DNA of 64,000 nt from Exobasidium rhododendri. Lineage: Eukaryota; Basidiomycota; Exobasidiomycetes; Exobasidiales; Exobasidiaceae. Location: assembly GCA_026210745.1 (NCBI GenBank), contig CP110630.1:1860001-1924000 (forward strand). Direction: 5' to 3'. The notes beneath the pieces were generated by a model. The model made no database searches. It was not told where the DNA came from and worked only from the letters and a program-made list of their open reading frames with translations. Position 1 is the first letter of the stretch. Each line of letters starts with the position of its first letter. This document shows positions 1 through 64,000 of this stretch, in pieces. The position numbers were made by a program, and so were the translations under genes.

Positions 1-949
1 GCACACGAATGCTGTGATTCTCCCGCGATGCACCGTTGCATGTGTGCACCATTCACTGGCTTGATATCCTCCAATAAATTCTTGCGCGGCATAAGGGGTG
101 CTCGGGGTCATGGGAATGTAAAGGCCAGTCTTGAGACGTGCCTCAGTACGCTTCCAGTCTGGTTGGCCTTGACGAGTCAGTAGAGGGAAGGTAGTCAAGT
201 CGCTTCGTCCCACGTCGTCCAAGATAGTAGCTGCTTTGAGTATCATGGGGGATTGACCAGGCTGACTGAAAAGAGCCATAGCTTCTTTGGGAGTCTTGAT
301 CAAGTGAGACTGAGGCGCATCTAGCTCTAGTTCAGTCACCAATTGCAGGAATTGGTCCTGTAGTGAAAGTCTTCCTATCAGTCTCTTGCTACATAAACAC
401 AAGAGACTGCCTTGTCCACGCTCTCACCTTGTTGTGCAACGCTTCGACCAGGGCAGGACTCTGTATCAAAGCCTGCACCTTTCCTTTGCTCACTTCTCGT
501 ATAAGATGTGCTACCTTGGCATCCTCGATAGTCGTACCCGCCCCGCTGCAAGGGACAAAGATGTCTACTTTCTCCTCTAGGAGTATCCTGACCATCGCGT
601 CGATATATGGCGCACCTCCCCCGCCTTGGACAAGTCTGAAACGATCCACGCACCGCGAGAAGCGAGCAGCGCAAAGCTCACCCCAGCCTTTCTCTTCCAC
701 CAACACAACACGATAGCCCTTCTGACTCAGTGCTCGAGCGACAAAAATCGACTTTTGCATGCGACCTCCATTGACGAGAGCTGTGGGCTTGTGACGATGG
801 CGCGACGAAGCATTGTGAACAGACACCTTTCTGGCGCAGAACAGTCGTGCAAGTATGCAAGCAGTCAGTGACAGTGGAAGAGTCACAGCTGAAAGCGCAA
901 GGAGAAGGAAGCAGGATATCGTCGCCTGGTAGAGGTGGACCGTCGGCAT
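1..949 (-). CDS. ATP-grasp ligase, mycosporine-type (3' end outside window)
   Basis: Two exons are visible, 949-428 and 357 to beyond base 1, joined in phase 0 across a 70-bp intron (427-358, GTGAGA...CAG), giving 293 residues before the edge. Residues about 5-37 are hydrophobic and look like a membrane anchor. A Rossmann-like pre-ATP-grasp part follows (ALVNGGRMQKSIFVARAL, then VEEKGWGELCAARFS). Near the edge comes the ATP-grasp core with QEFIGGYQASEWCTHATVHR, as in carboxylate-amine ligases. The family couples a carboxylate or cyclitol to an amine using ATP. In mycosporine pathways the MysC-type enzyme joins an amino acid to 4-deoxygadusol. The gene lies 458 bp downstream of, and in the same direction as, the cyclase gene, which supports that role (inference). 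The active site beyond base 1 is not visible. Confidence 0.8.
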
Positions 950-1407
950 TTTTTATTAGGATGGGGACCCGACGTCGCTTTCAGGAAGAAAAGAAATGAC
1001 GACACCCAAAGAATAACGAAAGGCGTCGACTGGATGACATAATGGAGCGCTCTGCCTTCCTCGTTATCACGTTTTCCGTCCTCTATTATTCCTGAGCTAT
1101 TCCTCAAAAGAGATTGTACTCAATGTAGAAGTCTGAACGGAGATCCTCAATCAGGATACCTTCACAGAGCAGGCGGGTACGGTGAACGAACACGACGAGA
1201 GCAAAGGAGCGAATCCGAGGCGATCTCAGCCAGGAACAAAAAGGATCATCACATGCGCGTTGCTAGTCTGGTTTCACACATAAGGGAAAAAAAAGGAAGA
1301 TCTGATAAAAAGTTATGTGGAGATTCGGGAGGAATTTATTGTCCCCCGCGAAAAGTAAGATCATCCTTGATGCTTTAAAGGTACATGCCTACGAGGCGGC
1401 ACACCCT
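950..1407. other. Intergenic, promoter region of the ATP-grasp gene
   Basis: These 458 bp separate the cyclase stop from the ATP-grasp start. I see no coding exon and, in particular, no methyltransferase gene between the two. A short A-rich run (about 1287-1297) is the only feature noticed. Confidence 0.6.
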
Positions 1408-3165
1408 CTAGGCTGCGACTGCCTTTGAGTTGACATGGCCGTTTCCGTTGCCATTAGTCAATCCGTTGGCGCCGTTTCCGTTGCTGTGAGAGTGTCCGTT
1501 GGTGCCGTTGCTTCCATTTGTGGCCTTGAGCTTGTCAGCCTTGATGGCCTCTGGGTCTGCTCCAAGGTCACCTGCATCGGCGTATGCATCTTGGCCTGAG
1601 CCAGGATACTGAGGGAATCGCTCCTTCACATATGCTTTATGTGTGGCAAGGACCGACTCAAATTCTTCCTTGGTCTGCGTATGTCGCAAGAGGAGAAGAA
1701 GAAGAAGAAGAAGAAGAAGAAGAGAAAGGCGTAGTCAGCAAGCCATTCACAAGCATCGCTGTGCCAAGTAGACTCACAATATCATTGGCAAACATGCACT
1801 TTCCATATGGACCTGCTAGTACGAATCGCTGGGAACCATCACGAGTCTTCATGATAGCAGCAATACTGTCGTGCAGAAGCTCGTTGTCGAGCTTCTCATG
1901 ATCGACGGTAAGGCCGACTCCATTGGCCAAGGTGAACCACTCGTCTCTCTCCTCATCAGTCAACAGTCCTCGAGCATGAGACATGGTAATCGTGTACGAC
2001 ATGTCGACTGTGATGGCGTGTCCGTGTCGAAGAGGAGGGAAAGGAGCTAGCCTGTTCCGGCAAAGAAATCTTGATCAGTATCATCCCTGCTCCTCCCAGC
2101 TGTAGCACAAACTCACTCTAGAGTAGGGCTGATTCCGTGTCCACTGGCAATCACTCGATCCAGACCAATCTCATGTAGATTTCCAGACTCCAACTGAAGC
2201 ATCTTAAGGATCGCTCTTCGGCAAATCTCGTCAGCTGCATCTTTCAGCTCTTTACTGCCACCATTTTCCTTTCTTCCGAATCCAGTCTTGACCAACTGAG
2301 GTCCATACTTGACCAAGAGATCCCATGTTGGCTTTTCAGCGCAGTGAGAGATCTTCATGATCTCGGCAAATCCATTCCTGGTCTGTCCTTCAGGGAGCGT
2401 CTTCAAGAAGTCAAAGTCGAGAAAGGCTGCAAGAAGAGAGAAAGGGGATCGTCAATACTACTACAGAAGCGATCGAAAAGAAAAGATTTCACTCACTGTG
2501 CATGGGAGCGTGGTAAGCTCCCAGTCTGTTCTTGAGCTTCTTGTGGTTGATGCCGACCTTGATCGAGATGGCAGCATCAATCAAAGCAATCAACGTAGTA
2601 CCAACTCGAATGTAGTTGGTCGATCTTCGGTAGCTGGCACAAGCATATCCGGCTACATCGGAAGCCAGACCACCTCCGACAACCAAGACAGGCTCCTTAC
2701 GAATGAGACCAAAGTTGTCCATAGCATCGACGAACTCCAACATGGTGTCCATGTTCTTGTTCAGTTCACCTCCCTTGAAGACATGCAAAGTAGGCTTGAT
2801 ATCGTACGTGTTGAAATCTGGTTGGGACGGCGTAAAATGTCAATAAGACAAAGACCAGAGGCAAAGTCGCTCAAATGCGAGGAGGAACGAAACTCACAGG
2901 TTCTGATCGAATCACCATAGTGACCGTGTACTGTCTCATCAATAATGACCAAGACTCTTCCCCACTTCTTGTAGTGGCTGGCCAAATCTTGCTTCTTCTC
3001 GTCGAAAACATTGTCGACGAAGCTGTATGTGTATCGCAGCTCCTCGGAACCTGCGACGCTGTAGCCAGGACCGGTGCAGTTCTTGGTTGCTGGGATCTCC
3101 TTCACCTGTCCAGATAAATTGGAGGAAGGCGAGATGTAGGGCGCAGTAGGCTCTTGAACAGTCAT
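1408..3165 (-). CDS. Sugar-phosphate cyclase (DDGS/EEVS-type, dehydroquinate-synthase fold)
   Basis: Five exons (3165-2898, 2817-2497, 2426-2117, 2051-1778, 1674-1408) join in frame to 479 residues; all donors are GTGAGT. The NAD-binding and active-site core is clear: [19 protein letters not shown] near residues 137-155, then [19 protein letters not shown] and [14 protein letters not shown], which is the signature of demethyl-4-deoxygadusol and 2-epi-5-epi-valiolone synthases rather than of true 3-dehydroquinate synthase. EIMKISHC and the later histidine segments ([16 protein letters not shown]) fit the metal site. These enzymes cyclise sedoheptulose 7-phosphate, the entry step to mycosporines. 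Which of the two products is made cannot be told by eye. The last about 40 residues are an unusual Asn-Gly-rich tail. An ATP-grasp gene follows directly. Confidence 0.9.
1695..1722 (+). repeat. (GAA)n microsatellite inside an intron
   Basis: About nine GAA units lie in intron 4 of the cyclase gene (1777-1675). On the sense strand they read TTC and form the polypyrimidine tract upstream of the 3' splice site. Confidence 0.9.
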
Positions 3166-4725
3166 CTTTGAAAAAGGATGGTAGTTGCAAATGTAGTCAG
3201 GTATGAAGGGGAGGTGATGGGGAGTAGATGAGAAGAAGACAGAGGAGAAGAAGGGGAAGGGTCCCTGGGAAACCTTCTATTTAACACAAGCAAGCTTTGC
3301 ACACGCACTTCACACACACACACTTTGCAACGTCCTTCCAAAAGCTGACATAAAAGGAGAGCAAGGTCGAATAACACACATAGTAACGTCTTCGTCCTCT
3401 CATGGAACACAACACAAGCCATTTGCAACGTTTTTAAAAGTCCCGAGTAAGAAACGTTGTGCAAATGAATGACCAAGCACGACATCATTCCACCTCTTTA
3501 CCGAAAGACATTAGAGCAAAAGCCATGCAAGATCACAGTAATACTCTGTCTCTCCCTTCTCGATCCAGGAAACCCACAATCGGTGAGTGTGCTGCTGCTA
3601 CATACACACCCACGAAAGCTTTAGTAGTAGTGTTAGTAGTAATGTTGTTAGTAGAAGTAGTAGTAACAGCAGTAGAAGTAGTAGTAATAGGGTCGATCCG
3701 GTTGTATATCGAGATCACACAGCACAGAAAGTATATTCTGACGGAGTAAATCCAAAATGAAAAATAGAACTCCATGAACATAGCCATACACAACACAAAT
3801 CACACAGGCCAACGACCTACTCCGAGAACCACACACTGCCTCAAAGACACACAACTCCCACACACACACACACCTACAACAAACACAACACAACATTCAT
3901 CCTCACTCGCACACATTACCAAATCATTGCAATATTACTAAATCCTTCTTAAAATCGCTAAGTCTGGTTTACGTCAATCGGACACTTCCAGGTTGCTTAG
4001 TGTGCCCCCGTCCCTGATTTCTTCTAATCTGGGGTCCGTGCGAGTGAACATCGGTCGATTGGCTGACGTTATACAACAGCAACGCTGAGGATGCAGGGGC
4101 AGAGAGAGGCACTGAACGTTCCAGTCCCGGACTTCTTTCGCAAATGACACACCTTCTTCCTCCTCCCTTGTAACTCTGTCTCAGTCGATCAACGTTGTGC
4201 AGATTATATTACAAGGACCCTTGGATGGCAGTGTAAGGACTCATTAGTATTCGCCTGCCTCGATGAAAGAACGAGCCTCGGCAGCAGTGGAGTCAAAGGG
4301 GTAAGAGCTGCCGGGAATAGCGACGACCATACGCAATTATACATTAGGGGGGGGGGGAAAGAAAGCAAAAGCATGCAGATAGTCTGACTGTAGTCGAAAA
4401 TGGAGCAGACGAGATAGTAATAAGCTCCTCCTCCCAACTCTCCCCTTTTATTCAAGACCCCTGTGACCCTTTAGATGAATGTTGCCACGTTGCAGCGTCG
4501 ATAATTCTAAACTTTATTCGACGCTGAGAAAAGATCAAGAAAAGTAAGGCTTACAAGGAGACTCGTTAGGAAATGAGGAAGAGAGACAGAGAGAGAGCGA
4601 GAGAGAGGGGGAGGGAACGCCTCTCTAGCTCAGGGTCCACTGATTCAGACTCTCGACGCGCGCGTGTGTGTACGTGTGTATGGGATACTACGCTGCAAAC
4701 GCCTGTAGAATTGGGAGTCGATTTC
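3166..4725. other. Non-coding stretch between cyclase and FAT1-like genes
   Basis: About 1.56 kb with no convincing exon. It holds the cyclase promoter at its left end, a TAG/GTA-rich simple repeat, short CA runs (about 3857-3895), a run of nine G at about 4348, and GA-rich sequence near 4580-4615. Short open frames here have no recognisable features. Confidence 0.6.
3622..3690 (+). repeat. TAG/GTA-rich imperfect trinucleotide repeat
   Basis: Imperfect TAG/GTA triplets run for about 70 bp upstream of the cyclase gene, with interruptions. Non-coding. Confidence 0.8.
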
Positions 4726-7092
4726 CTACAGCTTGACGAGACCTTTCTCAAGAGCGGCGTAGTCTTCCGCCTGGAAAGGGACGTATGCCTTTGAGCCAGG
4801 TGGCAACCAATAGAGGGGGTCTGTTCCACACTTTGCATGCTCGACCCCTTCGTTGCGCAGTGCTACCTTGAGTTGTTTCACCGTCCCTGTAGCGTCCATC
4901 GTGGGAACGATTCTCAAGAACAAAGGCACACTGAATTTGGGCAGAGACTTTCTTGCATGTGTGGCCAGAGACGTTAAATCGAGTGTTGCAGCTGAATCCC
5001 TAGGAATAGCAGCACATCCTGCTCTGCCGTCGTGGTTGGGTACCAAGACACCATAAACGTTGGCTTCGCCGATCACTTCACCTAAAGCAGCCGACACTTC
5101 TGCCGTACTGACATTCTCGCTCCTCCATCGGAAAGTATCACCTAACCGATCACCAAACCAGTAAAGACCATCTGCATCCATTCTCATCAAGTCTCCCGAT
5201 CGGAACCAAGCATCGCCTTTCTCGAAAACGTTGGTAAGGATCTTCTTCTTGGTAGCTTCAGGATTGTCGGCGTATCCTTGAAATTGATTGTGCGCTTTGT
5301 CGCCCTTGATTCTCATGATGAATTCTCCTGATTCGCTAGGCCCGCACAGGATGCACAGTCCTTTTTCATTCCTAACGACATCTTCGGAAATAGCATCTAC
5401 TTGAATGATCTTGTAGTCTGGTCGTACCTTTCTGGCCAAAGCTCCAAACCTTCCAATGGCACCTGCGCCAAACGGTCCAGTGTTGTAATTGACCAGAGCA
5501 CCGTTTCCCTCAGAAGAAGCGTAGAACTCAAAGATGTGTGCTACGCCGAATCGCTCACGAAACTTTTCCCAAACATCTGGTCGCATTCCATTACCATATG
5601 CCAACCGTACTCGATGATTCTTGTCATCCGGATGAGGAGGAAGAGCAATCAGATACCTCGCGATCTCTCCAATGTATTGCACCACTGTTGCATCATTTGC
5701 TCGAACCTCCGCCCAGTATCTGCTAGCACTGAATTTTCGTCCAATGATGACTGCCGCTCCACTTCGCATTCCAACTCCTACACACAGAAAGGCGGCAGAA
5801 GAGTGATAGATGGGCATGGGGGTATAAATGCGGTCCTTGTCGCTGAATTTACAGATGATGGTCCACATAGAAGTCGCAAACAGCATCCGTCCATGTCCGC
5901 ACAAGGCTGCCTTTGGAAGTCCAGTAGTACCGCTAGTATAGATGAGCGCACAAGAGCTGCTGGGCGTCACATTCTTGCGATGAGATGGGTCGATGGCTTT
6001 GCTGCTCTGCCTGGCTAGATCCGCAGGTCCAAAGTAGACTGCATTGCCAAGCTTTGGAGTCGTTCCGAAATCTTGCTTTTCGCTTATTGGTTGAATGCCA
6101 TCGTCAAAGGCTAGAAAACTCTTGACATTGCTTTTGCTGGCGATTTGTTCCTCAATACTCAAAAGGGCTTCCTCCAGACCTGGCTCGTAAACCACTAGCT
6201 GTGCTTTGGAGGTGACAAGACAGTGAAGTAAGCCATTTCCTGTCAAGCTGTTGTTAATGAATGCTGGCACAACATTGATCGACATGCATGCGAGCCATAC
6301 AAGAACATAAGCGGTCGAGTTGTTCATAAAGATGGCTACTCGATCTGCAGATGGACATGTCAGAAACTTGCGAGCCTTCGACACTGATACTCTTGCACTC
6401 ACCTTCGCTCTTCAGACCTCGGCTGAGGAGGTAATTTGCAATTTGTCGAGATTCTGCAAAGAGCGAGAGATGGAGTTTAGTGAGAAAGCGTTTCTAGCTA
6501 ATCTACACTCGTCGCAAATGCCCTTCCCTTCCCTACAGACGCCGCTCAGATCAAGTGTAATCATGATAGATGCAACTCATCAAGAAGCACATGTCGTTCA
6601 AAACACTGCTATGCTTCTTTTGGCGCCCTGATCTGTCTATCGCAGCATTGTGTTATCCATCTCTGCGTGAACCTGATGAGCCTCCCCCGTTTCTCTCTTC
6701 TCCAAGTCCCAGACTTTTGGTTCTTCTCCACAACCCATACAAAGACAGAGGTACTCACCCAAATCGGCCTGCCTGAAAGTCCAAGACCTTCCCTCGTAGA
6801 CGTAAGCCACTCCATCAGGTCGTGCCTTGACGCTGTCTTCGAACAAGTTCCACAATGAAGTCTCTCCGCTCTTCTTTCGATCATCTCCACTGTACCAAGA
6901 ACGGTACGTCTCCGTCGTCAGCAATGTGATCCCTCCCTCTCTCTCTCTCTCTCTACATCAAGCCCGCACTCACTCCTTCTCCCCTGCCTTGCTCCCTTTA
7001 GATAAAGCGATATCACTACCTATACCAAGCTTGGCGTCCAAGTAAGCAGTCGATGCGATACCAATAGCAGCTTGCAGGAATCGAGAAGTCAT
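4726..7092 (-). CDS. FAT1: Very-long-chain acyl-CoA synthetase / fatty acid transporter (Fat1/SLC27 family)
   Basis: Four exons (7092-6974, 6889-6759, 6453-6403, 6344-4726) join in frame to 639 residues. The third exon is only 51 bp, yet supplies the family segment between WTFRQADL and DRVAIFMNNST. The AMP-binding motif YTSGTTGLPKAA is at about residue 236, and FEFYASSEGN and the SGDLMRMDADGLYWFGDR block follow, both typical of the FATP/Fat1 branch. The enzyme activates long and very long chain fatty acids with ATP and CoA at ER, plasma membrane or peroxisome, and can couple this to uptake. The first 40 residues are hydrophobic-to-amphipathic, fitting membrane attachment. The C-terminus ends in KLV after GLV, not a clear peroxisomal signal. 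It shares direction with its neighbours but has no visible functional tie to the mycosporine pair. Confidence 0.9.
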
Positions 7093-7530
7093 GCTGAACG
7101 ATTGTTCTGGAATGGCGGAAAGAGAAGAACGCCGACGCTCTCAAAAGCTTTATCTGCGTTGCAACGAATGAATCGACGCGGGGCTCAGCCTTTGCTCTCT
7201 CCACGAAATCAAATACCGGCTGAGAAAAGGTACCGTTTAGGGTTTCCCTCTACTGTTGGACAAAAGGCGGTTGTCCAAAAGGCGGTTCAAGCATTGACAC
7301 GGCTACTGTGAAAGCCGCGCTCTGTTTTGCCACGTGGCTGCAGGGTTTATCAATGCAATGGTCATGAGGGAGAGTGTGACAATTGCACCTTCATCCGTGG
7401 AACTTATTCGAGCGAAGAGCAAGCCAGATATTCACATAAGGGAAGAGGAGGTCGGAAAAGGGAGCAACGTCATCACGATGTGTCAAGTATTCACAAGAAT
7501 GGTACAATTTTGATCATCGAGACTACATCC
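7093..7530. other. Intergenic, FAT1-like promoter and F-BAR gene 3' flank
   Basis: 438 bp. Short open frames occur on the plus strand but show no domain or splice logic. I see nothing else. Confidence 0.5.
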
Positions 7531-8489
7531 TCAATTTAATAGGGATACAAAATTACTGGGGAAAGTGTTGGCACCGCCCCGTCGTCTAGCATCATCCAGC
7601 AATTCACCCTGCCACCAGCCGTCTGGATTCGTCTCCCAGACGGCAATGATGTCACCTGCGGTAAAGCTAAACTCTTCTTCTGTCGTCGCTCCGTAATCGT
7701 ACAAGGCCTTTACGTAGAACAGGATTGGTTTGCCGGTGTCACTGAATTGACCGGTTGGCGGTTGTGCAGCTTGGGTATTGCTACGATGAGGCGATTGCGT
7801 TTGAACTTGAGCTATCGGGGCCGCTTGAGTCTGCATTGGCATATGCGACTGCTGATTCTGACCTGGATATTGTCCTTGATTAGCGTAAGACATGCCATTC
7901 ATGCCAGATTGAGAAGTAGACCATTGCGGCACATGTTGTGGCTGCTGCTGTGCTTGACTGTAGCCACCTTGTTGAGGCACCGGCGTCGACGTAGAGGGAC
8001 CAGGCGGAGGTATACCTTGAGGATGATGAGATTGCTGATACTGATGCATATAAGACGCAGCGGCAGATTCTTGAACTGGTGCTCGAAACGGGCTTGCCAC
8101 GCGACCATACTGACCGCCAACAATGGGTTGATGCATCGTTTGAGGGGATTGCGTATAGCCATGCACCGTGGAGCTGGCTGGTATCATTGCCGGTGTGGGT
8201 ACTTGAGATGTTCCTGCCTGAGGTGTCATGGCAGCAGCAGGAGTCTGATTGTAAGGGGACTGAAAAGAAGAATAACCACTCTGTCGACCAATCGACTGAT
8301 GCGTGGAAGGTACGGGAGTCTGAGAAGGTGCATAGCTTTGTTGTTGCGGTGGAGGGGGACCTTGTTGTGGTTGTTGCTGGTAAGCGTACTGACCACCAGA
8401 AAGGGAAGGCTGTTGCTGCTGTGTTCGTGATGGCTGTGGCTGAGAATATTGACTCGCTATCGATGGTTGCGATTGTTGCGTCAGGTATG

Positions 8490-8538
<49 letters not shown>

Positions 8539-11006
8539 TTGCATCTGTGGCGGTGGAGCATACCCTTGTCCTCCCCGGGTGCTATTCTGTAGAGGGGATG
8601 CGGAGCGACCGTGAGCGGTAGACAGCTGTGACGCTACTCTCTGAAGAGCTGGTTGAGAGGCAGACGAGGCGACCGGACCTGCTGGTCCTACACTTCCGGT
8701 GCGTTTAAGGAATTCGTCAGCCATTTGATCGTGAGTCACTGAACCACTAGCGTCCAGAGCTATGCCAAGCGGAGTCGTTGATCGCGGCGGAGCAGAAGTG
8801 GCAGCCTGTTTGCTTGAAGCTGCTTGCACTGGTCTTGATTGAGGCATGCCTTGTCGCTGTTGAACAGCCTGTTGTTGATCATGTCGCTGCTGAATGGGTT
8901 GCTGCCGAGCGGGTTGCTGCTGTTGCTGTGGATTCGCGTGACCTTGATGGAAAGGCTGCGGACTAGGACTTCGACCTCTAGCTCCCACTCCTGCAAACCC
9001 TCCATCCTTGGAAGGACCAGGACTTCTTGCTCTATCTGGTGCGGAAGCTTGTTGAACACTCATACGACTGAGCCTCGAAGCTGTGGAATTTTGTCGAGAA
9101 ATAGCTCGCCTTTCTCCTGGAAAATGCTGACCATACTGCCCTAATACTTCTTCGACAGGCATGGGAGAAGTCGCCCGTTCTGGTTCTTGCATGAAAGCAG
9201 CAGCAGGTGAGGCTGCTCTCGGTGGATCATTAACAAATGATGGGGAAGCGGCTCGATTCATCGAGTGGTGCTGCTTGTTGTAAGGCGCCGAATCACTGGT
9301 GACAGAAGGCGGGGGTCCTGGGCTCTTTCCGCCTGGCCTCATACGAAGATTCGCCAATGCTTTGGCGATAGGATCCTCTTCTTTGTCAATGGTGGTTTGG
9401 TTTGTCGAAATGGACGATGTCGTTTCAGAAGGGGGTATAAACGTAGTAGCTCCTTGGCCACGCGCAGATTTGTTCATCGAGGGAGTCCTCGCCAAGAAGT
9501 TCCGAGCTGACATGCGCTTGTCTGCTTGCGACGTCTCGATCGGTGGAGCAGGAAGAGCAGATTCCACTGGTGCATTGCGAATCGGATCCGCGACAGTGCT
9601 TTGGCTAGCATTAGAGATCATACCTGGCTGGCCTACTGCTCCAGGAGGAGGGCGGAAAGCAAGATTCAGATCCTCAACTGCAGCGGGACGCTGAGATGTA
9701 TTTTGAGGGGCAGAAGGTCCCATCGAGTCCCTTTGAGATTGACTCTGCTGCAATGATGCCTCTGAAGTACTACCACCGACATTCCCACCACTTCCTCGGA
9801 CATTTGGAGGGAGTCCTGAGCTGGTAGAAGGAACTACGGAAGGTACGACAGGAGGCAGATAAGGCATCTGTCGAGTCGTCGTTCGCTGAAAGTTGGCCGT
9901 CTTGAACGTAGGTCTTGCGGGAGGAGGTTGACCTCTACTGTAATTGATGTACTCTGGCGGATCTGCGATTGCCGAACCTGTTCCTGCTCTCTGGATGAAG
10001 TCGATTATGTCTCTTTGTGCCTCGCATATCTCGAGCGAGACCCTGACTCGTTCGCACGATTCATCATCGGCAACACAGACTGCTGAGATAGAATTCGCAT
10101 AATTCCACAGATTGCTTTTCAGGAATTCCAGTCTGTCTTCTTCAGCATCTTGACACTGATCCAGGAATACCTTCCACTCTGAGTTCCATCGATGTGTAGT
10201 ATCCTTTAATGCTCGAACGAAGTTCTGGTAATCTTTGTCGTTGGAAGACACTGTCGATTGTGCTTTGTCCAACTTGGTAGTAACCTTGTCCAAGTCCCTT
10301 CCTTGTACCAGACTCGATTGAGCTGTATATCCATTGATTTTGATGCAGTCCTGTTCGTACTTATCCTTCGATTTGATGACGTAGCTTTCCTGTGTCTGCT
10401 TTTGCTTGAACAATTTCTCAATCTGTATAGCACTCGCTTTTCTCTGATTCTGAAGCTTCACGAGGTATTCCGCCAGTTGATTCTCCATGTCTTTTTTTAT
10501 CAGCCCACTCAAATCGGCATGAGTTTTCGACGTCTGGTCTATTTCCGCTCTGACCACTTCTATCGCCGCCCTCATTGATCCGGTCTCCTCTTTTCCAAAC
10601 GTCTGTCTAGCCAGCTTCGCGAGTCGCTTTGAGTACTCTGCTTCGATATCAGCTCGCTCTTTATACATCGCTCTCAGCTCATCCACCACCCTCGCTGAGC
10701 TCTTCATCCTACTTTGAATGACCGGATATCCAGAATCACTGATACCCTGCAAATTGATGGAAGGACAAAGAGACACCTACCTTGAGTATCGTATTCACAC
10801 TGCCTTCTTCCTCAATAGTCGGCACTCACCCAAAACGAGTTGCAAAAGGATGTAGAATCCTGCAATTCTCTTCGAATATACTCATCTTCCACTGCCATCC
10901 TCCTGCCTGCTTCACCACCGTCGAATCCCATCGAGGAGCTCGCCCTAGAATGACCGCTTCGATTGGAGCCGGCAGAGGCAGATCGCTCTCGATTTTCCGA
11001 CGGCAT
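7531..11006 (-). CDS. F-BAR and SH3 domain cytokinesis scaffold (Cdc15/Hof1/Imp2-like)
   Basis: Exon 1 (11006-10830) and exon 2 (10746-7531) join in phase 0 to 1130 residues. The start at 11006 (MPSENRERS) is the first ATG; the open frame extends upstream without another ATG. The F-BAR helix bundle covers about residues 45-300: CNSFW at the exon joint, then YKERADIEAEYSKRLAKLAR and further coiled-coil. A disordered Ser/Pro/Gln-rich middle of about 750 residues follows, including a polyglutamine tract. An SH3 domain ends the protein (ALYDYGATTEEEFSF, GWWQGEL, FPSNFVSLL). This order is that of Cdc15/Hof1/Imp2, membrane-binding scaffolds of the contractile ring that recruit formins and septum enzymes through SH3. 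Assignment within that family is uncertain; Bzz1-like proteins usually carry two SH3 domains, which argues against that choice. Confidence 0.85.
8491..8535 (-). repeat. CAG/CTG trinucleotide repeat (polyglutamine)
   Basis: Fifteen uninterrupted CTG triplets on the plus strand read as CAG on the coding strand, giving most of an about 18-residue glutamine tract in the F-BAR protein. Several shorter imperfect CAG clusters flank it (8880-8930, 8340-8420). Confidence 0.95.
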
Positions 11007-11461
11007 GCCTGCAATCTGACAAATGTCTACTGGGAACAGCAACGCCGTGCTTGAGAGAGGAGCGTGCTTCAGTCTCTATGCTTCTCGCGTAGTGAAGGAG
11101 GAGGGTGTCGTTGGCAAAGATTACCCTTTCGCACGTAGCAGGTCGCTCTTCCCGTGTGTAGTCCAGATGGTAGATTCTTTCAGGAGTTGGCCAAGTGTTG
11201 ATTCAGAGTCAATGACGCGAGCAGCAAAAAGGCGGATCTACAAAAGAAGCGCATCGCTATCGTGAAGCTCAAAGCGCGTGGCAGTGCCTAAATCACCTTT
11301 GCATTCTCTGTCGTCTTGAGGAGGGGGACGTTGATATACTATTGCAAATATACAAATACATATAATCAACCGTACGCGCGGGCCATCCTTTCGTATGAAG
11401 AAGGACACCCCGTCGAGTCGAAAGAGCAGCTCTTACCACGTCTTCACTACAATCCCTAAAC
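11007..11461. other. Divergent promoter region, F-BAR gene / hydrolase gene
   Basis: 455 bp between two divergently transcribed genes. No exon recognised; both promoters should lie here. Confidence 0.5.
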
Positions 11462-12478
11462 ATGAGTGCTCCCCTTGAAAAAGCATTCAAGACCGTAGAC
11501 GGGCTGTCAATAAGCCTGGACATCTACTTACCAAGGAAGGCCACTGCTGAATTACCTGTGCCCGTCTTGCTATGGTGGCACGGTGGTGGGCTATTGCAAG
11601 GGTCGCGAAAAGGTGCGTGCCGATTAGTGCTCCCTTGAATGCTACGTATGCCTTACAGACGCCTCCTTCCCCCTCTACTCAATAAATACAAATGAAAAGA
11701 CATCGCTCCGCACTTACAAAGAGCTCCTGAACTTCATGACATTTGCGTTGTCTCTGCCGACTACCGATTAGCTCCGCAGACACGTTTACCAGGCATCCTT
11801 TCCGACGTTCGGGACGCTGTCAACTACGTCCAATCAAAAGACTTCGAGAGCATAACGCAGAACAAAGCCAATAACAAAAAGCTCATTGTAAGCGGAAGCT
11901 CAGCAGGAGGATGGCTGGCCCTTCTTGCAGGCTCGCAGCTTGGCTTTAAAGATTGCAATGTAGCGCCATATTCTAGTCCCGTCACTGCCGTTGTTGCGAT
12001 CTATCCCATCACCGACATTACAGCACCATTTTTCACCACTAAGCAACGGCCTGTATCCTACATGAATGGGCGCATCATTGACGGGCCCAAAGAACTCGGC
12101 AAGTTTCTCGATCCTGCTGCTCCAGCCAGTGCTTCTAGCTCCTCAGACAGTCCTCGAAGTGGATTTTACCACTACATGATTCAGGAAGCCCTTCTATCAG
12201 GTCTGCTCCTCGACGGCACTAGTATCTCGTCAAAGACTTTTACGATAGCTGCAGCGTTGAGAAATGGCATTATCTCAATGCCACCTACCCTAATGACGCA
12301 TGGTACAGAAGACGACAAGGTTCCTATCAGTCAAGCAGAAGACGTCCTCGCAGCGCTTCAAGAGAGAGGAATTGAGGCGCATCTTATTCGGGAGCAAGGT
12401 GAGAATCACTTGTACGATCGGGACGGAGAAGAAGAAATGAAAGAAATGTACGCTTTCATCCGACGCTTGACGGACTGA
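11462..12478 (+). CDS. Alpha/beta hydrolase (esterase/lipase, HSL-like)
   Basis: Exon 1 (11462-11612) and exon 2 (11700-12478) give 309 residues. The oxyanion motif HGGG is at 40-43, the nucleophile elbow G-S-S-A-G has Ser118, and Asp and His candidates lie in HGTEDDKVPI and EQGENHLYD near the C-terminus, so the triad looks complete. SADYRLAPQ is typical of the hormone-sensitive-lipase-like carboxylesterases. No signal peptide is seen, so a cytosolic esterase acting on a small ester is likely; the substrate is unknown. The donor is GTGCGT, and the in-frame acceptor (GAAAAG before 11700) is weak. The better-looking TACAG at 11660 would break the frame, so the intron end is the least certain part. 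Confidence 0.8.
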
Positions 12479-12792
12479 AAAAACCCATCGATGCCACCCG
12501 AAAAAGGACCTGCACAATAGATTGTCCGTCCATCACGCAACAAGCAACGAGCAACGTATACGATGCATCGACTTGCGATTAGCACAGTATTCGAATGGGT
12601 GATTTTGTGCAGATGAAAGAAGCCGATCACAAACTTGAGCAAAACGAAGGAGCATCTCACAAGAAGATAGCAATGAAGATAATTCTGTTGATCTAGTCAA
12701 GTATGGTACAACAATATATTGAGGAGACGGTGCGACTGCGTAATGTGACTGAAGGAGGCAGATGGAGTAAAGGTAGGTGGTGGCGTACAACT
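12479..12792. other. Convergent 3' flank
   Basis: 314 bp between the 3' ends of the hydrolase and the HERP-like gene. Nothing beyond presumed polyadenylation sequences is seen. Confidence 0.5.
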
Positions 12793-14965
12793 CTATAGAA
12801 AGCCCATATCTGCTTGGTCGGCTCCTTGCCATTCTGCAGCGGCGGCGGCCGCCTCAAGCTCTTGTGCAATGTCTATTTGTCGACCCACTCTTCTCTGATG
12901 GATGATTCGCTGACAGTAGGAGTGCTTCAGGTAATAAGGTACCTCTTCCATCGTAGTCGCTAATGATGACGATGCCGGAGAGGAAGATACGCCTCCTCCC
13001 TTCTCTGCTTTCGCCGCTACGTTTTCAGCGAACCTTGCCTTCCTTTCTTCTACTTTCTTTGCGACCGATCGCACGAGTTCCTCTCGTGCCTCTATGGCCT
13101 TTCTTCGCTTTTGCTCAATCTCTGGTAGGAGAGTCACGACCATGAGCAGCATTGGCATCAGAATCCAGTTGGTCGCCCTTTTCACAAGACGTCTTTGCGC
13201 AGATGCCCCGATTGAGCCTCTATGCTCGGAGGGCACAGTCTGCCAGCCGAATTCGTCATCTTCCGATGCCAAGCCGACGTACGCCAAGGTCTCGATCCAG
13301 TAATCAAAAGTGAGAGGAGAAGTTGATTGGTGGCGAGTAGACACTCGAGGCCGAAGCGATTCAAGACTCGTATCTTCTTCTGCCGCTGTGGTAGTCCCTT
13401 GCTCGTTAGAGGGAGAGGAACTTGTCGCTGTCGTTTGCGCAGGCGAAGGGTTGGTAGTCGGGTTTCTTCTCTGCCTTTCTCGGAGGGCTTCCTGACGTCG
13501 CCTCTGTTCCTGCTGTTGTGCAGTCTTCCAGGCTTGGAGGATGACAAAGATGAGTCCGGCACCGGCGATCATGCAAGCCTTGAAAGTGGTGGCACCTCGA
13601 GTGAAGATGTAGACCAAGAGAGTCATCTTCAGAGACATGAGAAAAGCAGGAATGGCGATGTTGACAAATTCAGTCATGTTGAAGACTACCCTCACTCGAT
13701 GCCTGTGAGCATCCCCGTTACGACCTGTTGCACGGGCTCCTCCGGCATTTACTGCCGCTGCCGCCGCGAGCATAGCAGCATGGCTGCGACGCAAAGTCGC
13801 TTGCAAATCCGTCGTATTTGTAGCTTGATCAAACAAATTCTGGTAATTGATCAGCTTGTCCATACGGTGGATTGTCTCCTGGAGGTACTTGATTCGCTTC
13901 ATGAGTGGAATCAAAGGACCTGAGCAAGCGTCACGCTTAGTTTGCAGCAGGTAAGGCAGACCTTGTAAAGTGACAGCCTTGTAAGTCATTTCACTGTGCT
14001 TGACGTTGTTGAGCAGCAACTCCTCATCGATTGGCTTCCACATCAGAACTTCCGTCTCCACTAATTCCACTGCAGTCATTATTTCTTCCGTGGTGCAGTC
14101 CATCTCTTTCGCTAGTTGCTCTACACTCTTGGTCATCTCCGTCACTTGATCCGGTTCCTTGGCTAAGTGGCCGTACACCTCCTTCCACTTGTCTTCGTAC
14201 AGCTCAACGTATCGATAGTAGGACCATGTCAGTAGAGATCGGAAGGACGTGTAGTTGGAAGGGTCCATCTTTTCGAGCACGTTGGCAAGGTGACGCTCTG
14301 GGGGGCTTTGGCGACTGTGACGAGGACGTTGTGGAAGATACATCGCAGGTATAGATTGGTGCAGTGCGTTTCTTTTCATGCTGGGAGCGGAAGTGGATGC
14401 TGCTGAGTTAGATGAGTCTACTTCCACCCATGCTTCATGAGGACTCGGCGGGGGGCGTCCTGCCCGACTGCTTGTCTGTCGGCGTAAAAGAGTAGGTCTT
14501 GGCTCGGTCCAGGCGGTTGGTCGAATAACGAGATGAATGGCAAGTGGCTCTCCGCGATTATCCTGCACAAGAGAATTCAGTCAGTATAGGGGCGGTAGAC
14601 AACATTCTTCCCTCACAACCCAGCCGATCTCTCACCAGAGGTACAATGTCGCCGACAATCGTGTCATCAGTCAGCAGCTGACCCAGCTTGAACATCCTCA
14701 TCCCATGAGCCTGCGGCCTGCCGGACCATGACCCTTCGATTTGTAATTTTACTTCTGCAATCGATGCATTCGAAGGTACAGATACCAAAGTCGACTCGGC
14801 AGCAAAATCCGGAAGAGAGGGACACTTAATCGATAGTGCTATCATGTCTGTCATAGGATTCGAGGCAGCGGCGACGCCGACACCGTCCTTAATGCCTACC
14901 ATCTCTGCTGAGTCCGGCAATCTCCTGTCGTTGTTCATCGAGAAGGCTGCCTCAACATCCGTCAT
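12793..14965 (-). CDS. ER membrane ubiquitin-like-domain protein (HERP/Dsc3-like)
   Basis: Exons 14965-14636 and 14562-12793 join in phase 0 to 699 residues. A ubiquitin-like domain spans about residues 40-125 (IALSIKCPSLPDF, SIAEVKLQIEGSW, MFKLGQLLTDDTI, LAIHLVIRP). A long Pro/Ser and helical middle follows. Then comes a hydrophobic hairpin (VNIAIPAFLMSLKMTLLVYI, ACMIAGAGLIFVILQAW) and a third hydrophobic segment (NWILMPMLLMVVTLLPEI). This order is that of HERPUD-like proteins and of Dsc3 in the fungal Golgi Dsc ubiquitin-ligase complex, which act with membrane E3 ligases in protein degradation. Which of the two it matches cannot be decided by eye. Its possible partner enzyme Ubc7 is encoded about 12 kb away. 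Confidence 0.6.
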
Positions 14966-15313
14966 GACCAGCGAATGACAAGGTGGATGCTAGTCAGTGA
15001 TAGCGTCAAGGATGAAAAAGATGGGTCTATCTCGTCCACCCCTTGTGAACTTATGCACCAACCTCTCGCCGGCTGTACTGCTTCCCCTGCTGCATATGAC
15101 GGCTTCATAATTAACTCTTACTCCCCTCCACGTCGGCCTAATACCCACGTGGCGACCTGGAAGGCTATTTCGATATTACCGGTATATATATACAAAGGGG
15201 GAGGGGGACACGCTCGAAAGCTACAGGACTTTGAATGCGCCAAGCTATATAAAAAAGGCGCAGACGGATTACTCCACCACAGGTTGTAGCAATCAAGACA
15301 GATCGACGAAGGC
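14966..15313. other. Divergent promoter region, HERP-like / ATG3
   Basis: 348 bp with two TATA-like tracts on the plus strand: an alternating TA run at 15183-15192 and TATATAAAAA at 15246-15255. The latter is 58 bp upstream of the ATG3 start. Confidence 0.5.
15246..15255 (+). promoter_or_regulatory. Likely TATA box of ATG3
   Basis: TATATAAAAA lies 58 bp before the ATG3 start codon, a fitting distance for a short 5' leader. Called from sequence match and position only. Confidence 0.5.
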
Positions 15314-16862
15314 ATGAATGCTCTTCAGGTAAGTCGAGCGGTGTCGCCCCTGACGAGTTCCCTTTTATTTACGCATACGGATGGACACTCCAGACGCACT
15401 TCTGGGCAGTGCGAGACTACCTCGCCCCCGTATTACGGGAGTCAAAATTTAAAGAACATGGCCGAATTACACCAGGTGAGTCTTTCCAGCGGACGAAAGG
15501 GGGAGACGCAGAGAGAGCATGTGTGTGCACTACACATGAATACGATGACTAATAAATTGTGCAACCTTCAGAGGAATTTGTGGCTGCCGGAGACTTCCTA
15601 TCATACAAGTTCCCGACATGGACATGGTCAAATGCTTCCTCGAGCGATGCAAAATATACCCGCGAATTCTTGCCTCCAAACAAGCAGTATCTCATCTCCC
15701 ACGGTGTGCCATGTTTACGACGAGTCAGTCAGATAGAGAGTGCTGCTACAGGGACAAGTAAGGCGGAAAAATTGAAAGAAGGGACAGCAAGTGCCGATGA
15801 GCGCATTTTGAATTTTAATGAAGGCCATGACGGAGAGGAAGTGAAGGGAAGAGGAGGGGACGAAGACTGGTTAGCGACACATCTCGATGGTAAGCAGCAG
15901 TGTATGAAAGAATGGATTCTCCAGAAAACTCTTAGCTTGACAATCTATTATCTTCAATTTTACCAGAAGAATCGTCAGCAGCACAACATGTTACTGACAT
16001 TGAAGATATGCCTGATACAGATGCTCCTGCGTGGGCTAAGAGCATGACGACCGGCGAAGAAGATGATCTGGCTGCCAAGGTAGCTGGGACTAGTATTGAT
16101 GATTCTGGACACGCTAATCTCAGCCGTCGAGGCGAAAGCACTAATGCGGCAATAGGAGATATTCCTGATATCGACGACGAAGAAGACGATGAGCTAGGCG
16201 GATTGGGTGAAGGGGTAGAAGAGGCAGATGACCCTGCTACACACTTTTCAAGACAAGCAGGGAGAGCGACATCAGATGTATCAAAAAAGGAGAACCGACT
16301 CCTGTCTGTCAGGACATACGACTGTCTCATTACATATGACAAATACTATCAAACGCCCAGAATGTGGTTGGTGGGATACAATGAAGCAGGTCGACCATTG
16401 AAGCCAGCCGAGATTTTTGAAGACATCAGCAGTGACTACGCTCAGAAGACGGTCACGGTGGAGCCATTTCCGCACGCAAACATGAGCACAGCCAGTATCC
16501 ACCCTTGCAAGCACGCAAGCGTTATGAAGAAAGTCATCGAAAGGATGAATGCCGGACTTGTAGCCGAACAGCAACGGGCAAAGGTAGCAGCAGCATCAGC
16601 ATCGGCGTCAGGAGTGTCAGGAGCGGGTGTATTAGATGCAGAGAAGAAGAAGAAGAAGGGGTGGGGACTAGGAGGAGCGATGAAGAAAGTCACAGGCAAA
16701 GAGGCAGATGGAGGTGGCGCCTCGCTCAGCACCGAAGCAGCCGATGATGAGCGCCATACAGAGGTCGAAGGACTACGAGTCGACCAATATCTGCTCATCT
16801 TCCTCAAGTTCATGGCTAGCATCGTTCCGGCCATTGAGATAGATGCCACTCAGGCAGTGTAA
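15314..16862 (+). CDS. ATG3: Autophagy E2-like conjugating enzyme Atg3
   Basis: Four exons (15314-15328, 15394-15475, 15572-15889, 15967-16862) join in frame to 436 residues. Exon 1 codes only five residues, MNALQ, but the join gives the family start, then [18 protein letters not shown] and [19 protein letters not shown]. The catalytic segment [12 protein letters not shown] holds Cys309 in the diagnostic HPC motif, and [16 protein letters not shown] and the C-terminal [17 protein letters not shown] block are conserved. Atg3 transfers Atg8 to phosphatidylethanolamine on the growing autophagosome. The protein is about 125 residues longer than the yeast enzyme, through an acidic insert in the flexible region (about 140-235) and a second, Ala/Ser- and Lys-rich insert after the catalytic helix. 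Confidence 0.95.
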
Positions 16863-16868
16863 GAGTGT

Positions 16869-16918
16869 GTGTAAGAATCACATGGAGTGCTCTGTGTAAG
16901 AATCACATGGAGTGCTCT
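16869..16918 (+). repeat. 25-bp perfect tandem duplication 3' of ATG3
   Basis: Two identical 25-bp units (16869-16893, 16894-16918) begin 6 bp after the ATG3 stop codon, so they lie in its 3' UTR. A 14-bp piece (ATCACATGGAGTGC) recurs at 26278-26291. Confidence 0.95.
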
Positions 16919-17222
16919 ACAGTGAATGAGGTACATGCGAAACGTCCCCTAAATTGATCAAAGAGCATTGATGGCTTGCTGGACTAGATAGACTATCAAT
17001 TAGAGATGTATGCCATTGAGCCAGCAGCAGTCGATCAGCTAAATATTGCGAAGAGAGTTGCCAGGACTATGGCCCACCTTTCTTGACTGGGATGGAGTCG
17101 AATTGCTAGGCAAAGCATGTCATAATTACAACGTCCTCGTCGTAGATCAAGCCCTTGGGCGATTTTTATCAATGTCCATCTAAGTTCTGCATGTGGCATT
17201 ATCGCCGACTAATATCGAATCT

Positions 17223-17472
17223 ATGGATTCAGACGCATGTGCTGAGAATGCAGAAATGACGATGTCCACTTCTCGAGCAATCCAACACCCTCCCCATCCC
17301 CACCCCCACTATCCCCACCTCCTTTGCCTACTACTGCAGCTCCCTCTTCCGGGCGGCTACTCTCATCGCACCGGACCCATACGATCAAGTGTCAGACCCT
17401 GTCAGACGAGATTGATGATGTGGGGAATGTACAGTCTCAAATAAACAATTTGGTCATAGCCATGACGAAGTG
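17223..17472 (+). other. Possible small coding region, frame unresolved
   Basis: An ATG at 17223 opens an acidic N-terminus (MDSDACAENAEMTMSTSRA), but that frame soon becomes His/Pro-rich. Another frame over the same bases reads a Pro/Ser stretch followed by a helical-looking end (CQTLSDEIDDVGNV, then QSQINNLVIAMTK) up to a stop or a GTGAGA donor near 17470. The two could be joined by an unseen intron or a frameshift. No family recognised; it may equally be non-coding. Confidence 0.25.
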
Positions 17473-18201
17473 AGAATATGCAAGAGGAGTTATCCCCCAA
17501 GGACAAGGAGATAGCTGCGCTATATGTGCTAAGCTGCTATGCTTTCTATGCGTGGGGAACACCAGCACACTCCTATCCGGTATCTCAGTCTCAGTCCGGC
17601 AAGGCACGCCATCTCGTATCTCCTTCGGACGTGCAGCAGTTTCCGGTCGTAAGATTTCCCAGCGTTCTTTATTTTTTTAACAACGCGATAGCAACACTAT
17701 TGATCTCCTCACGATTGTTACCATTTCTAGCTGCATACCTTTTTGGATTTCTTCGCTTCGACCGTTTATCACCGAAAAGTGTGCGTCGCGCCCCTTCAGA
17801 GGAAAACCCGATCAGACACGGCCGGACTGTACACGGATCTTCCGGTCGTTGAAAAGCACCGAATCTGTCAACGATACCTTTTTCTAAAATTTTCCCGCAC
17901 TTTTATTATTGCAAAGGACAATAAATTTTTTTCGAAAAAGGGGTTTTGACACTCCAAATTACAATACTATACTGACTGTGTACTGCTGTCTGCATCTGAA
18001 AACTAAAATTGTGCCACCCGGGTCAACATTATCCTAAAGAGCGAAAATGCCGCTTCGTTGGAGAGAAAAATAATGAAAGGATGCAAACCTTCATCGGCGC
18101 AGTCGGAACATTATCTTATAAGACTGCACCGAGTCATACTCGAACGAAACATCTTCGCTCTTTCCATCGCTTCTACTCAGCGCTCTCTCGACTAATCAGC
18201 A

Positions 18202-18209
18202 TATAAATA
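18202..18209 (+). promoter_or_regulatory. TATA box of the small gene at 18380
   Basis: TATAAATA stands about 170 bp before the start codon at 18380. The leader between them is rich in CA and pyrimidine runs (18243-18345), a style common for strongly expressed fungal genes. Inferred from position. Confidence 0.55.
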
Positions 18210-18379
18210 CAGGCAGCCTTCCTTAACGAAGCTTTGCATTTTACACACACAACATCAGATACTGAGCTTGCACCGTGTTTCCAATAATCTCAGAAAGATA
18301 TATACACACAACACCTACACCAGACACACGCACACACACACACCAGACTCCAGTACCACACGAAATACTAGTTCCGAAG

Positions 18380-18815
18380 ATGCACACATTCCAGAATCAT
18401 GTCGTCTTCCAGTCATTCAGCGATCTCTACCGTGAGGAGAAGCGACAAGACGAGGAAGGATCATCAAAGAGCAGCAATTGCAGTTCAAACGTCAGTCGAG
18501 CCAGCTCTTTCTCGTATGGAGTCGCATCTAGCTATGCAAGTACGGGCTACAACCTCAGTCGAACTACTACACAGGTGGGTTTGCAGCGCTCGAGTGTTGT
18601 TCGGCAAAAGTACATGGTGCAGATCGGCTGACTCTCTTCTTTCCTTCCCTCTTATGATCTAGTCTTCGAATGAGTCCTCTGCAGAACCACAGTACTACCC
18701 AGCTGCACTCTACCATAGTCGGATAGCGCGAAATGCGGCACTGAGAGAGATCGATACCGTCACCCTGAACGACGAAGAATCTTCATCACAAGATCTTTCG
18801 CTCAAACGATATTAA
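18380..18815 (+). CDS. Small Ser/Tyr-rich protein of unknown function
   Basis: Exon 1 (18380-18574) and exon 2 (18663-18815) join in phase 0 across a GTGGGT...TAG intron to 115 residues. The protein starts MHTFQNHVVFQSFSDLYREE, is rich in Ser, Tyr and acidic residues, and ends DLSLKRY. There is no signal peptide, membrane segment or recognisable domain, and I do not recognise the family. A good TATA box and a long CA-rich leader support a real transcript. A second ATG at 18399 opens a different frame that is open to 18662 over the same bases, so the reading frame is not beyond doubt. Confidence 0.5.
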
Positions 18816-19123
18816 TGGACGGATCGTACACCTATTTCAGATGCATCTCTCCTCCAATCCTCTACTACTATACCCCCTCATCTTGTAACACTATCATCAT
18901 GTCGTGACACACCACTCTGAGAGAATCGGAACATATCTTATTCGAGAAGTGCCATAGGGGATCATAAGCAGCAAGAGTAAGCGATAGAAAGTTGATGCGA
19001 TGGAAAGTTGAAAGAGGGATGGTATGAGCTTTGACTGAGACGGCAGAGAGAGAGAAAGAGGAAAGGGGGAGTGTCACAATGACAATAGAGCCACAGGTAG
19101 AGGACGGCGAGCAAAGGCACTGC
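18816..19123. other. Convergent 3' flank
   Basis: 308 bp between the small gene and the tricalbin stop. No structure seen beyond short pyrimidine and purine runs. Confidence 0.5.
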
Positions 19124-22100
19124 CTACTCTTCCATTTTGCTCTTGCGATGAAAGGGATTGTGAATACGACTGCGCCTCTTACCGCCAGGCGAGCCGGTAA
19201 CGTTACTTTCAGCAATAGAAGCCGCATCGTTGTTGTGGAACCCCATGGCTGCATCATTGTTGACGGAATAGCCTTCAGAGGCAATGGCAGCAGGCTGGAC
19301 TCCTTCGGGTAGATCGGGCACGTCAGGTACTGCACTACCGTTCGCAACTCCTCCGTCGACTGTCGCGGTGTCAAGGGTGTTGCCATGTTGATGTTTCTTG
19401 CCTCCACGTAAGAGTGTATATCCTGCTTTTCCTATTCCTCCTACTCCCTTTCCCACCCCTCCGACAGCACCTACACCAAGCTTTCCCACCCCTCCCACCG
19501 CACCCACTCCAAATTTACCCACATCTCCCACTGCTCCGACACCGAATCTCCCAACCCCACCAACTCCTTGCGTAAATGTTCTTCCCAGGGATGTTCCCTT
19601 TCGTCCTCGAAGAGCAATAAATTCTGGTCGGAATATGAAGCGCACTGTGATTGTGCCGCCTTCCAATGCTCCTTTGCCTGTAATCGGAATCGTCTCTTCT
19701 CTCGCTTCAAACGGTTCTAGATCTGCTAGGTTAACCTTTGCCTGACCTAGCTTGTCTGGCGTTCCGACTTGATCCCAATCAAAGATTTCAAAGTAGCAAT
19801 CAGCGTGAACTCGAGAGGGCACTTCACATTCACCTAGCTTCTCATCCCAGACTGGATTCAACGTTTTCTTCACCACTTTTGACTTGAAGACTCGCTCTCC
19901 GTTCAGTTGTAGAGTGACGTACGGATCAGAGTACTTGCCACCTCGATCTGCTCCTCGCAAACCTTTAGCAGACAGTACCGTCACAGCGAGGAAGCCCATG
20001 TTGTTGACCGATTCAACAGGCTCAATATGGACATCAGTCGGTATATACTTGCAAGTCAACGTAATCGTGCTCTGACTAGTACCTGCATCACTCGACAGTA
20101 AGAACTCCGCTTCCTTGTCCAGTGCCCTTTCCATGACATCCTTTGTGTTACCTTGGAATTCTGCAAAGACAGAATTGGTATCGTTGCCAGTCTTGAGCTT
20201 CATCCACATTCGACTCCAGTCCAGCTCCTTGATCGTTGCCTCACCGACTTCGTCAAAAATACTGGTCTGTGTTCTGGCTACCTCGGTGGTGTAAGCTGGC
20301 CAATATGCGTCGTCGAAGAGCACTTCCAATTTAGCATTCTTCTTGGCGATCTTGCCTCGGAGAATGTTGAAGACAAGGATACCAGACTGCGTCTGCAGTA
20401 TGTTTTCTCGAGACATCGACACACCAGAATCGACGTTTAGGTTCTCTTTAGGATCCGCACTGTTGTCCATACTTTGTGCAGTCTTGGCCGTCTGAATCGA
20501 CGTAATAGATGCGAGCGATTCTTGACCTTTTGTATGACCTTGCACCTCCCTTTCGTGCTCTTTCACTTCTCTAAGGTGACTTCCTCCGACGACAGGGAAG
20601 CGATGATGCTCTTCCGCTCCATTCATTTCTGGCGCTGATGATGCATTCGCCTCATCGACATCTCCTCCACCAGCGTCGCCTTCGCCCAACTTAGCAGCAA
20701 CTTCATTACCTGCTCCAGCGAACTCCACCCCTGCCAAATTAAGGGAAGGTAAGAATTCACAATCAAAGACAATCTCGCCCTTGTAGATTCCTCGTCCTAG
20801 GTCCAGCTTCTCCTTGCGACTCTTTTTCCCCAGACTCGAGTAAGGATAGCTTTTATTGCTGATGTTCTCCCTTGCCATATCTGCCATCGAAACTTCACAG
20901 GATCCGATAGATCGGTCTTTCGTGTTGTTCTGATAGTCCATCACTTCGACGGTGATCTTCTCCTTGAGATTATGTATCGGCGCATACAGGATCTCGCCTT
21001 CCCAATTGGGATTCAAATCATTGTTGATGATCTTGGAGCCGTCCACCTGTTGGCCTCTCATCTTCAAGCTGACATAGGGATCGCTCTTGCCTCCCATAGC
21101 TGCTTCCACGTTCTTCACGCCAATCGCCTTGTGCATCCAGAACTTGACCACCCCGATGGCGGGAGTGTATCCACTTCCACCATTCATACTACCACTCATC
21201 AACACTGGTTTCCACTCCACTGACATTCTTACTCTGCCATCCTTGCTTTTCGACAAGGGGAACCAATCTTGCTTTCGATCTTTAGCTGCTAGAAGATCGT
21301 CCAGCTTGACATTCAAGAAGGACACGACGGGATCCTTTGATACCTCCTTATCATCGAGGATCTGCACGCCAATCACTGCCTTTGTACGTTCCGTCACCAA
21401 GAACTCGAAATGATCCTCCCAAATCGGAGCAGTCGTCCTCTTCAACACGGCAGTATCTCGAACTTTATTGCCATTCAACAAGATACGAGCTTTGGGATTG
21501 AGGTCTCCCAACAGACCGGACCGTTTATCAAGATCCTTCGCTTGATGGATGGTAAATCGAACAACACCAGATCGAGTTTCAGGAAGCGGTTCTGGCTTGC
21601 CATCTTGTCCTACTTTCGGTTTAATGACTGGATAGTAAGAAAGTGAATATTGCAGGGCTCCTCTCTCTTTCCCTTCCAGCATGACCGGAGTGCTGAGATG
21701 GTTGTGCTCCGGTTCATGTTCTAATTCCTTCAACTCCCACGCAGCTGATCCCAACTTCGAGTCTGATCGATGGTCGTTGAAGTCCATGACGTTCAGGGTA
21801 AGCATGCCATTCAAATTGTTGAGCAAGATAAAGTGACTCGATTTGAATTGAGGATTGGTGGTACTTGGCTTGAATTTAGTCTTTGCTAGTGTGTCTTTGT
21901 CATCCACCGAAATGGCAACATATGGATCAGGTGTACCTCCTCCCATCTTGACGCCTCTCAGATTTCTCGCATTGTATATCGTGATCTGTAGCACTCCGCA
22001 AGCAGTGTCTAGTGGAGTGCCCGAGAGTAGTTCTTCCAGATTGATAGTGAAAGCATTGGGGTTGTACATCATTGGACCGATATTGGCGTCCACTTGACCT

Positions 22101-23487
22101 TTAATGAAGCCTTCCAGACCAGGTACGACCGCCATGACATCGAAACCAAATGTATTTCCTCCGACAGGCTTGAGAACAAAGTCGAACTGAGGTGGTTCCA
22201 TCAGAGATACGTCGACCACTTGAATATGCGGAAACGTCGAGATTAGCTTCATCTTGATTCGGGCATGGGCAGTGAAGGAGATGTCCTCGACCAGAATGGG
22301 CAGTCCTGCTCCTACAAAGCCACGACCAATTCGAATAGTCAAACAGATCTTCGGATTTATTTTTCGGGCAGCTTGTCGCACAGTCAAATCTTGTGTATCG
22401 TTTGGAGTAAATGAGATCTTCCAGTCCATACACACAATGTCATCGGCCGTAGCCGGAAAGGTGCGCACAAAGTCTATCCTAGAGGAGAGATAGGAAAGTA
22501 AGAGTTCAATGTCAATGATTACCATCTCAAGGTGACGAATTTTCCACATCTTCATTCCTTGTCTCACTGCGGTGCTTTGTTTCCTAGAGTGAAAGTAGTC
22601 ATCCGGATCGAGTCGAGGAACGAGGGGCACTGTTGCACCAGTACTGCGTCGACAGTAGAAATGATCGTTGCACTAAGTACAGGCTCGTAGATGAGCCAGA
22701 ATCTCCGAAGGAATTGATTGATCCAACCGGCCGACTCGAATTCCGACATCATATGCTTCTTTGCAAGCTCTCTGCCGATATCGTCTCTAGTTCTCTGGCG
22801 AGTCCTTCGCATACTCGCATTATAGTACGTAACAGACACTGCTCCAACAATCAGCATCCATATCAAACCACCTCCAAATCGAGTCCCGAAGTAAGTAGCC
22901 AAGACTGCGACAAGGATAGCCGCGCCATCAAACCAGAATCTCCCATACCATTGATCTGCAAGGTATTTGCTGACTATTTCTGTCTCTGGATGCGGTCTTG
23001 TCTCTTCTTGGCCTGGTTGCAAGCCAGGCTGACCTTCGAGCATCTTCTTTGCAACTCCCGTGTGCCCTACCTCATAGTAATCGGGTATCGTTGAAGTTGC
23101 TTGACCGACTTTCGGACCTTTTCCATCACCCAATTGCCCTTCAAGTTTGCTCACTCGATCAACGTCAGCTGCAGTCATGGTAGCCGAGACTTTCTTGCCT
23201 CCAACATCGGATATCATTCCTATGCCTTGACTTTCCTGGGCTGCTCTCGGCGGTCGCATTTGATCCATCTGTTTCTTTGCTTGCGCTCCTTTTTGTTCGG
23301 GTGTAGCATTTTCATCGAATTCCATCACATTGGCTCCAGCATTACGATCTGCTTGCATTTGTTGTGCTAGAGCTTCGTGATCCCTCTGATCCTGCTTTTG
23401 CAGGTTGGCGAGACCTTCTGGTCCTGGCGCATTAACAGGCGCTCCATTGCCCTGAACCTCGTAATCCTTTGCTTTGATTGCGGACAT
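19124..23487 (-). CDS. Tricalbin-like SMP/C2 lipid-transfer tether
   Basis: Exon 1 (23487-22568) and exon 2 (22478-19124) join across an 89-bp intron to 1424 residues. Residues 1-190 are disordered. A hydrophobic hairpin (FWFDGAAILVAVLATYFGTR, GLIWMLIVGAVSVTYY) at about 195-235 anchors it in the ER. The SMP domain runs from about 255 to 460 across the exon joint (DWKISFTPND, GFVGAGLPILVEDISFTA). Five C2 or C2-like repeats follow, with DPYV motifs in the first, third and last; the fourth is divergent. Tricalbins tether cortical ER to plasma membrane and move lipids, with Ca-dependent C2 binding. The C-terminus carries an unusual Gly/Val-rich tandem repeat and then a basic end. Length and order match fungal Tcb proteins. 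Confidence 0.92.
19436..19575 (-). repeat. In-frame tandem repeat, Gly/Val-rich
   Basis: Near the 3' end of the tricalbin gene a unit of about 11-12 codons (FGVGAVGDVGK and variants) is repeated about four times. It is visible in DNA as recurring CCCACCCCTCC-like blocks. Confidence 0.8.
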
Positions 23488-24537
23488 GGCGCAGGACGTC
23501 TACACAATGGTGAGGAGACTATCAAGCGCAAGCAATTCAAGCTTCGTAGACTCAATCTGACGCACGAGATATGGAGGGCTGTGTGAGAAGAATGATTGTG
23601 AAGAATTGGGCGTGTGTGCCGTTTCCCCCCCCCTCCCTCCCCTTCTCTTCATCGACACGCCCGTGCGGCAGATGGCAGGTCAAAAGAAGCTAAAATTAGT
23701 CTTTTATTTAAAAATACAATAAATTCTGATAGTATCTGCAGTGTCTGAAGTACAGTGTAGAGATGTCTGGCTCCCAATGTGAGCCTCGTTTCCCAGCACT
23801 TCAGCAGCACTCAATAAGCTATTTACAGCCGTGTGGTATCGTAGATCTGAAGCACCTCTTGTGAAGTTCTGAGATTAGAGATTTTGCTGCCTTTGCACGT
23901 TCTTGATGCGAAGTGCTGCCTCATATTGCCAGGAGAAGAGTTTTATTCAGCAGTACGCCATCACCCAAGACTCATGTGAAATATAGGTGGACCTAGAAGT
24001 GCTTCGCCCCTTTGAAATCAGAGCAAGCAAAATGTGTCATGAGGATTCTTTGCCATTGACATCTCGCTGTTGCCTTCTTTATCCCGCTGCAATACAATAC
24101 CCTGATCCGCTTTCACTCTATCCTCCGCTTTCGCTCAGACACAGCGTGTCAATGACCTGCATTGAACTGTTGATTTCCATTGTCACACCCATCATCTAAG
24201 CATGGAGAAGCACGATAGTGGCAAGGGACGTGGCGACACGGAATAGATTCTCAACAGGGTCCTGCCTTTCTCCGCGTGGAGGAGGTGTGAACAATGACGG
24301 CGCCTGAACCGTGCGAAACACTGCCTTAGTTCATTTACACTACGTAATTTCTTCCTCTTGCCCTGGGTGTGTATGTGTATGTATGTATACATGACGGCGA
24401 ATCTTGGATGCGAAACGCACCTTGAGATATTGTGAGAGATTCCCCCTCCCTAGTTTTCTTTTCCCCTTAATTATTTAGTGGAGACTGATCGTAACGTAGG
24501 AAGATCGACTCCCTTTTGCGAAACTTTACTCTACACT
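23488..24537. other. Intergenic, divergent promoters
   Basis: About 1.05 kb between the tricalbin start and the next plus-strand gene. It contains a C-rich tract (23626-23642) just upstream of tricalbin and a TGTATG repeat near 24368-24390. Short open frames show no features. Confidence 0.5.
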
Positions 24538-26232
24538 ATGAAGTCATGGTCGCTTGGCCGTAAATCTACTAGGAAAGACAAGAGGAAGGAGACGGCAACG
24601 TTGATCCCCCGACCACAGTCGATGGTCTTGACCTTTCCGACTTCCTCCAGTAACGCCGAGATATCCTCCTCTGCTAGACCTTCTGCTCCGATTGTAGCAT
24701 CGGCAAACAACCCCACCACTGTTAATACTGGAGAGAACAAGTCCGTCACTTCATCGTCTTCTGCTTCACCAAATTCGGCTTTCAGATACCTGAACACCAC
24801 ACGCTTGAAAGATAAAGTGCGAAGGGAAAAGAGAACCTCCACCACCTCTATCTCGGATACTTCTCGAGCTCCTTTGACGAGTCCTAATCACGTCAAAGAG
24901 ATTAGAACAGATAGCATACCTTCTTCTCCAGAAGCAAGGAGTAGAACAATTTCGGTCCCAAGCTTGATCAAGTCACCTGGCGGCCATTCCCCAATTCCCT
25001 CGACAGCCATACTATCTCCCACAGCGGCCATTGCGCGAAGTTCTAACTCGCATACTGCAGTTCACGATCACCAGGGTCACAGTGACGTGCTCTCTTCTTC
25101 ACCCAGCTATCTAGATAGTGCTTCTCACCATTCGTCAGACTCACTCGCCATGTCACCGACCCCTTCGCGGACGGCAATACAGTCGAGGTCAGTCTTGAGT
25201 ACGCCGCAGTCTCCTACGAGACCCACGACTAGGCTTGATGATATCACAAGTGAGTTACCGAGGCGAAGGACTTCATCTGGTGAACATTCGCCAAAGAACA
25301 GCAAGCACAGGATTGGGCCACAGAAGATGGAAGGTATCATTGTTATTAAAGAAGGCAGTGAAGTCAAGGAAACGGGACAGAAAGGGATAGACAGGGAAGA
25401 CGAAGAGCGCGTGGAGGTGATGAAAGATGACAAGGAAACACAGAGCAATGATCAGGAGAACGGCGAACATATGACAAATGGTACAAAGGAGCATCACACA
25501 ATCAGCGCGGTGGAGTCTTTGCGCAAGTTCAAAGGTGTGGAAGGGCACGGTCTGGCAGATCGAAAGAGGTTGGAAGCTGCGGATAGCTTGCCTTTCAAGG
25601 AGGGTAGCGTGACAGAAGGCAATGCCAACATCAGCCAGGCGAACACTACCGGAGAGGAGGGTGGCAAGACAGGTGAGGATAGGACCATCAACAAAGCGAG
25701 AACTCTTGAAAAAACTGGCAATGTCGAGGAGGAACGAACATTGCAAAAGACTGACGATATCAAGGAGGATCAACCGTTGGAAAGCGTTGGTAAGGTCACA
25801 GAGGCGGGCGGAGTGGGACACATTAGGAACATAGAAAAGGGGAGCAAAAAAGAAGATGCTCTTGAGTCAGAGAGTCCAGACGATGCCAGAAAGGACACGA
25901 AGCAGCCCGAGGGAGAATGGCTAGACTTGATCGATGAGGCGGAACAGGCAAAGTATACGTTCGCCATACGAAAGAAGCAGCCAAAGAAGCAAAAGCCGAC
26001 GCAATCGACGAAGCGTAAAGCACGAGCGATCGAAGGTCGTTACGAATTTGCCATAGTTGCCCAAAGTGCTCGCAATTTTTCCTTTGGGACCGGTGTGAAC
26101 AAAGGCGCGGGTTCCCGTCTCTTTGTTGCAATGCCAGTCCCATCTCTTTTAGGATGCGACCGAGCGGCCGGTTGGACGGTCGAACGCATCTCTCGTCTAA
26201 CCTCTTGTATCATCAATGTCTTTGGTTCCTAG
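24538..26232 (+). CDS. Disordered Ser/Thr- and Glu/Lys-rich protein, unknown
   Basis: A single open frame gives 564 residues from the ATG at 24538. The frame opens a little upstream, but without an ATG. The first half is Ser/Thr/Pro-rich (SPTPSRTAIQSRSVLS, STPQSPTRPTTRL) and looks like a phosphorylated disordered region. The second half is strongly charged with many Glu and Lys. A short basic patch (KKQPKKQKPTQSTKRKARA) precedes FAIVAQSARNFSF. No domain, membrane segment or signal peptide is recognised. The last 50 residues are more hydrophobic and could be read past a missed splice site. Function unknown. Confidence 0.55.
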   Translation: MKSWSLGRKSTRKDKRKETATLIPRPQSMVLTFPTSSSNAEISSSARPSAPIVASANNPTTVNTGENKSVTSSSSASPNSAFRYLNTTRLKDKVRREKRTSTTSISDTSRAPLTSPNHVKEIRTDSIPSSPEARSRTISVPSLIKSPGGHSPIPSTAILSPTAAIARSSNSHTAVHDHQGHSDVLSSSPSYLDSASHHSSDSLAMSPTPSRTAIQSRSVLSTPQSPTRPTTRLDDITSELPRRRTSSGEHSPKNSKHRIGPQKMEGIIVIKEGSEVKETGQKGIDREDEERVEVMKDDKETQSNDQENGEHMTNGTKEHHTISAVESLRKFKGVEGHGLADRKRLEAADSLPFKEGSVTEGNANISQANTTGEEGGKTGEDRTINKARTLEKTGNVEEERTLQKTDDIKEDQPLESVGKVTEAGGVGHIRNIEKGSKKEDALESESPDDARKDTKQPEGEWLDLIDEAEQAKYTFAIRKKQPKKQKPTQSTKRKARAIEGRYEFAIVAQSARNFSFGTGVNKGAGSRLFVAMPVPSLLGCDRAAGWTVERISRLTSCIINVFGS

Positions 26233-26277
26233 CCGGTGGTGCTGCTTCTTGCAATGTACTACATTATCTCATTGAGC

Positions 26278-26291
26278 ATCACATGGAGTGC
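26278..26291 (+). repeat. 14-bp copy of the ATG3 3' UTR repeat core
   Basis: ATCACATGGAGTGC occurs 46 bp after the stop of the gene at 24538, identical to the core of the 25-bp units at 16869-16918. Confidence 0.8.
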
Positions 26292-26447
26292 CAGTAAGAA
26301 GAAGAAAAAAGTAATGTAAAAAATAGGTCTCCCTGAAGAATAATAGCGCCTGTCTTTGATTTGTGGCAATGTGACCCCCAGTCTTCATCGGATGTCGATA
26401 TAGTACAATGGTTGGCTGAGTACGCTAGAAATAGGATCAAGTTGTCC

Positions 26448-27184
26448 TTACTCTAACCCAAGCGACTTTCTTACATCGGCTCGAATCTTGTGTTCATATC
26501 CTGATCGATTGTCTCGCCACATCTTGCATGCATCGATGTTTGCACCTGATTCCACGTTTGGTTCCGCGAGCATGCTGAGAACTGTTGAAAAGAGTGGTCT
26601 GTATTTTAGCAAGACGATCCTCACAGTAGCGGCCAATAATCAAAACGAACCGCTGAGTAGAATCTTTTCAATTGATTGGACCGGTGACCACCGCTCTGAC
26701 GACGACTCATACACTGTCAAGAGAATTCGTGTTGTTAAGAGATGCAGTCAGAAAGCAGCTTTTCCCCCCTCACTTACTATTAGGATCGTCACCGGCGGCG
26801 TGTAGGATGGAGATGCAGACTGTGCCGTCGGGATACACATTTGGGTGAAAGAGGGGCGGATCAAATTTCATGGTCGGTGGTTCCAGGGGATACGTGGGTG
26901 CTACGAAGGAATGTTCCAAAAAGGGGGAATTATCAGCAGTCATCTCTCTCTCTCCCTCTACTCGTCTTTTTGAACCACGCACGAAAAGTCAGTCGAGCAG
27001 AGAAGACACCGCCTTCGTATGAAGTACCCTCTGGGCCGGGCACCAAAGCTTCCCATAGCAGATAATTGGACTCATCTACGGGACCGGTCGCAGGAAAGAG
27101 ACTGTTTGGATCAGACGACAGTTGCTTGTACTCGATGGTAAGGCGCTTAATAGCAGCGGATGATGCTCCCCTCGATGACAGCAT
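26448..27184 (-). CDS. UBC7: Ubiquitin-conjugating enzyme E2 Ubc7 (UBE2G-type)
   Basis: Four exons (27184-26983, 26900-26778, 26713-26651, 26581-26448) join to 173 residues. The catalytic region is [16 protein letters not shown] with Cys96, followed by the acidic loop HAAGDDPN that marks the Ubc7/UBE2G group. The 63-bp third exon supplies [20 protein letters not shown], typical of Ubc7. [20 protein letters not shown] completes the fold. Ubc7 works at the ER membrane with Hrd1- and Doa10-type ligases in ER-associated degradation. One donor is GTTCGT, unusual for this region, but the reading frame and conservation demand it. It ends convergently with the disordered-protein gene 215 bp away. Confidence 0.95.
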
Positions 27185-27585
27185 CGTTGCGCTGGAGTGG
27201 AGAAGTGTAGGATGGAAGTGAGGACGGAGGGAAGATAAACAATAACAAGTCTGCCGATCTGCTCCAAACAGCTCCCACTAACTACAAAACATCAACTTCG
27301 ACTCTAAGTGCATTTTACTGTACAGTACCTCTCTCGCCTTGACGTCGGAGCTTCATAGAGTCCAACACGAGACACGTGGACACACTTTTGAGATATGGAG
27401 GTGAAATTGAAGGTTTTGTAAAGGTCGGTCAGGCCGCCTGGATTTGCATGTATTTGAGGATTGGGGAGAAAGGTTAAGTTGGTTCAGGTACAGGCTTAGC
27501 CCACCTTGGATGGTCACTTCTTTGTCTATGTCAGCTGCCTGGAAACGATATCCACCGAAGCGCTGATCTTATCGCCTGGAATGGT
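27185..27585. other. Divergent promoter region, UBC7 / CorA-like
   Basis: 401 bp. Contains an ATG at 27581 that opens a two-codon frame overlapping the start of the CorA-like gene. No other structure recognised. Confidence 0.5.
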
Positions 27586-30500
27586 ATGAGTCCTTCAAAG
27601 GGGCAGAGGCGAGGGACGCGAAGTAGCAGTATGACTTCAGAGCCAGGGAGTATACATGCAGCTGAAGATACGGCACAGCCCGAAGCTGGTCCCTCTCGCA
27701 TTCAGTATCCTCCTACCGCCGCTCAGCGCGGGGGCAGGGAGAACGAGTCTGGTGTGATTGGTGTTCCCTCCTTCAACTCTTCGTCGTCTTTGTTCTGGAG
27801 GGGAAAAGAGGGAAAAGGATCTGCAGGACAAGAACAGAGTAATGATGTGATGGAAGACAAAGTTGAAGAGCAACAGGATCCATTGATGGAAGATGCTCTT
27901 CGATCATTGCCACTTGCTAGAGAGCGGCAACCATCTCGCACGACACAGGACGATCTTCCGTCCAGCAGCAAGGGTCGGCGATTATCGGCAGCATCTCTGG
28001 CTCACAGAAGTATCCCAGCTCAATTAGCTCCTTCTATTGCATCATCTAAGAGTTTGGTAGGCGGTTGGAAAGACTGGCTTACTGCAAAGTCAAACAAAGA
28101 CAGCACATCCAAGAAAGCTGAAGCAAGCAAACGACTAGATAGGAGATTAAAGAAAGCAGAAAAGAAGTCAAAACAACGAAAGGAGAGAGCAGCAAGACGT
28201 TCGTTCTCGATCAGCAGTGAAGGCCGCGATTCAGACGAAGACATTGTTTTGACTATGGATCAAGCTGAGAAAAGACCCTCTCTAGACGTCCCACCGCCAA
28301 ATGAGACTACGGCCAACGCTTTATCACAGGTTGCAGGACTAAGGAAGCCAAAGCTGCACTTTGCCCCAGAAGAACGAAAAGTAAAGAGGAAAGATTTGCC
28401 AATTGATTATGAGCAGGGGGAGTTGTATAGAGGAATAGACGATTATGTCAAGGCAGCTCGAAACAGAAGACGAAACGTGAAGAAACAAGACAGAAAGAAA
28501 GGCTCGAAAGCCAGCAGTCGAGGAAGCAGAAGTTCCGTTAGCAAGAGCTCGATGAGCAGCGGGGACTCGTCTAGTAGTTCATCTAGTAGCGATGGAAATA
28601 TTTCTTCTGGATCTTCGAGTAGCTCTGCTTCGGGTCGTTTGACTATGGCGAGATTACGGGCGTTCTTTGGTGACTCTTCCAGCAGTAGCAATTCTAGTTC
28701 TTCTTCTTTTAAATCCTCAAGCGACTCTTCCGCCGGCAGCAATAGAAACTCAGATTCATCGTCATCCTCTTCGACATCCAGTCGTAGTTTTCATCTCTTC
28801 CGGCGCAGAAGAGCCTCTCGTGGTGATTCAGCATCCGAGACTGACAGTTTTCAACCAGGCACGCCTAGAACTCCTGCTTTGAGCTTTCATATCAAGGGTG
28901 GAGCACAAAGAAGAAGGCGTAGGAAAGCAGTCAAGCGATATCGTGCACAAAGGGAGAAGCTCATAGAAGAGGGCAAAATCCCTCCGAGACCAAGCAGGAA
29001 AGCAAGGAGGAAAGCTGAATTGGCTCGAGCGCAGGCGGGTGGAGTGACTGAATACATCTTGTTTACCCCCATTGCTCTCACCACCTCTGATTTTGCTCAA
29101 AAGCATCATCACCACCATCATCAACAGTCTCATCTTTCGGCAGTGTCTGATCAGCAAATTGAATCGAACAACCCAAGTCCTGCTCCAAATCGGGTGCTGC
29201 AAAGTACTGCATTTGCTCCTGTAAGGAACCGATTGCATGCGCTACGTAGACACCGAAGGCAGATCGAGAATGCTGCAGGCGATATTGGACTTGCTGAAGG
29301 GGAACAGGCCAATGTCGACTCCGTATTCGAGGAAGACAAAGTAGACAGGGACGACCTGAAAAAGGATACTAAGCCGAAAGAGCGCTCTATGGCGGATGAA
29401 TTGGATTTTGAGGATGGTGATCTTGCTTTACCGCCGCCAGCGATAGATCTTCCGTCCAAAGATGGCTCATTAAAATCTACTTCCACTATCAGGCGGAGAA
29501 AGGAGAGGAAGAAAAGTGACTGGCACATGTCAGACATTCCCTTGACGCCTCACATTCAAATGGCTACTGATTTTGCTCGAGGTTTCGAAGTAGGCTCTCC
29601 TCGAAAAGCTACGAAATTTGCTCCCATACTGAACACGCACAAAGAGCAAGGTGCGCTACCCTCCTTTCGTAGTCCGGGACATACACCGGAATCAAACAGC
29701 GAGGGTCAGAGCAGCAGTGTGAATACAAAAGTGCCCAATGGCCTGGCCAGCCCTTCCGATGGAGGAGCTCATGCTGCTTGGTGGCTCGACATCAATTGCC
29801 CGACGTACCGTGACATGACGGAGTTGAGCAAAATGTTCCCTTTGCACCCCCTCACGGTAGAGGATATCCTGCAGCAGGACACTCGAGAAAAGGTGGAAAT
29901 GTTCGAAAGTCTCAACTATTACTTTGTGGTGATCAGAGCGATTGATGAAAAGTACTTCAAATACACTTCTGCTGCGACTGTGAAAGAACAACCAACGAAA
30001 AGCGACGCAGAAGTGGATGATGGTGACGTCAATCTGGAGCATCTACCAAAGTCGATCGAAGACGAGGACGAGATTGAAATGACGGAGTTGAAACGGACCC
30101 CCTCATTCAAGAAACCAAGAGTGGACATTATCGAAGGAGTAGGCGGGAAAGAGGGCGTGGAAGGGATTGGAGTAGGTGCAGTCAACTTGTACCTGATCGT
30201 CTTCAGTCATGGTGTCCTCTCTTTTCATTTTGAAGACATCAGCAATCACACCAATCGGGTCCGAAGCCGACTATTGGATGTAACGCAACCTGTCGAACTG
30301 ACGAGCGATTGGGTAGCGCACGGACTATTCGACTCGATCGTCGACGCTTTCTTTCCTTTGCTCTCCTTTCTGATGACGGAAGTGGAAGAGATTGAAAAGT
30401 TGACGAGTGAGCCATTACCTCAAAGCAGGCAGAAAAGAAAAAAGAAAAACTTGATCGTCGGCTTGGAGGCAGATGGAGTGATGGGTGGTGTTCACAGTCT

Positions 30501-31302
30501 TCCCGTCGCTTACCTGCATGAGAAAGAGGAACGACTTGTACTTCGACCACTGCCGCAGATCACCTTACCCGCCATGGCCACCTACCTCCTTCCCTCTATT
30601 CTATTGTCTCGCAAGCACTGTGTTAAAAGGAATGTCGTCGATGAAAATGCGCCTCAACGCCCGCGAAGCTTCATCCAACGCATCTTTGGCATCAATCGGA
30701 AGAGATCTCCTGCAACTGCCTTTCTGTCCGACAATGCGCGAGATCAAAGCACCATGTTGCGACGCATCACTGATATTCACAAGATTGTCACCGGTCTTAG
30801 CCGGCTGTTGACACCCAAGAATGACAGCGTGCGGGGACTAAGGAAGCGATTGACAGACTTTAGAGGATCAAGCAGCTCTATGACGGAAATGACAATGTAC
30901 ATGGGCGATGTCCATGATCACATCGTCTCACTGCTTTCCCATCTCTCTTCCAGTGACAACAGACTCGGAGATATCCACTTTCTCTACTTGTCAAGTATTC
31001 GGATCAACAACAATCGTGTCAGCCATTCAACCGACGAGATCTTGGTCATCTTGGCCACAATCACCGTTACCATCTTAGCCACTATCTACGTTATTTCCAT
31101 CTTCTCGCTAAACGTTCGCCTTCCACACAATATCAGACCTGGAACGGACACCGAGCAGAGAGAAGGCGTCCCCTCTGTCCATCATTGGTTCGGTGGTGTG
31201 GTTGCTGCTGCTTGCTGTGTGCCACCGTTGATCTACTATAGAACTCGACGGTGGATTCAGCAAGCAAAGAAGCGAAGCGAGGCTAGGAGAGCGGTCCGAT
31301 GA
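27586..31302 (+). CDS. CorA/Mnr2-like Mg transporter with non-canonical signature motif
   Basis: One uninterrupted frame gives 1238 residues. The first about 700 are disordered: long Ser runs (residues 310-400), basic patches and a His-rich stretch (KHHHHHHQQSH, about 506-516). The CorA domain begins near WWLDINCPTYRDMTELSKMF, with HPLTVEDILQQDTREKVEMF and NYYFVVIRA, all hallmarks of Alr1/Mnr2-type transporters. The stalk helix (GLRKRLTDFRG, YMGDVHDHI) leads to two transmembrane segments at about 1152-1173 and 1200-1220. After the first, where CorA proteins carry Gly-Met-Asn, the sequence is Ser-Leu-Asn (1174-1176). The family conducts Mg ions at plasma membrane or vacuole; the changed motif makes the ion and activity uncertain. 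The true start may differ because ATG GTATGAG could also be a splice donor. Confidence 0.85.
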   Translation: MSPSKGQRRGTRSSSMTSEPGSIHAAEDTAQPEAGPSRIQYPPTAAQRGGRENESGVIGVPSFNSSSSLFWRGKEGKGSAGQEQSNDVMEDKVEEQQDPLMEDALRSLPLARERQPSRTTQDDLPSSSKGRRLSAASLAHRSIPAQLAPSIASSKSLVGGWKDWLTAKSNKDSTSKKAEASKRLDRRLKKAEKKSKQRKERAARRSFSISSEGRDSDEDIVLTMDQAEKRPSLDVPPPNETTANALSQVAGLRKPKLHFAPEERKVKRKDLPIDYEQGELYRGIDDYVKAARNRRRNVKKQDRKKGSKASSRGSRSSVSKSSMSSGDSSSSSSSSDGNISSGSSSSSASGRLTMARLRAFFGDSSSSSNSSSSSFKSSSDSSAGSNRNSDSSSSSSTSSRSFHLFRRRRASRGDSASETDSFQPGTPRTPALSFHIKGGAQRRRRRKAVKRYRAQREKLIEEGKIPPRPSRKARRKAELARAQAGGVTEYILFTPIALTTSDFAQKHHHHHHQQSHLSAVSDQQIESNNPSPAPNRVLQSTAFAPVRNRLHALRRHRRQIENAAGDIGLAEGEQANVDSVFEEDKVDRDDLKKDTKPKERSMADELDFEDGDLALPPPAIDLPSKDGSLKSTSTIRRRKERKKSDWHMSDIPLTPHIQMATDFARGFEVGSPRKATKFAPILNTHKEQGALPSFRSPGHTPESNSEGQSSSVNTKVPNGLASPSDGGAHAAWWLDINCPTYRDMTELSKMFPLHPLTVEDILQQDTREKVEMFESLNYYFVVIRAIDEKYFKYTSAATVKEQPTKSDAEVDDGDVNLEHLPKSIEDEDEIEMTELKRTPSFKKPRVDIIEGVGGKEGVEGIGVGAVNLYLIVFSHGVLSFHFEDISNHTNRVRSRLLDVTQPVELTSDWVAHGLFDSIVDAFFPLLSFLMTEVEEIEKLTSEPLPQSRQKRKKKNLIVGLEADGVMGGVHSLPVAYLHEKEERLVLRPLPQITLPAMATYLLPSILLSRKHCVKRNVVDENAPQRPRSFIQRIFGINRKRSPATAFLSDNARDQSTMLRRITDIHKIVTGLSRLLTPKNDSVRGLRKRLTDFRGSSSSMTEMTMYMGDVHDHIVSLLSHLSSSDNRLGDIHFLYLSSIRINNNRVSHSTDEILVILATITVTILATIYVISIFSLNVRLPHNIRPGTDTEQREGVPSVHHWFGGVVAAACCVPPLIYYRTRRWIQQAKKRSEARRAVR

Positions 31303-32327
31303 TCCAACGCTCCCATCCTTCCTCGGCCAATAGCCACCCTTCTTTTACCTTTCTCTTCTTTCCTTCCTTTTCCCTCGTCACCGTTCACTGTTCAACGTGT
31401 ACTGTGTACTGTAATAAAATCCGACATCCCTCTCTGTCTGTACTACTACCACTACATTGCTACAATACTACTTTCCTACTAAAGCACAGTAAACCTCCGT
31501 TGTGCGAGGTCCAACATCTCGGAAGGACGGAAGTGTCTACTCTACGGTGGGCGCGCCTCTCGGCCGGATAGCTGCTGTAGTTTTCACAGCGGCCGTGTCT
31601 TCCATCGGTGTTGATATAAACCGGTGTTCCGACTTTACCTTCAGAATACAATTGTGATATCAACATACAGTAGAACTTCTCTAATCTTATACCCTCAAAT
31701 CTTATATATTCCCATACCTTATTGAAATCTGGCCGTACAGAATCGGGACCTAGTGTTTTAAAGGAAAATCCCCATTTCTTTTAACTTATGAGATCTGAAA
31801 TAATCCTACTAGTGATTATAAGATATGAGGACTTACACGTGGAAGTATTCTGTATTCAAATTCCAAATTGTAATGCGCAATTCTTGTATTCCGCCTTATC
31901 TTACTCCTCCTTTCAGTTTTAAAACCTGGTCTTGGAACGATTTGCTTCCTGTCAAATTGAATTCCCATATTCTATAATCCCCATAACTGATAGAAATCGC
32001 TCGGTCCCGCGCGTATAAGATATGGGAAGTTCTACTGTATCATCTTCAATTTTGGGCAGGGACGCAAATTAAAAAGCTTATGGTAGCCGACTGTACTCGC
32101 TTCCCAATGGGAGGGGCGCGCGGGGGGGAAAGGGTTGACGTGGGGCCGGTAGGACGCTCTAAATAATAGCTTGTAATGCACCTGCTAGCAAGCCAATGCT
32201 ACTCAGATTGTCTCTACTCTTCCTTTAAAGTAGAAGTCTGAGAAAGAGGAGAACAGCAAATAATCCCCGCCTTCCTCTCATCACACATCACACTACATTC
32301 TGGATCGGCTGACTGAACACACAAATC
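31303..32327. other. Intergenic with a MITE
   Basis: About 1 kb between two same-direction genes. The central 370 bp are a miniature inverted-repeat element. The right part (32100-32327) should hold the promoter of the multifunctional enzyme gene. No exon recognised. Confidence 0.6.
31668..32037. mobile_element. Pogo/Fot1-like MITE with TA target duplication
   Basis: The element begins CAGTAGAACTTC at 31668 and ends with its inverted copy GAAGTTCTACTG at 32037. The similarity continues inward to about 24 bp with a few mismatches (TCTTATA at the left, TATAAGA at the right). It is flanked on both sides by TA (31666-31667, 32038-32039), the target duplication of Tc1/mariner/pogo elements. The 370-bp inside is AT-rich, carries no transposase frame, and shows degenerate internal repeats of the ATTCCCATA and TATAAGATATG type. 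It would depend on a transposase encoded elsewhere. Confidence 0.8.
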
Positions 32328-35238
32328 ATGGCTGACTTCCCCGCTACAGAAAATGGCAAGATCAGCTTGAAGGGTCGAGTTGCCATTGTCACTGGAGCAG
32401 GCAATGGTATAGGACGAGCGTGAGTTCAAGTCGCAGTCCAGAGGAGCTGTCTGCTAAGGGAGATGTGCGTTAGGAGAAATTGACTCAAATCCGTTTACAC
32501 TCTCCTCCGCTCCCTGCCGCACCTCTCAGTTACGCTATGAGTCTAGCTTCGAGAGGTGCAAAGGTCGTCATCAATGATTTGGGTCCCTCAACTAAAGACA
32601 AGAATAGGAAAGCAGCAGAGGTGGTCGCTGAAGAGATCACAAAGGCTGGAGGGGAAGCTATCGCTAATCTTAACTCCAACTTGGAAGGGGACAAGATCAT
32701 CAAGCAGGCCATGGACAAGTGGGGTCGAGTCGATGTGAGTAATTGGTCGAAGGAGAGAGGATGAGCACGTCTCATACTTACTTGGGAATATCTCCCCCTT
32801 GCTAGATCCTTATCAACAACGCTGGTATCTTGCGTGATAAATCCTTCAAGTCTATGTCTGATCAAGAGTGGGATGCGATCACAGCAGTCCACATCACTGG
32901 CTCCTACATGTGTGCTCACGCCGCTTGGCCTATCATGAGAAAGCAAAAGTATGGACGAATCATCAATATCGCATCAGCTGCTGGAATTTACGGCAACTTT
33001 GGACAGGCAAACTACAGCGCAGCCAAGCTTTCCATGGTCGCGTTCAGTAAGACACTCGCGGTAGAAGGTGCAAAGTATAACATTTTTGCCAACACGATTG
33101 CACCGGTTGCTGCCTCTCAAATGTTGGAGACAATCATGCCCAAAGAAACGCTGGATCAATTGAAGCCTGAATTTGTGGCGCCTTTGGCTACCTATCTCTG
33201 CTCGGCAAGCAATGAAGACGTCAATGGGCAGCTCTTTGAGTCGGGAGCGGGCTTTATGGCTGCGTTGCGACGTCAACGGAGCAAAGGAGTCTGTTTCAAA
33301 ACCGACGAAACCTTCACTCCCGCAGCTGTTCGCGAGAGAGTCGAGGAAATCTTGGACTACGACGAAGATGCCGAATTTCCAGACAAGGTTACCGATGCCA
33401 ACTACACGGAACTTCTTGAGAGAGCAAAAGCAGCGAAACCGAATGAGCAAGGTGACAGTCCCATCAAGTTCGACGGTCAAACGGTTCTTATCACCGGCGC
33501 AGGAGCTGGTCTCGGAAGGGCCTACGCTCTCATGTTTGGTAAGCTAGGCGCCAATGTGGTGGTGAATGACTTCTCAGAAAAGGCGGCAAACGCAGTGGTA
33601 GATGAAGTAAAGAAAGCGGGAGGTAAAGCAGCGCCAGCCGTGGGGAGCGTTGAAGATGGTGACAAAGTTGTGCAAGCTGCTGTGGACGCCTTTGGTGGAT
33701 TGCACGTGGTTGTCAATAATGCTGGAATCCTTCGTGACAAGTCTTTCGCCAGTCTGGAGGACAAGGACTGGCATGCTGTAGTGAATATTCACCTGCGAGG
33801 TACTTACAAGGTATGCAAAGCTGCCTGGCCGATCTTCCTGAAACAAAAGTATGGAAGGATCATCAACACAACGTCGGCCGTTGGCATCTATGGTAACTTT
33901 GGACAAACGAATTACTCTACTGCCAAAGCAGGTATCCTAGGTCTGACTCAAACACTGGCCATTGAGGGGCAAAAGAACAACATCTTGTGTAACACCATCG
34001 CACCAAACGCTGGAACGGCCATGACCTCCACCATCTGGCCACAAGAGATGGTCGACGCTTTTAAACCGGAGTTCATTGCGCCTGCCGTTGGTTATTTGGC
34101 CAGTGAAGCAAACACAGAGCATACCAAGTTACTCTGGGAAGTGTCGGGAGGTTGGATTGCTGCCGTTCGATGGCAAAGATCGGCTGGCCATGCCTTCAGT
34201 CATGGTAAGGAGTTGACACCAGAACAGGTAGGCAAGAAGATGAACAAGATTCGAGATTTCGACCCAGAAACGTCTGCTTTCCCAGCCAACAATCAAGAAG
34301 CAATGATGGACATTATGGCAAACATCGGACAAGATTCGTCAGACGATGACGAAGAGGAAAGCAGTGGCGACGGCGAAGACTACGCTGATCCGGAAGACTC
34401 TGATTTAGTCAAGGAAGCAAAGAAGCAGCAACATGATCCGCAAGATTACGAATATCAAGAGAAGGATATCATTCTTTACAATTTGGGTGTTGGAGCTTCT
34501 GCAAAAGAGCTCAATTACGTGTATGAGGGGGCAGACGAGTTCCAGGCCATTCCTACTTTTGGTGTAGTACCCATGTTCAGCGTCATGAGCACCTTCCCAC
34601 TCGACTTCTTGCCTGATTTCAACCCTGCCAAGTTACTGCACGGTGAGCAAAGCCTCAAGATCATCAAGCCGATTGCTACAAGTGGAACGTTGACATCGAA
34701 GGTGAAGCTAATCGAGTGTTTGGACAAAGGTAAGGCGGCCAGCGTTGTCCTGAAGACGATCACAAGTGACAGCAAAGGTGAAGCGCTGTTTGAAAACGTC
34801 TCTACTCTGTTCATTCGAGGAAGTGGTGGATTTGGAGGCAAGAAATCAACTAGTCGACAAGACGAAACAACAGCCGCCAACAAGCCACCAAGCAAGGAAC
34901 CTGACGCAATCTTGAAGCAAAAGACAACCGTCGATCAAGCAGCCCTTTATCGATTGTCCGGTGACTACAATCCTCTACACGTCGACCCACAATTTGCCAA
35001 GATGGGTGGGTTTGATCAGCCAATCTTGCACGGTCTTTGCTCGTACGGTGTGACGGGAAGACTCCTGCTGCAGAAGTTTGGTCCTTACAACACTATCAAG
35101 GCAAGATTTGCAGGCACAGTCATTCCAGGTGAAGAAATCACTGTCAAAGCGTGGAAGGTGGAAGACAAGAAAGTCGTCTTTGAAAGCTACGTCGGTGATC
35201 GACTTGTCTTGAGTGCAGCAGCTATCACACTTGTCTAA
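32328..35238 (+). CDS. FOX2: Peroxisomal multifunctional beta-oxidation enzyme (Fox2/MFE-2)
   Basis: Three exons (32328-32419, 32530-32734, 32806-35238) join to 909 residues. Two tandem short-chain dehydrogenase domains are plain: the first has TGAGNGIGRAYA, NNAG and YSAAK; the second has TGAGAGLGRAYA, NNAG and YSTAK. The C-terminal MaoC-like hydratase-2 domain has YRLSGDYNPLHVDPQFA and GLCSYGVTGRLLL. The protein hydrates trans-2-enoyl-CoA to (3R)-hydroxyacyl-CoA and oxidises it to 3-ketoacyl-CoA. An acidic linker (DDDEEESSGDGEDYAD) precedes the hydratase domain. The end is ITLV, not a recognised peroxisomal PTS1, and no PTS2 is seen in the N-terminus; fungal homologues normally carry a PTS1. 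Functionally it could use acyl-CoAs made by Fat1, but the genes are 25 kb apart. Confidence 0.95.
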
Positions 35239-35587
35239 TCGGGAGAGAGAGAGAGAGAGACACTGCAGAGTGAAGATGCGCCTTACATTTCTTGTTTATA
35301 TTAGCGTTGTACATGTTGCCTCGAGGCTCTTTAATGAGAGATCAGAAAATATGCATAGCGCGAGGGTGTTCTGACCGGGACCGTGGAGCCATTCTCTCGG
35401 AATGAGCGTCGCGAGACTGTATGCGTAGAGTCTGTTCTAGTGATTATTTGTGCGAAGGACAGACGGCATTGGGAAGGGGGAAGAGGCTGGAATGAGGTGG
35501 GTATTGACTGTAGTATGCTAGCGCGGGAACTTATGAGCGTCTTTCCCAACGCTTGTGAGACGGTTCAGGACGGATTAATTTCAAGGA
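35239..35587. other. Convergent 3' flank
   Basis: 349 bp between Fox2 and the first seven-transmembrane gene; a GA run at about 35245-35261. Nothing else seen. Confidence 0.5.
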
Positions 35588-36948
35588 TCACCTTGTCTTG
35601 CTGGCATCAGGACTGTTGAGGTCGACGACGGTAGAAGCAGAGCGTGGTGCTTGGTAGTGATGAGTCACAGCATTCCCTTCGTGTTGATAGCCTGTGGCTT
35701 GAAGTGCGTCGAAGTTTCTGGTCGTCGTGCTGGTGAGGTACAGTTCGCCGATCAAGGGTACCTTCCTAGAGGCCGTGCAATCGTCCGACACTTCATGACA
35801 AGTGATAGACGACCAAGAGGCAGCCCATAGTGAGCCTACGACCGAGACATTGATCAAAGTAGTGACGTATTGCTTTGGAGATGATTTGCAGCATGAGGAG
35901 CGTCTGGCAACGATTGTCAGACTATCATACCCCTTACTTACCTTGACTATCTCTTCATCATCGTTATGGTACTTGGTCGTGATGACGCATAGAATAGCGA
36001 GCGGACAAGTCGGTAGATAGGTCATAAAGATAGCATTCTGATGCCATAGTTCGAAGAGGAGCGAAGGTTAGTGACATTACCTTGTATTCGTTTCAAAGTC
36101 ACTCGTCGCACTATTCTCTCTCACAACAAAGAAACGTAGATACTTTTTCCTTGAGTATCCTCTCTTCATACTCCTTTGAAAGTCTTTCAGTACCTTGTAT
36201 GCCAGAAAGCAAGAGGCAAAAAAGCAAAACGCCGCCTGCAGAGAGTAGTCGATGATCGCTGCATTCTTGTACTTGTCGTAATTTGCCGTATCGACACTGG
36301 CATCAAAGCCTGTGAGAACGGTGGCATCCTTCCAGATCTTGCTCGCTTGAATGGCGACCAGAAGGACAAGAAGGAGTCGCGGAGCCAGCAGGATGCTCGG
36401 TGGTAGAAGTCGATACCATGTGTCGATTGGTGAGTATGCCTTACTCGGATAGAAGCTGACAATCTTGAAGAAGACGGCAAAATCAGCTAGCAAGGGTACA
36501 CAGTGCTCTAAGACGAGCGACAAAATGTGGTCTGGGAGAAGGTAGAATAGCAGCACTTCATTTGGCGACAATCTCTGAAAGGACCGTTTGAGATTTCGCA
36601 GGACAGCCTGCTCTCTTTGTACTTACATCGTCCCTCTCTGCCATGGTTAGCATTGTCCTGCGGCATCATCAACAGTATGTCATACTCCCAAAACGCCTGC
36701 AATTGCGTCAGGATAGTGGTCACGATTGCCAGCTGAAAAGCGAGAAATTGAAAAACGAAGATGGCTCCGCGACGCTGCTTTTTCGTCGAGAGGAGGACAA
36801 GACTGATGAACAGCGTCACCAAGATACCCAGCCATACGCTTGCACAACGTAGCATTTCCAGACTTCCTTTGATGGCTTCCTCTTGAAGATCGCTGACGTG
36901 GAATGTGTCATCGGTGGCGTTGTAGAGGGAAGCGGGATGTAAACTCAT
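35588..36948 (-). CDS. Seven-transmembrane receptor-like protein, copy 1 of 3
   Basis: Four exons (36948-36627, 36531-36125, 36037-35942, 35872-35588) join in frame to 369 residues. Seven hydrophobic segments are visible: ASVWLGILVTLFISLVLL, AIFVFQFLAFQLAIV, VPLLADFAVFFKIVSF, PPSILLAPRLLLVLLVAI, DYSLQAAFCFFASCFLAY, NAIFMTYLPTCPLAILCV and LINVSVVGSLWAASWSSI. A short N-terminus has an N-glycosylation site (NAT), the third intracellular loop is basic (SRKKYLRFF), and the C-terminal tail is hydrophilic. Exon joins were chosen by phase and by alignment with the two paralogues; a downstream acceptor before HILSL was needed for intron 1. Topology suggests a G-protein-coupled receptor, with pattern resemblance to Ste2-type class D receptors in TM1-2 and TM6-7 (weak, by eye). 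Ligand unknown. Confidence 0.75.
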
Positions 36949-37388
36949 AAGGACGATGTGAGAAAAAAAGCGAGGTGGACGGCACGATAACTGACTGCGT
37001 GTGTATGATGCATATGCAGATGCTTTATAGATGCCATTGTGTTCAAATTACGGATTTCTACAATAAGGGCAAGTCGAAAGACGAAAGGCGGTTACGGAGC
37101 CGCTCGTGAACAGGATATTGACGAGGTATGAAATTGCAGCTCCGAATACATTGCAAGGAGAGCCGTCTGTGTACTTTGAGGAAGCACGGACGCGGGCAAA
37201 AAGGCGGCATCGACGAAGTCACACCTCACTAGTCCTCCTTCTTCCCTCCCTCCTTATTATTATTACGAGCGAGCAAGCAAGATGCAGTGATGCTGTCCAT
37301 GAAATAGCGTGTTTGTGTCTTTAATCAGGTAAAGGGACAATAATTCACCTAATGGGGAAAAGGTGCCAAGGCGTGCGCCATCTTGACC
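36949..37388. other. Intergenic between tandem receptor-like genes 1 and 2
   Basis: 440 bp. Promoter region of copy 1 and 3' flank of copy 2. No repeats shared with the next spacer were noticed. Confidence 0.5.
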
Positions 37389-38844
37389 CTACTCTTGGCC
37401 ATGCCTTGGAGGCTGCACAGGAGTCGTGATGGTGATTGAGCTGGAGCTATCGAGCGGGCTGCTCTCTTTGTCAGCTGGTCGATTGATGGAATGGTCCAGT
37501 TGGTAGACACTGTAGTTAATCATGGGGATGCTTTCGTTCCTGTTTCCGTCAGTGGCATCATTCTCGACGATGGACCCCGTCAAAGTCGTTCCGAAATCCT
37601 TTGTTTCGTAGAGCTGGTGGACGAGCGGTAGGTCGGGGCCAATCTTGTAGTCATTCTCCAGCCTACTCCCCCGAATCGTCGACCAGGACGTAGCAAGGAG
37701 GGAGAAGACCACTGATGTGTTCACCAGCGCAGCGGCCGTGGTCTACATGAGGAAAGGAAATGGAGGAAAGGAAATCGAGGAAGATCAGCTAGCGTTTCTT
37801 GAAAGCAGTGCACCACCTCATGGAGATGCGTTACCCTAAATTGATTCGCATTGTCCTCGTTGCCGTTCACAAGGACGGCGCAAGCGATTGACAAGGCTAG
37901 AGGTGGGAGAAAAGTCATAAATGTTGCTTCCTGTACGATGATACGGGGATAGATGTCAGCGTACTTGTAATAACATGAGCGATGCGCTCATTCACAGTCT
38001 CGACTGACCATGAAGAAGCGCAACTTTTTCTTGATTGTCTTCGCTGCCATCTGCTTCAAGTTGGCATAGAAGTCGATGGTCTTGTATAGGAGAGCACAAG
38101 AGGCTAAGAAACAGAAGGCCGCCTGAAGACTGAAATCTAATGTTGCAAGGATGACAAAATCTGCCATCGTTGAGCGCAGCATGTACTGGAGCAGGAGGCC
38201 ATCGCGTAGAGAGGTCTGATTGTACAGATCGTAGGCGACGTAGGTGGAGTAGCTTGCAATGACTACTCGAGGGACGAGCAGCAGTATCGGCGGAGCAAGT
38301 CGAGCAATGCGTGCTCTTCTCGAGTAAATGTTAGAGGGGTAGAAACTCAGCACTTTAAATAATAGTGCAAGGTCGGCGATGAGAGGGATGAAGTGCTCTA
38401 ATGCGAGGGTGGTGACTTGCACTGGAAAGGTCGGAAGAAAAGAGGGGCGGCATATTTGCATCAAGAGGATTGCTTTTAGATTGCTTACCGACTTTATTTC
38501 TCCCTCGCCTTCCCTGCCAACTCACCTGCATTCTCTCTGTCAAAGTCTTGTATCTCCCCAGGCCTGTTAAACTTCGAGTCGAACTTCCACCTAGCTCGGA
38601 ATTGGACCAGCGAATTGTATATGCAAGCGAGCACAAAAATGGAGCACTGTATGACAAAGATCGGGCCTTTTCTCTGATGAGCTGTTGATTGTAGTACGAG
38701 TGCAATTCCTAGTGTCACCAGGACCCCGATCCAAAGATTTGCAACCGCTATCCGCTCCATTGCTGTTCGGAGCGATGTTGTGTCACTCGCTTCGAGATGA
38801 AAGCTTCTGTCGTAAGTATCGTAGATGGAAACTGCGTCTGCCAT
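37389..38844 (-). CDS. Seven-transmembrane receptor-like protein, copy 2 of 3
   Basis: Four exons (38844-38526, 38421-38009, 37930-37835, 37742-37389) join to 393 residues. The start MADAVSIYDTYDRSFHLEAS aligns with those of the other copies. Conserved blocks are QRKGPIFVIQCSIFVLA (TM2), LALEHFIPLIADLALLFKVL (TM3), DFSLQAAFCFLASCALLYKT (TM5), KKLRFFM, then EATFMTFLPPLALSIA (TM6) and LVNTSVVFSLLATSWSTIRG (TM7). The exon coding TM6 has exactly 32 codons, as in both neighbours. The C-terminal tail is acidic and probably cytoplasmic. Identity to copies 1 and 3 is moderate, so the duplication is old. Same possible role as copy 1; no ligand can be named. Confidence 0.75.
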
Positions 38845-39589
38845 GGTAAGGAGCGTGTGTGTATAGCTGCTGAATTGGGACAATGCAAAGGTGAACGTGA
38901 AGAAACAAAAGAGAAGAGAAGCATCGAGGTGATAGTGCGGTGTGAGCCGTGGAGGATGGAATGGATATGAAAGGAGGGTCTTACTTACTCCTTTTCGTTA
39001 AGCCTTCTCTTTTCTCGTTTGTTGGTTTGTTGGGCAGGTAGTAAGTCTGCCTCATTCGTGCAACACTCCTTCACTAGAAATACGCCCTCCGTCTTTAAAG
39101 ACCGAGGAGGAGAGTGGCGGACTCTGCTTGCAAGATTTACGGCAACTTAAAAGATCTAAAGGCAGGTGTATCGGATTGTATATCGAGGAACCGGTACAAC
39201 AGTGATACGTTGTGAAGGGAAATGGACAAAGAGGCCGCTTTGTATTAGCAGTCAAGGGACGAGTGGCGGATTGCTGGCACCGGAGTTCCAAAAGAGCCAG
39301 GAACACCAGGAGATACTATAGAGAAGTCAGAGCAAGACGCTGGCCTTGTCGCTGGGAGATTGAGGCGGTACGCATTGTCGAAAGGTGGGTCAGGGAGAGG
39401 TTGAACATCCAATATGAGACACAGGCAGGACAGACCTCGTCAAACTATCCGCGCTCTAGTGCTTGTGTCGGATACTAGACTGCATAGAGCAATGACCGTC
39501 TCGGGGTGTCCTTTGTCGTCGATTTGTATCATGCTGGGTCCCCAGAATTGTTTCAATCGTCGTCTAGCATGTCAATGAGTGCGACATTC
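38845..39589. other. Intergenic between tandem receptor-like genes 2 and 3
   Basis: 745 bp with no credible exon. A plus-strand frame at 39212-39478 is Arg-rich and featureless and was not accepted. Promoter of copy 2 and 3' flank of copy 3. Confidence 0.5.
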
Positions 39590-40816
39590 TTACAAGTGTC
39601 GTGTTTCTTTGTTCACCTCTTCGTTCGTGGCGTCCTTCATTTCGAGCTCCATTGCCTTTGAAAAGGGATGTAGAGGTAGATCGTGAGATCTCTGCTCTCC
39701 TTCTTGTGATCTTTGAAAAATCTGCGAGATGAGAGCATGCTTTGGCATGCTTGGTTTTATGCCACTCTCTATGCTTCGGCTACGAATCGACGACCAGGAT
39801 GTAGCCAGAAGCGAAAAAATGACGGAAACATTAACGAGAGAAGCAGCGGTGAGCTTAAAATAGAGAGATGGTGTGAGTGTCATCGGTGTAGAAGGGTGAC
39901 TGTGAGTGTGCTTGGTGACTTACACGGAAATCAGCGAGCTCTGGTGAAGGTCCTCTCAGAACGATGTTGCAGCTAATCGAAAGGGCAAAAGGAGGAAGGA
40001 AGGTCATGAAGATGGCTTCCTGTGACGTGCATTCAAACCCAGGCCATCTCTTCTCCAGCTGTGATCAGATTTTCTCGATGCACTCACTATGAAGAAACGC
40101 AGTCTCTTCCGGATCGCTCGTGATCCCAATTGCTTTAAGTTTCTATGGAATTTGGTCGTCTTGTAGAGGAGTGCGCATGTAGCATAGAGACAGAACGTCG
40201 TTTGGAAAGAGTAGTTCAAGATCGCAATGAGATTGAAGTACGTCAACAAATTGGGATCGAGACCTTGCCTGACTTGCCCTCTAGTCTGACTTGTAGTCGT
40301 GTATATCTGATGACCAATCTTGGTCAAGTAGCTGACGAGAACAAAACGAGGAAGTAGCAGGAGAATGGGAGGAGCCAATCGAAAGGTGCGTGCTTTGATC
40401 GAGTAAAGGCTGGACGGGTAAAAGCTGAGAATCTTGAACACCAAAGGAATATCTGCCAGAAGTGGCACCCAATGTTCTAGCGAAAGGCAGGCGACCTGTA
40501 TTCGGTTCTCTCGTCTAAAGTTGTATGCGTTCCCTGGCATCGAGAAAACAGCGGCGTGCTGCCAAAAACCGCGTAGCTGAATCAGGGCATTGTATGCCAT
40601 GGCAAGAGCGAATGAAACACACTGAATGATGAATATGACCCCTCTTCTTTGTTGAGCTGTTGAGAGAAGAACAAGGGCAATTGCGAGAGTGAATTGGATT
40701 CCGAGCCAGAGATTTGCAGTGGCGATCTTAGCCAAAGACAGTCGAAGAGTGACCTCGTCAAATCTTTGTATGTGGAATGTTTGGTCGCTTGTATTAAAGA
40801 GTGAGGACGATGACAT
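39590..40816 (-). CDS. Seven-transmembrane receptor-like protein, copy 3 of 3
   Basis: Three exons (40816-40088, 40019-39924, 39853-39590) join to 362 residues. The start MSSSSLFNTSDQTFHIQRF matches the paralogues; an upstream in-frame ATG at 40873 would only add a low-complexity leader. The first exon spans the region split by intron 1 in copies 1 and 2. Seven hydrophobic segments are present, with QQRRGVIFIIQCVSFALA (TM2), LEHWVPLLADIPLVFKILSF (TM3), NYSFQTTFCLYATCALLY (TM5), IRKRLRFFI, EAIFMTFLPPFALSIS (TM6) and LVNVSVIFSLLATSWSSI (TM7). The TM6 exon again has 32 codons. A donor-like sequence at the stop (ACTTGTAAGA) leaves open a further 3' exon. Probable receptor; function unproven. Confidence 0.75.
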
Positions 40817-41278
40817 GATGGCGTTGATGGTTGTAGTAGAGCCTGCAGGCCGTTGTAGACGGGGCGACAACATTGATCGAGGAAAGCGGAGTGAGAAAAG
40901 TGAAAAGGAAAAAGAACGAGGAGAAAGAGAGGAAGAGGGAGAAGAAGAAGAAGAAGGCACCGCCGTCTCGGACGTTCAAATGGACATATCAAAACATGCT
41001 CCGATAGTGAAAGGTGAATTGGGCAAGGCGACTCCGCCAGGGCCCCTTTCTTCCTCTTGCCTTTCCCTCCCTCCGACGCACCTCCTTGAAGCAGGATAGA
41101 AAGTTTGACTCCTTACTCCCACTTTCGGGTCAAGTCTGCCTTTCGAGCAGGCTATACAAATCCGCTCGCTAAGGATAGCAATATATTGTTGGACGTAATT
41201 TTAAGCCCTTTTGTCTGCTAGGTCCCTTTCCGTCTTAGCTGTACATCATGTGTTGCTTCCGGATCGTTGTCGCGGTGA
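40817..41278. other. Intergenic, promoter of receptor-like copy 3
   Basis: 462 bp with a purine-rich GAA/GAG stretch (40881-40955) just upstream of the start. No exon recognised. Confidence 0.5.
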
Positions 41279-43263
41279 TTACAGCTCCTTCTTGAGACTG
41301 CCAAGATGACCTTGCACCTTTCCATGCGCCGCCGTCCCCGCCTCTCTAGCTTCCTTCTCTACCACATCAACGTCCATGACGACCGGATTCCCATGCGAGG
41401 CTGGATCACCATTTTTCACCATCTTTCCTGCCCGCTCGTTTTTCTTCTTTTGCGCAACGCCGGAAGCTTGATCCAACGCCTTTCCTAGTCCAGCTCGAAA
41501 TGTGATGATTGACACTAGGACGGCAAAGACACCGTAATAGTAAAGCGTGCGCCAGCCTTGCAAGCTCTTGCCGACATCGAGCAGTATGAAAGGGATCACA
41601 GCAAAATTGACAGTCAACTGAACAGCGATGATAGACAGTAGACTGTAGAGAAGCTGACTCGTTGTGTAATTGGACAACGTCTTGAAGGAGGGATTCGGCG
41701 ATCGGGTGTTCTCGAAAACGACAGGTCGGAAATGAGAGCGAAACGTGCGACCGACGGATTGAAACAGACCGCCCAACACAAAAGTCACTGTCTCACTCTC
41801 GCTTAAGATCAGCTGATGCATTCTCACACAACAACAGACCCTCCACTCACAGTAATAGCCCGGCGCGACACCATGCCAGAACGCACTGGTCATAAAGGTA
41901 AGCATGGTGCTCTTAAAGCCAGGTTTCTTTCCAGGTCGAGTGACTCGCTTGTAGACACAGTTGCGCAGCCAGACGTCTGAAGAGCGGCAAGGAAAGAGAG
42001 GAGTAGCGGCTTCAGATCTCTGAAGGCCTTGCATACCTGACGCTGGCAAGATGCAAAAACACTCACTTGTGTTCATGTTCCACGAGTCTAGCAGCTCTTT
42101 CCAATTGTTCGCAAATTCAATTCCACCAACCTTGATGTTCTTGCATCGATCCCATCGTCCTGGGCCATTGTAGGAGAGACCAGAGAGGATGCAAGCGCCC
42201 TGAATAATGCGAAGCTCGTGCAGGTGATTAGTGTGCGATCAGATGGAACACTGCCTTTCCACTCACATTAGTCAGGGTCCAGATTCCATAGTACTTTGTC
42301 CTTGCAGCAAACCCTGCCATCTGTGCATAGCCAATACGAGCCAATGGTCCGAGATTCTTGGCACTCTTCGGATCATCAATGGGCAGAACGAGAGCCGCAT
42401 AATCATAGCGAGGCGTGAGGAGACCCCAGGCAGCCATGTATGCTATTCCTGTCAAGAGCTCTAAAAGTGAAGCCTGCACTCTTCCCGACGGTGGCAAGGA
42501 TCCTGTAGAGCCGTATAGCGCTCCAGTCGACCAAGCACGATAGTCGTTGAATCTAGTCGAAGGACCAATGAGTATGCCTGGGAAGTAGAATCTGCCGAAT
42601 TCCAGAAAGAGCGAAGCATTGTGTGATGAGCTGGCTGATGTGTGAAATCCGACTATCTTGTAGCACACTCACGCATAGCCTAGGAATTCCAGCAAGGAAG
42701 GTTCATCAATAATCCTCGTCGTTCTTTGTTGTTCATCACAATCTGCCTCCTTTCTGTTCTTGCCATCATGAATACTCCAGGCATAGCTAGTAAGATTCAT
42801 GCAAAGCACCATCTGCATTGCTGTGATCTCAATCGTAGTCAAAGGGACGTTGCCGAATGCTCGAACCATGTGGTTGACAGTCAAATGGCCCATCTGTAAT
42901 GCAAAGACAATCCAGGGCATCCTCTTTTGCCCTATATTCTGGCGTGTGAGTGTGTACGTCAGGAGGCAATTGGCGAGCAGCTGCAAGTAGCTCCACTTTA
43001 GATCCATGATTCCATAGAGGTAGAAGGTTGTGACGCTGACATTGTATATGTGTTTTCCAGTAGTCGACAGGTACGGAAAGGGATATGCTAGTGGATAGGA
43101 GAGAAGGAAGAGAGAGAAGAGCTGGTACGATACAGTCTCCTTCTGTTCAATGGAGGGTCTTTGACGTTCGCAAGCTGACATTGCGCGCTCGCAGCCTCAC
43201 CTTGACGTAATCTACCGGAGTGGCCGTGGATTCTGCCAGCTTTGCAAAGGCATCGTTGAACAT
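41279..43263 (-). CDS. ALE1: MBOAT lysophospholipid acyltransferase (Ale1/LPCAT-like)
   Basis: Six exons (43263-43201, 43142-42673, 42591-42267, 42199-42067, 41976-41851, 41787-41279) join to 541 residues. The joins restore the family blocks GYAFYFPGILIGPSTRFNDY, GIEFANNWKELLDSWNMNT, WLRNCVYKRV and SAFWHGVAPGYYLTFVLGG. His365 in WHG is the MBOAT catalytic histidine. About ten hydrophobic segments make it a polytopic ER protein. Ale1-type enzymes reacylate lysophosphatidylcholine, -ethanolamine and related lipids with acyl-CoA in the Lands cycle. The lysine-rich end (KKNERAGKMVKNG, then LKKEL) is cytosolic in type. It may draw on acyl-CoA from Fat1-like synthetases, but the loci are not adjacent. 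Confidence 0.92.
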
Positions 43264-43579
43264 CGTCGTCCCAGCAGCAAAGTGGCAGAAGAAAGGGGCA
43301 CAGGGAAAGATCGGCTGTCTGACGTAGGGAAGCGGCTGGTAAGGAGGAAATGTGAATGTGCCAGTCAATTACTCCTGGACAATTCTTTCGATCTTTTCTT
43401 CTGCTTCGCTTGGTGTTGTTCGCAACGGAGCACGCGTATGTAGAGAGATGATTGTATTGCTGGGCAGAAAGCTTGGCCGACTGGTGTATGGATGACTAGA
43501 AATACAAAGGATGCTGAGGATGGTACACGGAGATACTCTTTCGTCTACTGCTGATTTAAGGTGGGCAGGAAGCATCTCG
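43264..43579. other. Intergenic, ALE1 promoter and cyclase gene 3' flank
   Basis: 316 bp. May hold a last tiny exon of the glutaminyl cyclase gene. Nothing else seen. Confidence 0.4.
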
Positions 43580-44923
43580 TCAACATGCGACCTCGACAGT
43601 CATTAAGTTTGGTCTACTTACTAAGTCATGATGATTTCTTTTGCTCGATAGAGGCGACTCTGAAGGTCGTAGACCAAGGTATTCTGCCACAAAGACCCGC
43701 ATGATCATCGCCCAAGCATGGACAGTAGGGTAGTCCAGGCAACTTTCATCATCGCCTTTCGTATGCCAGACAGAAGGGAAGGGGTATGGGATCAAGTGAC
43801 AGATTGGCACACCGTTGGCAAGAAAGGGCAAGTGATCGTCCTCGATTCCATACATGATCCGACCGTCGTTGGTGAAGAAGCTAAATTGGGTTTCGGGAGC
43901 CTCGTTTGGCTTGGGCAATCGATCGGTGTCTGCTTTCTTCTTCTGACTGGGAGGGAAGTCGTAGCCACTTCCATCACTCTTTTTGGGAAACAAAAGTCCT
44001 GCCTGCGCCAGTCGCTTCTCTACTGATCGCAATTCGTTGTGCATCCAGCTCGTCTGAGCGTAGTAGCTCGGAATCCGAGGATGAGGTGTGCCGAGTAGAT
44101 CCAGAAGGATCAAATGCTCAATGGAATCAATCTGCCGCATTGTGGACAGCCCAGGAACCAATCGACGAGCTTGCAAAGAAGATGGAGATGAAGAGGAAGA
44201 TTGGCTGTGATACTGCTCGACCCAGTGTGAAGCCAGGGCCCGACTTCCGTACGTACTGTCAGTGTGAGTCCACACGTTATAAGCCTCCTCTCCATCGAAG
44301 AAGATCAGCTGTAAGCCAGTCTCTTCCCATCTTTCGGTCCCTTTGGCATCCGTCATCAAGCTCTCTAAGGCCATCGCAGTGTCTGCTATGATGGCACACG
44401 GCACCGCACTATCCGTCGCTCCGATAAAATCTTTTGGACTGATCTTGCTGTCGTGATGAGCTGCTAGGACAAGCTGTCGTACTGCATTGGGGTGTCGACT
44501 GATAACAATATTGGTCATCTCGACATCACCCTGAGGTGTAGAAGCAGTGAATGCATGTCTAGTGACATTCCACTTGGAGTGGGGTCCCTGAAAAGGCTCT
44601 GAGAGAATTCGTTGAACGAGGATACTGTTGCTGCTCGAAGGTATTCGTGGTATGAGTATTTTGGATAATATCGAATTTGGATTGCGATGGTCTACAGTGA
44701 TGCTCGGATCTAAGATTGTCTTGATGGATGAAAGTGATTCAAGATGCGAATAGTCGCGAGCGCTCAAGCGAGACAGTTCTTCTGGTCGTTGCGCACAGAC
44801 AAGTAGGACCGTGGCCGTCAAGTAGAACAGAGACAGGAAGAGATGCTTCCATAATCCTACATAAGGCCGTGTTCGTCGCGGTAGCCGGAGTTCTTGATGA
44901 GCTCGACCCTTGCAATCTTTCAT
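43580..44923 (-). CDS. Glutaminyl-peptide cyclotransferase (M28-type zinc enzyme)
   Basis: A single frame from the ATG at 44923 gives 447 residues. Upstream ATGs up to 45106 are in frame, but would overlap the divergent gene's start and place the anchor late. Residues about 24-43 (LFLSLFYLTATVLLVCA) form a signal peptide or anchor, so the enzyme enters the secretory pathway. The catalytic domain has LAAHHDSK, FIGATDSAVPCAI with the zinc Asp, LQLIFFDGEEAYNVW with the catalytic Glu, and the family end IEDDHLPFLANGVPICHLIP with FPSVWHTKGDD. It cyclises N-terminal glutamine of secreted proteins or peptides to pyroglutamate. A GTAAGT donor lies at 43622-43617, inside the last codons, so the C-terminus may be spliced to a short final exon. 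Confidence 0.88.
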   Translation of the reverse strand: MKDCKGRAHQELRLPRRTRPYVGLWKHLFLSLFYLTATVLLVCAQRPEELSRLSARDYSHLESLSSIKTILDPSITVDHRNPNSILSKILIPRIPSSSNSILVQRILSEPFQGPHSKWNVTRHAFTASTPQGDVEMTNIVISRHPNAVRQLVLAAHHDSKISPKDFIGATDSAVPCAIIADTAMALESLMTDAKGTERWEETGLQLIFFDGEEAYNVWTHTDSTYGSRALASHWVEQYHSQSSSSSPSSLQARRLVPGLSTMRQIDSIEHLILLDLLGTPHPRIPSYYAQTSWMHNELRSVEKRLAQAGLLFPKKSDGSGYDFPPSQKKKADTDRLPKPNEAPETQFSFFTNDGRIMYGIEDDHLPFLANGVPICHLIPYPFPSVWHTKGDDESCLDYPTVHAWAMIMRVFVAEYLGLRPSESPLSSKRNHHDLVSRPNLMTVEVAC

Positions 44924-45104
44924 CGCCTTCGACGTTGTACTGTGGAAAGGAGGGGCGAACGAAAAGCCTGAAGCTGAAGCACACTCACTCAAAAATAAGC
45001 CGAGGCCAAAATTATACTCGCGTCGGACATCCAAGAAGGGAGCCACTCGCCTTCCACACATCACATATAGCCACTCTTTACACTCCATCTTCTCCTTCAC
45101 AGTC
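44924..45104. promoter_or_regulatory. Shared 181-bp divergent promoter
   Basis: Only 181 bp separate the glutaminyl cyclase start (minus) and the Zn2Cys6 regulator start (plus), so both promoters must share it. No specific binding site could be assigned. Confidence 0.5.
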
Positions 45105-47477
45105 ATGCCTGGCGAGAGGCTTGGCACTCATCCGAAGCGCCGGAAGACTACCCGAGCATGCAACCACTGTCGGGAACATAAGCTGAAGTGAGTAGACGGG
45201 AGGATAGAGTGTATGAGCGTGCAGGGTGGGAAGCATGTGTAGGCAGTGTGGGAAGCATGTGTAGGCAGCGCGAAGAGAACATTGAGATGCATCGTCGCAA
45301 CGTCACAGCTGACACTGGACGGACTCTTCTATCCCTGACTCGCACCCTGTAGATGTGACTTTCTGGTCAGGGAAAGGGGTGATCCCCCAATGTGCAAGCA
45401 CTGCGAAGACTACGGACTCGCATGTGTAATCACTGCTCGAAGTCAACCACCAAAGGATGCGAAGGGAGCCAACCCACCATCTAGCTCTTCTAATGTCGTA
45501 AGTATCAGTCGACAGGGCGAGGAAGTTACATCAGCATTTTGGTCTCATGCTCATGACTTATATCACATAGGTCTCTGCACCTGTCGCACAAAAGAAATGG
45601 CATCGAAAGCATAGCGTTGCTCTCACTGAGCCGCGCTACTCGGGCCCCACTTCTCTCTCTCAACTGGTGTCAACTGTAACGAGAGAATGGCCTACGAGAG
45701 CCGATCGAGTACTCTATCGCAAGGACACAAGACATGGCTATCAGAAAGTGGATGGCATAATTGGTGGACCATTTCTCATGCTGCCTCAAGTTCGTTATCC
45801 GCAAGAACAGATTGAAAGGGAGGAGATAGAAGAAGCTAGACTCAGTATCGAGACTAGAAAGGATTGTGAGTATATGAAAAAGGAGGGTGGATCAGGACTT
45901 TACCTTGCTTCGCTCTTCTGATCCAACAACCAACTCCAGTGCTCCGAAAGTATCAGCGTTTCAATGCACCCATCTATGCCCTGCTGACAGAGCAAGAAGC
46001 AGAGGCAGCAGTGGATCTGGACATTCCCGATCAGGCCATCTCATCGCTATCTTATCTGGGACTTGCTCTCCTCGCAGTGTCAGCTATGTGTAGAGGCACA
46101 CCCATCGAGACGAGAAGGGCGCTTCTTTATCACCTTCGAAGTAGGCCACAAGTAGAGTTCAACAGTTCGTTGGAAACGATTCAATACCTTCTGCTTGTGA
46201 GTGGGAATGTCGAGCTCTTAAGCCCGGATTCCAGCAATTCATCGGGGATGAGCCTCAACTTGACTGGTCTCCTCACGAGAATGGCCCAGGATTTGGGGCT
46301 GCATCGAAGGATCTCACAATTGAACGTCTCCAGTCAACACTTGAGTCTGCGAGCTCGCATCTGGGCTGCTTGCGTGGTTCAAGATCGGTGGTATGCAATG
46401 AGCTTTGGACAACCTTGCCTGATTCATCTTGAAGACTGCGATGCGCCAAGTCCTTCGCCGTACCAAGACGACAACGCAGGCGAGGCGACTTTCAACGGAA
46501 CACAGAGTAAGCTGTCTGAAGTTCCTGCCGAACATGTCAAATTGTGTGAGATGGTGGGTCGTCTGCTCCGACTGGTTTTCACGCCCACAGGACTGAAGAA
46601 CACGTCGATTCAAGAGCTGGAGACGTTGAAAGCAGACTTGGATCGATGGACGTTACAGTTGCCGGCTTCTCTGCGATGGTCGGAGCGATCGATGAAGGAA
46701 GCAGAAGCAGGCGCAGGATTTCTGAATATCATGAAAGTGGGACTAGACTTTATCTTTTATCGCTCTGCTCTGATAAGCTCACACAACACATCTCAAAGCC
46801 CCCACATGTCGCCAGCCCTCGTTTGGAAGGATCTCGTCAGAAGATCGGCAGAGGCCATTGAGTGGATAGAGACAGAGACGGGGACCATGGTCATGGACTG
46901 CTCATCCGTGACAATGTACGGTCTAATTCAATGCTGTCTGGTACAGTTTTATGCAGTGATCAGCGGCGAAGATCCCAAGTCACTACGATTGGCAAGACGT
47001 ATGCTGCAAAGCTGGAGTGTCTCGATCGAAACGCTGTCCCATGGCTACTACGATCCACACGAAGGCGATGAGCCTCTCCCGAGCAGTACCACAACCACCG
47101 CACAGATGCAGAGTTCTTTCAGCAAGGGCAAGAAGAATCTGACTCTACGGACGAAGGTGTACATCTCCATTGCCATGCTGGCAGAGATTGCTGAACATCA
47201 CATTGCTAATCCGATGTCCTCCGCAACACCCCCGCCTTCTACGTCTAGAAATCAAGCTTCGACGATGGGGGCAGTACCCCTTACAAGAAGTAACGTAGGG
47301 TCGTTACCTCTGTCTCTTCCTGCCGCGTCGTTTGCATCCACTTCCACCCCGAATCCACTCGACACTGCTTCGCATTCCATTATCGATCAAGGGAGAAGCG
47401 CGTTTGTGAATCACCAGAGCACTGTGCTCAATGGAGCATATCTGTCGTCCATCAATCAGTACCTACCGTATCCACCT

Positions 47478-47509
<32 letters not shown>

Positions 47510-47792
47510 CTCATCACACCCACAACCACATCGGCAGCAAAATCACCTACCCCCCTCGACAGCTGCTTTGCTCCCGCCTCCAGCTTCTTCCGCTTATCAC
47601 TTTCCAACTCCACCGCAATCAGTGGAAAGTTCCCTCGGCGACATTGAACAGATCGACTTGATCACTCTACAAAGGTGGGCTGATGAGTTGATGAACAATC
47701 CCCCAAGTCTAGATGTCCACAATTATGCCACAGACCAGATCTCATCCGCACCTTCAATACTCCAGCATCCATACTACCAGCGCCAATTCTGA
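45105..47792 (+). CDS. Zn2Cys6 transcription factor with fungal-specific domain
   Basis: Four exons (45105-45187, 45353-45497, 45571-45865, 45940-47792) join to 791 residues. The binuclear zinc cluster is split by intron 1 and restored by splicing: Cys19, 22, 29, 42, 45 and 52 (CNHCREHKLKC, then CKHCEDYGLAC), preceded by the basic KRRKTTRA. The fungal transcription-factor domain spans about residues 185-450, with MAQDLGLHR, RARIWAACVVQDRWYAMSFG and LIHLEDCDAP. The C-terminal third is disordered, with a 9-residue glutamine run and Pro/Ser-rich parts that may activate transcription. Targets are unknown. It is divergent from the glutaminyl cyclase gene, which need not be its target. Confidence 0.93.
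47481..47507 (+). repeat. CAG repeat (polyglutamine) in transcription factor
   Basis: Nine CAG triplets code a glutamine run followed by a His/Pro-rich stretch in the C-terminal region of the Zn2Cys6 regulator. Confidence 0.95.
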
Positions 47793-48237
47793 TACCCCCT
47801 TTTCACTTGCATGGTACCCAACTCTTTACACTGTATTCTTCCCTTGCTTATACTCTCCGCAAGTTGTGTACTTGCGGCTTGCCAGACCAATGTATTAATG
47901 ATTTCATATTGTCTCGCCGGAGTGTCACACGTCGTACGAAGGGGCAGCCGTATCCGAGGCGAAGGAAAGGGGGTGCGGTGCGCAAGATCATCTCACGGCT
48001 GGCAGTGCGAACTGAGCCGTGTTTTGCAGACGCTTCTATTAAAGAAGAAGTAGCTAACGGCGTAGTCTGTGCGAGTGAACAAGTCTGACTATCGTATTGC
48101 GAGTATCTGGCGCAGCCATAACATCACAGACAGGGTATGGAAAAGGGGAAAAGAGGAGAATAGAGATATTGATTTTGAAGAGGTAAAAGGTTATGAAGTG
48201 CTCCCAGATCCACGCAAGAGGAAGGGATGGGGGACGA
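47793..48237. other. Convergent 3' flank
   Basis: 445 bp between the transcription factor and the lytic-transglycosylase-like gene. Short frames only; nothing recognised. Confidence 0.5.
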
Positions 48238-49335
48238 TCAATTGCATGAGGCCAAATTGTTGAATTTCACAAATGTCTTGCTGTATCCTTCCTTTCCCTG
48301 ACACCATCCATTAAGAAAGGAGTTGAGGTAGTCTAGATTGTTTTGAGAACATGGGCCGTACTGTGTGTTGGTGGCAGTCTTGTAGGTCATGCTGGTAGAC
48401 CAACCGTTGTAAGCGCCCAGTGCTCGGAGCAGATCGCCGTCAAAGTGGGTCAATTGACTTTCAAAGTACTTGGCACCCATCATGATATTCGTGTCAGCGT
48501 CGTAACAATTGGCATTCTTGCACTTGTCCGGAGTCAACTGCATCATGCCGATCTAGGGAGCGTGCGTGTCAGTGCGCGGGAGAATGAAGGGGGAAAAAGT
48601 AAAGAAGTATATCATCCTCACCTCGCCATTGCCTCCAATCGTTGCAGGGTTACACGAAGACTCTTGCATAGCAATCGACATGATCATCACGGCAGGAATT
48701 CCAGTGGATTCTTCTGCTTTCTGGAAGTGACTTGAGTACTTGCTGCAAGCTTTGAAGGCACTGGATTCTTCTGCTTCGGATGTAGAAATGACTTTGATGT
48801 CGCTTATGTTCACCTTAGGGGGAGTCCACTTGCTGTTGGGCTTAGACTTGCTAATACCGCAGTCGAGGAACGATATATCTCCGTTGGGGTAGGTGCTGTC
48901 TGCGTTTGGATTCGGGCAATCTCCACTGAAAGACATGCCTTGAAGTCCCTTTTTGCTCGAAGAGGACGAGGATGAAGACGAGGAAGAAGAAGCAGAAGTG
49001 CTGGGCGAAGTGCTGCCCTCTGATGGTTGGTTTGCAAGGAGGCATGACTTTTGTAAGGACATGAACCAGCACAAGTAGTGCTATTGTATCTACTCACCTC
49101 CGCTTCCAGAGCTGCTAGATGTTTTTGCTTTCTTTGTTCTGCTTTTGCAACGTTTGTTCACTTTCCTCTTTCGCAAAAGACGATTGCTTGCTCCACCGCT
49201 CATCGAGAGAGAGACCATTTTGCGAGTCAAGTGCTGCTCGAGTCCACTCTCCTGGATGTTGAGGGGAACAGATAAGTGCTCTCCGAGGGCGAAGGTGAGC
49301 AAGGAAGTGAAGACGAGGGCAGCAAAAAGCTTCAT
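48238..49335 (-). CDS. Secreted lytic-transglycosylase/lysozyme-like protein (SLT, GH23-type fold)
   Basis: Three exons (49335-49098, 49019-48622, 48552-48238) join to 316 residues. A signal peptide (MKLFAALVFTSLLTFALG) starts the protein. A basic stretch and a Ser-rich linker follow. The C-terminal domain holds the SLT signature: IAMQESSCNPATIG with catalytic-type Glu199, then GEIGMMQLTPDKC across intron 2, and a LRALGAYNGW segment as in goose-type lysozymes and Slt enzymes. Such enzymes cleave the beta-1,4 bond of bacterial peptidoglycan. In a fungus, which lacks peptidoglycan, a secreted copy would act on bacteria (inference). Several cysteines in the domain suit extracellular disulfides. 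Confidence 0.85.
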
Positions 49336-50187
49336 CTTAGCAGGGAGTGTATCGTGAGTGTCAGAATTAGGAAGAAAAGGACTTCTGCAAGTGAGAAAGA
49401 TAATGAAGAAGCTGTAAGAGGGGGAAAATTTAAGATCACCCTTGTATCAGACCGTGCTGAAATGGGAGAAGGGAGTAGGGCGTGGAAGATCAACTTCGAA
49501 GCTCTTCAGTCTGGTCGAAAAGTAAAGGAGGATGGAAAGGGTAGGAAGAGAGGAATAGAGGCTTAAGCGAGAAAAGATGCAATGAGAGTGGTGAAGGCAG
49601 AAGACGGAAAGATGGAGAAAGGGGGCCGGGAGTGTTCAAATAAGAGAATAGACGATCGAATGCAAAGGTGGCTGGAAAAGTATGGCGTAGAACTTGAAAG
49701 GGGTCGGAAATAGATTATAAGATTTCTTCTACGCCGATATAAATTAAATATGGACAAGATTACAAAGGGGAGCTCAGGTGTGCTGATCCAACGAGGTCGG
49801 GGGCAGAACAAAGGGAGATGGTCGAGTTGAAAAGGTCACTCTGCTGCATGGCATAATTGGAAGAAGGGAGACTTGATGCCTGCTCGCTGCAATTCTGACA
49901 GACTGCGTACTCGCCCTAAAAGGGTGCTCGAGTGGGAAACAGGAGGATTGATGTTTGCAAGAGCAGTGGCATAGGGCAGGATAGACAGAAGAGAAGGCTC
50001 AGTACTCGTGCATACATTTACGCGCTTCGTCGAGTGCAACGCGGGGCGGTTAAAAGTGTGATTTTGACCTAATCTCGAAAGCAGAAAGAGACCAACACCA
50101 CTTCTGTCTTGCCCAAAAACAAAACATAAATTTCGATCATCCCACCTCCATCGATTGCCAGGACAGATCGCTCTACAAGAGGGCCCC
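49336..50187. other. Divergent intergenic region, SLT-like / MSH3
   Basis: 852 bp. Purine-rich for much of 49350-49720. Open frames on both strands here are featureless. Promoters of both neighbours should lie at its ends. Confidence 0.5.
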
Positions 50188-53100
50188 ATGCCCGCCGCCA
50201 GTAAGAATGCTCTCATATCTTCCTATTTTACACAGGCATCGAGCAAACCAGCAGCGAAGCCTACACCGCCATCTCCGTCCTCGCCTCCTCCATCGTTGCT
50301 AGGAGCAAGGAATGAGCGAGAGGACACGGACATCGAAGCTGAGGACAGAGGACGAAAGCAGCCCCGCATACAAGAGCCTGCCTCATCTAAGGCGCCGGTA
50401 GTGAGTGTCGATTCAAGACTGCAACAGTGGAAATTTGATGCGATTTCGACGCAAGGAGGTGCCGGTGATGCCGCCTTCAACGAAAACGACTCTGCTCCTC
50501 ACTCCTCCCCGTCAGGGCAGACAGAGGAGCAAAAGGCTCGACATGCTGCATTCAAGAAGAGGATGTTGGGAACGATTGAGAAGCAAGAGAGGAGAAAAGA
50601 GGAGAAGAAGAGCGAAAAAAACGATCGAGATGACGTCGATGTACAGCAAGAAGACCAGGGTGATGATAGTGACGTGGTGGAAGTCGAGCCAGAGGACAGG
50701 CTTGCTGAGTTTGCTGCACCGAACAAGCAGAAAGCTCGGCCAAGAGTCGCTAAGGAAGTGTCGGACAACGGCGTCAAGTACACGCCTCTGGAAAAGCAGT
50801 ACCTAGAACTACGCAAGGACTATCCAGACGTTCTCCTCTGCACCGAGGTTGGATACAAATTCAAATTCTATGGTGACGATGCAAGAGTGGCGAGCAGGGA
50901 ATTGAACATTGCCTGCTTCCTGGAAAGGCATCTCTGGACAGCAATGGTGCCTCTCCATAGGCTTCAGCTGCACATCAAGAAGCTCGTGTCTGCAGGTCAC
51001 AAGGTGGGGGTGGTGCGGCAAGTAGAGACACGAGCGCTCAAGGCGGCGTCGACGAATGCAAACAAACCTTTCACTCGAAAATTATCAGAACTGTATACAG
51101 CCTCTACCTGGGTGGAAGACATGCTAGATACGGGTCAGGATGGAGGTAATCCCTCGTCACCTCGAAGCTTGATCGCGATTGTGGAAATAGCAGAAGGAGG
51201 CACCACGGGAGCCGAAGAACGGGTATCGATCGGACTTATTGCTATTCAGGCTACAACAGGAACCATCACATATGATCAATTCAGCGATGGAAGTATGCGG
51301 TCCGAGCTGGAAACAAGGTTAGCACATCTAGAGCCCGCTGAGATCATACTGCCTGAACGTATTTCGAAGCAAACGAATCGACTGATACGCTACATCGCCG
51401 GTCAGTCTTCACAATCTGTGGCAGCTGTTCGCATTGAGAAGAGTGAGAAAGTGCCAAATTACAACGAAGCATACGCCTCAGTGAACGAATTTTATGCCAA
51501 GGGAGGATTTGTACAAGACGGAGAAGTGGATGACATCGATGCTAGCAAGATTCTCTCTGTCGTTGTCGCCCTCCCTCATCTTGCTCTGGTTGCATTGGCC
51601 GTCGCTATTGAACATTTGAGTGCCTTCAAGTTAGAGTCAGTCTTTCGACTGGCGACCAACTTCACAAGCTTTGCTAGTCGTCATGAGATGTTGTTGACCG
51701 GAAATACGCTTTCGAATCTAGAGATACTGGAGAACAACACCGATTACCGCGAAAAGGGATCTTTGATGTGGATGCTGGGCGCTGGATGTACGACGACGAT
51801 GGGGAGGCGACTGCTTCGACGCTGGCTGACGAGACCTCTCACCAATGTAGAGAGACTGAGGGAGCGGTCAGATGCTGTCGAGTGCATCGTCAATGAACGT
51901 CACATAGCGACCCGATCATCGAGTCTTCTCAAAGGTCTGCCCGACGTGAGTGTAAATTATTTTGTCGTGCTGGGTCTAGGTACTCCAATCTGACTCTCTT
52001 CACATCCCCAGCTTGAGAAAGGCTTAGCCCGCCTGAACTACCTTAGAGCTGCTCCTACTGAACTAGCGACCATTCTACTCTCACTCAATCGCGTCACCAC
52101 CGAGTTCGCAGAGGGTCAGTACAGCAGTACGTTGGGCTCACCGTTGCTAGATGAAGCAATCGCCACACTACCAAAGGGAAAAAGTATCATACAAGAAGCT
52201 CTCGCTGCTATTTCTGTCCCGAACGCTAGAGACAACAACAAGCGAGACTTGTTCGCTGATCCGGATCGCTACTCCTACGTACAGGACACCAAAGACCTGA
52301 TCTCCATTGTTGATTGCGACCTACACGAGCACCTGCTAGAGCTTCGAAAGACACTGAAGAACCCACGACTGCAGTACGCTACGGTGGCGCTTGATGAGTA
52401 TCTGATCGAAGTATTCAAAGAAACGAGGCTCCCGATTCCTGCCGATTGGCTTCGAATCAACAGCACCAAGAAAGTCATCCGCTACCGTTCCCCTACCGTC
52501 ATCAAGCTGATGAAACAGAGAGATCAGTTGCAAGAGACTCTGGACGCACAGGCCGATGAAGCCTATCGCAGCTTCGTGAGAGATCTGTGTGATCAACACT
52601 ACTCCCTTCTCCGTAGAATCGTTTTGAGCTTAGCTACACTGGATGCGCTCATCTCACTGTCGGTCCTTGCTTCCCTGCCAGGGTATAGTAAAGCATCGTT
52701 TGTAGAGAAAGGAAACTGCATCGAATTACGAGGCTTTCGGCATCCCATGACCGAGGCCGTTCAGGAAAACACCTACATCGAGAACGACATTACACTGGGC
52801 GACGGAGCAAAAGATGGAGCAAAGGGAATCCTCTTGACTGGCAGCAACATGGGAGGAAAGTCGTCCACAGTCCGAGCGATTGCATTGATCGTCGTCATGG
52901 CTCAAGTTGGTTCGTATGTACCCGCAACGTTTGCACGTCTGTCTATGCACGACGCCATCCTGACTCGAATGGGCGCTTCTGATCAGCTGGCAAAAGGTCG
53001 ATCTACCTTCATGGTGGAGGTGCAGGAGACGGCAGAGATTATGCGTACAGCTACGAACAACAGTCTCGTCTTGTTAGATGAGCTGGGAAGAGGAACTTCC

Positions 53101-53626
53101 ACCCACGATGGTCAAGCGATCGCTGAGGCGGTACTGCAGCATCTGTTGGAAAGGGAAGCACACAGAAGGCCAATGTTGCTGTTTGTCACCCATTTCCTGT
53201 CTTTGGGTAGGTTGATGGCCACCCTTCCCTTGCGAGGAATGCACATGGCGTACGTCGATCGAGGTGACAATAACATCACCTTCTTGTACAAGATTAGAGC
53301 AGGCTTGGCAGAGAAGTCGTGAGTAGATTCGAGGCAGAGGTTGACTGTTGTGGTCGCATCCCCTCCGGCGCTGACTGAAGTGCTTTTTCTACACAACCAG
53401 ATTCGGCATTCACTGCGCCCGTCTTGCTTTTTTGCCAAGTGATTTGCTAGAGGAAGCTACGATCAAGTCCAGAGAACTAGAGGAAAGAACCGCTTTACGA
53501 TCTCAAGCGCTCCGACAAGCAAGAGGCGCTCAACTGGCCAGACTGCTGTTTGCGGGATCCGATTTGACGATCGAGCAACTGAACGCAGTCCGTGTAGCAG
53601 CCCGTGTCCTCGGTTTCACATTGTAG
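50188..53626 (+). CDS. MSH3: DNA mismatch repair protein Msh3
   Basis: Three exons (50188-51945, 52012-53318, 53401-53626) join to 1096 residues. The disordered N-terminus contains KNALISSYFT, close to a PCNA-binding PIP box but with Asn in place of the usual Gln. The mismatch-binding domain starts YTPLEKQYLELRKDYPDVLL, characteristic of Msh3, with ELNIACF and HKVGVVRQVETRALKA. The ATPase has Walker A TGSNMGGKSS at about 862 (most MutS proteins have TGPNMGGKS), Walker B VLLDELGRGTSTHDG and the CARLAFLP end in the last exon. Msh3 pairs with Msh2 as MutS-beta to repair insertion-deletion loops. It ends 44 bp from the OGG1 stop, facing it. Confidence 0.95.
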
Positions 53627-53670
53627 ATTATAATCAACGCCGTGCTGTACTAATATTATGCCCATATGAT

Positions 53671-55369
53671 TCAGTCTCTTGATCTTGAAGCTCGGCCATT
53701 CCGAAATATGCTGCTTTGTTGAGCTGCACTGCGCTTCCCTCCGTGGAAAGGTTCATTCAACGTCGATCCATTCTCTCCTTGCGACCGCTTCAGTGATGTC
53801 CGAGCCGGTCGACCGTTGTCTCGAAAGGTGAGCTCTACTTTGACTTCTTCGGTCTTCACAAGCGGCTCTTCTTCCCTCTTTACGATACTGTGCTTCAGCT
53901 CTCCCTCGACACTTCCTACCTCTATCTTGACTTCTTCCTCCTGTTTGTACGTGGCAAATGCTCGCAAGTCTGCGGTGAACAGGATGGAGTGGGCCCAACC
54001 GGCGTACGGTCCCCACAAATCTCGGAATCTGCTGGCGATGATCTCATATCCTTTGAGCCCTCCCTTTGTCCGGATGTGGTACCATCTCTCTGCGAATTGA
54101 TATACATGTCGATCTACCGGTATACTAGACGGTTGATCCATCGACATGAGAAGGATGCAGCTGTCGGCAAGAAAGACACATTAGCCAAGGTCTTTCATTC
54201 ATCTCCACCCTCATTTCATCTACTCACTCGGCTACCTTTGGTCCGACGCCTTGCAATTGGAGCAGCTCTGATCTCGCTTGTCCGTACGTCATCTGACGCA
54301 AGGAATGCAAGTATTCATCGACACTTGCATACTTGAGGAGTTTGCTGCTCCCACCACCTTCCACCCTCTCCTCTAGCTTCTCGATGAGCATCCTTGCCGT
54401 CTCATAGATATACCTTGCTCGATAACCAAAAGAGAGCTCACGCAGTCTCTCTTCGACGTCTTCCTGAGCTAGTCGATCTGGTGATGGAAATGGGTGGTAG
54501 ACGATGTTAATGGGTGCCAGTTGACTTGCGTCTTCAATTCCATCAAGGGCTTCTTTCGGAGGCATGGGATAAGTGTAGGACAATAATGGCTCTGAGAGAG
54601 AAAGAGAAAGATAATAGTCAGCAGGAGGTTCTCAAGGAAGTCTGAGTTCACTCCTCTCTCGTGTCCTGACCTGAGTAGTGTGTGCAGAGGTTCTGCACCA
54701 TTTGCCCGATCCTTGCTATGTTGTTGTTGGACGAGCAAATGAAACTGAGATAGGGCGATTTTCAGCGTCTCTCCTCTTTCATGACACAGCGATATTTCTC
54801 TTTACTCACGCACACAAGCATTCCCAAGGGTCCTGCCGAAGCATCCTGATACCAGTGAAGCGCTTGGAGAAGCGCTTAAAGACTTCATCTTTGTTGGACC
54901 ACTCCTCGTATAGCTCCGTCAAGGGGACTCGTAAATTGAGGTAGTCCTTCAGCCATTCAGACGTTTCATCGGTCATGGTGACGCTGTTCTTCTCTGGTTC
55001 ACGTCCTTCAGGAACGAGTGTCTTGTGATAAAGAAAGCCTCTCTCTTCATCTTGTCTAAGAAAGACGACTCGGTCAGCTAGGCAAATCGACCACTCGATT
55101 TCCTTCCGATAGTCTGTTCTTGTTACTTCGAAAGGAAGAGCAGCATTAACGTCATCCTCCGAATCTTCCTTCTTGATGTTGCTGTCACCTGTACTGCCAT
55201 GACTGATCATGGAGCCCTCTTCCTTGACCGCCTCATAGACTTCCACACGTCGCCATCGAAAGGACTGGCCGCACTTATTGGATATAGTGAGGGGAAGCAA
55301 GATCTGGGCGCTGGACACGGCAAGTGACGAATAGCCCAAGGGCGGACGAGACCCTGCAGCTTCCGTCAT
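53671..55369 (-). CDS. OGG1: 8-oxoguanine DNA glycosylase Ogg1
   Basis: Four exons (55369-54810, 54744-54671, 54591-54228, 54160-53671) join to 495 residues. The N-terminal OGG domain has GQSFRWRRVE and the 74-bp exon 2 gives FICSSNNNIARIGQMV. The helix-hairpin-helix LQLQGVGPKVADC places the catalytic lysine at Lys330, and PVDRH gives Asp349. Their spacing of 19 equals that of human Lys249 and Asp268. The enzyme excises 8-oxoguanine opposite C and nicks the strand. The protein is longer than human OGG1 (345 residues) through an acidic insert after residue 50 and a charged, Lys/Glu-rich C-terminal extension of about 90 residues ending in basic RNGRASRSRD, perhaps nuclear-targeting. Confidence 0.95.
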
Positions 55370-55638
55370 CTTACGCCTCTGTAAGGCGAGAGGTCTGGCT
55401 ACACGAGGTCTGGCTGCTTTGGCGACTCGCAGCAGCAACAGCTTGACGACTGGTGGTGTTGGACGGACTCCAGGGCTCGACAATTTTTTAAACTTCCTGA
55501 ATCTTAGTGTCTCTGTGAAATTAAGTAGAGGCGCCCAGAATTGTATTCCTAGGAATCCCCCCCTCCACCGATTGTAACAATTACCCTCCGCAACGCTCTG
55601 CTTTGATCCCTTTCGCTGACTAGGGAGCGGCTGACAAG
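55370..55638. promoter_or_regulatory. Divergent promoter between OGG1 and GLE1
   Basis: 269 bp separate the two start codons, so the promoters are shared or overlap. No specific element assigned. Confidence 0.45.
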
Positions 55639-57767
55639 ATGAAGATTGCCTTGAGCAGTAGCAGTAGCGGCAGCGCAAGCTCTTCTCCTTCTGCAGATGG
55701 CGAGAATGACCATGACCCTAACACACGTTTGCCGCCAGGGATCAGCATTGACGCTTCATCGACGCCCTCCTCTCGCCAAAAGAAGCCGCTGTTTTTACCA
55801 GCTTCATCTTCTTCGTTCTCGCTCTTTCAGGAGCGCAGTCCAGAGCAAAGGAAGGTGACGCACCTAGAAAGAGCTAATCAAGCAAAGCGTCTGTCATGTT
55901 CGACGAGGTCTCAGAGTCAACAAAAAGTCCTCTCGCCGGCGTGGATGAAGAGAACAGATATGTCTCAAAGTAGAGCATCAGCATCAGAGCAAAAAGTTGA
56001 GTCCGAGTCCGATGACTCGGATTCTTCTGGATCTGACAGCGAAGAGCTCGAATGGCCTGCCGATCTACGGAATGAAGGCAGACCGTCAAAGGAAGAGAGA
56101 TTGCGACTGCGACAAGCCTCGGTAGAAGCTCAGGATGTAGCGCAGCGCATTCGACTGAGTGGGGAATCAGATACAATGAATGCTCTCCGAGATATGAGAC
56201 CACGCAGGATGAAAGGGAGACCTTTTCAGCGGCCATCGACGGTGCTTTCACCAGAAGCAAAGGCAATGGCTGCAAGAGATCGGAAGGATCTCGAACAGAT
56301 ACATAACCTTTTGAGCAATCTTAAAATTAAAAAAGAAGAAGACGAAGCAAAGCAGAGGAAAGCATTTGAGGCAAAGAACAAGGCACTATGGGAAACCGTC
56401 GAGGAAGGGATAAGACTGGAGGAGGAAAAGAGAGCGCGAGCAGCAAGGGAAGAGCAGGAAAGGGTGAGGATGGCCAAGGAGCAAAGGGAGGCGGCCGAGA
56501 GGAGAGCCAAAGAGATGAAGGAGGCAAAGGAAGCCAGAGCTCGAGAAGAATCGGAAGCAAACGAAAAAAGTAAGAAGGACAGAGAGGAGAGGGAGCGAGA
56601 AGAGGCGAAAGCAGAAGCAGAAAGAGCTAGAGAGGCGGAAAGAGAAGAGAAGGCCAAGAGTGCCGGTGGAGTAGGTGTAAGTCTAGATCGAGAAGCGAGA
56701 GATGAATTCGAAAAGTGGTGGTCCAAGATGAATCACATCAAGACGAATGTGTTGCCAGTCATCGCCAAGAATCCTGAGTGGCGAAAGCAATGCTTCACAG
56801 CAAAGAGGACCATCACAAGGGGGGTCAGTCAATTGACCAATTCGCGCGTAGAAGTCGTTCGCATTGTGAGTACTGTGGAGCAGTGTTCCTTTTTTGTAGC
56901 ACGACTAAGCTTTGTGCTTCCACTCTTCCGCGCTAGACGAACTCCATCGACGAAGTGCTGGTGCAGGCAAAAGGAGCAGCTGCGTCGGGTGAAATATACA
57001 CCTGGATACTCAACCACCTTTCGAAGTGTCTGATACGACAGGCGGAGCAAGAGGTAGCGTCCAAGCAAGACACAGCTTTCCCACTTGCTCGAGTCGTCGT
57101 ATGGCTTCTCTTGCAAGGTCACAGTGAATTCGGCGATGTCTTGATGGCGAGACTGACGAAAAAGTGCTGTTGGTGTCTTCCACACTGTCCTGGAAAGAAG
57201 CCGGTGAGTGCTGCAGAAGTCGTCCACCACGTACTTGTATTTCCTTCATCTTTCCTGACGCAACATCTACTTGTACAGTCGCAGGACGATGCAGCATACG
57301 TAAAGATACTGGGCAAAACTAGTAAGGAGGAAACCACATTTGCATATACCACCCGAATGACTGGCATCATTGCTTTCTACTTTGCCATCTGTCAGACGAC
57401 TCCCTCCGCACCTCCTCGAAGCAACTCGTTTGATGCAAAACAGATTCCAGAACAATTTCGAGTCAAGGCTTTGTGGATCTGGCAGGCTCGAGCAATGTCA
57501 ACTAGAGTTCTTGATCAATCACTCAGTCCGGCACTGTGGTCCGCACTGATCGAAATCGCAGGGCGTTGTCTGCTCTCCACCTACGGGAAGCAAACAGTCA
57601 AGGTGTGGAAGATGATGCTGTCAGAGGGCCTACTGCAAGAAAAGGCTGGATTCTGTAAGCTACAGGGTGCCAACTCCGCAAAGGTACGACTGATGCAACT
57701 GCTGGAAGATTGGAATTCGAGTGGTACAATTCAAGGTGCTACGCCGGGAAGAGAGATGGAGGCTTAA
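55639..57767 (+). CDS. GLE1: mRNA export factor Gle1
   Basis: Three exons (55639-56865, 56937-57203, 57279-57767) join in phase 0 to 660 residues. The N-terminal half is Ser-rich then a very long charged single helix or coiled coil (about residues 200-350, Glu/Arg/Lys/Ala-rich). The C-terminal Gle1 domain starts around WWSKMNHIKTNVLPVIAKNP and continues TNSIDEVLVQAKG, with further helical segments YAYTTRMTGIIAFYFAICQ-like and ALWIWQARAM. Gle1 with inositol hexakisphosphate activates the DEAD-box ATPase Dbp5 at the nuclear pore for mRNA release. Domain order and length fit fungal Gle1. It is divergent from OGG1 with no expected functional tie. Confidence 0.9.
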
Positions 57768-58197
57768 ATGTGATCAGTACGATGTAAAATTAGAATGCAT
57801 CCCAATTTGTAATCTTAGGGCTGTCATCATCACTGACAGAGGGAGCGGGAAAACGTCTCGGCTAAGACATGAAAGTCGCAGTGTTTTTCCAGGTAGACCT
57901 CTTTTGCTCTCTGTGAGGGGCGGGGCTTGGTTATTTATAGGCTGAAGATACACCATTGACACTTGAAAGGGACGGAGAAGGATGGCTAGGCGAAAGGGTG
58001 CTAAGGAGCAGCCTGAATCTCTCTGATGCCAACGATATACTACCACAGTCGAAGTAGAGAGAGCGTAGACCGAGGCGGAGGACAGAAGACAACGGGCGAA
58101 TAATTAAAACAAGGAGAGGAGACAAGAGTTTGACGTTAACCGAATTATTCAAAAAAGTGCGTGATCTCTTCTCACCAACCCAGGGAAGCGTCCTAGC
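57768..58197. other. Intergenic
   Basis: 430 bp 3' of GLE1. Nothing recognised. Confidence 0.5.
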
Positions 58198-58347
58198 CTA
58201 TCGTATCACACGCACCGTCACTTCGCTTCTACCAGGCATCTTGACCTCGATTTTTCCTTCTTCTGGAAAAGCTACTACGTAGCCAGGCACCCAGCCTAAG
58301 TTTGCCGTGTTGAAGTAGACTGTCTGTCCGACTCGTAAGCCGTACAT
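58198..58347 (-). CDS. Possible 49-residue protein, beta-barrel-like
   Basis: An ATG at 58347 opens a 49-residue frame (MYGLRVGQTVYFNT at the start, then LGWVPGYVVAFPEE, KIEVKMPGRS and TVRVIR before the stop). The alternation of hydrophobic and polar residues and the GWVPGYVV turn look like a small SH3- or Tudor-like barrel, which is unlike random sequence. There is no neighbour overlap and about 270 bp of upstream spacer for a promoter. No family recognised; it could be the last exon of a longer gene starting to the right. Confidence 0.45.
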   Translation of the reverse strand: MYGLRVGQTVYFNTANLGWVPGYVVAFPEEGKIEVKMPGRSEVTVRVIR

Positions 58348-59089
58348 CGTAGTAATAGAGAGACTGTGTCGAGATGATCAAGTAGCTGCAGAGCTTAATT
58401 GCTCAAATTTGTGATGCCAGCTGGCTGGAGAAGAGTTGTATGATCGTGGGGAGCAGTGAAGCAGGGAGTATATGGGGATCTTATCGAGCGTTTCAAAAGG
58501 TTGATAGATGTAGAGTAATAAGGTGTGCTTGAGGGGGAGAGGGACAACAGAGGAAGACGACGAGAAAAGACGTATGTGTAGTTTGCTATTATACAGGTAC
58601 AGCGGCTCATTCCGACACTGTTTTGCAATATCCCCTCATGCTTGACGCTCCGGCGAGAGTAAGGAAATGAAGTGAAGTCGCCTTCGTTTCTTGCGTGAAG
58701 GCGTCGTTGCTGTCGGTGTGTCGACCGCTTGTCAAGGCCTGTCAGATGCTCCGTTCTCGTCTTTCTTGCCGTTCAGTAAGGAGTGAAGAAGGTAAACTTT
58801 TTCCTAAAAGTATGTGCACACGTCAGGCCTGGCGTAACAGTGTTCGTTCTCTCCGATGCAGCAAAGACACCTTTCACCTCTGCTTCCAGGCTGACTGGCG
58901 CTTGGGAACAACTCGGAAGCTGTAAAAAGGACGCACGGCTGGCAACGCCACCGTCGCCGCCGCTGCCGCCGTCGCCGTTGCTTGGGTCAATCGCACTCCA
59001 TATGAACATTAACGCACGGTGCTGGCAAGAGCGAGCGGGTTCCTGGATTGAGTAAATCTTAATACGCAGCATGACGATATCTCAGAGTA
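58348..59089. other. Intergenic
   Basis: About 740 bp. Includes a CCG/GTC-rich stretch at 58945-58980. Open frames there are repetitive and not accepted. The unresolved 3' end of the following minus-strand gene may reach into the right part. Confidence 0.4.
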
Positions 59090-62000
59090 TACAGTGTGGC
59101 AAGATCTTACAGAACAAAGGATTATTCGCCATAATCTTGGGACTGACGCTGCGTAGCTATGGCCTCCTCAAGCTTCGTTATAGAGGTGGCGAAGGTGGGG
59201 AAAGGAAGAGTAGGAACGGGTATAGCAGGAAGTGGACGGCCTTAGCAAAGATCGAACCTATACTAAGCCACCATCCCTGTCCGAATAATGACTCACCACA
59301 GTCAGTCTACGATCGATTGTTGCAGGGTCGTGACTTCGATCGAGCAGACTCTGGTGTAATTCCAAGAGCGACTTTTGCAAATGGGCTATCTCTCCTGCGT
59401 TTTCAACATAATCGACGATCTTGTGAAGCGCACGCTCTACTTGCTTCTCATCGCCAGAGAAGGACTTGAGAAAGTCACGACTCATAATGGCGCCCTTTGA
59501 CGGACCTTCGGGGAGCTTCTCGACATTATGCGCCCTACGACCGTCGATGCTACGACCAGTCTCGACGGAGTTTGAAACTGACAAGGCACATGTCAGCGTT
59601 GTTCCTCCGCTTCCCTCACGCCTGTTTGTAACCCCCTCCTTTCGTGTCACTCACCTGAAATGTCTGCCTTGGCCACCTTTGCTCGCAGGCTGGCTAGAAG
59701 GAGCAAATCAGGATACTGGCTGTAGAAAGTCTTCGTTTCCTCACTATACTGAGTAAGCAAAGCTTCGACGATGTTCTGTGACAGGAAGTGTAAGTGAGTG
59801 TACCCCCTGCTCAAGAGGAGACCGAGCTCAACACTCACGTCGGTCTCGCTCTTCGACGTTTCGCCTGCCAGATTCTTGATTAGTTTCTCCCACTGAGAAG
59901 CACCGTTCAATACCTCGGATGTCGGTACTTGTCGCTCAAGCTGTGCCGTGGGCTTCTCTTGTACTTGACTGGTAATGTGCTTTTGGCCTGACAGGATCGG
60001 TGGAACAACTACTCTCGCCTCCGCTTTGATGGGAGTGCTGCGTGAAAAGGTACACACATAAGCCAAGCAGCCCACAAGTCGACTCGAAGCAAGCTCACCA
60101 GCATATTGGACTCACTTGATCGACTGAAAGATACGTCTGCTTTCTTCCTCGCTCAAATGACGAATGTGACGGGTTCCCTCACTTTCGCGGGAAGTAAATG
60201 GTGTTGACGCAGTATCGGCGATGTCCATCGTTGCATGCACTCTACCAATCGTTCGCAATGGCGCCTCTCCTTGATTCACACCATCGTGCCTTCTACCTTG
60301 AGAGCCCTTCTTTCCCTGGTGTGTACCATTCTCTGGCATATGTTGTCTCGTCGAAAGCGTCGTGGAGATGTCCGTTTCCTTGGCTTTCTCCTTACCTCTC
60401 GCGTCATCCTTGCCGTTAGGCCTTTGTTCACTTGCTTGCGCCCTTCTACTAATGCTCGTCAAGCGAGAGCCTGTGTCGTCTTTGGCGTTGACCTTTCCAG
60501 CGCCACGGTGGAACTCACTCGGCTCCGTCGCACTTGCGCTTGCAGCGTACGATTTTTTGTGAGGTGTCGGGCGTGTCTGAATGCGCCAATTTTGAACTCG
60601 ATCGAAGACATCCCTCTGAGATTCAGCGTACGACAGTATTCTGCTGTCTTGATCATCACTGTGAAGAGAGGGCACGCCAAGGTAAACGACGTCCTTTCGT
60701 GTGCTCTCAGTCCTCTCTCCCACTACTTCAGGCTTAATTGTGTCAGCAAGATCGGTGGACGGTCCAAAGCTTTCCCGACGATAGTGGCGAGGGTCAGCCG
60801 GCAAGTTTGGACTGACGAGGAGTAGATCATGCTGTGAAGGAACCGCTGTGTGATCATTCACCTCAAAGGCTCCCTTAACGTTTGCCAGAAAGGCCGGTCG
60901 AGGGTGCGGCAAATGCGATGCAGCCACATGGTGTGGTGGGAATTGCGCTTGTAGAATAGAAAGCTCAGAGGCGGAAGGGGGCATGGCAGCACACTGTCGC
61001 GAGAAGTCTTGGCCTCTATGCTTCTCACTCTTTCCAGCTGGAGCGTCAGAAAACATCTTCTCGGCGAATCCACGCCTGTTGATGGCCTCGTCTCGGTGAT
61101 GAGCGACTGGGCCCGCTGAGAATAGCTCGTCTAGGCTGCATTTCACTCGAGTGTCCACCCTCGATCTGACTACGGCCACCTTTTCAGCACTAGAGATTGC
61201 TCTGGGTCGATTTTCTCCCTTTGCAAGACGCATGTCGTCGTCCGTGAGAAGCGATGCAAGTCGGTCATGCAGCGCTTTGGTGTCGAGCGTCGAGTCATAA
61301 AAGTCTGCGTGGGCCTGATTATCCGTACCCATGTCACTGATCTCCTCCCTCGTTGTCTCCGCCTGTTTGGATCGCTGCACAGTGCACAAAAGAAGGAGAA
61401 GCGTGGCGGAAGTCAGCTCTTCTCCGACTACTCAATAAACATCTCCGTTCCCCTTCTTACCACGACCCAGTCCTCGACTTTCGTCACCGCCTTTCTCCGA
61501 ACTTGATGCCACTCTTTTTGCTGATCTGTAGGTCTCTCCTTCGAGAGCAGTGTCGGTGGAATGCGAGGCAATCTCCTTCGCTCTACTTGTGAATGCTCAG
61601 GATTCGCCACTACAAGTGCCCCTTGACATACTTGAGAGCGGCCATGCGTGTCACCTTGACAATTCTTCGGAGTCTCTTTAAGCCAGAGAGGTGCAGGTTG
61701 AAGCCTGACAGGAAGCAGGGGAGCAAACTTCTGGCTGTCTAGCGAGTTCCAATCTTTGACTGGTGTTGCTCCATTGTCCGCACCCATGTTATTCTGAGGG
61801 TGGGATGGGTAGACCACACCTTGTGGTATCTCTTGAAGCGGAGATCTACTCGCAGCAAGACATACTTCCTGAAACTTAGTCTTGTCCTGTCGATCTTGCA
61901 CAGCAGTACCACTCCACTTGCCATCGACGATACCGTCGTCAGGCCGACGAGTCAACTCGTTTCCCCCGCTTTGGAGGTTGTAACCGTCACAACGGTCATT

Positions 62001-62705
62001 TGACGAGATTCGATTTGCTTCTGCTCCGACGTGCCGTTCAGTGTGCCAGGGCGCCCGATCTTGACGAGTCTCCACCGCTAGACTCCATTCAGCGGACCGT
62101 CTACGTCTTGGTCGCAAAGCAGCTAATCTCAGGACCTGTGTGGCCCGTTGAACGACGTTTCTAGACTGATGATGAGACTTTTCCCCCTCTCTCATCGGAG
62201 ACCACATTTGAGCTGATGGGATTGTGTTCTTTCTGTTGTCGCCGCCCACCTTTCTCTCTAGAGTCTTTCTCTTCTTCTTCCTCCTCCAAACAGTGCGACT
62301 GTCTTTGTCCTTGACAGGCAGGGCTGGCACGTTCATGTCTCGTAGTGTTGAAAGTCGATAGGCCTTGTTGGTGATCAAGGTCCGTTCATTTCGGCAATCG
62401 GTACTACATTCGTCTTCCAGGTTCATCGTATAGTCGGCCCTCTGTTTCTGGAGAACAGTGTGGCCACGTCTGTGAGAATCTACTAGATTGTCGCCATGTT
62501 CGGTTTGCTGGTGAGCGTTTTGAGGCGAAGAGGAGAATCGCACTTGTCCTTCGGAAACACGAGATGGAGGAGATGGTGAGGAAGAGGTTGGCGGTAGGCA
62601 CGGCCAAGCTAGATTGGAAGGCAATGGTGTGGGATCTTGTTGCAGTGGTGGCCATGGGCGAGGGCGAGGAGGGCCAGGTTCTCGAAACAGCTTTCGCAGA
62701 TACAT
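59090..62705 (-). CDS. Large disordered multi-exon protein, unknown function (3' end unresolved)
   Basis: Exons 62705-61461, 61374-60116, 60037-59839, 59775-59655 and 59577-59297 join in phase into at least 1036 residues. The join across 61460-61375 (GTAAGA...CAG) unites two long open frames. The first about 900 residues are disordered, rich in Arg, Ser, Pro and Gln, without a domain. The C-terminal part is different: it looks folded and helical (SQWEKLIKNLAGETSKSE, EALLTQYSEETKTFYSQYPD, LLLLASLRAKVAKADIS, SFSGDEKQVERALHKIVDYV). I do not recognise the family. After 59297 a GTGAGT donor is present; a likely last coding stretch (FATSITKLEEAIATQ) lies near 59150-59230, but its acceptor phase could not be settled, so the left boundary is approximate. 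Confidence 0.6.
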
Positions 62706-63091
62706 GGCACTAGCATACGCTTCAAGCGATTATTAGGTCGCTCTACCAAGAGAGGGAGAGGGAAATCACTTCTTCCGCTATATTCCCTTCTTTCTTCAGA
62801 AGGACTTTTGAGTGTTCATTATCAATGTTGTTGGAAGTCGAGGGAATGTATAGTCTTGGATGATGGCAGAAAGAAATCTGAGCAAGGATATTATAAATTA
62901 TGTGACAAAGATCAGGTCGAGAAGAGCACGGTAGCAGCAGGTATTATCAGGAGTAGTCAAAGAGGGGGAGAGTCGAGGTCAATGGCAGTACAAAGACAGG
63001 ATGATCCAAGGCAAAGGGAAGGAACAAAGGGGAGAAGCAAGACAATGTCAGCCGAAGAAGAACCGAGAGCGGCGATTGAAATTGTCGTTGC

Positions 63092-63130
<39 letters not shown>

Positions 63131-63349
63131 CGGGGAAGGAGAGGAAGAGGAGGAAAAAGCTCGGCGGGGCGCGAGTAAGCACAGCAAATGCGACAACAAA
63201 GCCTCACTCCTTCCGATAGCGGCACAAAGAAGAGGACTGCGAGACAGAATTCTTTCATTTTTTAATACGCAGCACAGGAAAGGTAGGTGATAGTCTCTTG
63301 GAGTGTAATGGTCGCTGGCTCGGGTGGGTAAAGAATGAAGATGCATGCA
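62706..63349. other. Intergenic with microsatellite
   Basis: 644 bp between two minus-strand genes. Contains an AAC repeat and purine-rich sequence. A 217-codon plus-strand frame crosses it and the neighbouring exon but is low-complexity and was not accepted. Confidence 0.5.
63092..63130 (+). repeat. (AAC)n microsatellite
   Basis: Thirteen uninterrupted AAC/ACA triplets in the spacer upstream of the large disordered-protein gene. Confidence 0.95.
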
Positions 63350-64000
63350 TCACATTTCGACAGAGAATGCTGTGGAAGGAGCTTTGCGGAGATGAGTAGT
63401 CTCATTGCTCGAGGGAAGTTCGAACTTAGACAATGTAGATGGACCTTCCTGTTTGCTTGCTAAAGAAATGCCTTCGCTGGTCATGAGGCCCGAGGTAGTT
63501 GACCAACGCATCATAGGCGGAGCGTTTGCAGAAGAAGGTGGAGAACAGACAGCAGCAGCAGCAGCATCAGAGCTTACTGCAACCCTGGGACGAACCGGGA
63601 CAGCAAAAGAAGGCGGCGGCCGATGACCACCAGATGACCGAACCTGTTGAGGAGACGGGGGTTGCAGTGATAGCCGAGGCACCGAAGTATCTACTGCGTC
63701 ATCGGTCCAGGGGTTCGCTTTGCTTGATCGCCTCGAGGGGTAACGAGAACGCCGGTCAAGTTCAGGTGAGGTTTGTGGGCTGGCGCTGGTTGCTGTCGAG
63801 CAAATACTTTCGTCGCCTGCCAAGGAAGGTGAAGGAGAGACGCTTTCTCTACTGCTATGATCATCCGACCCGGATGTCGAACGATGTAGTCCAATACTCT
63901 GGCCGGAATCATGCTGACCCTTGTTTCGATTTGCTAGCCACTGTGATGAATGGCGCTGCTGCTGCTGCTGATGATTCCAGATATACAAACCAGACCGTAG
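63350..64000 (-). CDS. Ser/Pro-rich disordered protein (5' part outside window)
   Basis: An open frame runs from the right edge to a stop at 63350, at least 215 residues, without an ATG near its visible beginning, so the gene starts beyond 64000 or is spliced there (a CAG run near 63955-63970 could be an acceptor). Composition is Ser, Pro, Arg and Ala; motifs such as SLQPPSPQQVRSS and RSRYPSRRSSK suggest phosphorylation sites. A run of CAG codons starts it and a five-alanine run lies mid-way. No domain is recognised. Codon use resembles neighbouring genes. Confidence 0.5.
   Translation of the reverse strand, partial: LRSGLYIWNHQQQQQRHSSQWLANRNKGQHDSGQSIGLHRSTSGSDDHSSRESVSPSPSLAGDESICSTATSASPQTSPELDRRSRYPSRRSSKANPWTDDAVDTSVPRLSLQPPSPQQVRSSGGHRPPPSFAVPVRPRVAVSSDAAAAAVCSPPSSANAPPMMRWSTTSGLMTSEGISLASKQEGPSTLSKFELPSSNETTHLRKAPSTAFSVEM

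Follow-up and report, generated by a model that had tools for sequence, protein, structure and literature searches.

What kind of protein is encoded by three minus-strand genes that lie in a row in the genome of Exobasidium rhododendri CBS 101457, a member of the Basidiomycota (class Exobasidiomycetes) that is described, in the part of the source available, as a Rhododendron parasite (PMC13010171)? A sequence-only reading of the 64-kb window that contains them (the whole stretch of DNA analyzed here) had taken them for seven-transmembrane receptors resembling Ste2, the α-factor receptor of S. cerevisiae, and had called this type unexpected in basidiomycetes. The literature agrees with that expectation. 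In the available text of a survey published in 2025 and covering 1357 species of fungi, class I (Ste2-type) receptors are found only in Ascomycota (PMC12842992), and the accessible text of a 2026 review likewise restricts them to that phylum (PMC13308352). Because the survey, according to its available sections, began with BLASTP searches from 67 known receptors (PMC12842992), it could miss relatives as remote as those described here. A fungal GPCR paper from 2012 states, in the excerpt available, that Ste2 and Ste3 arose in Dikarya (PMC3251606). Within the accessible portions of the open-access literature, we found no report that describes a Ste2-like receptor from a basidiomycete or any receptors in Exobasidiomycetes.

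Splicing of the window sequence returned three intact minus-strand genes with the lengths and coordinates that had been read from the letters. Gene A (39590..40816, minus strand) encodes 362 amino acids in three exons (40816-40088, 40019-39924, and 39853-39590). Gene B (37389..38844, minus strand) encodes 393 amino acids in four exons (38844-38526, 38421-38009, 37930-37835, and 37742-37389), as does gene C (35588..36948, minus strand; 36948-36627, 36531-36125, 36037-35942, and 35872-35588) for a protein of 369 amino acids. The introns are all canonical GT-AG, and internal stops are absent. When the gene models were placed on the protein alignment, three introns common to B and C matched in position and phase. 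The last two of these are present in gene A and the first is absent, and in a paralogue elsewhere in the genome (E, see below) an intron that agrees in phase lies no more than one codon from the position of the first B/C intron. With C as the query, the exons of A were retrieved with E values down to 1.5e-50 and those of B down to 3.3e-20, so the likeness among the three is not due to chance. Sequence identity to A is 47% for B and 37% for C. The earlier suggestion of an old duplication that has been retained is supported. For the same 64-kb window, 15 short tandem repeat rows are listed.

The E. rhododendri genome carries at least five members of the family, comprising A, B, and C of the array, D (contig C3, 504 amino acids), and E (contig C2). 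The sequence of D is identical to that of a hypothetical protein deposited in GenBank for strain CBS 101457. A protein database search identified a homologue in Meira miltonrushii (P0001, E 4e-31), and further homologues among the matches listed were P0002, P0003-P0005, and, with D as the query, P0007 and P0008. These relatives represent a lower bound: P0002, found once, was missed by a later search that had P0002 itself in the query. Since protein searches, each of which covered about 8000 scored candidates, miss relatives in this way, the family may extend to other fungi, and the lineage specificity proposed earlier is tentative. The analyses below used two sets of nine members, an alignment termed A4 (A-E and P0001-P0004) and a tree set (A-E, P0001, P0002, P0007, and P0008) to which Ste2 was added. 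The tree grouped A, B, and C (99/98) and placed D, P0007, P0008, and P0002 in a separate group (98/98). E and P0001 fell outside both groups, and the long branches of E and Ste2 may join falsely. In this tree, the array appears to have duplicated after the main subfamilies had split, yet A, B, and C are well diverged.

Seven hydrophobic segments had been described in each of the three proteins. By a plain hydropathy scan this count stood for B, with seven peaks over the threshold, but A and C each displayed only six. The whole helix part of A, B, and C aligns to P0001 and D, however, and the predicted models of both of these proteins contain seven helices (in the D model, TM6 is split), which argues for seven segments in all three array members. 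TM1 is preceded by fewer than about 40 residues in A-E, in line with the short N-terminus proposed before. Lys and Arg residues are more numerous in the inner loops than in the outer parts in all nine members, with a narrow excess in P0002 (16 versus 15), and this distribution agrees with a predicted topology in which the N-terminus is outside. Only five of the nine carry a net negative charge in their outer parts, and four of the nine have an N-terminal sequon (NTS in A and NAT in C). Two motifs that had been presented as common to the array turned out to be more variable. The basic block before TM6 reads KRLRFF in A and KKLRFF in B, as described, but KKYLRFF in C, and the TM7 block SLLATSWSSI is found in A only, with SLLATSWSTI in B and SLWAASWSSI in C.

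Pfam searches by themselves gave an ambiguous family placement. The HMM check that had been suggested for the Ste2 assignment came out in favor of it for gene C, which matched STE2 (PF02116) with an E value of 0.0013 over residues 13-292, corresponding to profile positions 17-279 of 280. The score of 18.6 bits is nonetheless below the gathering cut-off of 27.2 bits, as is the 10.2 bits of P0002. The Pfam scan provided no STE2 match for seven of the nine A4 members, A and B included, nor for P0007 and P0008, which did not match any receptor family. Gene A had no Pfam match at all, and B matched an unrelated family only (E 0.065). No match to STE3 (PF02076) was detected at E <= 10 in the nine A4 members, P0007, or P0008. 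A search of the whole genome with PF02116 yielded no candidate; it also missed gene C and the controls and is hence uninformative. One sub-threshold match to Git3 was found in the genome, away from the array.

Profiles built from the family itself pointed weakly to Ste2. The A4 profile was compared with 177,635 distinct PDB sequences and returned seven rows at E <= 10. The top three were Ste2 (E 0.01, 0.019, and 0.022), and no other GPCR was among the seven. A Ste2 row consisted of two stretches in the right order, with individual i-E values of only 0.19 and 11. The sole Ste2 row obtained with a trimmed seven-sequence profile was the TM1-2 fragment 2k9p (0.01), and a profile of A, B, and C, or P0002 alone, found nothing among the PDB sequences. 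Global alignment of the nine-member tree set with Ste2 by hhalign resulted in a score of 28.1 and a probability of 49% (8% in local mode), with the TM1-2, TM3, and TM5 motifs paired in order. In the global-mode controls, the reversed protein scored 3.3 and the best of 300 window-shuffled copies scored 19.9. In local mode, the observed score was reached by 3 of 150 window-8 shuffles and by 0 of 150 window-20 shuffles. With HMMER, the family profile gave Ste2 9.3 bits, barely over the 9.2 bits of the best shuffle.

These values also bear on the possibility that the family belongs, as a diverged branch, to DUF6534 (PF20152), a group of basidiomycete seven-helix proteins, and resembles Ste2 only in the way that fungal 7TM proteins generally do. 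DUF6534 is, in the available text of the 2025 survey, the largest unassigned 7TM cluster in the 1357 fungi and is proposed to consist of GPCRs (PMC12842992). Three of the nine A4 members (P0001, P0003, and P0004) match it weakly, with a best E value of 0.051. These three proteins are mutually similar, however, and every match is below the cut-off of 28.2 bits, the best being 15.1 bits (P0003). Moreover, three separate loci in the E. rhododendri genome carry DUF6534 matches above the cut-off. The family profile gave open-frame segments (>=40 residues) from the DUF6534 and STE3 loci at most 2.4 bits versus 9.3 bits for Ste2, a comparison that is uneven because the segments are exon pieces and thus handicapped. 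With the same profile, an unrelated frame of 41 residues from the E locus scored 5.2 bits. We regard membership in DUF6534 as unlikely.

The predicted structure of D matched Ste2 best in the PDB, with a lead of at least 3.8 Z units and 13-16% identity in the structural alignments. The comparison with the solved Ste2 structure that had been called for thus came out positive as far as a predicted model can tell, with the helix arrangement in agreement. The model of P0001 is poor, and for this model TMEM87A tied with Ste2. That tie, together with weak WLS-like_TM (PF06664) matches in P0003 and P0004 (two of the nine A4 members, best E 0.0015), brings up seven-helix trafficking proteins of internal membranes related to GOST or Wntless. 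The fewer than about 40 residues before TM1 in A-E leave little space for a lumenal domain, the best WLS-like_TM score (18.3 bits, P0003) is well under the cut-off of 28.3, and neither TMEM87 nor WLS appeared among the best 50 structural matches of the D model, in which Ste2 has the lead given above. A trafficking role of this kind is therefore improbable. We consider it just as doubtful, or slightly more so, that the proteins are seven-helix transporters, pumps, or enzymes that have no receptor role. The Pfam and NCBIfam scans detected no enzyme or carrier family at its cut-off, the latter scan giving nothing beyond weak matches to bacterial families, and Ste2 ranked over every rhodopsin row among the matches listed for both the D and the P0001 models.

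We next compared the family with Ste2 at signature positions. According to the available text of PMC8942848, Gln149 (3x50) and Pro290 (7x50) of Ste2 are 99% conserved and Pro258 (6x50) is 98% conserved. In the global alignment with Ste2, the TM3 block of gene A (ADIPLVFKIL, residues 121-130; 40427..40456, minus strand) places the acidic D122 at the position of Ste2 Glu143 and the basic K128 at that of Gln149. Among the nine tree-set members, the Gln149 position is occupied by Lys in seven and Arg in two, and an Asp is found six residues earlier, at the Glu143 position, in all nine. None of the nine has any proline in TM7, where Ste2 carries Pro290, and the LPLSSMWA motif of Ste2 is replaced in TM7 by A[T/A]SW[S/T]. 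A TM6 proline is present in nine of nine, although in E and P0001 it stands one position further along, and the global alignment leaves it unpaired with Pro258. Our reading of the alignments puts a basic residue at the Ste2 Lys225 position in eight of nine (Gln in E), and eight of nine also carry a Glu behind the basic block, where TM6 begins (Asn in C). The assignment to the Ste2 type consequently needs qualification: the Pfam match of C and the structural match of D place the family nearer to Ste2 than to Ste3, but scores below the Pfam cut-off and the lack of Gln149 and Pro290 make these proteins relatives of Ste2 and not standard Ste2.

The same residues bear on whether the array could represent orthodox Ste2 α-pheromone receptors that were recently acquired from an ascomycete through horizontal transfer. 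The match of C to Pfam STE2 would fit such an origin, as would the reports, in their accessible text, of Ste2 from Ascomycota only (PMC12842992, PMC13308352). However, D and Ste2 are just 13-16% identical, Gln149 and Pro290 are not conserved, the tree displays deep divergence among the members, and a homologue is present in Meira. A recent gain of a true Ste2 is unlikely given this divergence and the missing signature residues, and we assign the transfer hypothesis very little credence.

Of the explanations considered, we favor the one in which A, B, and C are paralogous cell-surface receptors with seven helices and belong to a family that is a distant relative of class D Ste2; we hold this explanation to be probable. 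The family appears to be related to class D by its predicted fold and, weakly, by sequence, and its common ancestry with Ste2 is moderately supported. By analogy, we infer a surface location and G-protein coupling. The short N-terminus and the extracellular loops would bind an extracellular ligand, and binding would rearrange the helix bundle such that the basic inner face (ICL1, ICL3, and the cytoplasmic end of TM5) could activate a heterotrimeric G protein. This G protein would be one from the four loci in the genome that have Gα matches over the cut-off. The receptors might also use a modified resting lock, in which the Lys or Arg at 3x50 (nine of nine) would pair with the Glu near the start of TM6 (eight of nine). 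Such an ionic contact may be analogous to the class A lock.

The usual mating system of basidiomycetes looks to be present in this genome and to sit away from the array. Matches to STE3 were located at C2:1308564-1311807, on another contig than the array, and an ORF ending in CVIA lies about 1 kb from them; we take this ORF to resemble a lipopeptide pheromone precursor. Because the STE3 matches and the pheromone-like ORF are found at this other locus, the array is unlikely to act in mating. We also considered a peptide-precursor gene beside the array, and rejected it: a six-frame scan of the 64-kb window for peptides with repeated dibasic sites found no precursor resembling a Kex2-repeat protein. 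That the ligand of the array receptors is a secreted peptide is a guess. A secretome survey described, in its available text, basidiomycete Kex2-repeat proteins that resemble α pheromones and speculated on cognate GPCRs (PMC6339444), and the family is a candidate for the receptor side of such peptides. In a broader and rather unlikely scenario, class D GPCRs would persist in Basidiomycota as a second, divergent branch that has expanded in Exobasidiomycetes and serves, outside mating, to sense secreted α-type peptides processed by Kex2.

If the relationship to Ste2 is correct, class D would have originated before the split of Ascomycota and Basidiomycota, or an old transfer would be needed. The family would furthermore provide naturally occurring versions of the class D switch, with a basic residue at 3x50 and a TM7 that has no proline, in addition to candidate receptors for the α-pheromone-like secreted peptides of basidiomycetes described in the accessible text of PMC6339444.

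Among known systems, Wntless and TMEM87A (GOST) resemble the family in that TMEM87A ties with Ste2 on the poor P0001 model, but the family has little room for a lumenal domain, and GOST proteins are absent among the best 50 rows for the D model. DUF6534 proteins are also orphan 7TM proteins of basidiomycetes and proposed GPCRs, in the available text of PMC12842992, and match three of nine members weakly; they differ in having three loci of their own in the genome, and no scanned family member reaches their cut-off. The lipopeptide pheromone receptors of the Ste3 type (class II) are likewise fungal 7TM receptors encoded in the same genome, but the family has no STE3 Pfam match, and the STE3 matches of the genome lie at the separate locus given above. 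Ste2 differs from the family in several respects: the family is under the Pfam cut-off, has Lys or Arg for Gln149, a TM7 without proline, and a short N-terminus, and is found in a basidiomycete host as three tandem copies plus two elsewhere. As to shared features, the D model is closest in fold to Ste2 within the PDB, ICL1 is basic and in B, D, P0007, and P0008 is followed by the P-I-F of Ste2, the acidic residue six positions before 3x50 and a proline within TM6 occur in nine of nine members, eight of nine are basic at the Lys225 position, and both lack DRY and NPxxY. We conclude that these putative receptors make up an orphan, receptor-like family of Basidiomycota that is related to Ste2 but divergent.

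The first intron, a phase-1 intron, is common to the tandem receptor-like genes B and C and is absent from gene A (window 40816-40088). In paralogue E, which lies elsewhere in the genome, an intron falls within one codon of the B/C first-intron position. From these gene structures, gene A appears to be a tandem copy that lost this intron cleanly. The best predicted gene model for E also calls for a putative 7-base micro-exon (L031:3511-3517, in the stretch extracted around E) with a canonical intron on either side.

Among the matches listed by a protein database search, none was identical to any of the three array proteins; genes A, B and C may be unannotated in GenBank, or their entries may simply have fallen outside that listing. 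Paralogue D, from the same genome, has a GenBank annotation. The array is adjoined by a plus-strand gene for a multifunctional enzyme type 2-like protein with short-chain dehydrogenase, MFE-2 hydratase and MaoC domains (window 32806-35238) and by a minus-strand MBOAT acyltransferase gene (window 41279-42238), neither of which has an evident link to receptor function. A long plus-strand reading frame at window ~27600-31000, basic and serine-rich in its N-terminal part, resembles a CorA-type metal ion transporter on visual inspection alone.

Two database members of the A-E family that are closely related to the Meira protein, P0003 and P0004, gave weak matches to WLS-like_TM in a Pfam scan (E 0.0015 and 0.0059, respectively), hinting that GOST and class D folds are difficult to separate by profile. 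The same genome (G000) holds a separate orphan 7TM family, DUF6534, with three loci matching above the cut-off (C1:6141338-6141688, C3:3190925-3191251 and C3:3955130-3955381). STE3 matches extend along C2:1308564-1311807, within the extracted stretch L032 (G000:C2:1306000-1314000), and probably mark two receptor genes. About 1 kb from these matches, a short minus-strand ORF with a repeated block (L032:1242-1517) ends in CVIA, in the manner of a basidiomycete lipopeptide pheromone precursor.
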